Part shown: in pieces, positions 1 through 64,000 of the stretch
Layout of the letters: each line of letters starts with the position of its first letter
Numbering within the stretch: position 1 is the first letter of the stretch
From: Candidatus Accumulibacter aalborgensis
GTDB taxonomy: Bacteria > Pseudomonadota > Gammaproteobacteria > Burkholderiales > Rhodocyclaceae
DNA: 64,000 nucleotides
Reading direction: 5' to 3'
Assembly (NCBI RefSeq): GCF_900089955.1
Contig: NZ_FLQX01000106.1
Location: 1 to 64,000, forward strand
Program-made: the position numbers and the translations under genes
The notes under the pieces: generated by a model
Seen by the model: only the letters and a program-made list of their open reading frames with translations
Database searches by the model: none
What the model was told of the DNA's origin: nothing

Positions 1-121
1 TGCGGGCTACGCTGCAAAACTGTCGACGCCAGATTTCTACGGAATGACGACGCCGTTAACACCCCAGCAGACCACAGGTTCAATGTGTTGGCAAATAGCA
101 GGACGTAACGTTCCAATCAAT

Positions 122-147
122 GAAAAAGCCGCGGATCTGCCGCGGCT
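122..147 (-). terminator. Rho-independent terminator of mdh
   Basis: A perfect 8-bp inverted repeat (AGCCGCGG / CCGCGGCT, loop of 5) lies just past the mdh stop. Read on the minus strand it is followed by a short T run, the classic intrinsic terminator layout. Bases 1-121 contain no gene I can support. Confidence 0.8.
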
Positions 148-169
148 GTGGGGGCGATGGAAAGGCCGA

Positions 170-1156
170 TCAGAGCATGTGCTTGACGGCGTCCTGTTCG
201 TCGGTCAGTTCCTTGAGCGTCTTGTTGATCTTGTCGCGTGAGTAGTCGTCGATCTCGAGACCCTGGATGATTTCGAACGAGCCGCCCTTGCAGGTGCAAG
301 GAAAACCGAAAACGATGCCGGCCGGGATCCCGTAGGAGCCGTCGGACGGCACACCCATGGTGACCCATTCGTTGGAACCAAGAACCCAGTCGCGCATGTG
401 GTCGATGGCTGCATTGGCGGCCGAAGCGGCGGAGGACAGGCCACGGGCGTCGATGATCGCCGCTCCGCGCTTGCCGACCGTCGGCAGGAAGGTATCGTTG
501 TTCCATGCCGCATCGTTGATCAGCTCCTTGACGTTGTCGCCGTCAGAGGTGCAATTGCGGTAATCGGCATACATTGTCGGCGAATGGTTGCCCCAGACGA
601 CGAGTTGCTTGAAGCTGGCCACCGGCCGGCCGGTCTTCGCGGCGAGCTGTGTCAGGGCGCGGTTGTGGTCCAGACGCAGCATGCCATGGTAGTTGGCCGG
701 GTTGGTGCGACCGACCTTCTTTGCTGCGGTGCCGGCAATCAGGGCATTGGTGTTGCAGGGGTTGCCAACGACCAGAACGCGGACGCCTTCGCTGGCATTT
801 TCGGCAATCGCCTTGCCCTGAACAGTGAAGATGGCACCGTTGGCGGTCAACAGGTCGGCCCGCTCCATGCCGGGGCCGCGCGGACGCGCGCCGACCAGCA
901 GGCAGACGTCGGCGTCCTTGAAAGCAAGGTTCGGATCGTCAGTGGCGAATACGCTCGCGAGCAGCGGGAAGGCGCAGTCTTCAAGCTCCATGATGACGCC
1001 TTGGCAGGCTTTCTGGGCTTGCGGCAGGTCGAGTAACTGGAGGATGACCGGTTGATCCTTGCCCAGCATTTCGCCGGAGGCGATCCGGAAAAGCAGGCTG
1101 TAACCAATTTGACCGGCGGCGCCGGTGACCGCGACGCGCATGGGGGCTTTAGACAT
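170..1156 (-). CDS. mdh: Malate dehydrogenase
   Basis: NAD-dependent malate dehydrogenase, converting malate to oxaloacetate in the TCA cycle. The 328-residue product has the length and layout of the cytosolic-type bacterial enzyme. An N-terminal Rossmann fold ([19 protein letters not shown], about residues 10-28) is followed by the active-site loop ([17 protein letters not shown]) and the catalytic His in [14 protein letters not shown]. It is transcribed away from the GntR regulator across a 240-bp AT-rich gap and ends at an intrinsic terminator. Its position beside sdh, gltA and suc genes groups most TCA functions together. Start chosen at the ATG that gives the family-typical N-terminus [15 protein letters not shown]. 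Confidence 0.97.
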
Positions 1157-1307
1157 GATGCGGCTCCTGTTGAGTGATGAGCAAAATTAACGGAAAAGCG
1201 GGATAGAAAAGCGAAACGCAAAACGAGCGGAAATCGATCGGCCTTATCCCTGAAACGCCTTCGCAGGGCGAGCCAAATCGACGTAATCATAAGATGCCAG
1301 ACCACAG

Positions 1308-1341
1308 AGTGTCAAATATATCTTATATCTTATAGATGAGT
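1308..1341. promoter_or_regulatory. AT-rich mdh/GntR divergent control region
   Basis: An unusually AT-rich island in the GC-rich gap between mdh and the GntR gene. It carries a repeated ATCTTAT/ATCTTATAGAT tract and the imperfect palindrome GTTGTATAAC. GntR-family regulators often bind short palindromes in their own promoter, so this is a plausible operator and promoter region; that reading is inference. Confidence 0.4.
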
Positions 1342-1396
1342 TGTATAACAGAAACGAGATGGACGCGAGCGTCAAATTATGCTGAAATAGCGCTCC

Positions 1397-2134
1397 ATGA
1401 ACCGGTCTTCGTCATTGCATTCTCCGACCTTCAGCCCGCTGTATCGGCAGATCAAGGATTTGGTCCTGCGCCATCTGGAGTCGGGCGAGTGGGGTCCTGG
1501 CGACCCGATTCCGAGCGAGTCGGAACTGGCGACGCGTTTCGGCGTCAGTCAGGGTACCGTCCGCAAGGCGATCGACGAGATGGCTGCCGAGAATCTCCTG
1601 GTCCGCCAGCAAGGCAAGGGCACTTTTGTCGCCACGCACAAGGACCCGGGTTCCTATTTTCGCTTTCTGCGTCTGCTCCCCAATGACGGCGAGACGCGCC
1701 TTTCGCAAAGCGTTCCGCTCGAATGCTGGCGTGCCAAGGCTGGCGCCGACGTGGCCCGCATTCTGGCGCTCGAACCCGGTTCGCCAATCACCATCGTTCG
1801 CCGCCTGTTGAAGCTCGGCGACGAGCCGGTGGTCTTCGACGAGATCTATCTGCCCAGCGAATTGTTTCCGGATTTGTCGCTCGAGATTCTCCGGTCGGCT
1901 GAGTCGCTGTACAGCCTGTTCGAAACCCGTTATGGCGTACGCATGATTCGGGCTGACGAACGGTTGCGTGCCGTGGCGGCCGACCGGGTCAGCGCCGAAT
2001 GGCTGCAGGTCACCGAAGGCAGCCCGCTGCTGCTCGTCGAGCGGGTCACTTTTACCTACGGGCACAAGCCGGTCGAATGGCGCCGCGGCTTCTACTCAAC
2101 ACGCAACTATCATTATCACAACGAACTGGGGTGA
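1397..2134 (+). CDS. GntR-family transcriptional regulator (HutC/UTRA type)
   Basis: DNA-binding regulator of 245 residues. An N-terminal winged helix-turn-helix (about residues 12-77; PIPSESELATRFGVSQGTVR is the recognition region) is followed by a UTRA ligand-binding domain (about 95-235; EIYLPSELFPDLSLE). HutC/FarR-type members respond to small metabolites. It lies between mdh (divergent) and sdhC (same strand, 120 bp downstream), which suggests control of the adjacent TCA genes. Effector and targets cannot be read from sequence. No strong Shine-Dalgarno precedes the ATG, so the start is less certain than the family. Confidence 0.88.
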   Translation: MNRSSSLHSPTFSPLYRQIKDLVLRHLESGEWGPGDPIPSESELATRFGVSQGTVRKAIDEMAAENLLVRQQGKGTFVATHKDPGSYFRFLRLLPNDGETRLSQSVPLECWRAKAGADVARILALEPGSPITIVRRLLKLGDEPVVFDEIYLPSELFPDLSLEILRSAESLYSLFETRYGVRMIRADERLRAVAADRVSAEWLQVTEGSPLLLVERVTFTYGHKPVEWRRGFYSTRNYHYHNELG

Positions 2135-2158
2135 ACCATCACAGCGAGCCTATCGGGT

Positions 2159-2187
2159 AAGTCAGCCGCGCTACGATGGTTTATAAT
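2159..2187 (+). promoter_or_regulatory. Candidate sdh promoter (-10 element)
   Basis: A consensus TATAAT at 2182-2187 lies about 65 bp before sdhC. The hexamer 17 bp upstream (AAGTCA) is a poor -35 match, so the promoter may need an activator. Only the -10 is convincing. Confidence 0.4.
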
Positions 2188-2253
2188 CGAGCGCGGTTTT
2201 GCAGAGGTCGGGCGGCACGGATTCGGCCGCATTACAGATGAGGGATGACGTTC

Positions 2254-2646
2254 ATGGCAGAGATGGCAATCAAAAAGAAGCGTCCAAAAAATTTGGACTT
2301 GCCGACAATCAGGCTACCCCTTCCGGGTATCCTTTCAATCCTCCACCGGGTCAGCGGGGCGGCAATTTTCCTGCTCCTGCCGGTTCTCCTATGGCTGTTG
2401 CAGAGCAGTCTCGCGTCGCCGGAAGCTTTTGCCGGGGTCAAGGGTATCATCGGGCATCCGCTGGCTAGAATTGTTCTGTTCGGTTTGATCTGGTTTTACA
2501 TGCATCACTTCTGCGCCGGCATCCGCTACCTGCTACTCGATGTGGACAAGGGGGTAGGGCTCGAGGCGGCACGTCGGTCGAGCAAGATCGTTTTTGCGGT
2601 CAGCATCGCCCTGACCCTGATCATCGGAGCGAAAGTGCTATGGTAA
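2254..2646 (+). CDS. sdhC: Succinate dehydrogenase cytochrome b556 subunit
   Basis: Membrane anchor of complex II, carrying heme b and the quinone site with SdhD. About 130 residues with three hydrophobic helices. The quinone-site region LSILHRVSGAAIF lies near the first helix, and MHHFCAGIRYLLLD contains the conserved heme-ligand His. Three in-frame ATGs occur at 2245, 2254 and 2263. The purine-rich GATGAGGG ends at 2244, so 2254 has the best spacing and is chosen. First gene of sdhCDAB-sdhE; its stop overlaps the sdhD start (ATGGTAA). Confidence 0.93.
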   Translation: MAEMAIKKKRPKNLDLPTIRLPLPGILSILHRVSGAAIFLLLPVLLWLLQSSLASPEAFAGVKGIIGHPLARIVLFGLIWFYMHHFCAGIRYLLLDVDKGVGLEAARRSSKIVFAVSIALTLIIGAKVLW

Positions 2647-2987
2647 ATCGTATTCTTGTCGGGGCGCATTACGGGCTCAAGGACTGGATCATCCAGCGTG
2701 CCACGGCGATCATCATGGCTGTGTACACGGTCATCTTCCTGGTCGTCATCGCTGCCGTCGGGCCCGACTCCTTCGACGCATGGCGCGGCATCTTTGCCAA
2801 TGGTTTCATGAAGTTCGCAACCTTTCTGTTTTTCGTCAGTGTCTTCTACCATGCCTGGATCGGTATTCGGGATATCTGGATGGATTACATCAAGCCGGAT
2901 GCCTTGCGCCTCCTGATGATGATTGCGACGGCTGCGGTGCTGGTCGGCTACGCCGGCTGGGCGGTTCAGATTCTGTGGAGAATGTAA
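2640..2987 (+). CDS. sdhD: Succinate dehydrogenase membrane anchor subunit
   Basis: Second membrane anchor of complex II, 115 residues with three transmembrane segments. FYHAWIGIRDIWMDYI carries the conserved His and Asp-Tyr residues near the heme and quinone sites in SdhD proteins. It begins inside the last codons of sdhC and ends directly before the GTG start of sdhA, which implies translational coupling of the subunits. Confidence 0.93.
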   Translation: MVNRILVGAHYGLKDWIIQRATAIIMAVYTVIFLVVIAAVGPDSFDAWRGIFANGFMKFATFLFFVSVFYHAWIGIRDIWMDYIKPDALRLLMMIATAAVLVGYAGWAVQILWRM

Positions 2988-4772
2988 GTGAGCAAGCTAA
3001 CCATTCCGGTACGTAAGTTCGATGCAGTCATCGTTGGCGCTGGTGGTTCCGGTCTGCGCGCAGCGATCCAGTTGTCCGAAGCCGGCCTGAAGACAGCGGT
3101 TCTGTCGAAGGTCTTTCCGACCCGTTCGCACACCGTGGCGGCGCAGGGTGGCGTGTCTGCCTCGCTCGGCAACTCCGAGGAGGATCACTGGCACTGGCAC
3201 ATGTACGATACGGTCAAGGGTTCCGACTGGCTCGGCGACCAGGACGCAATTGAGTACATGTGCCGCAAGGCACCTGAAGTAGTGGTCGAACTCGAACATT
3301 TCGGCATGCCTTTCGACCGCACCGACGAAGGCAAGATCTACCAGCGTCCGTTCGGCGGGCACATGTCGAACTTCGGCGAGAAGCCGGTCCGTCGGGCCTG
3401 TGCCGCGGCCGACCGCACCGGGCACGCCATGCTGCACGCGCTGTATCAGCGCAACGTGCGCGCCAACACACAGTTCTTCGTCGAATGGATGGCGCTCGAC
3501 CTGATTCGCGACGATTCCGGCCAGGTGCTGGGGGTGATCGCCCTCGAGATGGAGACCGGTGAGGTCGTCGCCTTCCACGCCAAGGCCACCATCTTCGCCA
3601 CCGGTGGTGCTGGCCGCATCTTCTATTCGTCGACCAATGCGTTCATCAATACCGGCGACGGTCTCGGCATGGCGGCACGTGCCGGGATCCCGCTCGAGGA
3701 CATGGAGTTCTGGCAGTTTCACCCAACGGGCGTCGCTGGTGCCGGGGTGCTGATTACCGAGGGTGTGCGCGGTGAAGGCGGTATTCTGCGCAACTCGGCC
3801 AACGAGCGCTTCATGGAGCGTTACGCGCCCAACGCCAAGGACCTGGCTTCGCGTGACGTCGTTTCGCGGGCCATGGTCACCGAAATCAACGAGGGTCGCG
3901 GTTGCGGGCCGAACAAGGACTTCGTCCTGCTCGACATTACCCACCTCGATCCGGCAACGATCATGAAGCGGCTGCCGGGAATTCGCGAGATTTCGATCCA
4001 GTTCGCCGGCATCGACCCGATCAAGGCACCGATCCCGGTGGTGCCGACCTGTCACTATCAGATGGGCGGCGTGCCGACCAATTACAAGGGCCAGGTCGTC
4101 GCTCCGGACGGCACTCCGGTCAGGGGCTTCTATGCCGCCGGCGAGGTAGCCTGTGCTTCGGTGCACGGCGCCAATCGGCTGGGGACCAATTCGCTGCTTG
4201 ACCTGCTGGTCTTCGGCAAGGCGTCCGGGGATTCGGTGATCGAAGATGTCCAGTCGGGTGCGATCGGTCTCAAGGAGTTGCCGGAGAACTTTGCCGACTT
4301 CACCATGGCGCGGCTGAAACGCCTCAATACGCAGACCGGTGGCGCCGACGTCAATGAGACGCGCCTTGAGTTGCAGCGTACGATGCAGAAGCATTGCGGC
4401 GTTTTCCGCTTCAAGGACATGCTGGTCGACGGTGTCGCGAAGATTGTCGAGATCGAGAAAGCGGTTGCCAGGACCGAGATCAAGGACAAGTCGCAGGTCT
4501 GGAACACGGCCCGCGTCGAGGCGCTGGAACTCGACAACCTGATCGAGGTGGCCAAGGCGACGATGGTTTCGGCGGAGGCACGCAAGGAATCGCGTGGCGC
4601 CCACGTCCGCGACGATGCGCCGGATACGGCCGCCAATCCCAATGGACGCGACGATGTCAACTGGCACAAGCACACGCTGTGGCAGCGCGAGGGCAATGGT
4701 CTGAGCTACAAGCCGGTGATCATGACCCCGCTGTCCGTCGAATCCATCGCGCTGAAGACGCGTTCCTATTGA
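2988..4772 (+). CDS. sdhA: Succinate dehydrogenase flavoprotein subunit
   Basis: Catalytic flavoprotein of complex II, oxidising succinate to fumarate. The 594-residue protein has the dinucleotide fold (VIVGAGGSGLRAAIQLSEAG), the FAD-attachment His in RSHTVAAQGGVSA, the substrate-site stretch HPTGVAGAGVLITEG and the C-terminal region of the SdhA/FrdA family. GTG is used as start because it follows the sdhD stop directly; no in-frame ATG precedes the conserved fold. Reduced FAD passes electrons to SdhB; SdhE encoded downstream probably helps insert FAD. Confidence 0.97.
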   Translation: MSKLTIPVRKFDAVIVGAGGSGLRAAIQLSEAGLKTAVLSKVFPTRSHTVAAQGGVSASLGNSEEDHWHWHMYDTVKGSDWLGDQDAIEYMCRKAPEVVVELEHFGMPFDRTDEGKIYQRPFGGHMSNFGEKPVRRACAAADRTGHAMLHALYQRNVRANTQFFVEWMALDLIRDDSGQVLGVIALEMETGEVVAFHAKATIFATGGAGRIFYSSTNAFINTGDGLGMAARAGIPLEDMEFWQFHPTGVAGAGVLITEGVRGEGGILRNSANERFMERYAPNAKDLASRDVVSRAMVTEINEGRGCGPNKDFVLLDITHLDPATIMKRLPGIREISIQFAGIDPIKAPIPVVPTCHYQMGGVPTNYKGQVVAPDGTPVRGFYAAGEVACASVHGANRLGTNSLLDLLVFGKASGDSVIEDVQSGAIGLKELPENFADFTMARLKRLNTQTGGADVNETRLELQRTMQKHCGVFRFKDMLVDGVAKIVEIEKAVARTEIKDKSQVWNTARVEALELDNLIEVAKATMVSAEARKESRGAHVRDDAPDTAANPNGRDDVNWHKHTLWQREGNGLSYKPVIMTPLSVESIALKTRSY

Positions 4773-4790
4773 TCGTGCGCTAAGGAGTCA

Positions 4791-5510
4791 ATGATAATGG
4801 CCACCAGTACCATGCAGTTCAAGATTTACCGCTACGATCCTGACAAGGACAACGCGCCGTACATGCAGGACATTTCGGTCGAGGTCGACTTTGCGCTTGA
4901 TCGCAAGTTGCTTGACATTCTCACGCGCCTCAAGGCGAAGGACGATACGCTTTCCTATCGCCGCTCGTGTCGCGAAGGCATTTGCGGTTCGGATGCGATG
5001 AACATCAACGGCAAGAACGGTCTGGCCTGCCTGACCGACATCAAGGATCTCAAGCAGCCGGTCGTCCTGCGGCCGTTGCCGGGTCTGCCGGTGATCCGCG
5101 ACCTGATCGTCGACATGACCCAGTTTTTCAAGCAGTACCACTCGATCAAGCCTTACCTGATCAATGAAGGGCCGCGTCCAGACCGTGAGCGCCTGCAGTC
5201 GCCCGACGAGCGTGAAGAACTCAACGGTCTCTACGAGTGTATCCTGTGTGCCTGCTGTTCGACCTCGTGCCCGTCGTTCTGGTGGAATCCGGACAAGTTT
5301 GTCGGTCCGGCCGGTCTGCTGAATGCTTACCGTTTCATCGCCGATACCCGCGACCAGGCGACCAACGAGCGGCTGGATGATCTCGAGGATCCCTATCGTC
5401 TGTTCCGCTGCCATAGCATCATGAACTGCGTCGATGTCTGCCCGAAGAACCTGAACCCGACGCGGGCGATCGGCAAGATCAAAGAGATGATGGTTCGTCG
5501 CGCCATCTGA
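4791..5510 (+). CDS. sdhB: Succinate dehydrogenase iron-sulfur subunit
   Basis: Electron-transfer subunit of complex II, 239 residues. The [2Fe-2S] ligands are in CREGICGSDAMNING. The [4Fe-4S] and [3Fe-4S] ligands are in CILCACCSTSCPSFWWN and CHSIMNCVDVCPKNLNP. It moves electrons from SdhA FAD to the membrane quinone. A second ATG at 4797 follows the AAGGAG site at a more usual distance and could be the true start. The stop overlaps the sdhE start (TGATG). Confidence 0.96.
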   Translation: MIMATSTMQFKIYRYDPDKDNAPYMQDISVEVDFALDRKLLDILTRLKAKDDTLSYRRSCREGICGSDAMNINGKNGLACLTDIKDLKQPVVLRPLPGLPVIRDLIVDMTQFFKQYHSIKPYLINEGPRPDRERLQSPDEREELNGLYECILCACCSTSCPSFWWNPDKFVGPAGLLNAYRFIADTRDQATNERLDDLEDPYRLFRCHSIMNCVDVCPKNLNPTRAIGKIKEMMVRRAI

Positions 5511-5764
5511 TGGAGGACCGGGAAAAGCTCAACCGCCTGCGCTGGCGCTGCACGCGCCGCGCGATGCTGGAAATGGATCTCCTGCTCGGGGAGTTTCTCG
5601 ATCGGATCTTTCCGACCCTGACGCCGGGGCAGGCCGATGCCTTTGTCACCTTGGCCGACATGGAGGACCTCGAACTGTGGCCGCTGGTAACCGGTAGCCG
5701 CGAATGTTCCGATCTGGTGCAGGCCGAGGTTCTTGCGCTGTTGCGCGACGTAAGAGTTAAGTAA
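5510..5764 (+). CDS. sdhE: FAD assembly factor SdhE (DUF339)
   Basis: Small helical protein (84 residues) that helps attach FAD covalently to SdhA. The family hallmark RGxxE appears as R17-A18-M19-L20-E21, so the usual Gly is Ala while Arg and Glu are kept. The C-terminal region with W-P-L-V is also typical. Position directly after sdhB, overlapping it by one base, is the standard arrangement. Whether the Gly to Ala change alters activity cannot be told from sequence. Confidence 0.9.
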
Positions 5765-5834
5765 GGAAGTTGCCATATTCTGGCGGCTTCCTGTTCGACG
5801 CTGTGACCTCAACACCTCAACGGGGATTAAAAGA

Positions 5835-7130
5835 ATGACGACCGCACGTAAGGCAACTCTGATCATCGAAGGGCAGGCTCCTGTCGATTTTCCAATCATG
5901 ACGCCCACGCATGGCAATGATTGCATCGACATTCGCACCCTTGGGGCCAAGACCGGACTGTTTACCTACGACTCCGGCTATCTGTCGACGGCGAGCTGCA
6001 GGTCTACGGTCACCTTTATTGACGGCGACAAGGGTGAGCTGCTCTACCGCGGATATCCGATCGAGCAACTGGCCGGACAATGCAACTTCCTCGAGGTGGC
6101 CTATCTTTTGTGGTACGGTGAGTTGCCGAGTTCCGCCCAGAAGGTCACTTTCGAGAAGAACATCAAACAGCACACGATGGTACACGAGCAACTGGTGAAG
6201 TTCTTCCAGGGCTTTCGTCGTGACGCCCACCCGATGGCCGTTCTCGTGGGTGTGGTCGGTGCCCTGTCGGCGTTCTACCATGAGGCCGAGGATTTCTCGG
6301 ATCTCGAACACCAGAACATCAGTTTCAATCGTATCGTCGCCAAGCTGCCGACGATCGTCGCCATGGCCTACAAGTATCACCGCGGTGAACCCTTCATCTA
6401 TCCGCGCAACGATCTCGACTACACAGCGAACTTCATGCACATGATGTTCGGCACGCCGTGCGAGGAGTACAAGCCGAATCCGGTGCTGGTGCACGCGCTC
6501 GACACCATATTCACCCTGCACGCCGACCACGAGCAGAACGCATCGACCTCGACGGTCCGCCTGTCGGGTTCTTCCGGTGCCAATCCATACGCCTGCATCT
6601 CGGCCGGCATCGCCTGTCTGTGGGGTCCGGCGCATGGCGGCGCCAACGAGGCCTGTCTGCAGATGCTCGAGGAAATCCACGATGTCTCGCGCGTCGGCCA
6701 GTACATCACCCGGGCCAAGGACAAGAACGACGATTTCAAGCTGATGGGCTTTGGTCACCGGGTCTACAAGAATTTCGACCCGCGCGCAACATTGATGAGG
6801 AAGGTCTGCAACGAGGTCCTGCAGGAACTCGGTCTGGAGAACGACCGCCTGTTCAAGCTGGCGATGGAACTTGAAAAGATCGCCCTCGAGGACGACTACT
6901 TCGTCGAGAAGAAACTTTATCCGAATGTCGATTTCTATTCAGGGATCGTCCAGAAGGCGCTCGGTATCCCGACCACGATGTTCACCTGTATCTTTGCCCT
7001 CGCCCGCACCGTGGGCTGGATGACGCAGTGGGAAGAGATGATCAACGATCCGGAGTACAAGATCGGCCGCCCGCGGCAGCTCTACGTCGGTACGGCCAGG
7101 CGCGATGTGATTCCGGTCGGCCAGCGCTAG
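5835..7130 (+). CDS. gltA: Citrate synthase (type II)
   Basis: Condenses acetyl-CoA and oxaloacetate into citrate. The 431-residue length fits the hexameric, NADH-sensitive type II enzyme of proteobacteria. Active-site signatures are present: [30 protein letters not shown] and [13 protein letters not shown] with the catalytic His, followed by the conserved C-terminal Asp region. It follows sdhE after 70 bp and ends at a strong terminator, so it may share the sdh transcript. Confidence 0.97.
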
Positions 7131-7145
7131 GCTGGCGGACTCCAG

Positions 7146-7174
7146 AGGGCGGCAGACAGTGGCCGCCCTTTTTT
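7146..7174 (+). terminator. Rho-independent terminator after gltA
   Basis: Stem AGGGCGGC (7146-7153) pairs with GCCGCCCT (7162-7169) and runs into six T residues. It separates the sdh-gltA unit from sucA. Confidence 0.88.
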
Positions 7175-7241
7175 CATTCTGCAGTCTTTCGACCGCAGGT
7201 ATTGTCGATTCGAACCAGGACCGTGACCACAGGTAACTGCC

Positions 7242-10082
7242 ATGATGAATCAGCTTTTTGGTAACTCCCTCCTCTTTGGTGGCAACGCGCCCTTCGTCGA
7301 GGAGTTGTACGAAAACTATCTCGACAACCCCGGTTCCGTCTCCGAGCAATGGCGTGACTACTTCGACAAGCTGGCCCAGTTGCCGGGCTCCGTCGCGCGC
7401 GACGTACCGCACCTGCCGGTGATCAATGCCTTTGCCGAGCAGGCAAGGAAGGGTGGCTACCGCGCCGCGGCAGTGGCGCCGGTCGACGACCAGAAGCAGG
7501 TTCGCGTTCTGCAGATGATCAGCGCCTATCGCTTCATCGGTGATCGCTGGGCCAACCTGGACCCGCTCAAGCGCACCCCGCGCCCGGACCTGCCGCAGCT
7601 TGATCCCGCCCACTACGGACTGTCCGATGCCGACCTGAACACGGTGTTCAATGCGGGTTCGTTCAAGGGAACGCCAAGCCGCGCTACGTATGGCCAGATC
7701 TACGACGCCTTGAGGGCGACCTATTGCGGTTCGATCGGCGTCGAGTACATGTATATCAGCACGCTGGCCGAGAAGCGATGGATACAGGATCGACTCGAGC
7801 CCGTTCACGCCAAGCAGAGCTACACGCCCGACGAGCGGAAGCGGATGCTCGAACGCCTGACTGCTGCCGAAACCCTCGAACGCTATTTGCATACGCGTTA
7901 CGTTGGCCAGAAGCGCTTCTCTCTCGAAGGTGGCGAGTCGCTTATCCTGGCGATGGACGAACTGATTCGCGTCGCCGGTGCCGGTGGTGTTGACGAGATC
8001 GTCGTCGGCATGGCGCACCGCGGCCGCCTCAACGTTCTCGTCAATACCCTGGGCAAAGAGCCCGCGATGCTGTTCGACGAGTTCGAAGGCAAGAAGGCAC
8101 AGGACCTGACGGCCGGTGACGTCAAGTATCACATGGGCTATTCCTCCGACGTTTCGACGCCGGGAGGACCGTGTCACCTGACCCTGGCTTTCAACCCCTC
8201 GCATCTCGAAATCGTGAACCCGGTGGTGGTTGGCTCGGTCTATTCGCGTCAGCGGCGTCGCGGTGCAGACGGCAAGGACAAGGTCCTGGCGGTATTGATT
8301 CACGGCGACGCTGCCGTTGCCGGGCAGGGCGTCAACCAGGAAATGCTCAACTTTGCGCAAACACGCGGCTACGGTGTCGGCGGCACGGTGCACATCGTGG
8401 TCAACAACCAGATCGGCTTTACCACCTCCGACCCGCGCGACTATCGTTCGTCGCTGTACTGCACGGACATTTTCAAGATGGCCGAAGCGCCGATCTTTCA
8501 CGTCAATGGCGACGACCCCGAAGCCGTGGCGCTGGTCACCCGCATCGCCCTGGACTTCCGCCGGACCTTCAAGAAGGATGTCGTGGTCGACATCGTCTGC
8601 TATCGCAAGCTCGGGCACAACGAGCAGGACGAGCCGATGGTCACGCAACCGCTGATGTACCAGAAGATCCATGCGCATCCCGGTACGCGCAAGCTCTACG
8701 CCGACAAACTGGTGGCCGAAGGTGTCCTGGATGCCGCCGGTCCGGACGAGATCATCGCCGATTACCGCGCGCACCTCGATCGCGGCGAACTGCTGTACAA
8801 CCCGGTCCTTGCCGGCTACAAGCACCCGATGACCATCGACTGGACACCCTTCGTCTCGCCGAAATACATCGAGACTTGCGATACCCGGGTGCCGATGGCC
8901 GAACTGCAGCGCCTGGCCGAGCGGCTGACGACACTGCCGGAGGGCTTCACCGTGCACAGCCGGGTGCGCAAGATCATCGAAGATCGCCGCCAGATGGGCG
9001 AAGGCAAGCTGCCCGTAGACTGGGGCATGGCGGAAAACCTGGCCTACGCGTCGGTGCTGGTTTCCGGGTACGGTGTGCGCGTGTCGGGCGAAGACGTCGG
9101 TCGCAGTACCTTCTTTCACCGCCACGCTGCGCTGCATGACCAGAATCGCGAGCACTGGGACAGGGGGACGTACTATCCTCTGTCTCACTTGCAGGACCGG
9201 CAGGCGCGCTTCCAGTGTTTCGATTCCGTCCTCTCGGAGGAGGCAGTGCTGGCCTTCGAATATGGCTACTCGACGGCCAATCCGCACGAGTTGATCGTCT
9301 GGGAAGCGCAGTTCGGCGACTTTGCCAACGGCGCACAGGTGGTGATCGATCAGTTCATCGCTTCTGGCGAAGCCAAGTGGGGTCGTGCCAGTGGTCTGGT
9401 TCTGCTCCTGCCACATGGTTACGAAGGGCAGGGCCCCGAGCATTCATCGGCGCGCATTGAGCGTTACATGCAGTTGTGCGCCGAGATGAACATGGAAGTC
9501 TGCCAGCCGTCGACGCCGGCGCAGGTCTTCCACATGCTGCGCCGGCAAGCGGTGCGTAACCAACGCAAACCGCTGGTGGTTTTCTCGCCGAAGTCGCTGC
9601 TGCGTCACAAGGACGCCACGTCGGCGCTAGAGGAGTTGAGCGAAGGCGAATTCCAGCGCGTGATTGGCGAAGTAGAGCCGATCAATGCCAAGAAAGTGAC
9701 CCGTGTCGTGTTCTGCTCAGGCAAGGTCTACTACGATCTGATCGCTGCGCGGCACGAGAAGAAGATCTCGCACATTGCGATTGCCCGCCTCGAACAGTTC
9801 TACCCCTTCCCGCAGGAGTCGTTCCAGGAGGAACTGGCCAAATATCCGAAGGCCAGCGAAGTCGTCTGGTGCCAGGAAGAGCCACGCAATCAGGGAGCCT
9901 GGTACTGGATCGCTTCGCGTCAGCACCTTTCCCGCTCGCTGAGCGACAAGCAGCATCTGTTGCTCGTTTCCCGTCCAGCCTCGGCTTCCCCAGCGGTAGG
10001 CTACTACAGCAAGCACAATGCTCAACAAAAGGCTCTGATCGACTCCGCGCTCGGTGAGATCGAGTACTACAAACCAGCCTAG
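7242..10082 (+). CDS. sucA: 2-oxoglutarate dehydrogenase E1 component
   Basis: Thiamine-diphosphate-dependent E1 of the 2-oxoglutarate dehydrogenase complex, decarboxylating 2-oxoglutarate and loading succinyl onto E2 lipoate. The 946-residue length and full domain order match the family: N-terminal helical segment (FGNSLLFGGNAPFVEELYE), TPP-binding part with MAHRGRLNVLVNTLGK and the GDAAVAGQGVNQE motif, and the C-terminal transketolase-like part (LLLPHGYEGQGPEHSS). Tandem ATG codons occur at 7242 and 7245. First gene of sucA-sucB-lpdA. Confidence 0.97.
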   Translation: MMNQLFGNSLLFGGNAPFVEELYENYLDNPGSVSEQWRDYFDKLAQLPGSVARDVPHLPVINAFAEQARKGGYRAAAVAPVDDQKQVRVLQMISAYRFIGDRWANLDPLKRTPRPDLPQLDPAHYGLSDADLNTVFNAGSFKGTPSRATYGQIYDALRATYCGSIGVEYMYISTLAEKRWIQDRLEPVHAKQSYTPDERKRMLERLTAAETLERYLHTRYVGQKRFSLEGGESLILAMDELIRVAGAGGVDEIVVGMAHRGRLNVLVNTLGKEPAMLFDEFEGKKAQDLTAGDVKYHMGYSSDVSTPGGPCHLTLAFNPSHLEIVNPVVVGSVYSRQRRRGADGKDKVLAVLIHGDAAVAGQGVNQEMLNFAQTRGYGVGGTVHIVVNNQIGFTTSDPRDYRSSLYCTDIFKMAEAPIFHVNGDDPEAVALVTRIALDFRRTFKKDVVVDIVCYRKLGHNEQDEPMVTQPLMYQKIHAHPGTRKLYADKLVAEGVLDAAGPDEIIADYRAHLDRGELLYNPVLAGYKHPMTIDWTPFVSPKYIETCDTRVPMAELQRLAERLTTLPEGFTVHSRVRKIIEDRRQMGEGKLPVDWGMAENLAYASVLVSGYGVRVSGEDVGRSTFFHRHAALHDQNREHWDRGTYYPLSHLQDRQARFQCFDSVLSEEAVLAFEYGYSTANPHELIVWEAQFGDFANGAQVVIDQFIASGEAKWGRASGLVLLLPHGYEGQGPEHSSARIERYMQLCAEMNMEVCQPSTPAQVFHMLRRQAVRNQRKPLVVFSPKSLLRHKDATSALEELSEGEFQRVIGEVEPINAKKVTRVVFCSGKVYYDLIAARHEKKISHIAIARLEQFYPFPQESFQEELAKYPKASEVVWCQEEPRNQGAWYWIASRQHLSRSLSDKQHLLLVSRPASASPAVGYYSKHNAQQKALIDSALGEIEYYKPA

Positions 10083-10094
10083 AACGGAGTGAAC

Positions 10095-11339
10095 ATGATC
10101 ATCGACGTCAAAGTTCCACAGCTTTCCGAGTCAGTCGCAGAAGCGACCCTGGTCTCGTGGCACAAGAAAGCCGGCGAGGCCGTCACGCGGGATGAAAATC
10201 TGATCGACATCGAGACCGACAAGGTGGTCCTCGAACTGCCGGCGCCGGATGGCGGCGTCCTGGTCGAAATCGTCAAGGGTGACGGGGACACGGTCGTCTC
10301 GGGTGAGGTTATTGCACGCATAGACACCGCCGCCCAGGCCGGTGCCGTCGCAGTGCCTACAGACAAGGCCGCCGCGCCAGCCAAGGCAGCCGTTCAACCG
10401 CCGCCGGCGGCCGCCGCGGCGACGGCCGCCGGCGTCGCCCTGCCTGCGGCGCGCAAGATTCTCGAAGAGAAAGGCGTTGCCGCTGCTGACGTGACCGGTA
10501 CCGGCCGTGGCGGTCGGGTGACCAAATCCGATGCGCTGGCCGCCCAGCCTCCAGCCGCAAAACCGGCTACCGTGGCGCCGCCCGCCGCCAGCGCGGCCAC
10601 CCTGGCACCGGCACCCGCGGTCACCGTTCCGCTGGGCGAACGGCCCGAGCAGCGCGTGCCGATGTCGCGTCTGCGCGCTCGCGTTGCCGAGCGTCTGCTG
10701 CAGTCGCAGGCGAGCAACGCGATCCTGACCACCTTCAACGAAGTGAACATGGGTCCGGTCATGGCACTGCGCAAGCAGTACGGCGATCGATTCGAAAAGG
10801 CGCACGGTGTGCGCCTCGGCTTCATGGGCTTCTTCGTCAAGGCTGCCGTTGCCGCGCTGCAGAAGTTCCCGGTGATCAACGCTTCGGTTGATGGCAACGA
10901 CATCGTCTATCACGGCTACATCGACATCGGCATCGCCGTTGGCAGTCCGCGCGGCCTGGTCGTGCCGATCCTGCGCGACGCCGATCAAATGACCATCGCC
11001 GACATCGAGAAGAAGATCGGCGAGTTCGGCGTCAAAGCCAAGGATGGCAAGTTGACGATGGAAGATCTCACCGGCGGCACCTTCTCGATCTCCAACGGGG
11101 GAGTCTTCGGTTCGATGCTGTCGACGCCGATCATCAACCCACCGCAGTCGGCGATCCTCGGCATTCACGCGACCAAGGACCGGCCGGTCGTCGAGAATGG
11201 TCAGGTCGTCATTCGCCCGATCAACTATCTGGCCATGTCGTACGACCACCGCATCATCGACGGTCGCGAAGCGGTACTGGGTCTGGTGACGATGAAGGAG
11301 GCGCTCGAAGATCCGGCTCGCCTGCTGCTCGGCGTATAA
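10095..11339 (+). CDS. sucB: Dihydrolipoyl succinyltransferase (E2 of 2-oxoglutarate dehydrogenase)
   Basis: Core E2 enzyme transferring succinyl groups to CoA. Layout: one lipoyl domain with the modified Lys in [16 protein letters not shown] (about residues 35-50), an Ala/Pro-rich linker, the E1/E3-binding domain ([20 protein letters not shown]), a second Ala/Pro linker, and the catalytic domain ending with [12 protein letters not shown]. An upstream in-frame GTG at 10089 overlaps the GGAG ribosome site, so the ATG at 10095 is preferred. It follows sucA after 12 bp. Confidence 0.95.
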
Positions 11340-11386
11340 GCACTCACCACCGGGGCATGGAGGCTCAGGGCTGCACCCTGTGAAGA

Positions 11387-11412
11387 CTCTGTGCCCTTGT
11401 GTCTCTGCGGTT
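11387..11412. repeat. Low-complexity dispersed-type intergenic repeat
   Basis: The pyrimidine/GT-rich tract between sucB and lpdA has a CTCTGTGCCCTTGTGTCTC core. It resembles a short intergenic repeat I recall from many environmental bacteria, whose reverse strand reads as RRHKGTE-like peptides. Only one copy is in this window, so the repeat call rests on recollection. Confidence 0.4.
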
Positions 11413-11428
11413 GGAAAGGGGATTTATC

Positions 11429-12865
11429 ATGTCCAAGCAATACGACGTTCTCGTTATCGGTGGTGGGCCCGGTGGCTATATTGCCGCCATCCGAGCCGCG
11501 CAACTGGGTTTCAATGTCGCCTGCTGCGAATCCAATGCCTATGCTGATCCAAAAGGTGAGCCGCGTCTCGGCGGGACGTGTCTGAACGTGGGTTGCATCC
11601 CATCGAAGGCTCTGCTGCACACCTCGCACCTCTTCGAGGAAGCAGGTCACGGCTTTGCCGATCAAGGCATCTGTGTCGGTGCGCCGATCATTGATGTGGC
11701 CCGCATGACCGCTCGCAAGGACGGCATCGTCAAGCAACTGACCAGCGGCATCAAGGGCCTGTTCAAGAAGAACAAGGTCACCTTGCTCAACGGGCATGGC
11801 TCTTTCGTCGGGCGCAAGGGGTCTGGCGAAGGCGAGGTCTGGCAGATCAGGGTCGGTCAGGAACTCGTCGAGGCAAAGCAGGTCATTGTCGCCACCGGAT
11901 CGAAGGCGCGCCACCTGGCTGGCGTGCCGGTGGATAACGAGATCGTTTGCGACAACGTCGGCGCACTGGACATCGACGCCGTGCCGAAGAGGCTGGCGGT
12001 GATCGGCGCCGGCGTCATCGGACTCGAAATGGGCAGCGTCTGGCGTCGCCTGGGTTCCGAAGTGACGATCCTCGAGGCCTTGCCGGACTTCCTTTCGCTG
12101 ACCGACGTCGAGGTGGCCAAGGAAGCGGCCAAGCTGTTTGCCAAACAAGGGCTGAAGATCATTACCGGGATCGAGATCGGTGACGTCAAGGTGTCCCAGA
12201 AGGGCGTCGCGATCGACTATACCGACAAGGACGGCAACGAGCACAAGCTTGACGCCGACCGTCTCATCGTCTCGATTGGCCGCCTCCCGAATACCGATGG
12301 CCTGAACGCCGACAAGGTGGGTCTGAAGCTCACCGATCGAGGTCAGATCGAAGTCGATGCCCATTGCCGAACCAATCTCCCCGGCGTGTGGGCGGTCGGT
12401 GACGTGGTGGTTGGGCCGATGCTGGCGCACAAGGCGATGGAAGAAGGCGTCATGGTTGCCGAGATGATGGCGGGTCAGGCCGGGCACTGCAATTTCGACA
12501 CCATCCCCTGGGTGATCTACACCAGTCCCGAGATCGCCTGGGTGGGCAGGACCGAGCAGCAGTTGAAAGCCGAGGGCATCGCCTACAAGGCCGGCAAGAT
12601 CCCGTTTGCCGCCAATGGGCGGGCGCTCGGCATGGGCGACCCGAGCGGCTTCGTCAAAATACTGGCCTGCGCCGAGACCGATCGCATTCTTGGCGTGCAC
12701 ATCATCGGTGCCAATGCTTCCGAACTGATCTCCGAGGGCGTCGTGGCAATGGAATTTGGCGCTGCGTCCGAAGATCTGGCGCGCATCTGCCATGCCCACC
12801 CGACGCTGTCGGAGGTGGTTCACGAAGCCGCTCTGGCCTGCGACAAGAGGCCGCTACACTTCTAG
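11429..12865 (+). CDS. lpdA: Dihydrolipoyl dehydrogenase (E3)
   Basis: Flavoprotein that reoxidises dihydrolipoamide with NAD+; third component of the 2-oxoglutarate dehydrogenase complex. The 478-residue product has an N-terminal FAD fold ([20 protein letters not shown]), the redox disulfide in [16 protein letters not shown], an NAD-binding fold ([20 protein letters not shown]) and the C-terminal dimer domain with [13 protein letters not shown]. The ATG at 11429 is chosen because it follows a GGAAAGGGG site and gives the canonical N-terminus; an earlier in-frame start would read through the repeat-like tract. Its TAG stop overlaps the stop of the convergent hydrolase gene. Confidence 0.96.
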
Positions 12866-13494
12866 TCGCCGCAGAAGGGATTGCTGCGCCGCTCGGCGCC
12901 AAAGGTCGACATTGGCCCGTGGCCGGGAATGAAGGCGACGTCGTTGCCGAGCGGCCAGAGTCGATTGCGGATCGAAGAAATCAGCGTCTCGAAATCGCCT
13001 TTGGGGAAATCGGTGCGGCCAATCGACCCCTGGAAGAGGACGTCACCGACGATCGCCAAGCGGTCTGGCCTGGCGAAGAAAACCACGTGCCCCGGCGTAT
13101 GTCCGGGGCAATGCAGAACGTCCAGCACGAGATTGCCGAAACTCACCGTGTCGCCTTGCTCCAGCCAGCGGTCGGGCGTAAAGCTGCGCACGTTGGCAAA
13201 GCCGAACATCTTGCTCTGTGCCACCATGCCGTCGATCCAGAACTTATCCTCGCGCTGCGGCCCTTCGATCGGCAAGGACAGGCGTGCAGCCATGTCGGCA
13301 ACACCGCCGGCATGATCGATGTGGCCATGGGTGACGAGAATCTTCTCCACTTCCACCCCGTTGGCCTCGACCGCCCGCAGGATGCGCGACACATCACCAC
13401 CCGGGTCGACCACGGCGCCTCGCTTGGTCTGTTCGCACCAGAGAAGGCTGCAGTTCTGTTCGAAAGGGGTCACCGGGATGATCTGATATTTCAT
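12862..13494 (-). CDS. gloC: MBL-fold hydrolase, YcbL/GloC type II glyoxalase-like
   Basis: Metallo-beta-lactamase-fold hydrolase of 210 residues. Metal ligands are visible as H56-x-H58-x-D60-H61 in [10 protein letters not shown], with further ligands in [22 protein letters not shown] and the C-terminal FIPGHGP. The short length and the GDVLF-GRTD pattern resemble the YcbL/GloC branch, which hydrolyses S-lactoylglutathione, rather than the longer GloB. ATG at 13494 is preferred over an in-frame TTG two codons upstream. The last codon and the convergent lpdA stop share four bases (CTAG), leaving no room for a terminator between them. Confidence 0.85.
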
Positions 13495-13577
13495 TCTCAA
13501 GGGCCAGGCTGGCGTGGATCGGAAAGAGCGCGAAGTATAGCAGAGCAGCGCTCAGGCCTCGTCTTTCGGCCGAGCCG

Positions 13578-13814
13578 ACGCTGCGCAGCTTCACCGGACG
13601 CTACACCTTGAACCCCCTCCGTCTGCAAGAGCGCGCCGGGGTGCGCCTGGACTACGACGCCCGGTTCGAGCTGGCGCGTCCGCTGCCCCCGATGATCGCG
13701 TTGCTGTCCGGAATCGGCGCCATCAGGCCGACGATGCGCGAACAGTTTGTCGCCATGCTGCGCCAGATCGAGCGGCGGCAGGCTGCGGTGTCGGCCGCCG
13801 AGCATGGGCCATGA
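13578..13814 (+). pseudogene. C-terminal fragment of an SRPBCC (START-like) family gene
   Basis: An open segment reads FTGRYTLNPLRLQERAGVRL followed by LPPMIALLSGIGAIRPTMRE and a final amphipathic helix ending QIERR. This beta-hairpin plus C-terminal helix resembles the last third of polyketide cyclase/dehydrase-type SRPBCC proteins. No ATG start or N-terminal part exists upstream; that DNA is the 5' edge of the divergent hydrolase gene. I read it as a 5'-truncated relic. A short gene starting at the TTG at 13608 is the alternative. Its stop overlaps the ATG of the next gene. Confidence 0.5.
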
Positions 13815-15289
13815 TGCGCTGCCTGTTCCCGGCGTACCCCGCGCTCCTCGGGCTGATCTGCCTGGCGCTGGCCGCCTGCGCCAGCCTCGACCCCTACGCG
13901 CAGCCACCGGTGGCGCAGCGCTTGCAGCGTGACGACGCAATCGGCGACTGCGCACGACTCTTCCGCGCCAGCGATACGGCCATCGATGCGGCCGGCACGC
14001 GCGATGCGCAGGCAGCGCGCGTGCCGGGTTTTCCCTACCTGCGTGTCGATCGACTGCTGGCGAAGCTAGCCGACGCGACCGAGGCTGACCCGCAGCGTAC
14101 CCGTGTCTGGAGTGAAGCGCTGGCGACGCTCGACGATTCCGCCAGGCGCACCGAGTTGCGCAACGCCGGCGGCGACGATGTCGCCATGGCCGAGACTCTC
14201 GCCGCTTGCCGGCGTCTCCTCGCGACGGCCGATCAGGAGGAACTGGGCGTGCTCATCGCCGCCGCGCAAGTGCCCGACGACTACTCGACCGCCCTGCGTG
14301 TGCTTGGCCTCTATCCGCTGACGCGGCATGTCTTCGCCGCCGGCATCCGGCAATGGCAGCGCGACACGCTGGCCGATTTCGCCGCGCACGGCACTGCCGA
14401 CCCGGTGCGCTATCGGCGCACACGCTACGTCGCGGCGGCGACGGCGGAAGTCATGCCGTCCGTCGGCGACGGGCCGGCGCTGGGCCTGCCGCCAGCTTCG
14501 CCGGCCACGCTTGCCCGCCTGGTCGTTCGCCATGCGCCGACGCTGGCGATCGAAACCGCCGGTGACGACGATCGACCGGGGGCACTCGTCTGGCAGCACG
14601 AGCACGATCGGCTGCAGGCGGGCGTCGCGGTAGATGACCCGGTGCTTTACGTGCGCACCGCCTACAGCCAGATCGGCGGGCGCTGGCTGCGGCAACTGAT
14701 CTACACGGCCTGGTTTTCGGCGCGCCCACCGGCGCACGTCTTCGACGTCCTGGCCGGGCGGCTCGACGGCCTGCTCTGGCGCGTCACGCTGGCCGACGAC
14801 GGAGCAGCGCTGGTCTACGACACGATTCATCCCTGCGGCTGTTATCATCTGTTCATTCCGACCGAACGAGTACGCGCCAGGCCGCAGCCCGAGACCATCG
14901 ACGAGAGTCTGTTCGTGCCACAAACGCTGCGCTCGCCGGGCGTACACGAACGCGTGGTGCTGAAACTGGCCGCGCGGACGCACTATTTGCAGCGGGTCGA
15001 GATCGATGCGCAACGTGGCGACGGCGACGGTGGCGACAAGCTCCTGGCGCTACGCGACGAGGACTCGCTCCGGTCGCTGCCGGTGCCGGATGGCGGCACG
15101 CGCAGCGTCTTCGGTCCCGAAGGCCTGATCGCCGGCAGCGAGCGGCGCGAACGCTTTTACTTCTGGCCGATGGGTATCACCAGCGCCGGTCAGATGCGAC
15201 AATGGGGGCGCCACGCGACAGCTTTTGTCGGGCGGCGCCATTTCGACGATCCAGCGCTATTCGATCGCTACTTCGAGCGCCTGCCGTGA
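13811..15289 (+). CDS. Putative lipoprotein of unknown function
   Basis: Predicted 492-residue exported lipoprotein. A signal peptide with a lipobox (LALAAC, lipidated Cys near residue 24) is followed by a long soluble part without a domain I recognise. The second half includes LIYTAWFSARPPAHVFDVL, DTIHPCGCYHLFIPTE and a C-terminal RHATAFVGRRHFD stretch, a pattern I associate only with conserved hypothetical proteins. Tandem ATG codons mark the start. The EEP-family gene follows after 34 bp on the same strand and may be co-transcribed. Confidence 0.75.
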   Translation: MMRCLFPAYPALLGLICLALAACASLDPYAQPPVAQRLQRDDAIGDCARLFRASDTAIDAAGTRDAQAARVPGFPYLRVDRLLAKLADATEADPQRTRVWSEALATLDDSARRTELRNAGGDDVAMAETLAACRRLLATADQEELGVLIAAAQVPDDYSTALRVLGLYPLTRHVFAAGIRQWQRDTLADFAAHGTADPVRYRRTRYVAAATAEVMPSVGDGPALGLPPASPATLARLVVRHAPTLAIETAGDDDRPGALVWQHEHDRLQAGVAVDDPVLYVRTAYSQIGGRWLRQLIYTAWFSARPPAHVFDVLAGRLDGLLWRVTLADDGAALVYDTIHPCGCYHLFIPTERVRARPQPETIDESLFVPQTLRSPGVHERVVLKLAARTHYLQRVEIDAQRGDGDGGDKLLALRDEDSLRSLPVPDGGTRSVFGPEGLIAGSERRERFYFWPMGITSAGQMRQWGRHATAFVGRRHFDDPALFDRYFERLP

Positions 15290-15323
15290 ATCACGAATCG
15301 GCCGAAACGTACCAGGCCAAGCC

Positions 15324-16208
15324 ATGAAACTCCGCGTTGCCACCTATAACATCCACAAGGGCGTCACCGGCATCCGTGGGCGGCCTCGCATCCATGACGT
15401 GCGCCTGGCACTGCAGACGATCGACGCCGACATCGTCTTCCTGCAGGAAGTGCAGGACCGCAACGAGCGGATGGCTCGCCACCCCGGCTACCCGTTCGGC
15501 ACCCAGCTCGCCTTCCTGGCCAGCGACGCCTACGCGCATCATGCCTACGGCATGAACGCCGTCTACCCGCACGGGCACCACGGAAATGCGATCCTCTCGC
15601 GCCACCAGATCACTGACTCCAACAACCACGACATCTCCGACCACGTGCTCGAAAAGCGCGGCCTGCTGCACGCGGTGACGCGTGTCGGTCCGGGCAAGGG
15701 CAGGGAGGTGCACCTGATCTGTGTCCACTTCGGGCTGATCAAGCGCAGCCGCGTCCGCCAGGCGGCGTTCCTGGCCGATTTCGTTCAGCGTGAGGTGTCG
15801 GCCAGGGCGCCGCTGATCATCGCCGGTGATTTCAACGACTGGCAGCAGCGCGTCGACGAGGTTCTGCGCAAGCGGCTCGGAGTCGAGGAAGTCGCGGTGG
15901 CCGCCACTCCGGCGCCACAACACGGCGGGCTACTCGACCGGATCCTCTCCTGGCGACCGTCGAGCGATATGCGGGCCGGCGTGTCGCGCACATTTCCCAG
16001 TTTCGCGCCGTGGTTGAGGCTCGACCGCATCTACGTGCGTGGCTTCCAGGTGCTTGACATGTACGTGCCGCAGGGCCTTGCCTGGGCGCGCTGCTCGGAC
16101 CACGCGCCGCTGATCGCCGAACTCGAGCTCGAACCCTCGCGCCTTCGTCCGCAGGTCGCGACCAGGCTGGCCGACGAGGCGGCGAGCGAAGCGCTACCGC
16201 CTCTCTGA
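15324..16208 (+). CDS. Endonuclease/exonuclease/phosphatase (EEP) family protein
   Basis: Metal-dependent phosphodiesterase-fold protein of 294 residues. Conserved positions are visible: N-terminal VATYNIHKG, FLQEVQ with the metal-binding Glu, HGHHGNAILSR, HLICVHFGL, IIAGDFNDW with the Asp-Asn pair, LDRIYVRGF, and CSDHAPLIAEL with the catalytic Asp-His. The family includes nucleases and lipid phosphatases, so the substrate is unknown. The start is the ATG giving MKLRVATYNIHKG, after the upstream lipoprotein stop. A formylglycine-enzyme relic begins exactly at its stop. Confidence 0.88.
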   Translation: MKLRVATYNIHKGVTGIRGRPRIHDVRLALQTIDADIVFLQEVQDRNERMARHPGYPFGTQLAFLASDAYAHHAYGMNAVYPHGHHGNAILSRHQITDSNNHDISDHVLEKRGLLHAVTRVGPGKGREVHLICVHFGLIKRSRVRQAAFLADFVQREVSARAPLIIAGDFNDWQQRVDEVLRKRLGVEEVAVAATPAPQHGGLLDRILSWRPSSDMRAGVSRTFPSFAPWLRLDRIYVRGFQVLDMYVPQGLAWARCSDHAPLIAELELEPSRLRPQVATRLADEAASEALPPL

Positions 16209-16561
16209 TCTACGAAGTTCGCCTGCCGACCGAAGAGGAGTGAGAGCGCGCGGCGCGCGGGCGCGATGGCCGTGCTTATCCATGGGGTGAGAATTACGAA
16301 ACGGGTGACGCCAACATCAACAAAACCTGGGACAGCCCCGGCGGCTGAAAGCTTGAGCAGACCACGGCCGTGGGCGCCTATCCACAGGGAGCTTCGAGCG
16401 CAGGCGTGCTCGATCTGGCCGGCAACGTCTGCGAATGGTGTCTCAACAAACACGACCACCCGGAGCAGGTCGAGGCCGACGCCAGCGGCGACGCGCGCGT
16501 GCTGCGCGGTGGCTCGTGGTACGGCGACCCCGACGCGGGGCGGGTACGCATAACGGTGTGA
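16208..16561 (+). pseudogene. Formylglycine-generating enzyme (SUMF1/FGE-sulfatase) domain remnant
   Basis: One reading frame carries the C-terminal half of an FGE-sulfatase domain. It reads YEVRLPTEEE, a TGA stop where family members have Trp, ERAARGRDGRAYPWGENYE, DANINKTWDSPGG, a second TGA (16346-16348), then AVGAYPQGASSAGVLDLAGN, EWCLNKHDHPEQ and RVLRGGSWYGDPD. The invariant GNVWEW is GNVCEW here. The N-terminal part is absent: the fragment abuts the EEP gene stop. Two stops, a missing N-terminus and a lost Trp mark it as dead. Confidence 0.85.
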
Positions 16562-16605
16562 AAGCTATGTGGGCAGTCAGCCGCGTGGCTTTTTGGCCGG
16601 CGAGC

Positions 16606-16641
16606 AAAAAAAACGCCTGCCACCAATGAAGGCGGCAGGCG
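16606..16641 (-). terminator. Rho-independent terminator of prpE
   Basis: Inverted repeat CGCCTGCC (16614-16621) / GGCAGGCG (16634-16641). On the minus strand it is followed by eight T residues and lies 30 bp past the prpE stop. Confidence 0.88.
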
Positions 16642-16670
16642 AATCACAGCCAGCAGTGGCTTGTTCGGGA

Positions 16671-18572
16671 CTAGCCCTTGACGGTGCCCAGCGCGCGTTG
16701 GAGCTGTTCGAGCGCCTTGGGATCTTCGATCGTCGTCAGATCGCCCGGATCGCGGCCTTCGGCGAGCGCCTGGATCGAGCGCCTGAGCAGCTTGCCCGAG
16801 CGGGTCTTTGGCAGCACGCTCACGAAGTGTACGCGGCTCGGGCGGGCGATCGCACCGAGGCTTTCGTCCACCTGCTTCATGACCGCCTTCTCGAGGGCCG
16901 CGGTTAGCTCAGGTGTGGCGATGCTGTCCACGTTCTTGACCACCGCGAAGGCCATCGGCATCTGACCCTTGAGCTGATCGGCAACGCCGACGACGGCGAC
17001 TTCGGCAATCGCCGAATGCCCCTGGATGGCTTCTTCGATTTCACGCGTTCCCAGACGGTGCCCGGCGACGTTGATCACGTCGTCGGTGCGGCCGAGGATG
17101 TAGTGATAGCCGTCCTTGTCCTTGATTCCCCAGTCAAACGAGGAGTAGACCTGCGGCTCGCGGAAAAGCGAGAAGTAGGTCGAGACAAAGCGCGCGTCGT
17201 CACCCCAGACGGTCGTCAGGCAGCCAGGTGGCAGCGGCGGCAGGATGCCGACAATGCCTTTTTCATCCGGGTCGCAGATCGTGCCGTCTTCGCGGAAGAT
17301 CTTGAGGTTGTAGCCATAGACCGGGAAGCTCGGCGTACCGAAGCGGATCTCGGTCTTTTCGACCCCCGGCATGGCCGACAGAATCGGCCAGCCGGTCTCG
17401 GTCTGCCAGTAGTTGTCGATTACCGGCAAGCCCAGTTCGCCCATGATCCACTCATGGGTCGGCTGATCGAGCGGCTCCCCGGCGAGGAACAGGTGCCTGA
17501 GACTGGACAGGTCGTACTTGTGCATGTAGGCGTTGTCGTGCTTTTTCAGGACACGCGCTGCTGTCGGCGCCGAGAACATGACGTTGACCTTGTACTTCTC
17601 GACGATCTGCCACCAGATGCCCGGGTCCGGGCGCAGCGGCGTTCCCTCGTACATGATGGTACACATGCCACCGATCAGCGGGCCGTAAATGATGTACGAG
17701 TGACCGACGACCCAGCCGATGTCTGAGGTGGCGAAAAATGTTTCACCCTCGCCGCCGCAAAAGATGTACTTGAGCGTCGAGGCCAGCGCAACGGCATAGC
17801 CGCCGGTATCACGCTGCACGCCCTTGGGTTTGCCGGTGGTGCCGGAGGTGTACAGGATGTAGGACGGTTCGGAGGATTCCAGCCAGGTGATCGGCACGTC
17901 GGCGTCCATGAACTCTGCGCGTAGCGTCGCGTAGTCGGTGTCGCGACCTTCGACCTTGTTGAAATCCTTGTCGAGACCGCGGTCGACCATCAGTACTTTG
18001 GCGGGCTTGTGCTCGGCCAGTTCAATCGCTTCGTCGAGCAGATCCTTGTAGGGTACGGCCTTGCCGCCGCGCATGCCGGCATCCGACGAGACGACCAGTT
18101 TCGGGGTCGCATCATCGATCCGCGTAGCCAGCGATCCGGAAGCAAAACCGCCGAAGACGACCGAGTGAATGGCACCGATGCGCGTGCAGGCGAGCATCGC
18201 GAACATGGCTTCGGCGATCATCGGCATGTAGATCAGGACGCGGTCGCCCTTGCCGACGCCGAGGCTCTGCATGATCGCCGCCATGCGCATGACTTCCGTC
18301 TTGAGCTCGGCGAAGGAGTACACCACTTCCTGGTCGGTCTCTGTCGAGATGAAGACCAGTGCCCGGTCATTCGGGCGCTTGGCCGCGTGACGGTCGACTG
18401 CGTTGTAACAGAGATTGGTTTCGCCGCCGACAAACCACTTCGCGAACGGCGGGTGGGAGAAGTCGAGTACCTGAGTGTACGGCTTGTGCCAGTCGATGAG
18501 CTTGGCTTCTTCAGCCCAGAACGCGTCCGGATGGTCGATTGATTGCTTGTGAAACTCTTGGATTGTCGTCAT
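16671..18572 (-). CDS. prpE: Propionyl-CoA synthetase (propionate-CoA ligase)
   Basis: AMP-forming acyl-CoA synthetase activating propionate, and possibly acrylate. The 633-residue length and the N-terminus (EFHKQSIDHPDAFWAEEAKL, then HPPFAKWFVGGETNLCYNAV) match PrpE better than acetyl-CoA synthetase. Adenylation motifs include YTSGTTGKPKGVQRDTGGYA and DNYWQTETGWPI. The C-terminal domain has the catalytic Lys in KTRSGKLLRRSIQ. A GAGGGAG site precedes the ATG. It follows the REC/GGDEF gene by 44 bp and acuI upstream of that, and ends at a strong terminator. Confidence 0.92.
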   Translation of the reverse strand: MTTIQEFHKQSIDHPDAFWAEEAKLIDWHKPYTQVLDFSHPPFAKWFVGGETNLCYNAVDRHAAKRPNDRALVFISTETDQEVVYSFAELKTEVMRMAAIMQSLGVGKGDRVLIYMPMIAEAMFAMLACTRIGAIHSVVFGGFASGSLATRIDDATPKLVVSSDAGMRGGKAVPYKDLLDEAIELAEHKPAKVLMVDRGLDKDFNKVEGRDTDYATLRAEFMDADVPITWLESSEPSYILYTSGTTGKPKGVQRDTGGYAVALASTLKYIFCGGEGETFFATSDIGWVVGHSYIIYGPLIGGMCTIMYEGTPLRPDPGIWWQIVEKYKVNVMFSAPTAARVLKKHDNAYMHKYDLSSLRHLFLAGEPLDQPTHEWIMGELGLPVIDNYWQTETGWPILSAMPGVEKTEIRFGTPSFPVYGYNLKIFREDGTICDPDEKGIVGILPPLPPGCLTTVWGDDARFVSTYFSLFREPQVYSSFDWGIKDKDGYHYILGRTDDVINVAGHRLGTREIEEAIQGHSAIAEVAVVGVADQLKGQMPMAFAVVKNVDSIATPELTAALEKAVMKQVDESLGAIARPSRVHFVSVLPKTRSGKLLRRSIQALAEGRDPGDLTTIEDPKALEQLQRALGTVKG

Positions 18573-18616
18573 GAGACTCCCTCTTGCAAAATGTGAACCA
18601 CGTGCACCAGTGGAAA

Positions 18617-19759
18617 TTACGCTTGCCGATTGTCTTGGACCTCGTGCTCCCGGTCAAGCAGTCGTTTTCGAATCCCTGCCAAAGGCAGACCCAACTCCAA
18701 CTCCCTTTCCAGCAGTTCCAGGAAGGGAAGTATTTCCTTGCCGAGCGGCACAAGATGCGGGATGACCGCACTCGCGTGCCCGGCCTTGATCAGGTCGATG
18801 GCATGGCCAAGCCGCGGTACCTGAACCTCGTTCAAGGGCTTGTTGGCGCACGCCACGACGCGATTGCCGCCGGCTTGTTGTGCGCTGTGCAGACGCTCGC
18901 CAGCGAGGATCAGTAGCGCCCCGGCAGAGCTTACCCTATCGACGGGGGTGTTGGCGACGCCAATGCTGACCGACAGCTCAAGGCGTTTTCCGTGGGCCGC
19001 AATATTGGCCACCGCGAAGGCCTCGCGCAGGCGGTTGGCAAAGGCCTCGCACGCCGGGTAGGGGGTACCTGGCGAAACCACCGCCAGCTCGTTGCTGGAA
19101 TAATGCCCCAGGCTATCTTCCTTGCGTACCTTGTTGGCCAGCATGCCGGCAAGGCGTTTCTGCAACTCCTTTGCCAGATCACCGCCATGTTCCTGACTCA
19201 GCGCCTCGAAGCGGTCAAAAGCCATGACCATGACGCTCACCGGGCCCTCGTGGCGCATCGCATGCGATACCGCCTGGGTGGCCTGTCGGTCGACGTACTG
19301 CCGCGTCGGTAGGCCGGTGTCGGGATGCTGGGAATGGTGACCCGGCTCCGCTCTGAGTTCGCTCTGCACTTCTGCCAACTGGAGCAGCGAGTCTATGCGT
19401 GCGAGCAGTTCGGCAGCACCGATTTCCCGGCCAATGAAGTCGGCAACGCCAAGCGATCTGGCTCGCTCATTGGCCTCCTCGTTGTCACCCGAGATCATCA
19501 GAACCGGCAATTGGCGCAGGCGCGCCAGCCGGGATGAGCGGATTCTCGGTAGCAGACCGTCGTCATCGAGTATCGGCGGCGACAGTGCGCAGATCACGAG
19601 CTGGATGGAAGGGTCGAGAACCAGCGCCTGCCAACCCGACTGGCCATCGACTTCCTCGCGAAAGCGGTAGCGGTCACGAACCAGCTTGATCAGCGTCGTG
19701 CGGACCATCCGCGATTCATCGACAATCAGGATGCGCGGCGCTTGCTTCGAGTCGTCCAT
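18617..19759 (-). CDS. Degenerate response regulator with GGDEF-like domain
   Basis: Two-domain protein of 380 residues. Residues 8-130 form a receiver-like fold (ILIVDESRMVRTTLIKLV), but the phosphoacceptor Asp is replaced by Ala58 (VICALSPP) and the conserved Lys by Arg111. Residues 145-300 resemble a diguanylate cyclase domain, but the GGDEF signature reads SSNEL at 221-225. It is therefore unlikely to be phosphorylated normally or to make c-di-GMP, and may act as a binding or scaffold protein. It lies between acuI (31 bp gap) and prpE (44 bp gap) on the same strand, so probably in one operon. Confidence 0.8.
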   Translation of the reverse strand: MDDSKQAPRILIVDESRMVRTTLIKLVRDRYRFREEVDGQSGWQALVLDPSIQLVICALSPPILDDDGLLPRIRSSRLARLRQLPVLMISGDNEEANERARSLGVADFIGREIGAAELLARIDSLLQLAEVQSELRAEPGHHSQHPDTGLPTRQYVDRQATQAVSHAMRHEGPVSVMVMAFDRFEALSQEHGGDLAKELQKRLAGMLANKVRKEDSLGHYSSNELAVVSPGTPYPACEAFANRLREAFAVANIAAHGKRLELSVSIGVANTPVDRVSSAGALLILAGERLHSAQQAGGNRVVACANKPLNEVQVPRLGHAIDLIKAGHASAVIPHLVPLGKEILPFLELLERELELGLPLAGIRKRLLDREHEVQDNRQA

Positions 19760-19790
19760 CGTGCCAGGCGATCAGTGGTCCGTATCAACT

Positions 19791-20795
19791 TCAGGCGACC
19801 GGTGCACCGGCGATGTCGACGACCACGCGTCCGTGTGCATGGCCCTCGACGTACTCCTTGAAGATGCCTGGCAACTCGTCGAAGGCGATGGCGCGTGACA
19901 TTTCATGCAGATGTCGCGGCCGCAGATCGTTTGCCAGACGCTGCCAGACACCACTGCGATACGGCTCGCCGATGTAACCGGAATCAATTCCGAGCAGCGA
20001 AGCGCCACGCAGGATGAAGGGCATCACCGTGGTGGTGAGTGACGAACTGGCTGCGAGGCCGATGCTGGCGATCGTCCCACCCTGTTTCATCGTGCTCACG
20101 ATCCAGGCCAGCACGTCGCCGCCGAGGTTGTCGACGGCACCCGCCCAGAGTGCCTTGTCGAGTGGCCGAATGCGCGCCAGATCAAGCGTCGAGCGGAGCA
20201 TGACCGCGGCCGCGCCAAGCCCCTTGAGGTAGTCGCTGGCTTTCTCCTTGCCGGTCAGCGCGGTGACCTGATAGTCACGCTCGGCCAGCATATCCACCGC
20301 CAGACCGCCGACGCCCCCCGTGGCACCGGTGACGATCACTGGGCCCTTCGCCGGCTGCAGACCGTTTTCTTCCATCCGCACGACGCCAAGCGCCGCCGTG
20401 AAGCCGGCCGTACCCAGGGCCATTGCCTCGTACAGCGACAGCCCTGCAGGCAGCGGGACGACCCAGTCTCCGGGCACTCTGGCGTACTCGGCGTAGCCGC
20501 CGTGGTGAGCCACACCGATGTCGAAGCTGGTGGCAATCACCGCATCGCCGGCCTGAAAGCGCGGGTCGGCGCTCGCTTCAACGATTCCTGACAGGTCGAT
20601 GCCGCCGACGCAGGGGAAGCGACGAATGATCCGACCGGCACCGGTGGCGGCCAGCGCATCCTTGAAATTGACGCTCGAGTAGGCGACCCGGATGGTCACC
20701 TCACCGGTGTCCAGTTGCGACTCGTCCATGGTGACGAAGCGACCTCGCGCCGAACCTTCGGTCGCTTCGATCAGATAGGCCTTGAACGGACGCAT
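19791..20795 (-). CDS. acuI: Acryloyl-CoA reductase / YhdH-AcuI family zinc-free MDR oxidoreductase
   Basis: Medium-chain dehydrogenase/reductase of 334 residues in the YhdH/AcuI branch. Features are the N-terminal AYSSVNFKDALAATGAG, GGIDLSGIVEAS, the NADPH-binding fold VIVTGATGGVGGLAVDMLAE, and no structural-zinc Cys cluster. Characterised AcuI proteins reduce acryloyl-CoA to propionyl-CoA with NADPH. An ATG at 20795 with AAGGAG five bases upstream is preferred over the GTG two codons earlier. Lying upstream of prpE in one apparent operon supports a role in C3-acid metabolism. Confidence 0.87.
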   Translation of the reverse strand: MRPFKAYLIEATEGSARGRFVTMDESQLDTGEVTIRVAYSSVNFKDALAATGAGRIIRRFPCVGGIDLSGIVEASADPRFQAGDAVIATSFDIGVAHHGGYAEYARVPGDWVVPLPAGLSLYEAMALGTAGFTAALGVVRMEENGLQPAKGPVIVTGATGGVGGLAVDMLAERDYQVTALTGKEKASDYLKGLGAAAVMLRSTLDLARIRPLDKALWAGAVDNLGGDVLAWIVSTMKQGGTIASIGLAASSSLTTTVMPFILRGASLLGIDSGYIGEPYRSGVWQRLANDLRPRHLHEMSRAIAFDELPGIFKEYVEGHAHGRVVVDIAGAPVA

Positions 20796-20923
20796 GCTCA
20801 CTCCTTGTCGTAGGGTGGAAGGTTGGGTCCCAAAACCGCCGGGCGGAACGGTCCGCGCCGTGAACGCTGGGCGATTATAAACACAAACTCCGGTTTCTTG
20901 AGTCGCCGCTAGTCGGTAGGGGG

Positions 20924-20952
20924 TTTACAGCGTGACATTTTTCACATAAATT
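20924..20952 (+). promoter_or_regulatory. Candidate promoter of the NlpC/P60 gene, possibly leaderless
   Basis: TTTACA (20924-20929) and TAAATT (20947-20952) are separated by 17 bp. The predicted transcription start falls only a few bases before the ATG at 20961 and no Shine-Dalgarno is visible, so the transcript may be leaderless. Confidence 0.4.
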
Positions 20953-20960
20953 CCGTCTCC

Positions 20961-21470
20961 ATGCTTAGAAAAAACACCCTCGTCTCTCTTCTCGGCGCCA
21001 CCCTGCTTGCTCTTTCAGGTGGCGGAGTGGTCCACGCCAACGAACTGCAGAAGCCTGCCGACGAACCTTCGCTGCTGGAACGTTACACCACCAGCGCGCA
21101 GGATCTGATCCTCAAGGGCTTCGAGCTGATTGGCATCAATTATCGCTTTGGCGGCGCCAACCCTGATAGCGGACTGGATTGCAGCGGCTTCGTTCAAGTG
21201 GTCTTCAGGGAAGCTATCGGCATTCTGCTGCCGCGTACTGCCAGGGAGCAAAGCGAGGTGGGTGCCGTGATAGACCAGCACGAGCTGAAGGCCGGCGACC
21301 TGGTTTTCTTCAACACCATGCGTCACGCCTTTTCGCATGTGGGCATCTATCTGGGCGACAATCGCTTCATGCATGCACCGCGTACCGGTTCAGAAGTCCG
21401 GATTGATGACATGCGTCAGAGTTACTGGATCCAACGTTACAACGGGGCGCGCCGCTTGCTGTCGCGCTGA
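20961..21470 (+). CDS. Exported NlpC/P60 (C40) family cell-wall peptidase
   Basis: Predicted periplasmic peptidoglycan endopeptidase of 169 residues. A signal peptide ends near VHA27-NE. The C40 catalytic triad is visible as Cys74 in LDCSGF, His126 in SHVGIYLG and His138 in FMHAP. The usual family features [16 protein letters not shown] and AGDLVFF are intact. It precedes aat by 44 bp on the same strand; the pairing may be only positional. The ATG lacks a clear ribosome site. Confidence 0.9.
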
Positions 21471-21514
21471 CCGGCAAAGTCGCTCCGAAACGACGCCTGG
21501 CGTCGTGCCCCTCG

Positions 21515-22225
21515 ATGATCCCCTGGCTCGATGACCGGAAAACTCCGTTTCCGCCACTGGAGCTGGCGCTCAACGAGCCCAATGGCCTGCTCTGTGCCGG
21601 CGGTGATCTGTCTCCCCAGCGCCTGCTCAACGCCTACCAGCATGGCATCTTTCCCTGGTACTCGAGGGGCGAGCCCATCCTGTGGTGGAGTCCCGACCCG
21701 CGCATGGTGCTCTTTCCTGGCGAGTTCCGCATCGCACGCTCCTTGCGCCGCTGCTTGCGCTCGGGGCGCTGCGAAGTGAAACTCGACAGCGACTTCCCTG
21801 CCGTAATCCGGGCCTGCGCCGAAACGCCGCGTGCTGGCCAGAACGACACATGGATCACGCGCGACATGCAGCGTGCCTACTGGCAGTTGTTCGAATCCGG
21901 CATTGCCCATTCGGTAGAGACGTGGTTTGATGGCCAACTCGTCGGTGGCCTGTATGGGCTGGCCATCGGCCGCATGTTCTATGGCGAGTCGATGTTCTCG
22001 CGCGTGACCGACGCCTCGAAGATCGCCGCAGCGCATCTCGCCCGTTTCCTTGAAGAGGAGGGATTCGGCATGATAGATTGCCAGATGAACACGCCGCACC
22101 TCGCTTCGCTGGGAGCGCGGGAGATCCCGCGCGCGGTCTTCATCGCCCGGCTGCGTGCGCTGGTCAGCGTCGCCTGGCAGCCTGGCAAATGGCCGACCGA
22201 CGGCGCCAGCCAGCCCTGGACTTAG
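21515..22225 (+). CDS. aat: Leucyl/phenylalanyl-tRNA-protein transferase
   Basis: Adds Leu or Phe to proteins with N-terminal Lys or Arg, marking them for the ClpS-ClpAP N-degron pathway. The 236-residue protein shows the signatures [60 protein letters not shown], the [19 protein letters not shown] stretch and [17 protein letters not shown]. All match the family. It is followed after four bases by bpt, the other bacterial N-degron transferase. Confidence 0.96.
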
Positions 22226-22229
22226 GCGA

Positions 22230-22988
22230 ATGGCACGACTCAACGACTCCGACCTGCCATTTTCGCTGCTGCAGTTCTACGCCACAGCTCCCTACACCTG
22301 CAGCTACCTGCCGGGTGAACGGGCACGTTCGCAGGTCGCCACTCCCAGCCACCTGATCAATACCGAGGTCTACGGCGAACTCGTTCGCAGTGGTTTTCGA
22401 CGCAGCGGGGTGTTTACCTATCGCCCACGCTGCGACGATTGCCGTGCCTGCATCCCGGTACGAATTCCCGCCAGGCTGTACCAGCCCAACCGCAGCCAGC
22501 GGCGCAGCATCAGGCTGCACGCCGGCCTGACGGCGCGCGAGTTGCCGCTCGCCTTCGCCGACGAGCATTATCAGCTCTATCTGCGTTACCAGTCGGCACG
22601 ACACGCCGGCGGCGGCATGGACCAGGACAGCCATGAACAATACACGCATTTCCTGCTGCAAAGCCGTGTGGACACCCGGCTGATCGAATTCACCGAGGAC
22701 GGTGTCCTGCGCATGGTCAGCATCCTCGACGTTCTCAACGACGGCCTGTCGTCGGTCTACACCTTCTACGATCCGGACCATCAGCCGGCGAGTTTCGGCA
22801 CCTACAACATTGCCTGGCAGATCGCCCAGTGCGTGGCCAATCGACTGCCCTATCTGTACCTGGGCTACTGGATTCGGGATAGCCGGAAGATGGCTTACAA
22901 GGCTAGCTTCAGGCCGCTCGAAGGACTGTTTGACGGACAGTGGATAGCCCTTGGCGCGGGTCTCGCGGCCGCCACCGCGCAGCGTTGA
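22230..22988 (+). CDS. bpt: Aspartate/glutamate leucyltransferase (arginyltransferase family)
   Basis: Bpt/ATE-family enzyme that leucylates proteins bearing N-terminal Asp or Glu, feeding ClpS-dependent degradation. The 252-residue protein has the N-terminal Cys cluster ([21 protein letters not shown]), [10 protein letters not shown], and [20 protein letters not shown] with [18 protein letters not shown] at the C-terminus. The start is the ATG giving [19 protein letters not shown], four bases after aat; upstream in-frame ATGs lie inside aat. The chaperone-like cluster begins 49 bp downstream on the same strand. Confidence 0.94.
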
Positions 22989-23037
22989 TTTGCGGTAAAC
23001 TGCCGCCTTTCCCTGGCCCTCCACCTGACCTGTCTTG

Positions 23038-25545
23038 ATGTCGAGAAAGCACCGAACACCCCCTCCAGCCTCCCGGCAAACGCCCCCCAGCGCAGCGGTT
23101 TCGCCCGCGACGCGCGCCAGACAGGCCCTCGACGCGGGTCGCTATCGTGACGCGATCGAGTTCTTCAAGGACCTGCTCAAGAGCGAGCGGCGACCGGAAT
23201 GGGTCGATGCGCTGGCCCAGAGTTATGCCGGTCGGGCCGCCGAACTGGCGGGCAAGGGAATGTTTCCCGAGGCGCTGGTGGTGTGGCGTAATCGCTCCAG
23301 CCTGTGCGATAAGCCGCTGGTTGAAGGAGGCAGCCCCTACCTCGAGTGGCTGATGCGCGCCGGCGAGCACGACGCGGCGCTGCGCTTGCTGATCAGCGCC
23401 GACGCCGACCCGTCGACGGCGGCCGATCTCGAGACGCGTCTGGCCGCGGTGGCGCTGACCGCGCCCGATGGCACGCTGGCGCAGCTCGCTGATGATCGTC
23501 CGCTGCGTCGTCATCGTGCGGCGGCGCTGGCGTCGATCGCTGCTTGCTGCCGGGGTGATCGGGCCGATCTCGACGAGCAATTGCGCACCATTCCGTTTCG
23601 CTCCCCTTATCGCGATCTGCGCTTCATCCTCAAGGCGTTGCTGCTGGTCGGCGATGATCCTTCGCAGGCTGCCGACCTGATGGCCCGCATCGCTGTCGAC
23701 GGTCCTTTCGAGAAGCTCGCGGCCGTCGTTCGCGCGGCTCTCCTGCCCGGCAGCCGCTGGCTGGTGCCGATGCTCGCTCTTGACGAAGAGGGCCGGCAAC
23801 TGCTGCTCGACCTCAAGGGTTGTCCGGACAATCGGCGCGCGCTGATGTTCGAGGTTGCCGCGCTGGCCCGGCTCGGCACGCCGCCGACACCGGCCAAGGT
23901 CCTCGACCTCCTGCTGCGCCGTGGCCGCGTTTTGCCGACCAGCGCGGCCAGGCTCTGCCGACGCCTGTTGCCCTATGGCGCCAAACGCCTGGCGGAATAC
24001 CGCAGTGCTTTCGGTCAGTTGGCAGTAGCCGAGCGCGAGTGCATTCTGGCGCTGGCGATCGAACAGGATGGCGGGGGCTGGATCGAGGAGCACTGGTTGC
24101 GCGCCGTGGATCTGCTGTCGCCGCCCGACAAGGCGCCGCTGCACGCAGCGCTGATTCTCCGCCATCTGTACGAGGTCATCGTCGGCGACGCCGACGCCGA
24201 TGATTCCGAGTGCATCGACTGGCTGGAACGAAGCCTGCTGCTCGACCCCGATGATCGTGCGACGCACCTCAAGCTGATCAGAATCCACCGCCAGGCCAAG
24301 GATCTCCAGGCCGCGCGCGCGAGTCTCGATAGGGCGCTGGCGAGCTTTGCCAATGATCCGGCAGTGTTGCTCGAAGCGGTCGAAACGGCACTGGCCGGCA
24401 ACGCCTTCAAGAAAGCGGTGACCCTGGCCAAGCGCCTGCTCGAGATCGATCCGATCAATTCGAAAGTGCGCGCGCTGATTGGGCAGGCGCACCTGTCGCA
24501 CGCGCGCAAGCAGATCCGCGCGCAGCGGGCGGATGCGGCCGGCAGGGAACTCGACCTGGCCGAGGAATGGCTCAGTTCGCCGAACGATCGGAGCATCGCC
24601 ACGCTGCTGCGTGGGCTGAGCGCCAGCGATGCTCCGGCGACCGCGCTGTTGTTGGTAGCCGTGGCTGAACTAGGGGGCGGGCTGCTGGCCGCTTTCCATG
24701 TCTTGCTGGAATCCAGTCGTGTCGGTAGCCAGGGCGCGGGCGCCTTGCGTCGCGCTGGCATCGAACTGTCGCGGGCAGCGACCTCGCGGGAAGTCCTGGC
24801 CGTGGTGCAGGCGATCAATGCGCTGCGCGAGGCTGACGAGCGCAAGCTGCAGACTGTTCTCGACCCCCTGCGGGCGCCACTCAAGCGGGCGGCCGGCGCT
24901 GACTTCAGTGAGTCCGAACTGATCTCGATCTGCGAAACGCTGCTGCGCCGGGACGAAATCACCCTGTTGCAGGCCTATGCCGGTGCTGGCCTCAAGCGCT
25001 GGCCGGAGCGGCCGGTTTTCGTGTATTTGACGATCTTTGCCCGGCATGGCAAGTCGGCACGTTTCGCCATGTCCAGTCGAGAGATTGTGGCACTGGAAAA
25101 AGCCGCGGAGCAGGCGCAGGCCGATGGCGATCAACGTACCGTAGCGCGCATCCGCGAGCTCGTCCAGCCGTTGCCTGACTTCGCAGGCGGAGGGCCGGAC
25201 GACTTCGATGACCCGGATGTCTTCGGCGGTCCCGGCGAGGCACCGTTCGCCGATCTACACGCGCTGTTCGAGATGATGATCTCGCTGGACAACGACCAGG
25301 CGTTGATCACCATGGCTCGCGAACTCATGCCTGACGCTGAATTCTGTCCTCTGGAACGTGCGGCAGGTGGCAACCGGAAGAAGCTGGCGCGCTTGCTCAT
25401 CGATTATCTTGTCGAACTCGACGCGAAGGTTGGCGCGAGTCGTTCGCCGCGCGAAGCGCCGACGCCGGCGCCGCGCGCGCCCGAGCCGCTCAAAGGCAAG
25501 GTGCCAGTTCAGGACGACCGCCAGAAAGGGCTATTCGATGATTGA
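23038..25545 (+). CDS. Large helical-repeat (TPR-like) protein of a chaperone cluster
   Basis: Protein of 835 residues with a Pro-rich N-terminal tail (about 1-30) and then mostly alpha-helical repeats. TPR-like pairs are clearest around residues 385-500 (ECIDWLERSLLLDPDDRATH, AFKKAVTLAKRLLEIDPINS). The C-terminus is Arg/Pro/Ala-rich and charged. No catalytic motif was recognised. The ATG at 23038 is preferred over the TTG one codon earlier. Its last eight bases overlap the J-like gene, so expression with the Hsp70 cluster is very likely. A role as client- or partner-binding scaffold is inference from the fold and context only. Confidence 0.85.
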   Translation: MSRKHRTPPPASRQTPPSAAVSPATRARQALDAGRYRDAIEFFKDLLKSERRPEWVDALAQSYAGRAAELAGKGMFPEALVVWRNRSSLCDKPLVEGGSPYLEWLMRAGEHDAALRLLISADADPSTAADLETRLAAVALTAPDGTLAQLADDRPLRRHRAAALASIAACCRGDRADLDEQLRTIPFRSPYRDLRFILKALLLVGDDPSQAADLMARIAVDGPFEKLAAVVRAALLPGSRWLVPMLALDEEGRQLLLDLKGCPDNRRALMFEVAALARLGTPPTPAKVLDLLLRRGRVLPTSAARLCRRLLPYGAKRLAEYRSAFGQLAVAERECILALAIEQDGGGWIEEHWLRAVDLLSPPDKAPLHAALILRHLYEVIVGDADADDSECIDWLERSLLLDPDDRATHLKLIRIHRQAKDLQAARASLDRALASFANDPAVLLEAVETALAGNAFKKAVTLAKRLLEIDPINSKVRALIGQAHLSHARKQIRAQRADAAGRELDLAEEWLSSPNDRSIATLLRGLSASDAPATALLLVAVAELGGGLLAAFHVLLESSRVGSQGAGALRRAGIELSRAATSREVLAVVQAINALREADERKLQTVLDPLRAPLKRAAGADFSESELISICETLLRRDEITLLQAYAGAGLKRWPERPVFVYLTIFARHGKSARFAMSSREIVALEKAAEQAQADGDQRTVARIRELVQPLPDFAGGGPDDFDDPDVFGGPGEAPFADLHALFEMMISLDNDQALITMARELMPDAEFCPLERAAGGNRKKLARLLIDYLVELDAKVGASRSPREAPTPAPRAPEPLKGKVPVQDDRQKGLFDD

Positions 25546-25828
25546 CCCCTACCGCGTGCTTGGCGTCGACCTTTCGGCGGACGACGAGACGATTCGGGCC
25601 GCCTATCTGGCGGCGATTCGCGAATCGCCGCCAGAACGTGACCGCGAGCGGTTCGAGAGCGTGCGCGCCGCCTATGAGACCATCGCCGATCCTCGTCGGC
25701 GGATTGCGCACAGCCTGTTCGACCGTTCGCAGCCCACTATCGACGATCTGCTGGCTGCCGTGAGCAGCGATTTCGCGCCGCGTCACCCGACCGATCGGCG
25801 CCTGCTGCGCATTCTGGGGGCAAAATGA
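25538..25828 (+). CDS. Small J-domain-like protein lacking the HPD motif
   Basis: A 96-residue protein. Residues 3-57 align with a DnaJ J-domain: DPYRVLGVDLSADDETIRAA for helices I-II and RFESVRAAYETIADPRRR for helix III. At the loop that contacts Hsp70, the invariant His-Pro-Asp is Pro31-Pro32-Glu33 (RESPPERD). No Gly/Phe, zinc-finger or C-terminal substrate domain follows. Canonical J-proteins need HPD to stimulate Hsp70 ATPase, so this may bind without stimulating, or work with a co-adapted Hsp70. It overlaps both neighbours, by eight and four bases. Confidence 0.85.
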   Translation: MIDPYRVLGVDLSADDETIRAAYLAAIRESPPERDRERFESVRAAYETIADPRRRIAHSLFDRSQPTIDDLLAAVSSDFAPRHPTDRRLLRILGAK

Positions 25829-26541
25829 TCGACCCCCTGATGACCCTCGATTCGGCCGAGAGAGAATGTCTGGTGGACGAGTTCCGTGCCTGTCTCGAGC
25901 GCGCTGCAGCGCCCCGTGAAACCTGGCCGGAAGCGCACGACGAGGCGCCAGCTGCCGAGCCGCCGGCGGTCGACCTGGCCACCCTGCTCAGCGAGATGGC
26001 TGTGCTGAAGAGCGAGCTGCGACTGCAATCGCGCCAGTTCAAGAATACGCTCGAAGAATTGCGCCTTTTTGGCAACGATCTCCGCCAGCACGGCGAGCGC
26101 CTGCAGCGCGATGTCGATCGTGCTCGCGAGCAGGCGGCAGCGATCCAGGGACAGACCGAGAAGAAGTTTCTGCTCGCCATTCTCGACCTGCGCGACCGGC
26201 TGCAAAGCGGCGTCGACGCCGCCGGGAGGCCTCCTGCATCGCTGCTCACGCGCCTGGTTCCCGGCCCGACGCGTTTTGCCGCCAGCCTGGCAGAGGGGCT
26301 GCGGCTGACCCTGCAGCGCCTCGACGACCTGCTCTCCAGCCATGGCGTGCGACCGCTGCAGGTGGTCGGCGAGATCCTCGATCCGCAACGGATGCGTGCC
26401 GTCGGCGTCGAAGCCGGTAGCGATTCGGCAGCCATCGCTGATGGCACCGTCCTGCGCGAGGTGCAGCGCGGGTTTTTCCACGACGGTGATCTCTTGCGCG
26501 TCGCGCAGGTCATTGTCAGCAAGAAGGCAAACAGAAAATGA
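25825..26541 (+). CDS. GrpE-like nucleotide exchange factor
   Basis: Protein of 238 residues with a long predicted coiled coil (about 50-115; LLSEMAVLKSELRLQSRQFK) followed by a GrpE-type beta domain. The latter shows GVRPLQVVGEILDPQRMRAV and VLREVQRGFFHDGDLLRVAQ, matching the conserved end of GrpE (V-x-x-G-F). GrpE releases ADP from Hsp70 partners. It overlaps both the J-like and Hsp70 genes by ATGA junctions, as expected for subunits of one system. It is divergent from housekeeping GrpE, so pairing with the adjacent Hsp70 is inferred. Confidence 0.87.
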   Translation: MIDPLMTLDSAERECLVDEFRACLERAAAPRETWPEAHDEAPAAEPPAVDLATLLSEMAVLKSELRLQSRQFKNTLEELRLFGNDLRQHGERLQRDVDRAREQAAAIQGQTEKKFLLAILDLRDRLQSGVDAAGRPPASLLTRLVPGPTRFAASLAEGLRLTLQRLDDLLSSHGVRPLQVVGEILDPQRMRAVGVEAGSDSAAIADGTVLREVQRGFFHDGDLLRVAQVIVSKKANRK

Positions 26542-28334
26542 CAGAAATCATTGTCGGTATCGATCTCGGTACGACGAACTCCGAAGTGGCCATCGTTCGC
26601 GAAGGGCGAGTCGAGGTCATCCCCGTTGCACCGGGAACGGGAACAGGAGCAGGAGCGCGCATTCTTCCCTCGGTCGTCAGCGTCGCCGATGATGGCAGCC
26701 TGCTGGTCGGCGACGCAGCGCGCAACCAGTATGCCTTGCATCCCGAGCGCAGCGTGCGCTCGATCAAGCGTCGCATGGGCGAGTACACCGCGGTGCAGAT
26801 GGCCGGCAAGGATTACAGCCCGCAGGAGATCTCGGCGATGATCCTGCGCCGCCTGCGCGACATTGCCGAAGCGCATATCGGCGCAACGGTGAACAAGGCG
26901 GTGATCACGGTGCCCGCCTATTTTTCCGACGCGCAGCGCCAGGCGACGCGCGAGGCGGGTGAGATCGCCGGCCTGGAAGTGGTGCGCATCATCAACGAGC
27001 CGACGGCTGCAGCGCTGGCTTACGAAAGCTGCCACAGCGGCGCGCGCAAGGCGCTGGTCTATGACCTCGGTGGCGGCACCTTTGACGTTTCCGTGGTTAA
27101 TCTCGAAAGCGATGTCGTCGAGGTGCTCGCCAGCCACGGCAACAATCACCTCGGCGGTGACGATTTCGACCAGAAATTGGTGACCTTCGCGGTCGATCAC
27201 CTGAAGGAGAAGCACGACATCGACGTTCGGCAGCAGCCGCTGGCCATGGCGCGCCTGCAGCACGCCGCCGAAGCGGCAAAGATCACGCTTTCCGACCAAC
27301 CTTACGCGATGCTGTCCGAAGAGTACCTGTGCGAAAAGGACGACGTTCCGGTGCACCTGTCGCTCGAGATCTCGCGCCTGGCGTACGAGGAGATGATCGA
27401 GCCCTACATCGCCGAGACGATAGAAGCCGTCCATGTCGCCTTGAGCGGCGCCGGGCTGACGGTGGCCGACATCAACGAAATCCTGCTCGTCGGCGGAGCG
27501 ACGCGGACGCCTCTCGTGCAGCGCCGACTCGAAGAGGACCTCGGTATTCAGCCGCGCGCCGAAGTCGACCCGGACCTCTGCGTGGCCATGGGCGCCGCTA
27601 TTCAGGCGGCCGTGATCGCCGGCGATCAGGCGCCGACCGTGCTCGTCGATGTCACGCCTTACACTTTCGGCACCAGCGTTCTGGAATACTTCAATGGCGA
27701 AATGTACCCCTATTGCTACGTGCCGCTGATCCGCAAGAACACGCCGATTCCCGTCTCCAAGAGCGATGGCTTCTGCACGATCTTCGATGGCCAGACCAAG
27801 GTCGACATCAATGTTTACCAGGGCGAAGACCCGGATGCATTGAACAACATCGAAATTGGCCGCTTCACCATCGAGGGTCTGCGCGAAGATGCGCCGGCGG
27901 GTAACGCCTTGATCACCACCTTCTCTCTGGATGTCAACGGCATTCTCCAGGTGACTTCGCGCGAGAAGGAAACCGGGCTGGTGCACTCGATCACCATCGA
28001 CAACGCCATCAGCCGCTTTACCGGCGACAAGCTGGCCGAAGCGCGCGAGCGCATCGACGGGTTGTTCGGCGACCAGGACGGCGAAGTGGGGCGGCCAGGC
28101 GCGGAGGTCACCAGTTCCGGTGGTGAGACCGTCGAAGGTGGCCGGCGCCTGCGCGTCGAGGCCGCGGCACTGACCGAGAAGGCCGAGCGCCTGCTGGCCA
28201 GTTCAGGGACTGAAGACGCTGAAGATCTGGTCAATGGCATCGAGGCCGTCAAGGACCGCCTGGCAGGATCGGACGCCGAACTGAAAACGGCGATCGATGC
28301 GCTGGCCGACCTCCTGTACTACCTGGATGCCTGA
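26538..28334 (+). CDS. Hsp70-family chaperone (non-canonical DnaK paralogue)
   Basis: A 598-residue Hsp70 with a complete ATPase domain: GIDLGTTNSEVAIV (phosphate 1), VPAYFSDAQRQATREAGEIA, RIINEPTAAALAYE, VYDLGGGTFDVSVV (phosphate 2) and LLVGGATRTPLVQ (adenosine). The substrate-binding domain follows (KSDGFCTIFDGQTKVDINVY, GILQVTSREKETG). The helical lid is short and ends in DLLYYLDA, without the acidic EEVD-like tail of some Hsp70s. It is about 40 residues shorter than DnaK. Its own GrpE-like and J-like genes overlap upstream and a zinc-ribbon gene overlaps downstream, so it is probably a specialised chaperone. Confidence 0.93.
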   Translation: MTEIIVGIDLGTTNSEVAIVREGRVEVIPVAPGTGTGAGARILPSVVSVADDGSLLVGDAARNQYALHPERSVRSIKRRMGEYTAVQMAGKDYSPQEISAMILRRLRDIAEAHIGATVNKAVITVPAYFSDAQRQATREAGEIAGLEVVRIINEPTAAALAYESCHSGARKALVYDLGGGTFDVSVVNLESDVVEVLASHGNNHLGGDDFDQKLVTFAVDHLKEKHDIDVRQQPLAMARLQHAAEAAKITLSDQPYAMLSEEYLCEKDDVPVHLSLEISRLAYEEMIEPYIAETIEAVHVALSGAGLTVADINEILLVGGATRTPLVQRRLEEDLGIQPRAEVDPDLCVAMGAAIQAAVIAGDQAPTVLVDVTPYTFGTSVLEYFNGEMYPYCYVPLIRKNTPIPVSKSDGFCTIFDGQTKVDINVYQGEDPDALNNIEIGRFTIEGLREDAPAGNALITTFSLDVNGILQVTSREKETGLVHSITIDNAISRFTGDKLAEARERIDGLFGDQDGEVGRPGAEVTSSGGETVEGGRRLRVEAAALTEKAERLLASSGTEDAEDLVNGIEAVKDRLAGSDAELKTAIDALADLLYYLDA

Positions 28335-28707
28335 AGTCCTGGATCGCTGCCCGGCGTGTCGCGCACGTCTGCCGGAGAACGCGGTCTGTCCGCGCTGTGG
28401 CTGCGACTTCTCGCTTGCACAGCAGGCGATCGAGCAAGCCAGGCGCCTGCTCGAACAAGCGCTTCGCTCGCTGGCCCTGGGTGACCGAGCGGCGGCCCGT
28501 AGCCAGGTCGACGCCTCGCTGGCGATGCACAGGCGGCGACTCGGGCAGGCCATCAAGGGCTTCCTGGACGACGAGAAAAGCGCCGCGAAAAGCGAGCGGG
28601 CAGCGCCTGGCGGCTGGTCAGCGGAGCCGGGCGACGATGAAGCCCTGCCGGGCGTCGTCTGGCCAGGCGAATGGCAGAACCTCGATTCGACTGTCGGGCA
28701 GGACTAA
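28327..28707 (+). CDS. Zinc-ribbon protein, last gene of the Hsp70 cluster
   Basis: A 126-residue protein. The N-terminus carries two CxxC knuckles (CPAC near residue 8, CPRCGC near 21), a likely structural zinc ribbon. Next comes a basic helical segment (about 35-80) and a disordered C-terminus with acidic and Trp/Gly-rich stretches. The start ATG overlaps the last eight bases of the Hsp70 gene. I do not recognise the family beyond the ribbon. Position suggests it serves the same complex, perhaps as an adaptor. Confidence 0.8.
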   Translation: MPEVLDRCPACRARLPENAVCPRCGCDFSLAQQAIEQARRLLEQALRSLALGDRAAARSQVDASLAMHRRRLGQAIKGFLDDEKSAAKSERAAPGGWSAEPGDDEALPGVVWPGEWQNLDSTVGQD

Positions 28708-28770
28708 CGAACAGGCGAACTCGATCGGCGATTTGCGTCCAGCAACCGTTGCAGCGCTGTGCTTTGGTTT

Positions 28771-28846
28771 GTAGGTTGGAGTGAGGCACGAACCCCGACA
28801 TTGAAGGGCGGGGATTACGTTGGGGTTCCTACGTCACCCCAACCGA
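28771..28846. repeat. Imperfect inverted repeat after the Hsp70 cluster
   Basis: The left arm begins GGTTGGAGTGAGGCACGAAC. The reverse complement of the right arm begins GGTTGGGGTGACGTAGGAAC. The arms are about 28 bp each and could form a long hairpin. The type resembles short palindromic intergenic repeats that are scattered in many proteobacterial genomes. It could end transcription of the upstream cluster, although no T run is present. Confidence 0.6.
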
Positions 28847-28933
28847 ACTCCAGACTTTTCGGGTGCTCAGCCAGGGCGTTCAGCGATTCGGCCGTTTCGC
28901 CAACGTCGATCGCGATCCTGCTTGCCCAGGGGC

Positions 28934-29509
28934 CTACTGGCTGAGGCGCCTCAGGCTGGTCAAATCGTCTTCCGTGTTGATATTGCGGAAGGCATCGGCC
29001 TGGTCGTCGAAGGCCACTTCGATGGCTGCCAGCGTCTGATACCACAAAGTCGGCTGACATCCACCGGCGGCCAGGAAGGCAGTGAGCTGCGGCAGCAGGT
29101 CGCGGCGACACAGACAGAACACCGGCTGCGCCTGGTCAAACGTGCGCGCCGTGGCGACATCGGCGCCAGCGAGGGTGATCGCCGCCCGCAGGCGGGCCAG
29201 CAGATCGGTCGGCAGAAAGGGCGAGTCACAGGGGACGGCCGCCACCAGCGGATGCGTGGCGCGAGTCAGTGCCGCGTGCAGGCCGGCGAGCGGGCCGGCG
29301 AAGCCGCCGATCTGATCGCCGATCACCGGGTAGCCGAAGGTTTCGTAGCGCTCGGTGTTCTGATTGGCGTTGAGCAGCACTTCGTCTGCCTGTGGCGCCA
29401 GACGCTCGAGCACCCACTGCACAAGTGGCTTGCCGTCGAGCAGTTGCAGCCCTTTGTCGACTCGGCCCATGCGACGGCCAAGGCCGCCGGCCAGGATCAC
29501 GGCAGTCAT
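28934..29509 (-). CDS. mobA: Molybdenum cofactor guanylyltransferase
   Basis: Transfers GMP to molybdopterin to make the guanine dinucleotide form of the cofactor. The 191-residue protein has the nucleotide-binding LAGGLGRRMGRVDKGLQLL at the N-terminus and the conserved GPLAGLHAAL and VPCDSPFLP regions. The ATG gives the family N-terminus. A GTG at 29557, overlapping the upstream stop as GTGA, is an alternative start that would add 16 unrelated residues. Last gene of the FAR-proQ-unknown-mobA strand set. Confidence 0.92.
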   Translation of the reverse strand: MTAVILAGGLGRRMGRVDKGLQLLDGKPLVQWVLERLAPQADEVLLNANQNTERYETFGYPVIGDQIGGFAGPLAGLHAALTRATHPLVAAVPCDSPFLPTDLLARLRAAITLAGADVATARTFDQAQPVFCLCRRDLLPQLTAFLAAGGCQPTLWYQTLAAIEVAFDDQADAFRNINTEDDLTSLRRLSQ

Positions 29510-29553
29510 CCGTTCGCTGCCGACGGCTTGCTGGCCAGCACCGGTCGCGACTT

Positions 29554-30117
29554 TCACGGGACGCCAGGAAGCCAGCCGAACGGTGGCGGTGTGGTGACGG
29601 GTTCGAGCCTACCCTGAAAAAGTGCTTCGATCACCGCCGGCTCTCGCCAGCGTTCATTCATGTAGGTCAGCCCGGTTTCTTCGACCAGAGCACCCCGCCA
29701 GTAGTAGCTGGCAACGGTATCGAGCGTCGCCAGGCTGAGGTTGTGCGGCAGGCGCAGGTAGTCCAGCCAACTGGAATCGTGGAACGAACAGAGGTAGGCC
29801 CCGGTGCTGCGCGCTCGTACCAGGGCTTTGCCAAAGACCCGCGCCGGATGCCTGGCCTGGAAGGTCTCGGCGTCGATCCGCGTCGCAAAGAGCAGCAGGG
29901 CGTGCAGGCGGCTTGGGAAGTGCTGGTAGAGTCGCTGGCGGAAATACTCCAGGTGATACTCGGCAAAATAGTTCTGTACGGTCGTAAACTGGTCTTTCGG
30001 CAGCGAGCTGCCGAAAGGATTGCCGACCAGGATGTCCCAACCCGGTAGCTCTGCGTCCTCGTCCAGCCAGGCGTACAACTCCAGCGGGGCGCTATCCTTG
30101 AGCACGTGGCCCATCAT
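29554..30117 (-). CDS. Protein of unknown function
   Basis: A 187-residue soluble protein I do not recognise. It starts MMGHVLKDSAPLELYAWLDE. It has no signal peptide or membrane helix and is rich in aromatic residues (YFAEYHLEYFRQRLYQHF). It lies between the ProQ-like gene (24 bp upstream) and mobA, which it meets by a GTGA overlap if mobA uses the upstream GTG. A molybdenum-related role is possible from context only. Confidence 0.75.
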   Translation of the reverse strand: MMGHVLKDSAPLELYAWLDEDAELPGWDILVGNPFGSSLPKDQFTTVQNYFAEYHLEYFRQRLYQHFPSRLHALLLFATRIDAETFQARHPARVFGKALVRARSTGAYLCSFHDSSWLDYLRLPHNLSLATLDTVASYYWRGALVEETGLTYMNERWREPAVIEALFQGRLEPVTTPPPFGWLPGVP

Positions 30118-30141
30118 TCCTCACTGGCCGGTGGAGTCCGC

Positions 30142-30561
30142 TCACTTGCTGCGGCCGAACCTTTCGACCAACTGGCCCAGCTTCTCCGCATGCTGACGAG
30201 CCAGAGTCTCGGCCTCGCGCTGCGCCTTGCGTTGTTCCGCCTGTTTCTTCAGGCGCTCCCTGAGCAGTTCCGAGGCATGGGTCCGGTGCTCGGCGGTGAT
30301 CTCGCCAGCGGGATGGCCATCGAGGTCCACGCGGACAGCAGCCTTCTCGGTCGTTTTGAGGTAGCGCAAAGAGTGCGTGTGGATTCCCAGTGCGATGCGC
30401 AAGTCCTTGCGCTCCAGGCTCGGCAGGCGGCCCAGGAGTTGCTTGTCGATGCCGATCGCCAGTGGCAGGCAGTCCCGGAAGACCGGGAACTGGTCCTGCA
30501 GTTGCTTGAGTAACTGGCGAGCGTTTTGGCCGGGCACGGAGACTGGGGTGGTGGTATTCAT
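30142..30561 (-). CDS. ProQ/FinO-domain RNA-binding protein
   Basis: A 139-residue protein with a ProQ/FinO domain at about residues 12-95: NARQLLKQLQDQFPVFRDCL, KQLLGRLPSLERKDLRIALG and HTHSLRYLKTTEKAAVRVDL. A basic, Gln/Arg/Glu-rich helical tail follows (about 95-135). Proteins of this family bind structured RNAs and act as sRNA chaperones. The ATG at 30561 is preferred over an in-frame TTG upstream. It follows the acyl-CoA reductase gene by only 18 bp on the same strand. Confidence 0.9.
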   Translation of the reverse strand: MNTTTPVSVPGQNARQLLKQLQDQFPVFRDCLPLAIGIDKQLLGRLPSLERKDLRIALGIHTHSLRYLKTTEKAAVRVDLDGHPAGEITAEHRTHASELLRERLKKQAEQRKAQREAETLARQHAEKLGQLVERFGRSK

Positions 30562-30579
30562 GAGTTCAGAAGTCAAAAG

Positions 30580-32565
30580 TCAGAAGTGGATGCCGCGCAT
30601 GATTTGTGAGAAAGCAATCTGGTCGGCGGTTTGTTCTGCCGCCTCAGCTTTCTTCTGCATTGCGGCGCTGGCATCCGGGAACATGCGGAAGCTGGTGTTC
30701 ATCATGATCTGGGCTGCTTTCGGCGTCAGCGAGTGGAGCAGGGCGCCGAAGATACCCAGTCGGGTGGCGATGCGTACCGGCTTGTGGATGATCGCTTCAA
30801 CAATCATCTCGGCAGCATCTTCCGGGGAGAGCGTCGGAACCTGATCGTAGAGTTTGGTCGGCGCAATCATCGGAGTCTTGACGAGCGGCATGTTGATGGT
30901 CGTGAACTCGATGCCGCGATCGGCAAACTCGGAAGCGGCGCAGCGTGCCCAGGCGTCCATCGCCGCCTTTGAGGCGACATAGGCCGAAAAGCGTGGGGCG
31001 TTGGTCAGCACGCCGATCGACGAGATGTTGATCACCTGGCCCTTGCGTTTGGCGATCATCGCCGGCAGGAAGCCCATCGTCAGGCGCAGGGCTCCGAAGT
31101 AGTTCACTTCCATGGTCCGTTCGTAATCATGGAAGCGATCGAAGGAATTCTCAATGCCGCGGCGAATCGAGCGGCCGGCGTTATTGACCAGGATGTCGAC
31201 CCCGCCATGCTCCTCGGTCATGAACTTGACGAAGGCTGCACACTGCTGTGGATCGGCAATATCGACAGCATGGGTGATCAGGCGCAGTCCGGCGGCCTCG
31301 AACTCGCGACGGGTTTCGTCGAGGGCCTGCGCATCGCGGGCGATGGTCACGGCAATGGCGCCGGCCTCGGCCATCTTGCGGATGGTGGCTTTGCCGATTC
31401 CCGATGAACCGCCGGTGACGAGAACGACCTTGCCTTCGATCTGACCACGCAGCGTCTGATCGATGAACAGGTCCGGGTCGAGGTGGCGCTCCCAGTAGTC
31501 CCACAGCCGCCAGGCATAGCTATCGAGCGGCGGCACGGCGATGCCGGTGCCCTTGAGCGCGCGCTGTGTTTCGCGGCAATCGAAGCGTGTCGGGTAATTG
31601 ACGAAGTCGAGGATGTCGTCGGGCAGTCCGAGGTCTTTCATCAACGCGCTGCGGATGCGGCGCACCGGCGTCAGGGCGAACATCGCCTTGCGCATCGAGC
31701 GCGGAATGAAGCCGAGCAGTGCGGCATTGACGCGCATCGCCATTTCCGGGGCGTGCGCCGCACGGGCGAAGGTATTGAGCAGATCACCAACGCGCATCGG
31801 CGTCGGGTCGGTGAGGTGGAAGCAATTCCCGTCTTCGTTCTCCAGGTGGGCAATGTGGTCCAGGGCGGCGACGATGAAGTCCACCGGGACGACATTGATG
31901 CGTCCGCCTTCGATGCCGATGGTCGGCATCCAGGACGGAAACATCTTGCGCATCTTCTGGATCAGCTTGAAGAAATAGTAGGGGCCGTCGATCTTGTCCA
32001 TTTCGCCGGTGCGCGAGTCGCCGACGACGATTGCCGGGCGAAAGATGCGCCACGGGACTTTGCACTCCTTGCGCACGATGCCTTCGGAGTCGTGCTTGGT
32101 GCGGAAGTAGGGGTTGTCGAGGTTCTCGGCTTCTTCGAACATGTCTTCGCGAAAAAGCCCCTCGAAGAGTCCGGCCGACGCGATCGAGCTGACCAGATGG
32201 AAGTGTTTGGCGCCAATTGCCTCGGCGAGGCGGACGGTATTGCGCGTGCCGTCCACGTTGGCCCGCTGCTGGTCTTCGGCGCTGGCCTTGAGGTCATAGA
32301 TCGCGGCGAGATGAAAGAAGTGCTCGATCCTGCCGGTCAGCGCCTGAACATCGGCTTTGCCGACGCCCAGTTCGGCCTGCGTGAGATCTCCGACAACGGG
32401 GATGACCCTCGTCTCGTCACAGCCCCAGTAGGCGTACAATTCCTCGAGCTTGGGCAGTTCCACCGCGCGCGTCAGAAAATGGACGACGGCATCGGGGCGG
32501 GTCAACAGTTTCGCGACCAGCCGTTTGCCGATGAAACCGGTGGCGCCGGTGACGAAGTAGTTCAT
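30580..32565 (-). CDS. Two-domain fatty acyl-CoA reductase (alcohol-forming, FAR-like)
   Basis: A 661-residue fusion. Residues 1-370 form an extended-SDR domain (FVTGATGFIGKRLV, YFRTK at 153-157, the GGRINVVPVDF region). Residues 375-661 form a classical SDR (VLVTGGSSGIGKAT; VNNAGRSIRR; ISSIGVLTNAPRFSAYVASK). The length and order match the Marinobacter reductase that converts fatty acyl-CoA to alcohol in wax ester synthesis. A wax synthase/DGAT gene lies 4 kb away, supporting that role. Polyketide or quinol-lipid roles cannot be excluded. The start region is preceded by a tandem 20-bp duplication. Followed closely by the proQ-like gene. Confidence 0.88.
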   Translation of the reverse strand: MNYFVTGATGFIGKRLVAKLLTRPDAVVHFLTRAVELPKLEELYAYWGCDETRVIPVVGDLTQAELGVGKADVQALTGRIEHFFHLAAIYDLKASAEDQQRANVDGTRNTVRLAEAIGAKHFHLVSSIASAGLFEGLFREDMFEEAENLDNPYFRTKHDSEGIVRKECKVPWRIFRPAIVVGDSRTGEMDKIDGPYYFFKLIQKMRKMFPSWMPTIGIEGGRINVVPVDFIVAALDHIAHLENEDGNCFHLTDPTPMRVGDLLNTFARAAHAPEMAMRVNAALLGFIPRSMRKAMFALTPVRRIRSALMKDLGLPDDILDFVNYPTRFDCRETQRALKGTGIAVPPLDSYAWRLWDYWERHLDPDLFIDQTLRGQIEGKVVLVTGGSSGIGKATIRKMAEAGAIAVTIARDAQALDETRREFEAAGLRLITHAVDIADPQQCAAFVKFMTEEHGGVDILVNNAGRSIRRGIENSFDRFHDYERTMEVNYFGALRLTMGFLPAMIAKRKGQVINISSIGVLTNAPRFSAYVASKAAMDAWARCAASEFADRGIEFTTINMPLVKTPMIAPTKLYDQVPTLSPEDAAEMIVEAIIHKPVRIATRLGIFGALLHSLTPKAAQIMMNTSFRMFPDASAAMQKKAEAAEQTADQIAFSQIMRGIHF

Positions 32566-32600
32566 GGTTGTCTCCCTGAATTCATGGTCATCTCCCTGGG
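32561..32600 (-). repeat. Tandem 20-bp duplication of the FAR ribosome site and start
   Basis: Two adjacent 20-bp units, 32561-32580 and 32581-32600, match at 16 of 20 positions. Each, read on the minus strand, carries CAGGGAGA followed by ATGAA. The upstream copy opens a 7-codon frame (MNSGRQP) whose TGA overlaps the FAR start as ATGA. This could couple translation or tune FAR expression. Confidence 0.75.
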
Positions 32601-32746
32601 GGGTGTGTTTTTGATAGACTGCGGCAGTCTGGGGGGCATTGGCCCGGCCTTTAGTGTGCGTCCTCTAGATATTGTCACTACACTCGCTTCCAAGGGCAAG
32701 CAAAAAACTTGTTGACCTTTTGATCACGACTCTCAAGGAGATGAAA

Positions 32747-33304
32747 ATGGGCAAAAAACTCAAAGAATTGGCCGGTGGCCTGACGGAAAACCAACTGGCA
32801 TCGACGGTCAAGGAATCCGCCCAGCAGATCTGGCTGGCCGGGCTTGGCGCTTTTGCCAAGGCACAGGAAGAAGGCGGCAAGGTGTTCGACGCACTGGTCA
32901 AGGAAGGCGAGAGCATTCAGTCGAAGACCCGCAAGATGACCGATGAGAAAATTGCGCAAGTCGCCGGCAAGGCGGCAGGAACCTGGGATCGCCTCGAACA
33001 GGTCTTCGAAGATCGCGTCGCGCGCGCATTGGGGAGCCTTGGCGTGCCCAGCAAGCAGGATATCGACAGTCTGTCGAAACGCGTCGTCGAACTCAGCGCC
33101 GCCGTGCAGGCTCTGACTGAAGGGAAGTCCCCTGCCAAGGCGGCTGCCAAGGACGTTCCGGCGCCGGCCGTTGCGGACGCCGCCAAACCCGCCGCCAGTC
33201 CGGCTGTCCGCAAACCGGCTGTCCGCAAGCCGGCCGCTGCCAAACCGGTTCCCCCGGTGACCCCTGCTGATGTGCTCAATACCCTGCCGAAGACCAGCGA
33301 GTAA
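32747..33304 (+). CDS. Phasin-family PHA granule-associated protein
   Basis: A 185-residue protein of the poly-granule-associated/phasin type. The amphipathic helical core spans residues 15-125 (SAQQIWLAGLGAFAKAQEEG is the hallmark). The C-terminus is low complexity and rich in Ala, Lys and Pro, with a short direct repeat (RKPAVRKPAA), as in basic phasin tails that contact DNA or PHA synthase. AAGGAG sits six bases before the ATG at 32747, which is chosen over in-frame ATGs at 32741 and 32672. It is transcribed away from the FAR gene. Confidence 0.9.
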   Translation: MGKKLKELAGGLTENQLASTVKESAQQIWLAGLGAFAKAQEEGGKVFDALVKEGESIQSKTRKMTDEKIAQVAGKAAGTWDRLEQVFEDRVARALGSLGVPSKQDIDSLSKRVVELSAAVQALTEGKSPAKAAAKDVPAPAVADAAKPAASPAVRKPAVRKPAAAKPVPPVTPADVLNTLPKTSE

Positions 33305-33419
33305 TCCGGTCCGCGGTTGCTAGGGTGCAGCGTGCACTGACACGCACCAAGACGAAGGCGTCGGGAAGCGGTATTCAACGCCGCCACAGACGGCGCTTTC
33401 CCTGACGAGGGTTTGCTCC

Positions 33420-34637
33420 ATGGTGGCGTCAACTAGGTGTTCGAAGGTCGGGCTGGCGCTTGCCGGTGGCGGTCCGGTCGGCGGGATTTATGAAGTCGGC
33501 GCGTTGACCGCGTTGGCCGAGGCGTTGGAAGGCGCCGACTTCAGCGCCTTCGACATTTACGTCGGCGTCAGTTCCGGTGCCTTCATTGCGGCCGCTGTCG
33601 CCAATGGGCTGGGGCCGGCGACGCTGGCACGGATGCTCGTGGACAACGACAGCAACGAGGTGTTCGATACCGAGATGCTCCTGCATCCGGCTCTCGGTGA
33701 ATACTTTCGGCGTGCCTTGTCGGTGCCGGTGCTGTTCTGGTCGTCCTTGCGGCAGTATCTGTCCGATCCGTGGCACGTGGGTTTCGTCGAGGCTTTTCAG
33801 GGCCTCAGTCATGCGCTTCCGACGGGGATCTTCAATGGCGTCGGCATCGACCGACTGCTCAGGAATCTGTTCTCGACTGGCGGGCGGAGCAACGATTTCC
33901 GTCAACTCAGACACCGGCTCTTCCTGGTCGCGACCGATCTCGACACCGGCGAGTCGGTTGCCTTCGGCTCCGAGGGGCATGACGATGTGCCCATTTCGGT
34001 CGCCGTGCAGGCGAGCGCAGCCTTGCCGGGCTTGTTCCCACCGGTCAGAATCGGCGAGCGCTATTTTGTCGACGGCGCGCTGATCAAGACGCTACATGCC
34101 TCGGTGGCGCTGCACGAGGGCGCCGACCTGGTAATCTGCATCAATCCGCTGGTGCCCTTCGATTCCCGCCTGGCGGCCAAACGCGCGCCGCACGAGAAGG
34201 CGACACCCGCTCCCGAGCATCTGGTCGACGGGGGCTTGCCGGTCGTCCTGGCGCAGACTTTCCGGGCCATCATCCATTCGCGGATGCGCACCGGCATGGA
34301 GCGTTACCGGCTCGAGTTTGCCGGCCAGGATGTGGTCCTCTTCGAACCGACGCGTGATGATGCAGACATGTTCTTCACCAATGTGTTCAGCTATCGCGGG
34401 CGCAGCCGCCTGTGCGAGCATGCCTATCAGCGCACGCGTCACGACCTCTACCGGCGCCGTCATGAACTCGGGCCGATTTTCGCGCGTCATGGCCTCCATC
34501 TCAACCTCGGCGTGCTCAAGGACCACACTCGTTCGCTCCTGTCGCACAAGCGCCGCCCGGACCTGGCGACCAGCGCCAGCGCGCTGGACTCGTCGTTACG
34601 CGAGCTGGAAGTCTGGTTGCAGGCGCAGAATGGCTGA
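33420..34637 (+). CDS. Patatin-like phospholipase/acylhydrolase
   Basis: A 405-residue protein with the patatin catalytic elements: Gly-rich oxyanion stretch LALAGGGPVGGIYEVGAL (about 12-29), nucleophile elbow G49-V-S51-S-G53, and the catalytic Asp in YFVDGALI. It probably hydrolyses acyl esters of phospholipids or neutral lipids. No signal peptide is seen, so it acts in the cytoplasm or at the granule or membrane surface. Neighbouring phasin, FAR and wax synthase genes make a role in storage-lipid turnover plausible. Confidence 0.88.
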   Translation: MVASTRCSKVGLALAGGGPVGGIYEVGALTALAEALEGADFSAFDIYVGVSSGAFIAAAVANGLGPATLARMLVDNDSNEVFDTEMLLHPALGEYFRRALSVPVLFWSSLRQYLSDPWHVGFVEAFQGLSHALPTGIFNGVGIDRLLRNLFSTGGRSNDFRQLRHRLFLVATDLDTGESVAFGSEGHDDVPISVAVQASAALPGLFPPVRIGERYFVDGALIKTLHASVALHEGADLVICINPLVPFDSRLAAKRAPHEKATPAPEHLVDGGLPVVLAQTFRAIIHSRMRTGMERYRLEFAGQDVVLFEPTRDDADMFFTNVFSYRGRSRLCEHAYQRTRHDLYRRRHELGPIFARHGLHLNLGVLKDHTRSLLSHKRRPDLATSASALDSSLRELEVWLQAQNG

Positions 34638-34728
34638 TCCTGCCCAGCTCGCCGGCCAAAGTGCCATTCCCTGACTCGATCAGCGATGGTATGCTGGACG
34701 ATCAGGGAAGGTGACCGGAGGGTGGGTA

Positions 34729-35376
34729 ATGGAGAGGAAACCGAAGCGGCGAACGCGTGAACGGATCATCGAGACCAGCCTGCGCTTGTTCAACGACTTT
34801 GGCGAGCCGAATGTAACGACGACGGTTGTGGCTGACGAGATGAACATCAGTCCTGGCAACCTCTACTACCACTTTCACAACAAGGACGAGATCATCGAGT
34901 CGATCTTCGCCTCCTTCGAACGGGAAATGGAGGAAACCCTGACTACACCGACACGCCGCCCGGCCAATGTCGAGGACATCTGGCTGTTTCTGCACCTCCT
35001 GTTCGAACTGATCTGGAAGTATCGGTTTTTCTACCGCGATCTGAACGATCTGCTGACGCGTAATCGCGTGCTCGAAATCCATTTCAAGCAGATTCTGGCG
35101 CACAAGGTGCGCACCGCGACGACCTTGTGCGACGGTCTGGTGTCAGCCGGCGCGATGCGCGCGAGCAGCGAACAGCGGCGCGCGCTGGCGACCAACATGG
35201 CGGTCATTGCCACCTACTGGCTGTCGTTCGAGTACGCGTGTGATCCGCGTGGCACGGTCGAAACCGGTCGCATCGGGCGCGGCGTGTATCAGGTGATGGC
35301 GATGGTCTCGCCGTTTCTGTTGGGTGACGCCAAAGGGCTGCTGGAAAAGCTGTCACGCGAGTACGGCGCGTCGTAG
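34729..35376 (+). CDS. TetR-family transcriptional regulator
   Basis: A 215-residue regulator with an N-terminal TetR helix-turn-helix (TRERIIETSLRLFNDFGEPN, then ISPGNLYYHFHNKDEIIESI). The helical ligand domain carries WLFLHLLFELIWKYRFFYRD, resembling TetR members with a hydrophobic ligand pocket. A strong GGAGGGT site precedes the ATG at 34729. It lies between the patatin and TPR genes and may control the lipid genes nearby; the effector is unknown. Confidence 0.88.
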   Translation: MERKPKRRTRERIIETSLRLFNDFGEPNVTTTVVADEMNISPGNLYYHFHNKDEIIESIFASFEREMEETLTTPTRRPANVEDIWLFLHLLFELIWKYRFFYRDLNDLLTRNRVLEIHFKQILAHKVRTATTLCDGLVSAGAMRASSEQRRALATNMAVIATYWLSFEYACDPRGTVETGRIGRGVYQVMAMVSPFLLGDAKGLLEKLSREYGAS

Positions 35377-35435
35377 CGTAGTGACCCATCTGCGGGCACT
35401 TTTCTTCACGAACACAAACCTATTGAGGAAAACCG

Positions 35436-36209
35436 ATGGCGTGGAAAGAATTTCCCTATCCCAACCAGGCCTACCGCTATCCGGGCGCGGCGCTGGAAAA
35501 GAACTGGGCCCGCCTGCATCGCGGCGACTGCGAGCCTTTTCCCGCCAATGCGAAGGTCCAGGAAGCCTGGCGCAGTTATCATTCCGGCGATTTCGGCCAG
35601 GCCGTAGACTCCGGGCTGGCCTGCGGTATGGGCGGTTACAACGCGGCCAACAAGGCCGCCACGATCTATGCCAGTTACCTCGAATCCGATGACTCGCGCA
35701 AGTGCAAGCTGCTGCTGGAGGTCGCGCAGCGTTGTGAGGAGCAGCAGGAAAAGACGCCACGCGACGCCAATGCCTGGTATCTCCATGCCTTCGCGCTGGG
35801 TCGTTACAGCCAGAGCATCTCGGTGGTCAAAGCGCTGGCGCAGGGCCTCGGTGGCAAGATCAAACACAGCCTGACCCAGGCCATCGAGATCGAGCCCAGG
35901 CACGTCGACGCGCAGGTGGCTCTTGGCGCCTATCACGCCGAGGTGATCGACAAGGTCGGCGCGCTGGTCGGCGGGCTGACCTATGGCGCCAAGAAGAGCA
36001 CCGGCAACGAGCTTCTCGAAGCGGCCATGAAACTCAACCCCGACTCCGCGATCACCCGCATCGAGTATGCCAACGCCCTGGTGATGATGTTCGGCAAGGC
36101 CAGGATGAAGGACGCCGAGCGTCTCTATCAGGAGGCGGCAGCGCTGGCGCCGATGGACGCGATGGAACGTCTGGACGTTGAGGCCGCGAAGGCTGAACTG
36201 GCGGACTGA
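35436..36209 (+). CDS. TPR-containing protein of unknown function
   Basis: A 257-residue soluble protein with helical repeats resembling TPRs (about 95-245; AWYLHAFALGRYSQSISVVK, HSLTQAIEIEPRHVDAQVAL, ELLEAAMKLNPDSAITRIEY). The N-terminal part (FPYPNQAYRYPGAALEKNWA) is specific and unfamiliar. No signal peptide. It follows the TetR gene by 59 bp. It faces the wax synthase gene tail-to-tail with a 25-bp gap. Confidence 0.8.
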   Translation: MAWKEFPYPNQAYRYPGAALEKNWARLHRGDCEPFPANAKVQEAWRSYHSGDFGQAVDSGLACGMGGYNAANKAATIYASYLESDDSRKCKLLLEVAQRCEEQQEKTPRDANAWYLHAFALGRYSQSISVVKALAQGLGGKIKHSLTQAIEIEPRHVDAQVALGAYHAEVIDKVGALVGGLTYGAKKSTGNELLEAAMKLNPDSAITRIEYANALVMMFGKARMKDAERLYQEAAALAPMDAMERLDVEAAKAELAD

Positions 36210-36234
36210 CTGGAAATTTGCCATGAGCGCGACA

Positions 36235-37731
36235 TCAAACCCGACTCATGGCCGACAGGTCTTCCTCGACGACTTGCGGGAAACCCAGTCGATCCCAAGG
36301 TTCCAGCAGAACTAGCCAGAGTAGTTTTTCAAACTCGTCGGCGAAGCGGGCGACGATGCGCTCGGGATCGTCGACCCGGTTCCTGTCGGTGATCAGGCCG
36401 AATTGCACGCGGCCGTTGTACGACAGAATGCTCACGCCCATGCCGATGTCGCCGGCCTGCGGCACCCAGGCCATTTGCTCGACGATCCTGCTGCCGGCAA
36501 AGAAGCGAGGCTGTGCAAAGCCGGGGACGTTGGTCATTACGGCTGTCGTCTTGTCGGCGAGCAGCCTGAGCACCTTGTCCTGTACGAAGCGGGGCGCCAT
36601 GCCGGCGGCGCCGAGCAGAGAGAAGGTCAGCATCGCCTGATGCGATCCCTTCAGCGCGGCCATTCCGGCGCGCGTCGCGTAGAGTCTGGCCAACGGGTTT
36701 TCGATGCCGATCGGCAGTTCGAGGGCGACGAGGCCAAAGCGGTTGCCGAGTTCCTCGACGTCGCCGGGTGGACGCAGATTTACCGGCACCATGACGCGAA
36801 TCCTCGCCGCGCCCAGCGGGTCGCCTCTGGCCGCCAGGTAGCCACGCAGGGCGCCGGCGACCGACGAGAGCAGCGTGTCGTTCACCGAGCAGCCGAGTAC
36901 CTTGCCGACGGCCTTGATGTCGGCCAGCGAGATCGGCTCGGACCAGGAAACGCGCTTGACCGTGCCGGCCTTGCCTTTGAAACGCGTCGCGCTGTCGGCG
37001 GGCAATAGCGCCAGTTGGCTCACTTCCTGGGCGATCGCGCCGGCGACGCGCGCGTAGTCGAGGACCGTACCGGGATCATTGCGCAGGCCGAGGTAGTGGC
37101 CCCAGAGATGGCCGCCGACACGGATCGAGGTCAGCGCGAAGTCGCTCAGCGGAGTGAAGATCGTTCGCCAGAAAACGTCGCTGCCATCGGCTTCGCCATC
37201 GTCGTCGGCATGGTCGCCGGCCGGGGCGGCAGTACTTTCCCCTGCTGCCAGTCCGCCATCCTCGGGGGCGTCGATCTGCCCGTCGGTAAGCGAGTTGATG
37301 ACCCCGATCAGGGCGATGCCGTCGGCAATCGCGTGGTGGATGCGGACGACCAGCGCCGAGTTCCGGCCGGCGGTCTCGACGAGGTTGAATTCCCAGCGCG
37401 GGCGCGCCGGATTGAGCGGCGTGGCGGCCATTTCAGCAACGAACTTCTGCAGCTCGGGTTTGCCGGCGGGCGCCGGGAGCAGCGAATGGCGCAGGTGAGC
37501 GTCGACGTCGAAGTCAGGATCATCGACCCACCAGGCGCCGTCGGAATCCTGCATTGCGATCTGGCGGAAGCGCCGGTAACGCAGCAAGCGGGAAGCGACC
37601 GTACGCTTGAAGCGCTCGGCGTCGATGCGGCCCTTGAAGAGCATGACGCCAAGGATCTGCATCAGGTTCTCGGGCCGGTCCATGCGCAGCCAGGCGGTGT
37701 CGACGTGGGAAATTCTTTCGCGCGAGCTCAT
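36235..37731 (-). CDS. Wax ester synthase/diacylglycerol acyltransferase (WS/DGAT)
   Basis: A 498-residue acyltransferase making wax esters from acyl-CoA and fatty alcohol, or triacylglycerol from diacylglycerol. The catalytic HHxxxDG motif is H132-H-A-I-A-D-G138. Other family blocks are WLRMDRPENLMQILGVMLF at the N-terminus, VSWSEPISLADIKAVGKVLG with VNDTLLSSVAGALRGYLAAR, VPVNLRPPGDVEELGNRFGL, and TNVPGFAQPRFFAGSRI near the C-terminus. GGGGAG nine bases before the ATG supports the start. The fatty-alcohol-forming reductase at 30.6-32.6 kb could supply its substrate. Confidence 0.92.
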   Translation of the reverse strand: MSSRERISHVDTAWLRMDRPENLMQILGVMLFKGRIDAERFKRTVASRLLRYRRFRQIAMQDSDGAWWVDDPDFDVDAHLRHSLLPAPAGKPELQKFVAEMAATPLNPARPRWEFNLVETAGRNSALVVRIHHAIADGIALIGVINSLTDGQIDAPEDGGLAAGESTAAPAGDHADDDGEADGSDVFWRTIFTPLSDFALTSIRVGGHLWGHYLGLRNDPGTVLDYARVAGAIAQEVSQLALLPADSATRFKGKAGTVKRVSWSEPISLADIKAVGKVLGCSVNDTLLSSVAGALRGYLAARGDPLGAARIRVMVPVNLRPPGDVEELGNRFGLVALELPIGIENPLARLYATRAGMAALKGSHQAMLTFSLLGAAGMAPRFVQDKVLRLLADKTTAVMTNVPGFAQPRFFAGSRIVEQMAWVPQAGDIGMGVSILSYNGRVQFGLITDRNRVDDPERIVARFADEFEKLLWLVLLEPWDRLGFPQVVEEDLSAMSRV

Positions 37732-37844
37732 TGCGTTTGCTCCCCGGAGAAGTGTCAAGCCCCTATAATAGCAGCCCATTTCAGCAGTACATTGCCCTGG
37801 TCGATGATCTGAAAGCGCGCTGAAGCGACCCCTGCCGGGGTCGC

Positions 37845-38123
37845 TCAAGCCGGGAAATTTTCGTCGAAGAAGCGGTGTATTTCGCGCTCTATGGCTGGCT
37901 TGAGCGCGAACAGCAGGAAGCCGAGCCGGATGTTCAGGGCGACTTCGCTGTCGTCGAGCGACAATTCGCCGCTCACACCCGGGCGCTTGAAGCGCATGAC
38001 ATCGCCGTTCCAGGCGTAGTCCAGGTCGAACTCTTCCTTCAACTCGGCGGCCATGTGTTCGGCCGAGGCGCGCGCGTCGGCGCGGGGTTTGCCGTGCTGG
38101 CGGCGAATGGTGATGTCGCTCAT
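37845..38123 (-). CDS. Polyhydroxyalkanoic acid system (PHA_gran_rgn) family protein
   Basis: A 92-residue protein starting MSDITIRRQHGKPRADARA. It matches the small PHA-granule-region family: N-terminal basic beta strand, LKEEFDLDYAWNGDVMRFKR, then VALNIRLGFLLFALKPAIER before the C-terminal helix. Its function is unsettled; genes of this family often lie with PHA genes. It follows rsgA by 18 bp on the same strand and precedes the WS/DGAT gene by 113 bp. Confidence 0.85.
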   Translation of the reverse strand: MSDITIRRQHGKPRADARASAEHMAAELKEEFDLDYAWNGDVMRFKRPGVSGELSLDDSEVALNIRLGFLLFALKPAIEREIHRFFDENFPA

Positions 38124-38141
38124 CGGAAGGGTCCTGTGGGG

Positions 38142-39008
38142 TTAGCCGATTTCGGCACAGAGTGAACGGAAAGCCGCATAGCGGCGCGGGTCGATGGCGC
38201 CTTCGCGGAGTGCGGCCTGCACGCGGCAATCGGGTTCGCGGTCGTGCCGGCAGTTGCGGAAGCGGCACTCGCCGAGCAGCGGGCGGAGTTCGGGAAAGGC
38301 CTGCGCAAGGTCTTCTGCCGACAGATGGTGCAGGCCGAAGGCCATCAGTCCGGGTGAGTCGATCAGCGACGTCATGGCGCCGAGGCGATAAAGCCTGGCA
38401 TGCGTCGTGGTGTGCTTGCCGGCGTTGAGCGCCTGAGAAATCTCTCGGGTGGGCGCCCTGGCGTAGGGGACCAGGGCGTTGGTCAGGGTCGATTTGCCCA
38501 TTCCGGACTGGCCAATCAGGAGACTGGTCTGCTGCGCCAGATGAGGCAACAGGAGAGCGCTCTCGTGGCGCGCGCAGAGCTTGACTACCCGGTAGCCGAG
38601 CGATTCGAACTGGGCCAGCGCTGCGCTGGCCGCTGCGACGCGGTCGGTCAGGTCGCACTTGTTGAGCACGATCAGAGCCTTGATCCCCTGATTTTCGGCG
38701 GCGACCGTGCAGCGCGTGATCAACTCGTCTGAAAATGGCGGTTCGGTGGCGACGACGATGATTATTTGCGTGACGTTGGCGGCGATTAGCTTCTGCTTGA
38801 AGTGGTCCGAGCGATAGAGCAGCGTTGTGCGCGCTTCGAGTGCGCTGATCACGCCCTGGTCGGCACTCGTTTGCTCCACGATGACCTGATCGCCGCAGGC
38901 CAGTTCGCTTTTCTTGCCGCGCGGAAAGCAGAGCAGCGTCTCGCCTTCGGCCACCTCGACTCGGTATTGCCGTCCGTAGGCGGCGACGACGGTGCCCGCG
39001 ACTTTCAA
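38142..39008 (-). CDS. rsgA: Ribosome small subunit-dependent GTPase A
   Basis: Circularly permuted GTPase that acts late in 30S subunit maturation. The 288-residue protein has an N-terminal OB fold, then G4 (LNKCDL), G1 (GQSGMGKSTLTNAL), G3 (DSPGL) in permuted order, and the C-terminal zinc site CRFRNCRHDREPDC. The start overlaps the stop of the upstream dehydratase gene by four bases. Confidence 0.96.
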   Translation of the reverse strand: MKVAGTVVAAYGRQYRVEVAEGETLLCFPRGKKSELACGDQVIVEQTSADQGVISALEARTTLLYRSDHFKQKLIAANVTQIIIVVATEPPFSDELITRCTVAAENQGIKALIVLNKCDLTDRVAAASAALAQFESLGYRVVKLCARHESALLLPHLAQQTSLLIGQSGMGKSTLTNALVPYARAPTREISQALNAGKHTTTHARLYRLGAMTSLIDSPGLMAFGLHHLSAEDLAQAFPELRPLLGECRFRNCRHDREPDCRVQAALREGAIDPRRYAAFRSLCAEIG

Positions 39009-39346
39009 ATGGCTGCCAGTGCCTCGATCTTGGCTGCGCAGATGAAGTCGTTGCGCGACAGGCCGCCCACGTCATGCGTGCTGTAACTGACCTTGACGCG
39101 GCCATAGCCGACTTCGAGATCCGGGTGGTGGTCTTCGCGTTCAGCCAGTCCGGCGACCGTGTTGACGAAGAGCAGGGTGGCGGCGTAGCTGGCAAAGGTG
39201 AAGTCCTTCTGCAGGACGCCTGCTTCGGCAATTCGCCAGCCAGGCAGGCAGCCGAGCAGGGCAGAGGCGCGCGCCAGGTCGAGCAGGTGTTCGCTGCCGC
39301 GCAGGGGTCGGCAATGTTCAAGGGCAAGTGCCGGTTCGGTGGTCAT
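39005..39346 (-). CDS. phhB: Pterin-4a-carbinolamine dehydratase
   Basis: Recycles the oxidised pterin cofactor of aromatic amino acid hydroxylases. The 113-residue protein has the family length and the active-site block EDHHPDLEVGYGRVKVSYST followed by HDVGGLSRNDFICAAKIEAL. No hydroxylase gene is nearby, so it may have another pterin-related role here. Overlaps rsgA by ATGA and follows the M48 gene by 24 bp. Confidence 0.93.
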   Translation of the reverse strand: MTTEPALALEHCRPLRGSEHLLDLARASALLGCLPGWRIAEAGVLQKDFTFASYAATLLFVNTVAGLAEREDHHPDLEVGYGRVKVSYSTHDVGGLSRNDFICAAKIEALAAI

Positions 39347-39370
39347 GGTCAGGAGTCTCCCGTGGGCGAG

Positions 39371-40609
39371 TCACGCCGTCTGCAGGCGAGCGATGCGCAG
39401 GGCGGCGGGTGGATGCGAATCGTAGAACAGCGAGTGCAGCGGGTCGGGCGTCAGGGTAGCGGCGTTGTCTTCGTACAGTTTGACCAGGGCGGTGACCAGA
39501 CTTTCTGCCGAGGCATGTCGGGCGGCATAACGGTCGGCTGCAAACTCGTCGCGGCGTGACAAAAGGCTCGGCAATGGCGTCAGCAGGAAGGTGAAAACAG
39601 GTCCGGCGAGAAAGAAGAGGAGCAGTCCGAGCGCCGTGTTCCGGCTATCAACGCCCAGTCCTTGATAGAACCAGGGCGCATCGATCAGTTGGCCGAGCAC
39701 GGCGAGGAAACCGAGCGATAGGGTAAAGAGCATGACGATGCGCTTGACGACGTGGCGGTGCTTGAAGTGCCCCAGTTCGTGCGCCAGGACGGCTTCCACC
39801 TCAACCGCTTGCAGACGGCCAAGCAGCGTGTCGAAGAAGACGATGCGTTTCGTTCTGCCGAAGCCGGTAAAGTAGGCGTTGCCGTGGCTCGAACGCGTCG
39901 AACCATCCATCACGAAGAGCCCCGAGGTGGTGAAGCCGCAGCGGGCGAGCAATGCCTCGACGCGCGTCCTGAGTTCGAGGTCGTCGAGCGGGGCGAACTT
40001 GTTGAACAGCGGCGCGATCCAGGTCGGGTAGATGAACAGGATGAGCAGATTGAAGGCGCACCAGAAGAGCCATACGTAGAGCCACCACAGGCTGCCCATT
40101 TTCGCCATCAGCCAGAGCACGGCGAGCAGCGCCGGCGTGCCGATGATCAGGCCAAGCGCCGCCTGCTTCAGGAGGTCGCTGACAAAAAGCTTGAAGGTCA
40201 TGCGGTTGAAGCCGAATTTTTCTTCGATGACGAAGCGATGGTAGAGGGCGAGCGGCAAATCAACGAGCGCAGAAATCGCGATGACGCTGAAGATCAGCGC
40301 CACGCCGTAGGGCAGACCGTCGAGTCGCATGGTCCAGAAGTTGTGCAGCAACTGCAGACCGCCGCCGAGCGTGAGGGCAAGCAAAACGGCCACTTCGACG
40401 GCAAGACCGGCACGGCCGAAGCGGGTGCGTGCGACGGTGTAGTCAGCGGCCTTCTGATGGGTGCCAAGTTCAATACGATCGGCAAATTTGTCAGGTACGG
40501 TTGCCCGGTGGGCGATGACGTGCGAAATCTGCCGCTGGGCCAGCCAGAGACGAACGGCGACCATCAGCAGCAGCGCGGCAAGAAATGCAAGAGAAAAGGT
40601 AGGGAGCAT
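39371..40609 (-). CDS. M48-family membrane zinc metalloprotease (Ste24/CAAX protease-like)
   Basis: A 412-residue integral membrane protease with several hydrophobic segments. The zinc motif HELGH is in VEAVLAHELGHFKHRHVVKR, and the third ligand Glu is in RRDEFAADRYAARH near the C-terminus. The order matches bacterial Ste24 homologues, probably acting in membrane protein quality control. The ATG at 40609 gives a hydrophobic N-terminus (MLPTFSLAFLAALLLMVAVR); an in-frame start farther upstream would overlap the divergent orn promoter. Confidence 0.92.
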   Translation of the reverse strand: MLPTFSLAFLAALLLMVAVRLWLAQRQISHVIAHRATVPDKFADRIELGTHQKAADYTVARTRFGRAGLAVEVAVLLALTLGGGLQLLHNFWTMRLDGLPYGVALIFSVIAISALVDLPLALYHRFVIEEKFGFNRMTFKLFVSDLLKQAALGLIIGTPALLAVLWLMAKMGSLWWLYVWLFWCAFNLLILFIYPTWIAPLFNKFAPLDDLELRTRVEALLARCGFTTSGLFVMDGSTRSSHGNAYFTGFGRTKRIVFFDTLLGRLQAVEVEAVLAHELGHFKHRHVVKRIVMLFTLSLGFLAVLGQLIDAPWFYQGLGVDSRNTALGLLLFFLAGPVFTFLLTPLPSLLSRRDEFAADRYAARHASAESLVTALVKLYEDNAATLTPDPLHSLFYDSHPPAALRIARLQTA

Positions 40610-40653
40610 GAGCGTGTGACACAATACTACTTTTGAAGGTTGATGCCGATTAT

Positions 40654-41199
40654 ATGACACAGGATGCCAATTACCTTGTTTGGCTGGACATGGAAATGAC
40701 CGGCCTCGAACCTGACCGCGATCGCATCATAGAATTGGCAATCATCGTCACCGATAACCAGTTGGCGACGATGGCCGAATCACCGGTCTGGGTGGTCCGC
40801 CAGGAGAATTCCTGCCTTGAGGCGATGGATGAGTGGAATCGCAAGACGCATGGCCGCTCCGGCCTGATTGATCGGGTCAGGGCCTCGACGCTCGATGAGG
40901 CGGCGGTCGAAGCGGCGGCGCTGGCCTTCGTGCAGGCCTACGTTCCGCAGTCTGCCAGCCCCCTGTGCGGCAACTCGGTCGGCCAGGATCGTCGCTTCAT
41001 GGTCAGGTACATGCCGCAGTTCGAGTCCTGGTTCCACTACCGCAACCTTGACGTGAGTACGCTGAAGGAGTTGTGTCGGCGCTGGAAGCCAGAGGTCGCG
41101 AAGGGCTTTGTCAAGCGGGCGGAGCACAGCGCACTCGCCGACATCCGTGAGTCGATTGCCGAACTGAAATACTATCGCGAGCACTTCATCAGGCTCTAG
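40654..41199 (+). CDS. orn: Oligoribonuclease
   Basis: 3'-5' exonuclease that degrades 2-5-mer RNAs and pGpG. The 181-residue DEDDh protein shows the first acidic motif [35 protein letters not shown] and the C-terminal His/Asp block [20 protein letters not shown]. The ATG at 40654 is chosen since it gives the standard N-terminus; an upstream TTG would add seven residues. Divergent from the M48 protease gene with a short intergenic gap. Confidence 0.95.
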
Positions 41200-41232
41200 C
41201 CAGGCGGCCGGCCAAGTGCCGGCAAAGCACCC

Positions 41233-42900
41233 TCACCGCTCTGGTTTTGACGCTCCCTTTTTTGCCTCACGCCGGTAGAGCTGCAGCTTCTCGTGGTCGT
41301 GGCGATCGCTGGGACGTCCTCCTTCCCAGACTTTCCGCCAGCCGTTAGCCGCTCTGGCGCTGCCCTCCCTGGCCGGGCCGAGCGTCAGCAGCCAGGCGCA
41401 GTTCCTGCCGGCAGCGGACCTTGCCGCCACCGTCCGTATGCCTTCGAAATAGTCGAGCGAGGCGAGAATCGAGTCGGCGACGTTGGCGCCGGCGATGCAG
41501 CCATACTGCTCAGGCAAGGCGCTGGCCAGCGCAGCCGAGAGCGGACGGTACGTTTTTCCGTAGTCGATCCAGGGCATCCAGAGCGCTGCAATCAACAGCC
41601 AGAACAAAGTCAGACCCGCCATCCAGTGCATGATCCCACGCATTGGCGAGCGTGGCGTGGTGGCAATCAGCCAGCACCAGGCGATGCTTCCCAGTAGCGC
41701 GAAGCTGACCGCGAAGCCGTTGAACTGGCCGCTGAACCCTGGTTCGAGTCGAGCGGCCTGCCGCGCCAGCCTTTCCGGCCAGCCGAATACGAGGGCGCTC
41801 CAGCCGATCCAGACGAGGAGCGCGAAGAAGCTGAAAGTGATCATGCCGAACCAGTCGAATGCGTTTGCTGCACCGCGTCGCAGCGATGTCGCGCCGGGAA
41901 CGGCAAGTAGAACCAGTGGCGGCAGCAGCAGCAAGGCCGGCGCACTGCGTGCGGCAAAGCAAAAGCTGATGCCGACCCAGGTGGTCAGAAAGGCGAAAAT
42001 CGGCAGGGCCAGCGGTCGTGTGGCCAATTGGCGCCTCTTTGCCCAGAGTGTCCAGCCGGCCAGAGGGAGGGCTGGCCATGCGTACCAGGTGAGCATCATC
42101 AGGAAGCGCCACAGACTGAGCAGGGGTGCCGAATTGTCGCCAAGTTGGGCTGACTCCTCCTGCCAGAATGCTTGCAGATATTCGGGTGACGCGGCGAACA
42201 AGGCGGCCAGCCAGGCGCCGGAAAGCGCGCCGCCCAGGAGCAGCGAGCCGAGCAGCATCAGCGCGGATTGTTGACGGTTTTCGGATCGCCAGACGACATA
42301 GGCGGCTACCGGTAGCAGCGGGAGCATGGGCGCCAGGCCGTTGGCCAGGAAGCCCAGGCCAAGCGCTGAACCAAAGACACAAGCGCCGCGCAGCGGTCGC
42401 CTGTCGAGCAGGGTCAGTCCCCAGTAGGCAGCCGTGTGCGCAGTCAGGGCGGCTAGCATGGGTTGCGCCTCGTGCGCGTGAAAAAGGAAGCCAATACTGC
42501 CGGCCAGCAAAAGGGGAGCCGCCGGCGCCTGCTCGCGGCCGTGTAGTTCTCGTGCAGCGAGGAGGGTGAAAGTGAGCGCCAGCAGAGTGCAGGCACCGCT
42601 GGCCAGGCGTGCCCCCTCATGCACCGGCAAGAGCCAGGAGAACAGGTGGCCGCAGGCGGCAGCCATCCAGTAGTAAAGGGGAGCGTCCGGGTAGGGGTTG
42701 CCGGCCAGACTGAGGGCCAACCAGTCGCCGTTCGAGACGATGCTGTGGACGACGCCGATAGTGACGGCGTCGTCACTTCTCCACGGGTCGTGGCCGATCA
42801 GTCCGGTAAAAATATAGAGGGCGAGCAGCGCCGCCAGGGCCCAACCGCTAGGCGGCAGTGGCATCCCGTTGAAGCGGGCACGCTCCGGCTGATCTGGCAT
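41233..42900 (-). CDS. ArnT/PMT-like membrane glycosyltransferase (GT39/GT83 type)
   Basis: A 555-residue polytopic membrane protein with about a dozen hydrophobic segments. The first periplasmic loop carries DPWRSDDAVTIGVVHSIV and NPYPDAPLYYWMAAACGHLF, the pattern of polyprenyl-phosphate-dependent sugar transferases. The C-terminal soluble part ends in a basic tail. The substrate is unknown; lipid A or envelope glycan modification is typical. The ATG at 42900 is used since upstream sequence overlaps the rpmE terminator. Confidence 0.82.
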   Translation of the reverse strand: MPDQPERARFNGMPLPPSGWALAALLALYIFTGLIGHDPWRSDDAVTIGVVHSIVSNGDWLALSLAGNPYPDAPLYYWMAAACGHLFSWLLPVHEGARLASGACTLLALTFTLLAARELHGREQAPAAPLLLAGSIGFLFHAHEAQPMLAALTAHTAAYWGLTLLDRRPLRGACVFGSALGLGFLANGLAPMLPLLPVAAYVVWRSENRQQSALMLLGSLLLGGALSGAWLAALFAASPEYLQAFWQEESAQLGDNSAPLLSLWRFLMMLTWYAWPALPLAGWTLWAKRRQLATRPLALPIFAFLTTWVGISFCFAARSAPALLLLPPLVLLAVPGATSLRRGAANAFDWFGMITFSFFALLVWIGWSALVFGWPERLARQAARLEPGFSGQFNGFAVSFALLGSIAWCWLIATTPRSPMRGIMHWMAGLTLFWLLIAALWMPWIDYGKTYRPLSAALASALPEQYGCIAGANVADSILASLDYFEGIRTVAARSAAGRNCAWLLTLGPAREGSARAANGWRKVWEGGRPSDRHDHEKLQLYRREAKKGASKPER

Positions 42901-42940
42901 CTGGAAAGTTGCGCTGCACTGGCCTGTGTGGAACGAAACG

Positions 42941-42967
42941 AAAAAGGCAGCCATGGGGCTGCCTTTT
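42941..42967 (-). terminator. Rho-independent terminator of rpmE (bidirectional shape)
   Basis: Stem GGCAGCC (42946-42952) / GGCTGCC (42957-42963) with loop ATGG, flanked by A5 and T4 runs. It lies 21 bp past the rpmE stop on the minus strand. Confidence 0.88.
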
Positions 42968-42987
42968 CTGTCGACCTTGCGGATCGG

Positions 42988-43203
42988 TTAAGCCGACTTG
43001 CGAATCGCGCCGTACTTCTGGTTGAACTTTTCGACGCGGCCAGCGGTATCGATGATCTTTTGCTTGCCGGTGTAAAAAGGATGGCAGGCCGCGCACACTT
43101 CGACATGCAGCGCTTTCTTCATCGTCGAACGCGTGGTGAAGGTGTTGCCGCAGGAGCAGGTCACCATGATCTCGTTGTATGCGGGGTGTGCGTTGGCTTT
43201 CAT
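42988..43203 (-). CDS. rpmE: 50S ribosomal protein L31
   Basis: A 71-residue ribosomal protein of the zinc-binding type: CSCGNTF supplies the first two Cys and [13 protein letters not shown] the second pair. The rest matches L31 ([16 protein letters not shown]). In bacteria with two L31 forms, this Cys-containing one is used when zinc is sufficient. It lies downstream of rho on the same strand and has its own terminator. Confidence 0.96.
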
Positions 43204-43219
43204 CTGGTACTTTTCCTGT

Positions 43220-43246
43220 ATGTTAGATCAGTCCGTCCATGGTCAA
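43220..43246 (-). promoter_or_regulatory. Candidate rpmE promoter
   Basis: Read on the minus strand, TTGACC (43241-43246) and TAACAT (43220-43225) are separated by 15 bp. They lie 17 bp upstream of the rpmE ATG. Spacer is short, so confidence is low. Confidence 0.3.
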
Positions 43247-43330
43247 CAATCGACGACCGGAAGGCAATGCCATGAGAACGACCGCGATTATCGGCGATTT
43301 TCCTCTGCTCTGCAATCGTGCACGACGTGA

Positions 43331-44587
43331 TCACCGGCGCATGGAGTCGAAAAACTCGGCGTTGTTCTTGGTGGCCTTGATCTTGTCGAGCAAAAACTCC
43401 ATCGCTTCGAGATCATCCATGTTGTAGAGCAACTTGCGCAGGACCCACATTTTTTGCAGAACGTCGGGCTTGAGCAGAAGTTCTTCTCGGCGGGTGCCCG
43501 AGCGGTTGACGTTGATCGCCGGGTATACCCGCTTCTCGGCCATGCGGCGATCGAGGTGGATTTCCATGTTCCCGGTTCCCTTGAACTCTTCGTAGATCAC
43601 GTCGTCCATGCGGCTGCCGGTATCAATCAGCGCGGTGGCGATGATGGTCAGCGAACCTCCCTCCTCGATGTTTCGCGCGGCACCAAAGAAACGTTTTGGC
43701 TTTTGTAGCGCATTGGCGTCGACACCGCCGGTCAGGACCTTTCCGGAGGCCGGCTGCACGGTGTTGTATGCGCGCGCCAGGCGCGTGATCGAGTCGAGCA
43801 GGATGACCACGTCGCGCTTGTGTTCGATCAGTCGCTTGGCTTTTTCAATGACCATCTCGGCCACTTGTACATGGCGCGTCGCCGGTTCGTCAAACGTCGA
43901 GGCAACCACCTCGCCACGCACCGAGCGGGTCATCTCGGTGACTTCCTCGGGCCGTTCATCGATCAACAGGACGATGACCGTGACGTCCGGATGGTTGGTA
44001 GTGATCGCGTGTGCGATGTGTTGCATCATCACGGTCTTGCCACTCTTCGGGCTGGCGACGAGCAGGCCACGCTGCCCCTTGCCGATTGGCGCGATGATGT
44101 CGATTATGCGGCTGGTGATGTTCTCTTCACCCCGGATGTCACGCTCGAGTTTCATGTGCTCGGCGGGGTGCAGCGGGGTCAGGTTCTCGAAGAGAATCTT
44201 GTTCTTCGACGCCTCGGGTGCTTCGCCGTTGATCTTGTCAACCTTGACCAGCGCAAAATAGCGTTCGCCATCCTTGGGTGTGCGGATTTCGCCTTCGATA
44301 GTGTCGCCGGTGTGGAGGTTGAAACGCCGGATCTGGCTTGGGCTGACGTAGATGTCGTCGGTGCTGGCGAGGTAGGAGGTGTCGGGTGAGCGCAGGAAGC
44401 CGAAACCGTCGGACAGCGTTTCCAGCGTGCCGTCGCCAAAGATGCTCTCGCCTTTCCGGGCCTGATTTTTGAGTAGCGCGAAAATCAATTCGTGTTTGCG
44501 CAGTCGGTTTGCGCCCTCGACATTGTTGGTGATGGCCATGTCGAGAAGCTGGCTTACATGAAGTGCCTTGAGTTCGGATAAGTGCAT
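43331..44587 (-). CDS. rho: Transcription termination factor Rho
   Basis: Hexameric RNA helicase for factor-dependent termination. The 418-residue protein has the N-terminal helical domain ([16 protein letters not shown]), the RNA-binding cold-shock-like fold ([20 protein letters not shown]), the Walker A motif ([10 protein letters not shown]), Walker B ([16 protein letters not shown]) and the Q/R loops ([20 protein letters not shown]). No inserted acidic domain is present. Located between trxA and rpmE, all on the minus strand. Confidence 0.98.
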
Positions 44588-44739
44588 GTGCTGGAGACGA
44601 GGAAGGGAAAAACCAGGGAAGAGCCAGACGGGCCGCGCGCTAACGCGTATGGAACACGTGCTGGGGAAGTGCCGTGGGAGCGGGCGGGGCTTGCTGCAGG
44701 GAGAGGATGCCTGAAGAGTCTGCGCTGGCTCTTGATGTG

Positions 44740-44765
44740 CGATGGGTCAGGTGCGGCACCCATCG
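44740..44765 (-). other. Stem-loop in the trxA-rho intergenic region
   Basis: Perfect 8-bp inverted repeat CGATGGGT / ACCCATCG with a 10-base loop, in the 203-bp gap between trxA and rho. No T run follows, so it is not an obvious terminator. The gap could hold a rho leader with autoregulatory structure; this is inference. Confidence 0.4.
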
Positions 44766-44790
44766 AACCTGCAGGCTGAGGTTAACGACT

Positions 44791-45117
44791 TTAGAGGTTG
44801 CTGTCAATAAAGGTGATCAGTTGCGACCTGGACAGCGCGCCGACCTTGGTCGCTTCGACATTGCCATTCTTGAACAGCATCAAGGTCGGAATGCCGCGAA
44901 TGCCGTAGCTGGCCGGCGTCTTCTGGTTGTCGTCGATGTTCAACTTGGCCACTTTCAGCCGGCCGGCGTAGTCAGTGGCGATGTCCTCAAGGAGGGGTGC
45001 AATCATCTTGCACGGGCCGCACCATTCGGCCCAGTAATCAACGAGAACCGGCTGGTCCGATTGCAGTACATCGGCGCCGAAACTATCGTCCGAAACGTGA
45101 TGGATGTGTTCGCTCAT
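44791..45117 (-). CDS. trxA: Thioredoxin
   Basis: Small disulfide reductase of 108 residues with the active site WCGPCK in [20 protein letters not shown], the cis-Pro loop [11 protein letters not shown] and the standard C-terminal helix. It reduces ribonucleotide reductase and other targets in the cytoplasm. The arrangement trxA-rho is common in proteobacteria. A GAGAGG site precedes the ATG. Confidence 0.97.
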
Positions 45118-45321
45118 TTAAGAAAGCCTCTCGCGGGAACTGGGATGGGATGCGTGGCGGATGCGGGTGGAGCGGCGAGTTGACTGAAATCCTAGCCGCG
45201 TGCCTGTTCAGCCAGCTTCGCTATGCTAGCGAAAAAATCGCTGCAAGGGAAGCCGCCGGTTTGTCTCGCAGGCAGCAAATGCGCTATAGTCATCTACGTT
45301 CCACATTTCCGAATCGAGACA

Positions 45322-45645
45322 ATGGCCTACGTCGTTACTGAGAACTGCATCAAATGTAAATTCACGGACTGTGTCGATGTCTGTCCCGTCGACTGCTTCC
45401 ACGAGGGTCCGAATTTCCTGGTGATCGACCCTGATGAGTGCATCGATTGTACCCTGTGTGTTCCGGAGTGTCCGGCAGAGGCGATTTACGCCGAGGACGA
45501 TGTGCCGGATACGCAGCGCGCCTTCATCGCACTCAATGCGCAGTTGGCCAAAGGCTGGCCGACGATCGTCGAACGCAAGGAGCCACCGGCTGACGCGGAG
45601 GAATGGAACAACAAGCCCGACAAGCTGCAGTTCCTCGCGCGGTGA
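45322..45645 (+). CDS. fdxA: Seven-iron ferredoxin
   Basis: A 107-residue FdxA-type ferredoxin. Cys9, Cys17 and Cys50 are placed as ligands of the [3Fe-4S] cluster and Cys21, Cys40, Cys43 and Cys46 as ligands of the [4Fe-4S] cluster. This is the same spacing as Azotobacter ferredoxin I, shifted by one. The C-terminal tail ([20 protein letters not shown]) is also typical. Start ATG gives [17 protein letters not shown]. Partner enzymes cannot be told from context. Confidence 0.95.
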
Positions 45646-45694
45646 GCCCGTAGGGGCGGTGAAACTCATAACAGACGACTAAAGAGGAGAGCAG

Positions 45695-47371
45695 GTGGAC
45701 AAGATCTGGCTAAAGAGCTATCAGAAAGGCGTTCCCGCCGAGATTGACGTACACGAATTTCAGTCGCTTGGTGAATTATTCGAGAAAAGCGTGACGCAGT
45801 ACCGCGATCGGGTGGCCTATATCAACATGGGCATCGAACTGACGTACGGCGAACTCGACAAGCTTTCACGCGATTTCGCCGCCTATCTGCAGTCGGTCCT
45901 CAAGCTGCCGCTGGGTGCCCGCGTGGCGATCATGATGCCCAACGTCCTTCAGTACCCGATCTCGATTTTTGGCGCCCTGCGTGCGGGTTATGTGGTGGTC
46001 AACGTCAACCCGTTGTACACACCACGCGAACTGGAGCATCAACTGAAGGACTCTGGTGCCGAAGTCATCGTCATTCTGGAGAATTTCGCCGTCACCCTCG
46101 AGCAGGTGCTCGCCAGGACGCCGGTCAAGCATGTCGTCATGGCTCGCCTGGGGGACATGCTCGGTTTTCCAAAAGGTGCCGTCGTCAATTTCGTCGTCAA
46201 GTATGTCAAAAAGATGGTCCCGGCCTGGAGCCTGCCGCGCGCGGTCAATTTTCGGACGGCGCTCGCCAAGGGTGCCTCCGCCGAGTTGAAGTCGGTCAAG
46301 GTGACGCCGGACGACCTCGCTTTCCTGCAGTACACGGGTGGCACGACCGGACTCTCGAAAGGCGCGATGCTGATCCATCGCAACATCCTTGCCAATCTGG
46401 CACAGGCGCATGCCTGGATCCAGCCGGCACTGGGCAGCGAGCAGCACATGGTCGTCACGGCGTTGCCGCTATACCACATCTTCGCCTTGACGGCGAACTG
46501 TTTCACCTTCTTCAAGATCGGCGCCAGCAACCTGCTGATTACCAACCCTCGCGACATTCCGGGCTTCGTCGCGGAATTGGGCAAGTACCCGTTTACGGTG
46601 ATCACCGGCGTCAACACCCTGTTCAACGCCCTGCTCAATAGCGATGCCTTTTGCGCACTCAACTTCAGCCGGCTCAAGGTGACTCTCGGTGGTGGCATGG
46701 CCGTGCAAAAAGCGGTTGCCGAGAAATGGAAACAGGTGACCGGCAAGCCACTGATCGAGGCCTATGGTCTGACCGAAACCTCGCCGGCGGCGACCATCAA
46801 TCCGCTCGACATTCCCGAGTACACCGGTGCGATTGGCGTGCCAATCTCGTCGACCGAGGTGGTCATTCGCGATGACGCGGGCACTGATGTTCCTCTGGGC
46901 GAGCGCGGTGAACTCTGCATTCGTGGTCCGCAGGTGATGAAGGGTTACTACAACCGACCTGAAGAGACAGCCAAGGTCATCATGGCCGACGGCTTTCTAT
47001 TGACCGGCGACATTGCGGTGATGGACGAAAGAGGCTACGTGCGCATCGTCGACCGGAAGAAGGACATGATTCTGGTGTCCGGATTCAATGTTTACCCGAA
47101 CGAGGTCGAGGATGTCGTCGCCCAGCATCCCGGCGTGCTGGAAGTCGCCGCAGTGGGCGTGCCGCACGACAAGTCGGGCGAGGCGGTCAAGATTTTCGTC
47201 GTCAAGAAGGACCCAGCGCTCACTGCCGAGGCGCTGATCGCCCATTGTCGGGAACATCTGACCGGCTACAAGGTGCCCGGACAGGTCGAGTTCCGCACCG
47301 ACTTGCCGAAAACCAACGTCGGCAAGATCCTGCGCCGCGAACTGCGCGACGAGGCGCTCAAGCAGGGCTGA
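45695..47371 (+). CDS. fadD: Long-chain fatty acid-CoA ligase
   Basis: AMP-forming acyl-CoA synthetase of 558 residues, activating fatty acids for beta-oxidation or lipid synthesis. The nucleotide-binding motif is [14 protein letters not shown], followed by [16 protein letters not shown] and the C-terminal [20 protein letters not shown] and catalytic Lys in [14 protein letters not shown]. FadD-like features such as the linker near [15 protein letters not shown] are present. The GTG start follows a GAGGAG site. It could feed acyl-CoA to the wax ester genes, but it is 8 kb away. Confidence 0.93.
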
Positions 47372-47998
47372 TCAATTCTTGGCGGCATACTGCTGCAGGT
47401 ATTCGGTGGTCACAGGATGCTTGTTGCGCGCAGCGTAGAAGATCGGCGTTTTTCCGTGTTTGTCCTCGCTCCGTGGATTGGCTCCATGTTCAATGAGCAC
47501 TCGCGAGATTCTTGGCTGACCCGTCGCGGCAGCCAGATGGAGGGGCGTCTGGCCGGCATCGGTGGTCGCGTTCACATCGGCTTTCCTGTCGAGCAGCAGT
47601 TCGATCTCCTGCTTGGCACCGACCAGCACTGCCGCGTGCAAGGGCGCCATTCCAATGCGATCTCGGGCATCGATGCGCGCACCACTGATGAGCAGGAACT
47701 CGGATACCTTGGTGCGGCCATAGAAGGCTGCCATGTGGAGTGGCGTTCTGCCCAGCGCGTCGGTGACGTTGACCTCGGCGCCGCCTTCGAGCAGCGTCTT
47801 GATCTCGGCCAGATCGCCGCGGCTTGCCGCTCGTGCCAGCGGAGAACTGGCCGTCGGGGTGTCGGCGGTGGGCGGTGGTGCAGGGGGCAGTTGTTTTGTC
47901 GTGCTGGCCGTGCTCTCAGGTGCCTTGTCGCAGGCGCTCAGGGCCAACGACAAGAGGGCAATGGCAATCAGCGTGACGCGAGATACGGCTGTATTCAT
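47372..47998 (-). CDS. Ankyrin-repeat lipoprotein
   Basis: A 208-residue exported protein. A signal peptide with lipobox LSAC (Cys near residue 23) is followed by a Pro/Thr-rich linker and about four ankyrin repeats (GRTPLHMAAFYGRTKVSEFL, GMAPLHAAVLVGAKQEIELL, GQTPLHLAAATGQPRISRVL). It likely acts in protein-protein contacts at the envelope. Its stop directly abuts the convergent fadD stop. Confidence 0.9.
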   Translation of the reverse strand: MNTAVSRVTLIAIALLSLALSACDKAPESTASTTKQLPPAPPPTADTPTASSPLARAASRGDLAEIKTLLEGGAEVNVTDALGRTPLHMAAFYGRTKVSEFLLISGARIDARDRIGMAPLHAAVLVGAKQEIELLLDRKADVNATTDAGQTPLHLAAATGQPRISRVLIEHGANPRSEDKHGKTPIFYAARNKHPVTTEYLQQYAAKN

Positions 47999-48089
47999 CT
48001 GAGAAGTTCTCCTCTACGCTTGGCGGCTGGCCTCGCGCATATTAACATCGCTGCTGACGACTACCGTTGGTTGCCTGGAGGTTGCAGTC

Positions 48090-48632
48090 ATGCTGATCCA
48101 TCTTGATCGTTCCGCCCTGTTGCTGGTCGATTTGCAGGAGCGTCTTCAGCCGGCGATCGACGAGGCTGCGCAGGTGCTTGAAGCCAGCCTCTGGCTGACC
48201 AGAGTGGCGCAGCGTCTGGACGTTCCGGTGATCTGCACCGAGCAGTATCCGCGAGGCCTGGGGCCAACCTTGCCAGTCTTGCGGAGCTTGCTCCCGGATC
48301 AATGCGTCGTCGAGAAGATCCATTTCTCGGCGGTTGCCGAGGGTGGCCTGTGGCGAGCGCCCGGAGGCGACCGAGCGCAGTTCGTCGTGGCCGGCACCGA
48401 AGCGCATGTCTGCGTTCTACAGACAGTACTCGATCTGCTCGCCGCAGGTCGCCGGGTCTTCGTCGTCGAGGATGCCGTCGGGTCGCGGCGAAGCGCGGAC
48501 AAGGCCTTGGCCCTGGCACGCATGCGCAGTCACGGAGCCGATATCGTGTCGCGCGAAATGGTCGTCTTCGAGTGGTTACGGCAGGCGGGTAGCGACCTTT
48601 TTCGCAACCTCAGTCGCGAGTTCATTCGCTGA
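48090..48632 (+). CDS. Isochorismatase-family cysteine hydrolase
   Basis: A 180-residue hydrolase with the family triad Asp14 (LLLVDLQERL), Lys76 (VEKIHFSA) and Cys108 (GTEAHVCVLQT). The overall layout resembles YcaC/nicotinamidase-like members. The conserved cis-peptide region before Cys is present (VVAGTEAHVC). Substrate not predictable. Upstream of pyrG by 106 bp, probably a separate unit. Confidence 0.9.
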   Translation: MLIHLDRSALLLVDLQERLQPAIDEAAQVLEASLWLTRVAQRLDVPVICTEQYPRGLGPTLPVLRSLLPDQCVVEKIHFSAVAEGGLWRAPGGDRAQFVVAGTEAHVCVLQTVLDLLAAGRRVFVVEDAVGSRRSADKALALARMRSHGADIVSREMVVFEWLRQAGSDLFRNLSREFIR

Positions 48633-48660
48633 GCACGGCCGGCGGTGGAGCCGTCGGTAA

Positions 48661-51215
<2,555 letters not shown>

Positions 51216-51225
51216 TGGCTGCTGA

Positions 51226-52566
<1,341 letters not shown>

Positions 52567-52590
52567 TCCTCTGCGTAGAGGTCCGCTGCC

Positions 52591-52947
52591 GTGCGCTGGC
52601 TTGCTGTCGCGCTGCTCGTCGTGATCGCCCTGCTGCAGCATCCGCTGTGGTTGGGCAAGGGCGGCTGGCAGCGGGTGTGGGATGTCGATCGGCAGTTGCA
52701 GCAGCAGCGGGAAGCCAACAAGAAGCTGGAGATGCGCAACGCCGGTCTCGATGCCGAAGTGCGCGATCTGAAGCAGGGCTACGATGCCATCGAGGAGCGT
52801 GCTCGCTTCGAGCTCGGCATGGTCAAGCAGGACGAGATCTTTGTCCAGATTGCCGACAAACCTGCGGCCGAGAAGATCGCCGCTCCGGTCGCCGAGAAAG
52901 CCACCGCGGCGCCCCGACCGGCAAGGCAGCCAACGCCAAAACGCTAG
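52591..52947 (+). CDS. ftsB: Cell division protein FtsB
   Basis: Small bitopic divisome protein that forms FtsQLB. The 118-residue product has a short N-terminus, one transmembrane helix ([18 protein letters not shown]) and a periplasmic coiled coil (about 30-75; [20 protein letters not shown]) followed by the conserved [17 protein letters not shown]. The Ala/Pro-rich C-terminal tail is longer than in E. coli. GTG start, 24 bp after eno. Confidence 0.93.
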
Positions 52948-52987
52948 TCGCGGGCCTCGCCGGTTCTTGCCTGGTGCGCCTGCAGGC

Positions 52988-53689
52988 CTATTCGAGCAAC
53001 TCGATCTGACCGGCGACGGTCGCGCTGATCTGGGTGTCGCCGGCCTCGATCGGCATCGGTGTTGCCTGGGCTGCGGCCAGCCCGGCCGAGCGCATCATCG
53101 TGGTCAGCGGTGCCTGGCCACCATTGTTGATCACTAGGTGTTTGATCCGGTAAGGCTTGCCCAGGGTGTCGGCAATCACTTTGGCGCGTGACTTGAAGGC
53201 GGCGATGGCATCGATCATGGCTTCGCTTTCGGCCTTCTTTCGGGTTTCCGGCGCCGGCAGCATCATCAGGTTGGCGATGCCCATCGACGTCTGGAGTTTG
53301 CCCAACAAGTCGGAGAGAGCTGCCGTATCGCCGGTTTCCAGCGTCAGGTCTGAACGCATTCGCCAGCCTTCAATCGTGCTGCCCTTGGCATAGACGGGAT
53401 AGGTGTGGGTGGCACCACTCTGCGCCTTGATATTGCTGTATCCTCTGGCCGTCTTCAGGCCCGCGGCGATCAGGCCATTGACGCGCGTGGCCAGGTCGCC
53501 CGGCGTCGTACCGCTGGCTTCGGCAAAGACGGTGGCCCGCGCCAGGTCGTTGGCTGCAGGTCGACTGGCTTCGGCGGCGAGATCGATGGTCGTCCCGGTG
53601 TCGACCGGCGCGGCAGGTACGGGTGTCGCGAGGAGCAGGGCGAGGATGGACAAGGGGTGTCGTAGACATAGAGACCGCAAGTAAGTCAT
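52988..53689 (-). CDS. SIMPL (DUF541) domain exported protein
   Basis: A 233-residue periplasmic protein with an N-terminal signal peptide (LSILALLLATPVPA) and the SIMPL/DUF541 fold: ATVFAEASGTTPGDLATRVN near the N-terminus, TYPVYAKGSTIEGWRMRSDL in the centre, AFKSRAKVIADTLGKPYRIK toward the end. The ATG at 53689 follows a GGAGAAAC site. Members are linked to envelope stress but have no firm activity. Confidence 0.85.
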   Translation of the reverse strand: MTYLRSLCLRHPLSILALLLATPVPAAPVDTGTTIDLAAEASRPAANDLARATVFAEASGTTPGDLATRVNGLIAAGLKTARGYSNIKAQSGATHTYPVYAKGSTIEGWRMRSDLTLETGDTAALSDLLGKLQTSMGIANLMMLPAPETRKKAESEAMIDAIAAFKSRAKVIADTLGKPYRIKHLVINNGGQAPLTTMMRSAGLAAAQATPMPIEAGDTQISATVAGQIELLE

Positions 53690-53912
53690 GGTTTCTCCGG
53701 ATCGATGTTGCGTTCGCAGCGGGCGCCCGCTGTGCAAGCGACTCGCCGGCTAGTGGCCAACAGCTTGCCTGGCGGCACCGACTGCGTCGTGGCTGGCCTA
53801 TTGTAGCGTGTTACGGGTGTTGCTTTCTTCTGGTCAGGTGTCGGAAGCTTGGTTAGAATCTGCCTCACCCGCTCGCTCCCGTGCGATCGGGAAGGGTCTT
53901 TGAGGGGGCACC

Positions 53913-54383
53913 ATGCTGAAAGCAGGACAGGCAGCTCCGATGTTCGTCCTCCCCGATGCGGATATGGAACTTATCGATATTGCCCAGTTCCAGGGCAGGA
54001 GTAATGTCATTCTCTTTTTCTATCCCAGAGATGGCGCACCGTGCTGTACGTTGCAGGCAACCGATTTCTCTGATCACGAGGATGAATTTGCGCGGTTCGA
54101 CTGCAGGATCCTCGGCATCAGCCGCGACGACTGCATTCAGCACGCAGAGTTTCGGGACAAGCACGGAATTTCGGTGTCTCTCCTCTCGGATGCCGAGGGG
54201 ACGGCGTGTGAACAGTACGGTGTCTGGCAGGCGAGAGAGGTGGATGGTGCCACGAAATACGGCATCCTGCGCTCCACTTTCGTCATCGACAAACAAGGCG
54301 TTCTCCGTCACGTGCTTTACGGAGTGAACGCCAAAGGCCACGCGCGACAAATGCTGCGCGCGGTTAAGGAACTCAATTCATGA
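53913..54383 (+). CDS. Bcp/PrxQ-like peroxiredoxin, altered Cys pattern
   Basis: A 156-residue thiol peroxidase-fold protein. The peroxidatic Cys is Cys45 in FYPRDGAPCCTLQATDF. Typical PrxQ proteins have the resolving Cys five residues later, but position 50 is Thr; an extra Cys44 lies directly before the active Cys. Other Cys at about 70, 81 and 104 could resolve. It probably reduces peroxides, by 1-Cys or an unusual 2-Cys mechanism. Its stop overlaps the SlyD-like start by ATGA. Confidence 0.88.
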   Translation: MLKAGQAAPMFVLPDADMELIDIAQFQGRSNVILFFYPRDGAPCCTLQATDFSDHEDEFARFDCRILGISRDDCIQHAEFRDKHGISVSLLSDAEGTACEQYGVWQAREVDGATKYGILRSTFVIDKQGVLRHVLYGVNAKGHARQMLRAVKELNS

Positions 54384-54904
54384 ATAGGCAAGTTGTCAAA
54401 AATTCGGTGGTCACGCTCGACTACAGCGTAACCGACGTCGATGGTGATCTGGTCGATGCCGGTCAGGAGCCGCTCGTCTATCTGCACGGTGGCTACGATG
54501 ACATTTTTCCGTTGATCGAAGAAGCCGTGCAGGGAAAGGGGGTCGGCCAGTCGGTGGTGGTCAAGATGCAACCCGACGATGCTTTCGGTGAGTATGATGC
54601 GGCGCTCGTCCAGGTCGAGCCACGCAGCCAGTTTCCTGTGGAACTCGAGGTTGGCATGCAGTTTGAAGGGGTGCCCGAGGGCGCTGATGACGGCGACGAC
54701 GAAGGCGACGAAGGCGACGACGAAGACGTCTTGATTTACCGGGTCACCGAAATCGCCGACGACCAGGTGGTGCTCGATGGCAACCATCCGCTGGCCGGAA
54801 TGGCCTTGATCTTCACCTGCACGGTGACCGACATTCGCCCGGCCACAGCCGACGAGATCACTCACGGGCACATGCACGACGGTGATTGCGAAGACGACGA
54901 TTGA
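54380..54904 (+). CDS. SlyD-like FKBP-type peptidyl-prolyl isomerase
   Basis: A 174-residue FKBP of the SlyD class: VTLDYSVTDVDGDLVDAG and PLVYLHGGYDDIFPLIEEAV form the FKBP part, MQPDDAFGEYDAALVQVEPR leads into the inserted chaperone flap, and NHPLAGMALIFTCTVTDIRP returns to the core. An acidic Asp/Glu/Gly tract (residues 101-116) enlarges the flap region. The C-terminus has only two His (HGHMHDGDC), a reduced metal-binding tail. Translationally coupled to the peroxiredoxin gene. Confidence 0.9.
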   Translation: MNRQVVKNSVVTLDYSVTDVDGDLVDAGQEPLVYLHGGYDDIFPLIEEAVQGKGVGQSVVVKMQPDDAFGEYDAALVQVEPRSQFPVELEVGMQFEGVPEGADDGDDEGDEGDDEDVLIYRVTEIADDQVVLDGNHPLAGMALIFTCTVTDIRPATADEITHGHMHDGDCEDDD

Positions 54905-54945
54905 CCGTCGCTGCGAAGACGCAGGTGGCGCTTGTGTCGGGCGCG

Positions 54946-56112
54946 TCAGCGCAGCAGCTTGCCTGAACGATTGACGATGGTAATGTCGACGAAGCGCGAG
55001 CCGGTGTGTCGGTTTGCCGCGAAGCTGATGAATACGCCGCCGGCGTCATAGCTCTTCATGGTCTCGAGGGCCTCGCGCAGTTTCTTGCGGCTTGGATTCG
55101 GGCCCGCTCGGCGCAGTCCTTCGCCGAGCACCTTGGCGCCAAGGTAGCCTTCGACGAAGGTCTGATTGACGCTCACGTCCTTCGGGGCGAACTTCGCGAA
55201 GTTGTCCTGTATTTCGCGAATCAGGGGAACCGAGCGACCGTTCGGGTCGGGAACGACCTGAGTCAGTACCAGCCCCTCGGCTTGCTCGGCGCCGATCGCC
55301 TTGACCACCTGCGCGGCATCGGTCACCGACAGCGCGACATATTGCGCGAAGTTCCCGGCGGCGCGTGACTGCTTGAGGAACTCGGCGCTGGCCGCCGTGT
55401 TGGCGAGCATGATGACCGCCTGTGGTTTGGCGGCGGCGATGGTCTTGACGGCCGCGCCGACGTCGGTCGTGTTCTTCGCGTAGGAGCCCTTGGCGACCAG
55501 TGACCCCCCCGCACTGCCGATCGCCGTTTCAGCGCTGACCAGCGCGTCGCGGCCGAAAGCGTCGTCCTGGAACAGGATGGCAAAGTGGGTGGTGCCAGTG
55601 GTCACGTATTGGTCGACAATCTTGGCGACTTCCTCAGCGTAGCTGGCGCGGGTCATGAATAGCAGCGGGTCGTTGCGTCGTACCAGTGATGCCGCACCGC
55701 TGCGTACGGCAAGCAAGGGAATGCCGGCTTCACTGAGCACTTTCTGGTCGAGCATCGCCTCGACGTTGCCGGTGCCGACGAAGCCGATGAAGGCCACTGG
55801 CTGCGACTCCTTCAGGAGTTCTCGCGCCAGTCGAACCGTCTCGTCGGCCTTGTAGCCGTCATCCTTCGAGACCAGTCGAAGCTTGGCGCCGTGAATTCCT
55901 CCCTCGGCGTTGACCGCGTCGAAGTACAACTGCACTCCTGCGCGCATCTGGCTTCCGGTCGGCGCCAAAGGGCCGCTCAGCGCAGCCACCTGGCCAACGA
56001 CGAGTTCGCCGGCGGTAACGGTCACTGGCGCCAGACCAGTGAGCACGATGGCGACGGCGACAGTTTCGACGGCGGCCAGCAGCGCGTTGCGCAGCAAGGT
56101 GATCAGCTTCAT
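54946..56112 (-). CDS. Periplasmic binding protein of branched-chain amino acid type (orphan)
   Basis: A 388-residue exported protein of the LivJ/LivK-like family. After a signal peptide it shows VGQVAALSGPLAPTGSQMRA, GVQLYFDAVNAEGGIHGAKL, FIGFVGTGNVEAML and LFQDDAFGRDALVSAETAIG, all typical of type I periplasmic receptors. No permease or ATPase genes lie beside it, so it is an orphan that could serve a distant transporter or a sensor. Ligand unknown. Confidence 0.9.
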   Translation of the reverse strand: MKLITLLRNALLAAVETVAVAIVLTGLAPVTVTAGELVVGQVAALSGPLAPTGSQMRAGVQLYFDAVNAEGGIHGAKLRLVSKDDGYKADETVRLARELLKESQPVAFIGFVGTGNVEAMLDQKVLSEAGIPLLAVRSGAASLVRRNDPLLFMTRASYAEEVAKIVDQYVTTGTTHFAILFQDDAFGRDALVSAETAIGSAGGSLVAKGSYAKNTTDVGAAVKTIAAAKPQAVIMLANTAASAEFLKQSRAAGNFAQYVALSVTDAAQVVKAIGAEQAEGLVLTQVVPDPNGRSVPLIREIQDNFAKFAPKDVSVNQTFVEGYLGAKVLGEGLRRAGPNPSRKKLREALETMKSYDAGGVFISFAANRHTGSRFVDITIVNRSGKLLR

Positions 56113-56198
56113 GGTGCAGTCCTCCAGGTGCCCTAGGTCCGTTCAAGTCTAGGGCTTGCCGCGCCGCCTGTCGATTGCCTTTTTTCGCTTTCCCGCCG

Positions 56199-57152
56199 TC
56201 AGTGGTCAGCGTGCGGGTAAACCTCGAAGCGGAAGATCTGTGGCAACTCGCTATCGACGATGACCTTCACCCAGCCCATGACCGGGTAGCCGAAGGTCTC
56301 CAGGCGAGTGAAGTTGGCCAGTGGCCGATGCGTGCGCGGATGGTGCAGCGGGTGGTCGATGCGTTGCCAGTGCGTGTCCCCGTGGACCAGCAGCACCTGG
56401 CCAGGAAAAGCCAGTGTTTCCTGGCGCAGGGTGTCGAGCAATTGACGGTAGCCGGCGTGGGTCAGGCCGATCGCATCGTGCTCGAAGCCCGGGTTGGCCT
56501 GCATGACGATGACCATGCCGGCCGCCGCTTCGCGCCGCGCGAGGGCAAAGCCGTCCCGGAGCCAGGCGATGACGCGCGCGTTGCGCACCACAAATTCCGC
56601 GCTGGGCTCGGTGCCCATGCCGAAGTTGTTGTCCGGACCCGGCACGTTGAGCGACACGAAGAGGACCGGGCCAAGCCGCCAGCGCAGATTTTCCGGATAG
56701 CCTCCGGCCTGCTGTTCCAGCGGCAGCGCCGGCTTGCCGAGCGAGCGCGGTGCGGCGAAAAAAAGCTCGCGCAGTTTCTGCAGCCGCTCGATCGGGTCGA
56801 AGTGGCCGGCAGCGAGTTGACGGCAGTCGGTCCATTCGTTGTCGCCGGGCACATAGATCAGCGGCACGGTCGAGGCGTCGAAAAGCGCCCGGCGGTCGAA
56901 GAACAAGTCATCGCTGCACACCTCACGGCTATCCTTGAAATCGCCGGCATGGACGATGAAGCTGACGTGGTGTGCCGCGATGTGGGCGAGCATCGGCGGC
57001 AGTTCGCGCCTCTCGTAAGAGCTGTACGGGGTGTCACCGATGGCGGCGAAGCGCCAGGTTTCGGCGTGTACTTTGGCTACGCCGGCGGCGAGCAGCAAGG
57101 CAACCGCGGCGAGCAGCGACTTGATCGCTCGCCGCTTGCTTACGCGAGTCAT
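56199..57152 (-). CDS. Exported calcineurin-like metallophosphoesterase
   Basis: A 317-residue protein with an N-terminal signal peptide ([18 protein letters not shown]) and metallophosphoesterase blocks: [31 protein letters not shown] with the Asn-Glu, and [10 protein letters not shown] near the C-terminus. Predicted to be periplasmic; substrate unknown. Its ATG overlaps the mutS stop (ATGA), so the two may be co-translated. Confidence 0.88.
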
Positions 57153-59746
57153 GAGAGCAGGGATTTCAGCGCATAGAGGGCGTCGAGCGCCTCTCTCGGC
57201 GTCAGTCGATCGGGATCGATGCTCGCCAGCCGCTCGATCGCCGGGTGCGTCGGCGACTCTCGTTGTTCGGCGGCGTCGGCCAGCGCGGTGGCAAAGAGAT
57301 CCGGTTGCAGGGGGTTGATCGAGGCGCGCTGTTCGAACTCGCGCAACTGCCGGCGTGCTGCCCTGACCACCGAAGCGGGAATTCCGGCCAGCGCGGCGAC
57401 CTGAATGCCGTAGCTCTGATTGGCCGGGCCTTCCTCGACGGCGTGCAGGAAAACGATGCGCTGGCCATGCTCGATGGCATCCAGATGCACGTTGGCGAGT
57501 TCGGCGTACTCGTTGGCCAGCAGAGTCAACTCGAAGTAGTGGGTGGCAAACAGCGTCAGGCAGCGGTTCTTCTCAAGCAGGTGGCGACAGATGGCGAAAG
57601 CCAGAGCCATCCCGTCGAAGGTCGAGGTGCCGCGTCCCACTTCGTCCATCAACACCAGACTGCGTTCTGTGGCGTGGTGCAGGATGGCCGCTGATTCGGT
57701 CATTTCGACCATGAATGTCGAGCGCCCGGCGGCGAGATCGTCGGCCGCACCGATGCGCGTGAAGATCTGGTCGAGCGGGCCGAGGACCGCGCGCGTCGCC
57801 GGCACATAGCTGCCGACATGAGCAAGCAGGGCAATCAGCGCCGTCTGGCGCATATAGGTCGATTTGCCGCCCATGTTAGGGCCGGTGATCAGCAATAGCC
57901 GGCGGTTATCGGCAAGGTGCGTCTCGTTGGCGATGAACGTCTCGCCACCCTGGAGTTGCTCTTCAACGACCGGGTGTCGTCCGCCCTCGATGAGCAGTCC
58001 TGGCTCCGACGAAAACAACGGCCGGCTGTAGTTCTGCCGCAGCGCGTTATCGGCGAAGGTCGCCAACAGGTCGAGGTAGGCAACGGCGTGGGCGATTCCC
58101 TGCAACTGGGGCAGATCGGCCTGCAGGCTGGTCAGCACGCCATCGTAGAGCAGCTTCTCGCGGGCCAGGGCGCGATCCTGCGCCGACAAGGCCTTGTCTT
58201 CGAAGGCCTTGAGTTCCGGCGTCAGATAGCGCTCGGCGTTCTTCAGCGTCTGCCGGCGGCGGTAATCGTCGGGTACTCTGGCGGCATGGGCGTTGCTCAC
58301 CTCGATGTAAAAGCCGTGCACACGGTTGTACTCGACCTTCAGGCTGGTGATCCCCGTGCGTTCGCGTTCGCGTGCTTCAATGGCGAGCAGGAAAGCGCCG
58401 CAGTTGTCGTTGAGGGCGCGCAGTTCGTCGAACTCGGCGTCGAAACCCGTGGCGATGACCCCGCCGTCGCGGATCAGCGCCGCAGGTTCGGGCAGGATGG
58501 CGCGCCGCAGCAGGTCGACGACGCCGGCCGGCGTGGCCAGATGCGCGTGCAGTTCGGCGAGCAGGGACGCGGCCGTCGTGGCCAGTGGAGCGCGCAGTTC
58601 GGCCAGGCGCTGCAGGCTGTCGCACAGGCTCGACAGGTCGCGCGGGCGTGCCGTGAACAGCGCGATGCGGCCGGCGATCCGGTCGATGTCGGCGAAGCCG
58701 CGCAAAGCCTGGCGCAGTTCACGCAGCGTGCGGCCACCATCGTCGAGTAACATGGCCACCGCCGCGTGGCGATTAGTCGGAATGGCCGGGTCGCGCAAGG
58801 GGTGGTGGAGCGCGTGGCGCAGCATTCGCGAGCCCATCGCGGTGATGCAGTGGTCGAGCAGGCTGCACAGCGTCGGCGCCGGCTGGCCGCGCAGGGTTTC
58901 GGTAAGTTCCAGGTTGTGCCGTGTGGCCGTGTCGATGCCCAGGAAGGTGGCGTCGCGTTCGACGATCAGCGCCTGCAGGTGGGGCAGGGCACGCGCCTGC
59001 GTCGCCTGCGCATAGCGCAGGAGGGCGCCGGCGGCGGCAATCGCCGGCCGCAGCGCGTCGGCACCGAAGCCGGCGAGCGAACTGGTGCCGAAATGCGCAC
59101 ACAGCTCCCGGCCTGCCGCTTCGACGTCGAAATGCCAGTCAGCCTGGCGCGCCAGCGCAGCGTCGGGGGCGAAGGGCAGAACAAGGCTCTCCGGGACGAT
59201 GATCTCCGCCGGACGAATACGTTCGAGGCTGGCGGCGAGTTTTCCCGGAACGACTTCGCAGACGCGGAACTCGCCACTCGCCAGATTGATCCAGGCCAGT
59301 CCGGCAAGTTGCCTGGTCGTGTAAATGGCGAGCAGCAGCGTGTCGCGCTTCTCGTCGAGCAGCGCCGCGTCGGTCAGCGTGCCAGGCGTGACGATGCGGG
59401 CAATGGCACGCTCGACCGGACCCTTGCTGGTCGCCGGGTCACCGATCTGCTCACAGATGACCACCGATTCGCCGAGCTTGACCAGTTTCGCCAGATACTG
59501 TTCGACCGCGTGGTAAGGTACGCCGGCCATCCTGATCGGCTGCCCGGCCGACTGGCCGCGCGTCGTCAGCGTGATGTTCAGCAGGCGCGCGGCCTTTTCC
59601 GCATCCTCGAAGAACAACTCGTAGAAGTCGCCCATCCGGTAAAACAGCAAGATGTCAGGATGCTCCGCCTTGAGGCGCAGGTACTGCTGCATCATTGGGG
59701 TATGGGCAGTTACGGTACTTTCTCTCGCGTTTTGATTGTTCGGCAT
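57149..59746 (-). CDS. mutS: DNA mismatch repair protein MutS
   Basis: Recognises mismatches and starts repair. The 865-residue protein has the mismatch-binding domain ([40 protein letters not shown] with the Phe-x-Glu), connector and lever domains, and the ATPase with Walker [32 protein letters not shown] and FATHYFELT. The ATG at 59746 gives a short leader ([12 protein letters not shown]) ahead of the conserved AHTPMMQQ; an in-frame ATG at 59770 is the alternative. A diverged copy of its first 63 bp lies 1 kb upstream. Confidence 0.96.
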
Positions 59747-59747
59747 A
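59685..59747 (-). repeat. Direct repeat copy A (mutS 5' end)
   Basis: This 63-bp segment, the first codons of mutS, recurs at 60684-60746 in the same orientation with about 51 of 63 matches and no gaps. The encoded peptides [20 protein letters not shown] and MPDNQDARESAVTAHEPMMR show it is the coding start that was copied. Confidence 0.85.
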
Positions 59748-59766
59748 CCTATGCGCTGACCCGCGC

Positions 59767-59933
59767 TCATGGCGGCGCCAGGGTGAGCATGCCCAGCACC
59801 GCCATGATTTCGGCCCAGGCGATGCGGCACACCGCGATGGTGGAGGCCGACCCGGCAAGCGCCATCATCACTCGCTGGAGTCTTCCTTGATGTAAAGCTT
59901 GACCGGCGCCGAAGTATGGCAGAAGAGAATCAA
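59767..59933 (-). pseudogene. Decayed VapC-like PIN-domain toxin
   Basis: Read on the minus strand from a TTG at 59933, one frame gives [20 protein letters not shown], the N-terminus of a PIN toxin in which the catalytic Asp (normally DTSALVKLY) is His. The frame then stops at TGA. Similarity resumes in another frame as [20 protein letters not shown] followed by AEIMAV. The rest of the domain is missing before mutS. Frameshift, truncation and lost catalytic Asp mean it is inactive. Confidence 0.75.
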
Positions 59934-60155
59934 CCGTGATCCTCCAGCACCAGCCGACTGAGTGGTGTGCCACGCGCAACCAGATCTGCGGGCGGTTCCA
60001 GTTGCGGCTTGCCGCCGCTCCAGGACAGGCGGCCATCAGCGATCAGGCCGTGCAGCCCTTCTCCGGCGTTCGGCTTGCTGTTCGAGCTTTGCCCGCAGCG
60101 CGCACAGCAGCACGCTGGAGAGGCTGGCTTCGAGTTCGCGAATGGCTATGGGCAT
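59930..60155 (-). pseudogene. Decayed Phd/VapB-like antitoxin
   Basis: From the ATG at 60155 the frame reads MPIAIRELEASLSSVL, the DNA-binding N-terminus of Phd/YefM-type antitoxins, then runs out of family similarity. The C-terminal toxin-binding part appears in a shifted frame: GLHGLIADGRLSWSGGKPQL, then TPLSRLVLEDHG and a stop. The central region is shortened, so the gene has a deletion with frameshift. The stop overlaps the toxin start (TTGA), the usual vapBC junction. Confidence 0.72.
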
Positions 60156-60219
60156 GGCGGCACCTCGGGAGATAATTTTCGACACCCAACCTGGAGCTCC
60201 GGATGGGGACCGTTTTTGA

Positions 60220-60239
60220 CACCACCGGCGCCGGTGGTG
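60220..60239. repeat. Perfect 20-bp palindrome
   Basis: CACCACCGGCGCCGGTGGTG is fully self-complementary. It lies between the decayed antitoxin and the DUF1640 gene. No T run follows on either strand, so a terminator is unlikely. A relic of the antitoxin operator is possible. Confidence 0.5.
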
Positions 60240-60306
60240 GTCTTTATCCGTGCAGACTGGCGATCAGGTCATCGACGTTCGAGCCTTCTGCTTGCTCCTG
60301 TGGAGA

Positions 60307-60609
60307 TCAGAAGAACTGCTTGGCGAAGTTGGCCACCGCCAACGCAATGAGGATGCCCATCATCCATTTGACCAGCGACAGATCTGCCTTCACTTCGGCG
60401 ATATCCGCTTTGGTCGTGGATTCAAGTCTGGCGATGTCGGTTTTTGTCGCGAATTCCAGTCGGGCGATGTCTGCTTTGGTGGCGAGCTGCCCGTCCAGTG
60501 CTTCGGACAGGACATCCCTTATTGCTTCGGCTTCGGCCTGCGCTTCAGGAACGCCGGCGACACGTAGCCTTTCGGCGACCTTGAGGGTATCGAAGGTTAT
60601 CGTGGTCAT
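60307..60609 (-). CDS. DUF1640 coiled-coil membrane-anchored protein
   Basis: A 100-residue protein of the DUF1640/CCDC90-like family. The N-terminus TFDTLKVAERLRVAGVPEAQ is the family hallmark. It is followed by three 11-residue repeats (TKADIARLEFA, TKTDIARLEST, TKADIAEVKAD) forming a coiled coil, and a C-terminal hydrophobic anchor (WMMGILIALAVANFAKQFF). Function unknown; such genes often lie in mobile or accessory regions. ATG at 60609 gives MTTITFDTLK. Confidence 0.88.
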   Translation of the reverse strand: MTTITFDTLKVAERLRVAGVPEAQAEAEAIRDVLSEALDGQLATKADIARLEFATKTDIARLESTTKADIAEVKADLSLVKWMMGILIALAVANFAKQFF

Positions 60610-60683
60610 GGGAGCGGAGTATGCGCGGCAGGGGCGGCATTTGCAAATATTCCCCGCTGTCAAACGGGCGGGGGAAACCGTGC

Positions 60684-60746
60684 TGCCGCATCATCGGCTC
60701 ATGGGCGGTTACAGCACTTTCTCTGGCGTCCTGATTGTCCGGCATA
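60684..60746 (-). repeat. Direct repeat copy B (duplicated mutS 5' end)
   Basis: Second copy of the mutS start region, in the same orientation and with the reading frame kept (MPDNQDARESAVTAHEPMMR). After this point the frame loses all similarity to MutS, so it is a gene-end relic rather than a second MutS. It lies upstream of the DUF1640 gene. Confidence 0.8.
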
Positions 60747-60780
60747 TTCCAGGCGAGTCGTTGATTTCAAGAGCCGGGGC

Positions 60781-61182
60781 TCAATCATCGATTTCCTCGA
60801 CACTTACATTCCCCTTCGAGGACCGCTTGATGCGGTATTTGGTGCCGTCCTTGCCGGTCCAGCGGGTCGCCGAGGAGGGCACCTTCACCCCGTCGATGGT
60901 CACCTGGCCGTTCACCGTGCTGACGCCGCTCGAACCCTCGTTGTCGCCCTTGCTGGTGGTGACCGTCGTTCCCGGCGAGTGGGTGATCGAGGACGAACTC
61001 GTGCCTGGATTTACATATACCCCGTTGCCCTTGGTCGTGGTCTTGCCGGTGTTGACGCTCGTCCCGCCGGCGCCGCCGGTATTCACGTTGACGCCATCCG
61101 GCCCGCCGACCGACACGGAGACCTGGGCTAGTGCAGAGGCTGCGGAAAGCGTGAGCGCTCCCGCTATCATGGTGATCTTCAT
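60781..61182 (-). CDS. Small exported Gly/Ser/Thr-rich protein
   Basis: A 133-residue protein with a clear signal peptide (MIAGALTLSAASALAQ). The mature part is low in complexity: VSVSVGGPDGVNVNTGGAGG and Ser/Thr-rich stretches. A more structured C-terminus follows with TRWTGKDGTKYRIKRSSKG. I recognise no family. The ATG at 61182 has AAAGG at good spacing, unlike the ATG two codons upstream. It lies 73 bp downstream of the SulP gene on the same strand. Confidence 0.75.
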   Translation of the reverse strand: MKITMIAGALTLSAASALAQVSVSVGGPDGVNVNTGGAGGTSVNTGKTTTKGNGVYVNPGTSSSSITHSPGTTVTTSKGDNEGSSGVSTVNGQVTIDGVKVPSSATRWTGKDGTKYRIKRSSKGNVSVEEIDD

Positions 61183-61255
61183 GGCCATACCTTTCTTGAA
61201 AAAGACAGAAAATTCAACGGCACTGCCAAGAGTATCAGCGGCCCTGTCAGCCACG

Positions 61256-63046
61256 TCAACCCTGGCCCTTGCTCTTCCAGGCGAGCGAAATCTCCGGGTA
61301 CGCCTTCAGATACGTGTTCACGGCTTCGCCAATGGTGGGGAAGAAGACCTCTGCGCCGAGCCGGGAAAACAGCCCGAAGCGCTTCAACTTGTCCTTGACG
61401 GGGTCCTTCATCTCGGCAAAGCACAGCTCGATGCTCGCTGCATGCAGAGTCTCGTCCAGCTTGGCCAGGATGTCCGCAGCGGTGACGTCCACGCTGGTGA
61501 CCGGTTCCGCTGTCACAACCAGCCAGCGCACGGGCGTCGGCGACGCTGCCACCGCATCCAGGAGGCGGTCGTGGAACCACTCGGCATTGGCGAAGAACAG
61601 CGGCGCAGCCCAACGAAACAGGACCAGCCCAGGGATCAGGCGGGCGTCCGGGTAACGCGCAATGTCGTGGTAGCCATTGACGCCTTCGACGCGTCCCAGG
61701 ACAGCGGAGTGCGGGCGCCAGCCATCCCAGAGGAATTCGATCACCGCCAGTACGATCGCCAGGCCAATGCCTGGAATGGCGCCCAGAACGACCACGCCGA
61801 CGCAACAGCCGATGGATAACCAGAACTCCCAGCGCTGGATGCGGTAGATACGCCGCAGGTCGGCAATCTCGAACAAGCCGAGGGCCGAAGCGATGACCAC
61901 GGCGGCCAGCGCGGTGATCGGCAGATGCTGCAGCAGGTTCGGCGCCAGCACCAGCAGCAGGGCAACGGCCAGGGCACCGACCACGCTGGTCAACTGGGTC
62001 CTGGCGCCGGCGGCCTCGGCGACTGGCGTGCGCGACGAACTGCTGCTGATCGGAAACCCCTGAAATAATCCCGCCGCCAAGTTGGCGACGCCCAGCCCCA
62101 CCATCTCCTGGTTGGGGTCCACATAGCTGGCCGTTTTGGCGGCATAGGTGCGCGATAGAACGCTGGTATCGGCGAAGGAGACGATGGCCACGGCGAAACC
62201 ACCCATGAGGATGGGCACGAGATCGGCGCGCGTGATCCATGGCACGGCAAAGGCCGGCAAACCCTGGGGCAGCGGGCCGAGGACCGATACGCCGTACTCG
62301 TAGAGGTCCAGCGCAGCGACGACGACGGTTGCCCCGATGACCGCAATGAGCGTTCCCGGCCAGCGTTTGCTTCCTTTCAGCACCATGATCAGGGCCAGCG
62401 TGCCGACGCCGAGCAGCAGCGCGATGGCGTTCGTCCTGCCAGCCAGCAAGGCGTGCATGAATTGCCAAAGCTTGCTCAGCGGATCATCACCGTCGACCGA
62501 GAAGCCGAACAGCTTGGGCAACTGGCTGATCATCACTGTCAACGCAATGCCGTTCATGTAGCCGTAGCGGATCGGCTTCGAGAGTAGCTCGGTGACAAAG
62601 CCCAGACGTGCGACGCCCGCCAGAATGCACAACACACCGGAGACCACCGCCATCATGCTGGCCAGCGCGATGGCGCGCTGCGGATCGCCGGCGGACAGCG
62701 GCAGGATGACCGCGAGGATGACGGCCGCCAACGATGAATCCGGGCCCAATACCAGGATGCGGCTGGGTCCGAACAGCGCATAGGCGAGCAGCGGGATGAT
62801 TGTCGCGTAGAGGCCATAGATTCCCGGCACCCCCGATGCCACGGCATAGGCAATGCCAACCGGCACCAGCAGCGTGGTCAACACCAGACCGGCGGCGACG
62901 TCGTGGCCTAGCCAGGCCGCCTCGTAATGACGCAAGGTGTGCAGGCCTGGCAGCCACGTTTGCCAGCCATTTTGGTCGACGGTTCCTTGGCGAGCCGCGA
63001 TGCGCCCCGCTTCCAGAGGACAACCAGCAGGCTTTGGTTCAGTCAT
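61256..63046 (-). CDS. SulP-family anion transporter with STAS domain
   Basis: A 596-residue inner-membrane transporter. The transmembrane domain (about 45-420) carries the SulP signature VPVGIAYAVASGVPGIYGLY near the N-terminus, FGPSRILVLGPDSSLAAVIL, and GLGVANLAAGLFQGFPISSS. A C-terminal cytoplasmic STAS domain (about 450-580) has VRWLVVTAEPVTSVDVTAAD. Substrates in the family include sulfate, bicarbonate and dicarboxylates; the ion here is undetermined. Confidence 0.93.
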   Translation of the reverse strand: MTEPKPAGCPLEAGRIAARQGTVDQNGWQTWLPGLHTLRHYEAAWLGHDVAAGLVLTTLLVPVGIAYAVASGVPGIYGLYATIIPLLAYALFGPSRILVLGPDSSLAAVILAVILPLSAGDPQRAIALASMMAVVSGVLCILAGVARLGFVTELLSKPIRYGYMNGIALTVMISQLPKLFGFSVDGDDPLSKLWQFMHALLAGRTNAIALLLGVGTLALIMVLKGSKRWPGTLIAVIGATVVVAALDLYEYGVSVLGPLPQGLPAFAVPWITRADLVPILMGGFAVAIVSFADTSVLSRTYAAKTASYVDPNQEMVGLGVANLAAGLFQGFPISSSSSRTPVAEAAGARTQLTSVVGALAVALLLVLAPNLLQHLPITALAAVVIASALGLFEIADLRRIYRIQRWEFWLSIGCCVGVVVLGAIPGIGLAIVLAVIEFLWDGWRPHSAVLGRVEGVNGYHDIARYPDARLIPGLVLFRWAAPLFFANAEWFHDRLLDAVAASPTPVRWLVVTAEPVTSVDVTAADILAKLDETLHAASIELCFAEMKDPVKDKLKRFGLFSRLGAEVFFPTIGEAVNTYLKAYPEISLAWKSKGQG

Positions 63047-63369
63047 TTCAGCGTGCCCGTATCAAGGATGGGTTCGATCATGGACTCGATCGCGCGCGAC
63101 GCGCCATTCGCGTTCCTGGCTGTCGGATGCGGCGCGAAGACGAGTCGACACGATGGCCAAGGAATCCATCCTGTTCCCTTTGGCGCTGGCTGTCCGTGCG
63201 TCGGCGCACCAAACGACGCAGAAAACCTGATCAGATCGACCGTCTTGGCCGGCGGCCGTCTCTCTGTGTGTCGCCGCACAGACTCCGCCTGATCGGGCGA
63301 CCAAGCTTGCTGCTTCAGCCGAGTGGCCATGACTGGTGCGACAGAAAGCGAAATCGAGCGACTGGGAGA
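63047..63369. other. Intergenic stretch with no recognised gene
   Basis: Between the divergent SulP gene and the zinc-finger gene. Frames are open in places on both strands, but none shows a family resemblance or a convincing ribosome site. I see no RNA gene or strong hairpin. Confidence 0.5.
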
Positions 63370-63795
63370 ATGAACGTGGTTACGTGGCAGCACAATCGAT
63401 ATCGGTGGATCCTGGTCGGCGCTCGTGGTTGCGATGAGGCTGCGCCTGAGTCGTCGCTGGTCGACGCCGAAAACGGTTTGCCTGGCGCATTGCGGTGGGC
63501 CTACGTCTGCGGTCGCGATGCAAAAGGTGAGCTTTTCGCGCGTTACAGGCGATCTCGTCATCGGGAGGCGAAATACAGGGAAGCGTCTGTCGCGCCCGCT
63601 CGTGGTCGCCACGACGACCCCGGCTACGCTGCCAACGGGTGGCGATCATGCCCAAGCTGCAACGGTTGGGTGTACCGCATCCAGCGCGGCTTCCTGGATG
63701 GGCTGATGAACATCCCTTCTCCGGTTCACCGCTACCGCTGCCGCTCGGCGGGTTGTCGCTGGGAAGGCAATCTGCGCGTGCAACGCGATTTCTAG
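63370..63795 (+). CDS. Small protein with C-terminal zinc-finger-like motif
   Basis: A predicted 141-residue protein. The C-terminus CPSCNGWVYRIQRGFLDGLM, then HRYRCRSAGCRWEGNLRVQR, has a CxxC and a CxxxxC pair that likely bind zinc, and resembles C-terminal motifs of small betaproteobacterial hypothetical proteins. The N-terminal half (NRYRWILVGARGCDEAAPES) is unfamiliar and may be non-coding. An ATG at 63370 or GTG at 63376 could start it. Only the last 50 residues are convincing. Confidence 0.45.
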   Translation: MNVVTWQHNRYRWILVGARGCDEAAPESSLVDAENGLPGALRWAYVCGRDAKGELFARYRRSRHREAKYREASVAPARGRHDDPGYAANGWRSCPSCNGWVYRIQRGFLDGLMNIPSPVHRYRCRSAGCRWEGNLRVQRDF

Positions 63796-63870
63796 CCGAG
63801 CCTGCGCCGCGGTAGGCTGAACGACGAAGGTCACGGCGAACTCCCGCCCTCGGTGATGGCGAGCAATACA

Positions 63871-64000
63871 CCGTAGGGCGCAATAAGCGAAGCGCATTGC
63901 GCGAAATGGCCAAAGTCGCTGGACCCGTCCGACGCCTGATCATCGCCGAGCCTGGCATCCGGTGTCTGGTGCAATGCGCTTCGCTTATTGCACCCTACGG
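63871..64000. repeat. Large inverted repeat at the window end
   Basis: Two 33-bp arms, 63871-63903 and 63968-64000, are reverse complements at about 30 positions. Each arm contains GCAATAAGCGAAGCGCATTG. They flank 64 bp without a gene. The layout resembles a palindromic intergenic repeat or MITE-like element; the right boundary may lie past the window. Confidence 0.75.

Follow-up and report, generated by a model that had tools for sequence, protein, structure and literature searches.

Several described systems bear on the locus reported here. Escherichia coli HscC confers UV resistance through a mechanism described as unknown; in the sections of the account cited here it has no GrpE loop, and its J partners are tail-anchored in the membrane (PMC8215388). 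In Myxococcus, MXAN_6672–MxDnaK2 is presented as a second GrpE and Hsp70 that share one operon and serve a special function (PMC11019930). Pseudo-J-domain (type IV) proteins such as Pam16 are described as having a J fold in which the HPD motif is replaced, and the same 2026 review counts HPD-less recruitment of an Hsp70 without triggering among the questions for later work (PMC13254874). The β-clamp binders Pol II, UmuC, RecB and Hda are reported to use a QxxLF or QLxLx[FL]-type motif (PMC3716654, PMC13254535, PMC3919608), in five- and six-residue forms (PMC3919608, PMC13254535); RecB QVEMEF is given a KD of 2 micromolar (PMC13254535). The literature that we searched yielded no description of the module presented below.

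A conserved five-gene Hsp70 locus

The window, a 64,000-nucleotide stretch of Candidatus Accumulibacter DNA, holds five genes on one strand (+, as are all coordinates below) in the order TPR protein, J-like protein, GrpE-like protein, Hsp70 and zinc ribbon. Consecutive genes overlap by 8, 4, 4 and 8 bases, an exact match to the five overlapping genes (4 or 8 bases each) claimed by a first-pass annotation. A promoter scan at the module found none, and terminator predictions there were at chance level only. Canonical grpE, dnaK and dnaJ lie elsewhere in the genome, on contig C151 and in a different order, and HscA is encoded on contig C1; the set is indeed distinct from the usual grpE–dnaK–dnaJ locus. 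Canonical DnaK was present in 12/12 genomes asked (11 module bearers and the module-less G015), and the module Hsp70 is not the sole DnaK of the organism but an extra, phylogenetically distinct protein beside the canonical one.

With the own genome counted, 11 of 150 relatives carry the genes in the module order, and remnants were seen in two further ones; within the genus its presence is patchy (9/27 other genomes, remnants in two more). All 10 other module-bearing genomes of the Accumulibacter family share the gene order, conserving overlaps of 8 bases at TPR/J (10/10), 4 at J/GrpE (6/10), 4 at GrpE/Hsp70 (9/10) and 8 at Hsp70/zinc ribbon (9/10). Further afield, 21 of the 29 loci opened carry all five genes in this order and strand; in one genome (G264) the operon is dispersed, yet all five genes are retained. 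Distances between module proteins are correlated over and above what canonical DnaK accounts for (partial r 0.59–0.87 given DnaK, 11 loci). The co-occurrence and co-divergence by which the annotation had proposed to judge the set are both found in other genomes. With order and overlaps, they mark a solid five-gene set that is passed on as a unit across distant bacteria. A plasmid- or phage-borne module was rejected: P0001 had no match at 1e-10 in 72,556 plasmid records, and the six stretches matched in viral contigs, scanned with one pattern, included no relative.

Clustering of 236 flanking ORFs from 33 loci gave nothing common to most of them, and a client encoded next door was rejected on this ground. 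One single-linkage cluster reached 10 loci (signalling proteins by eye); others were module antisense ORFs, PilT-like genes (4 loci) and mutM (3 loci). The N-degron transferase genes aat–bpt lie next to the module in the window, in L064, L065 and L066, and next to the remnant L070, yet a link was dropped because they were not found in stretches L060–L063, L067–L069 (L067 ends at a contig edge) and L141–L169. An anti-phage defence system was likewise rejected, PADLOC giving one weak match for the Hsp70 (PDC-M61B, 2.1e-4) and none for the other four proteins.

A clamp-motif-like tail on the scaffold

P0001 (835 aa, 23038..25545) is a TPR/helical-repeat protein (Pfam TPR_19, 6.8e-8) and the putative scaffold. 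Its AlphaFold2 model is all-helical and of low confidence (mean pLDDT 64.3, pTM 0.34), and the 50 PDB matches listed are generic helical-repeat proteins (TM-score by query length ≤0.24). Residues 800–835 fall below pLDDT 50: the protein ends in a predicted disordered tail carrying a motif like those of bacterial β-clamp ligands, QKGLF (residues 829–833, 25522..25536). Q829, L832 and F833 are invariant in 10/10 alignment rows; the final DD is also invariant, a constraint that the overlapping start codon of the J gene imposes in part. Lysine at position 2 places QKGLF outside the newer consensus, and it passes only as QxxLF.

Motif forms among the tails are five-residue (QKGLF, QLDLF and QFELF) and six-residue (QLILDF and QLEMDL). 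A lax pattern, Qxx[LIMF]x?[LF], written after the tails had been seen, occurs in the last 12 residues of 36/48 tails (36/49 counting also the N-terminal fragment of L069, whose gene is split) versus 3/309 control ORF C-termini. The published patterns, Q[LIVA]x[LM]x?[FL] or QxxLF, occur in 30/48 tails versus 3/309 controls, a comparison whose Fisher value is not a probability because the tails are related to one another. One control-set phosphatase also ends in QLGLF, so single matches mean little. The tail motif is found in 14 of the 22 sequence clusters sampled. Among the representatives of these clusters it occurs in 13/22, whereas shuffled tails would give 1.06 (0/20000 shuffles as high). 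Motif and enrichment are both features of these sequences. In tails of incomplete or split loci, the motif is present in 1/4. We found no pointer to a target other than the clamp-motif-like tail.

We propose that the five genes encode a dedicated Hsp70 machine that is anchored to the sliding clamp DnaN, a finely balanced judgement that we place just short of even. The putative tether rests on a short motif: in Accumulibacter and the other motif-carrying lineages, the disordered C-terminal tail of the scaffold would dock on the DnaN hydrophobic pocket. The strongest competitor, which we hold to be doubtful but a serious contender, is that the dedicated machine serves a different single client or complex, in which case the tail would bind another partner and owe its clamp likeness to convergence. 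It draws on five-gene loci outside the Accumulibacter family, whose 20 tails show the lax form in 12 and a published form in 6, leaving 8/20 and 14/20 without; together with the 12/48 tails overall that have not even the lax motif, these mean that the clamp cannot be a universal anchor. Nor did flank clustering (which is not gene-by-gene annotation) reveal a DNA-related gene common to the five-gene loci. One example of another partner is the substrate groove of the module's own Hsp70, with the tail as pseudo-substrate, and hydrophobic peptides are generic Hsp70 substrates. An Hsp70 substrate would, however, need no invariant glutamine, and type-2 loci, consisting of a TPR protein and a degenerate J-like partner, keep the tail motif in 12/13 cases with no adjacent Hsp70 (13–14 kb viewed at 3 loci, about 1.5 kb at the rest).

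Of the type-2-only genomes that were queried (G551, G577, G608 and G612), 0/4 have a module-type GrpE. Returning to the clamp tether, the type-2 pairs suggest that TPR and J-like proteins make up a putative clamp adaptor on which the chaperone is mounted, or from which it was lost. As a hint only, mutM lies near type-2 pairs in five genomes (L162, L168/L186, L169/L184, L189 and L192); it was not seen in the other eight type-2 loci, whose flanks span about 1.5 kb.

The Hsp70 and its co-encoded partners

P0004 (598 aa, 26538..28334; Pfam HSP70, 1.1e-143) shares 41.7% identity with E. coli DnaK over 513 residues and scores under the NCBIfam DnaK cut-offs (528.5 versus 648 bits; 521.1 versus 822.55 bits). 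Module Hsp70s form their own clade (support 100/100), outside the DnaK clade and joined to HscC at 100/99 in a rebuilt tree that holds only five HscC sequences and drew a program warning of long branches. The first tree had one HscC, on a long branch; for the rebuilt one, another four HscC were added along with two further new rows, and four long or odd rows were omitted. Equivalents of the catalytic and allosteric DnaK residues D8, K70, D148, E171, T199, D201 and D393, and of R167, are found in 30/30 module Hsp70s, a distinct clade with intact ATPase and J-contact residues. The GrpE loop (290–295) has 6/6 positions filled in all 30.

P0003 (238 aa, 25825..26541; Pfam GrpE, 2.1e-19, 70.2 bits against a cut-off of 25.8) is the GrpE-like nucleotide exchange factor. 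P0002 (96 aa, 25538..25828; Pfam DnaJ, 1.2e-8) reads SPPERD at the HPD site, with PPE in place of HPD at residues 31–33 (25628..25636). HPD is absent in 39/39 J-like sequences compared, the in-register histidine position holding P in 32, S in 6 and A in 1, and six rows have a histidine one residue earlier than register. The claim that all three classic Hsp70-machine parts are present thus stands for GrpE, for Hsp70 and for the J fold, but not for the HPD motif; the 'J' label holds for the fold, and J activity is putative and not proven. P0005 (126 aa, 28327..28707) comprises a ribbon, two helices and a variable tail, as judged by alignment and model. Its zinc-ribbon cysteines C8, C11, C21 and C24 (28348..28398) are invariant in 21/21 aligned rows; no Pfam family matches the protein above its cut-off (the best is DZR_2, at E 0.043), and a PDB search with the predicted model found nothing at E ≤0.001.

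We consider it improbable that the module is no more than an HscC system, in which an HscC and its J partner would work at the membrane under metal or UV stress, resistance to Cd and UV being the HscC phenotype. Beyond the tree, both Hsp70s have lost DnaK 76–101 (2/26 positions filled in E. coli HscC and in 30/30 module Hsp70s), and the first loop of their substrate domain carries an insertion. The J proteins of HscC loci are also non-HPD: HPE in DjlB, DjlC and L239, and NPE, RPD and KPE in L240–L242. Yet the module Hsp70 is sister to HscC and not nested within it, HscC likewise forming a clade at 100/100; the HscC loci opened (4/4, L239–L242, and that of E. coli) carry hscC and J proteins, but neither GrpE nor TPR scaffold nor zinc ribbon within the stretch; and E. 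coli HscC fills 1/6 GrpE-loop positions, in keeping with the loop's absence in the cited sections of PMC8215388. Three of the four HscC-linked loci seen have N, R or K in place of histidine; losing it thus need not reduce a J protein to a recruiter, and by analogy module J-like proteins might still trigger Hsp70 despite having no HPD. A redundant duplicated dnaK operon, kept as a spare for heat shock in general and serving no special client, is highly improbable: the patchy presence in the genus does mean that the module is dispensable, but a different gene order, an own deep clade, two non-chaperone subunits, the missing HPD and long-term co-inheritance speak against a spare.

A possible chaperone at the clamp

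In the clamp-tethered reading, all five products would form one dedicated Hsp70 machine, probably serving one client or complex, in line with the dedicated chaperone that the annotation had suggested. The J-like protein would sit on the scaffold and bring in the co-encoded Hsp70, either only positioning it or triggering it via an adapted contact; the GrpE-like protein would exchange nucleotide on this Hsp70, whose GrpE loop is kept; and the zinc-ribbon protein may be a small accessory or substrate adaptor. Such a complex could take apart or remodel replication and repair complexes bound to the clamp. The full picture—J-like recruiter, nucleotide exchange factor and zinc-ribbon adaptor serving an Hsp70 that is clipped to the clamp via the TPR scaffold, with TPR and J-like proteins as clamp adaptor, and that remodels clamp-bound complexes in place—we offer tentatively, as rather more apt to fail than to hold.

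Were the tether true, this would be a dedicated chaperone at DNA replication or repair sites. If the tail binds the clamp, the chaperone would be part of the replication tool-belt, and the HscC–UV riddle would gain a testable lead. The module is also a natural test of whether an HPD-less J domain recruits Hsp70 without triggering it.

Comparison with known systems

Like HscC–DjlB/DjlC of E. coli, its sister Hsp70 clade, the module combines the same lobe-I deletion and loop insertion with private J partners that have no strict HPD (HPE in the E. coli ones). E. coli HscC differs in having no GrpE loop and in a locus without GrpE, TPR scaffold or zinc ribbon, and its J partners are of 475 and 483 aa against 96 aa for the module J-like protein. 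With canonical grpE–dnaK–dnaJ, the module shares three functional classes and conserved ATPase residues, linker Asp and J-contact Arg; it departs from it in its TPR–J–GrpE–Hsp70–Zn order, absence of HPD, and separate locus and clade. The Myxococcus MXAN_6672–MxDnaK2 pair, which we take to be grpS–sglK, resembles the module, by description only, in joining a second GrpE and Hsp70 in one operon. Unlike the module, it is bicistronic, with no adjacent J protein in the cited part of its description (PMC11019930).

Pam16 is described as having the same kind of J fold with a replaced HPD but pairs with a working J protein, Pam18, a partner that the module operon does not have. As in the β-clamp binders described, scaffold tails carry a short QxxLF or QLxLx[FL]-type motif, the reported RecB QVEMEF being near the QLEMDF of scaffold homologues; clamp binding by the module is putative, and unlike the module, none of Pol II, UmuC, RecB and Hda is a chaperone. 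The module looks like a fourth, self-contained kind, its Hsp70 sister to HscC.

A five-gene Hsp70 module alongside the canonical chaperones

The module consists of five genes on one strand: a TPR-repeat protein (23038–25545, 835 aa, Pfam TPR), a J-like protein (25538–25828, 96 aa, Pfam DnaJ), a GrpE-like protein (25825–26541, 238 aa, Pfam GrpE), an Hsp70 (26538–28334, 598 aa, Pfam HSP70) and a zinc-ribbon protein (28327–28707, 126 aa), the last giving nothing over the cut-off in a Pfam search. Consecutive genes overlap by 8, 4, 4 and 8 bases. Canonical grpE, dnaK and dnaJ lie on another contig of the same genome and HscA on a third; canonical DnaK is present in 12 of 12 genomes asked (11 bearers of the module and G015). 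Also encoded in the window's genome is a further, 505-residue Hsp70-like protein (stretch L074, 7462–8979), whose branch in the tree is very long. Two genes at 21515–22988, which we take to be the N-degron aminoacyl transferases aat and bpt, lie upstream, with 49 bases between their end and the module. This pair adjoins the module in four genomes, the window's and three others, and also the remnant in G007, and in none of the other genomes within the stretches examined.

Five relatives of the GrpE-like gene belong to Candidatus Accumulibacter, the genus of the window. Searching 150 relatives, we matched the TPR protein (<1e-100) in 11 genomes: the window's, nine further members of its genus and one from another genus (G067). 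Module-type GrpE was found in the same 11 (<1e-50), and the module is present in nine of the 27 other genomes of the genus. Gene order is the same in all 10 other bearers of the family; in G020 the contig stops within the TPR gene, and in G025 this gene is split in two. The overlaps recur in these 10, with 8 bases at TPR/J (10/10), 4 at GrpE/Hsp70 (9/10), 8 at Hsp70/zinc ribbon (9/10) and 4 at J/GrpE (6/10), the remaining four J/GrpE junctions being gaps of 8 to 119 bases given the start codons that we chose. Two other Accumulibacter genomes hold remnants (L070, L071): G007 has a pair of TPR fragments close to the end of a contig, and G017 pieces of the TPR, Hsp70 and zinc-ribbon genes.

Distant relatives and co-divergence

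Run against the other 368 genomes of the class, a TPR profile gave 10 strong matches; with the threshold set at E 1e-3 it matched 26 of 369 (own included), those beyond the strong ones representing weak TPR similarity. A J-like profile, searched in 299 genomes of the phylum, led to a second class, where a wider TPR profile (E up to 1e-3) matched in 33 of 48 genomes, in some cases weakly. We opened 29 far loci, the best matches (10 by TPR, 19 by J-like), and 21 of them contain the complete module with order and strand unchanged; in L156 and L158 a contig end truncates the TPR gene. The first four genes followed by a contig end are found in L144 and L146, and the last four, close to a contig end, in L167; L150 is without GrpE and has a shortened TPR gene, L162, L168 and L169 have only TPR and J-like genes, and L145 has TPR alone. 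The genome of L145 (G264, a draft assembly) nonetheless keeps all five genes, dispersed over three contigs (L145, L246, L244), since the other parts were found elsewhere: J and GrpE near the end of C119, Hsp70 and zinc ribbon on C244, with other genes flanking the module genes on both sides on C33 and C244.

Pairwise distances of the five proteins across 24 loci are correlated (r 0.71–0.94); where a canonical DnaK was available (11 loci), partial correlations given DnaK are 0.59–0.87.

A clamp-like motif at the scaffold tail

The family TPR proteins have invariant residues at their ends (Q829, L832, F833, D834 and D835 in 10/10 aligned), following a variable proline-rich linker, and the split copy (L069) has the same ending. 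Overlap with the J start codon partly constrains the final Asp codons, but not Q, L and F. An AlphaFold2 model of the window's protein, poor overall, has residues 800–835 disordered. Among homologues whose linkers are unrelated, the endings are QLDLF, QFELF, QDELF, QLILDF, QLTLDF, QLEIEF, QLEMDL and similar forms.

Patterns described for sliding-clamp binding include QxxLF and QL[SD]LF, in which positions 1, 4 and 5 matter most (PMC3919608), as well as Q-aliphatic-x-[LM]-x?-[FL] (PMC13254535). A lax pattern that we drew up after inspecting the tails, Qxx[LIMF]x?[LF], occurs in the last 12 residues of 36 of 49 distinct tails versus 3 of 309 control ORFs (others in these loci, 150 aa or longer, possibly including spurious ones); the published patterns are found in 30 of 48 tails versus 3/309. 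Grouping the sequences at 50% identity places the motif in 14 of 22 clusters. With one representative each it is present in 13/22, against 1.06 expected from shuffled tails, a count unreached in 20,000 shuffles. QLGLF is also the C-terminus of one control protein, a phosphatase. The motif is found throughout the family (11/11, all QxxLF), in 12 of 13 type-2 pairs (TPR with a degenerate J-like partner), in five-gene loci outside the family (12/20 lax, 6/20 published) and in one of four incomplete or split loci. RG-rich ends replace it in L084, L086 and L088, and other motif-less lineages have ends of no recognised type. Among known motifs the clamp type matches these ends best, although with so short a motif they are putative clamp binders at most.

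Scaffolds without an Hsp70

At least two scaffold forms exist, and some second-class genomes have only the TPR gene and a J-like or J-remnant partner (type-2 loci L162, L168, L169 and L183–L194), with no Hsp70 or GrpE within the stretch. In eight such loci from genus g444 the partner's similarity to the J-like family is confined to the C-terminal part, and five of these partners are ORFs of 65–73 residues; it is not an Hsp70 trigger that has been conserved in these loci. The J core is lost from these eight partners. Module-type GrpE was not found in four type-2-only genomes, which gave either no match or best matches typical of canonical GrpE (1e-14 to 1e-17); G264 and G544 gave 1e-72 and 1e-77, and G544 holds both scaffold forms. 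In five genomes (L162, L168/L186, L169/L184, L189, L192) the DNA glycosylase gene mutM (Fpg) is a near neighbour of the TPR gene of the type-2 locus, divergently oriented in those viewed.

A proposed mechanism

Beyond what the genomes and sequences show, the most likely scheme, in which we infer complex formation, clamp binding and activity, is that the TPR protein would anchor the machine, via the sliding clamp in motif-bearing lineages, while the J-like protein would couple Hsp70 to this scaffold, the GrpE-like protein would reset Hsp70 and the zinc ribbon would be an accessory. If active in this way, the module could plausibly remodel clamp-bound complexes. Literature searches combining Hsp70, sliding clamp and clamp-binding motif, or Accumulibacter, DnaK and GrpE, found nothing. 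No description of the module appeared among the matches listed, judged by title and start of abstract. The phylogeny of Barriot et al. (2020; cited in PMC8215388) may list this J or Hsp70 family. Other literature drawn on comprises PMC11019930, PMC9690074 and PMC3716654.

Relationship to the HscC system

HPD is found in none of 39 aligned J-like sequences, of which two type-2 rows align poorly. In register, the His position is P (32), S (6) or A (1), with Pro retained in 35/39 and an acid at the Asp position in 36/39; in six sequences a His stands one residue before this position. In E. coli, both DjlB and DjlC carry HPE, and the J proteins beside HscC in four two-gene systems (L239–L242) read HPE, NPE, RPD and KPE. 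Departure from HPD is therefore common around the module/HscC branch, and so the J-like/Hsp70 contact may be adapted rather than dead. A 2026 review (PMC13254874) gives HPE as seemingly the only tolerated replacement, although it also refers to a designed J-domain analogue that is functional without HPD.

The module Hsp70s form one clade (support 100/100) that joins HscC at 100/99, apart from DnaK and HscA, in a midpoint-rooted tree with only five HscC sequences (one in an earlier tree) and a program warning of long branches. Equivalents of DnaK D8, K70, D148, R167, E171, T173, T199, D201, E217 and D393 are present in 30/30, and of N170 in 28. As in HscC, DnaK 76–101 is lost (30/30) and the first loop of the substrate domain carries an insertion (in the eight module rows printed); the 208–214 loop is shortened, as it is in both HscC and HscA. 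The HscC loci (4/4, and E. coli) differ in pairing hscC with longer J proteins than the module's, with no GrpE, TPR scaffold or zinc ribbon within the stretch. The 290–295 loop, tied to GrpE and missing from E. coli HscA and HscC (PMC8215388), is in contrast kept in 30/30 module Hsp70s.
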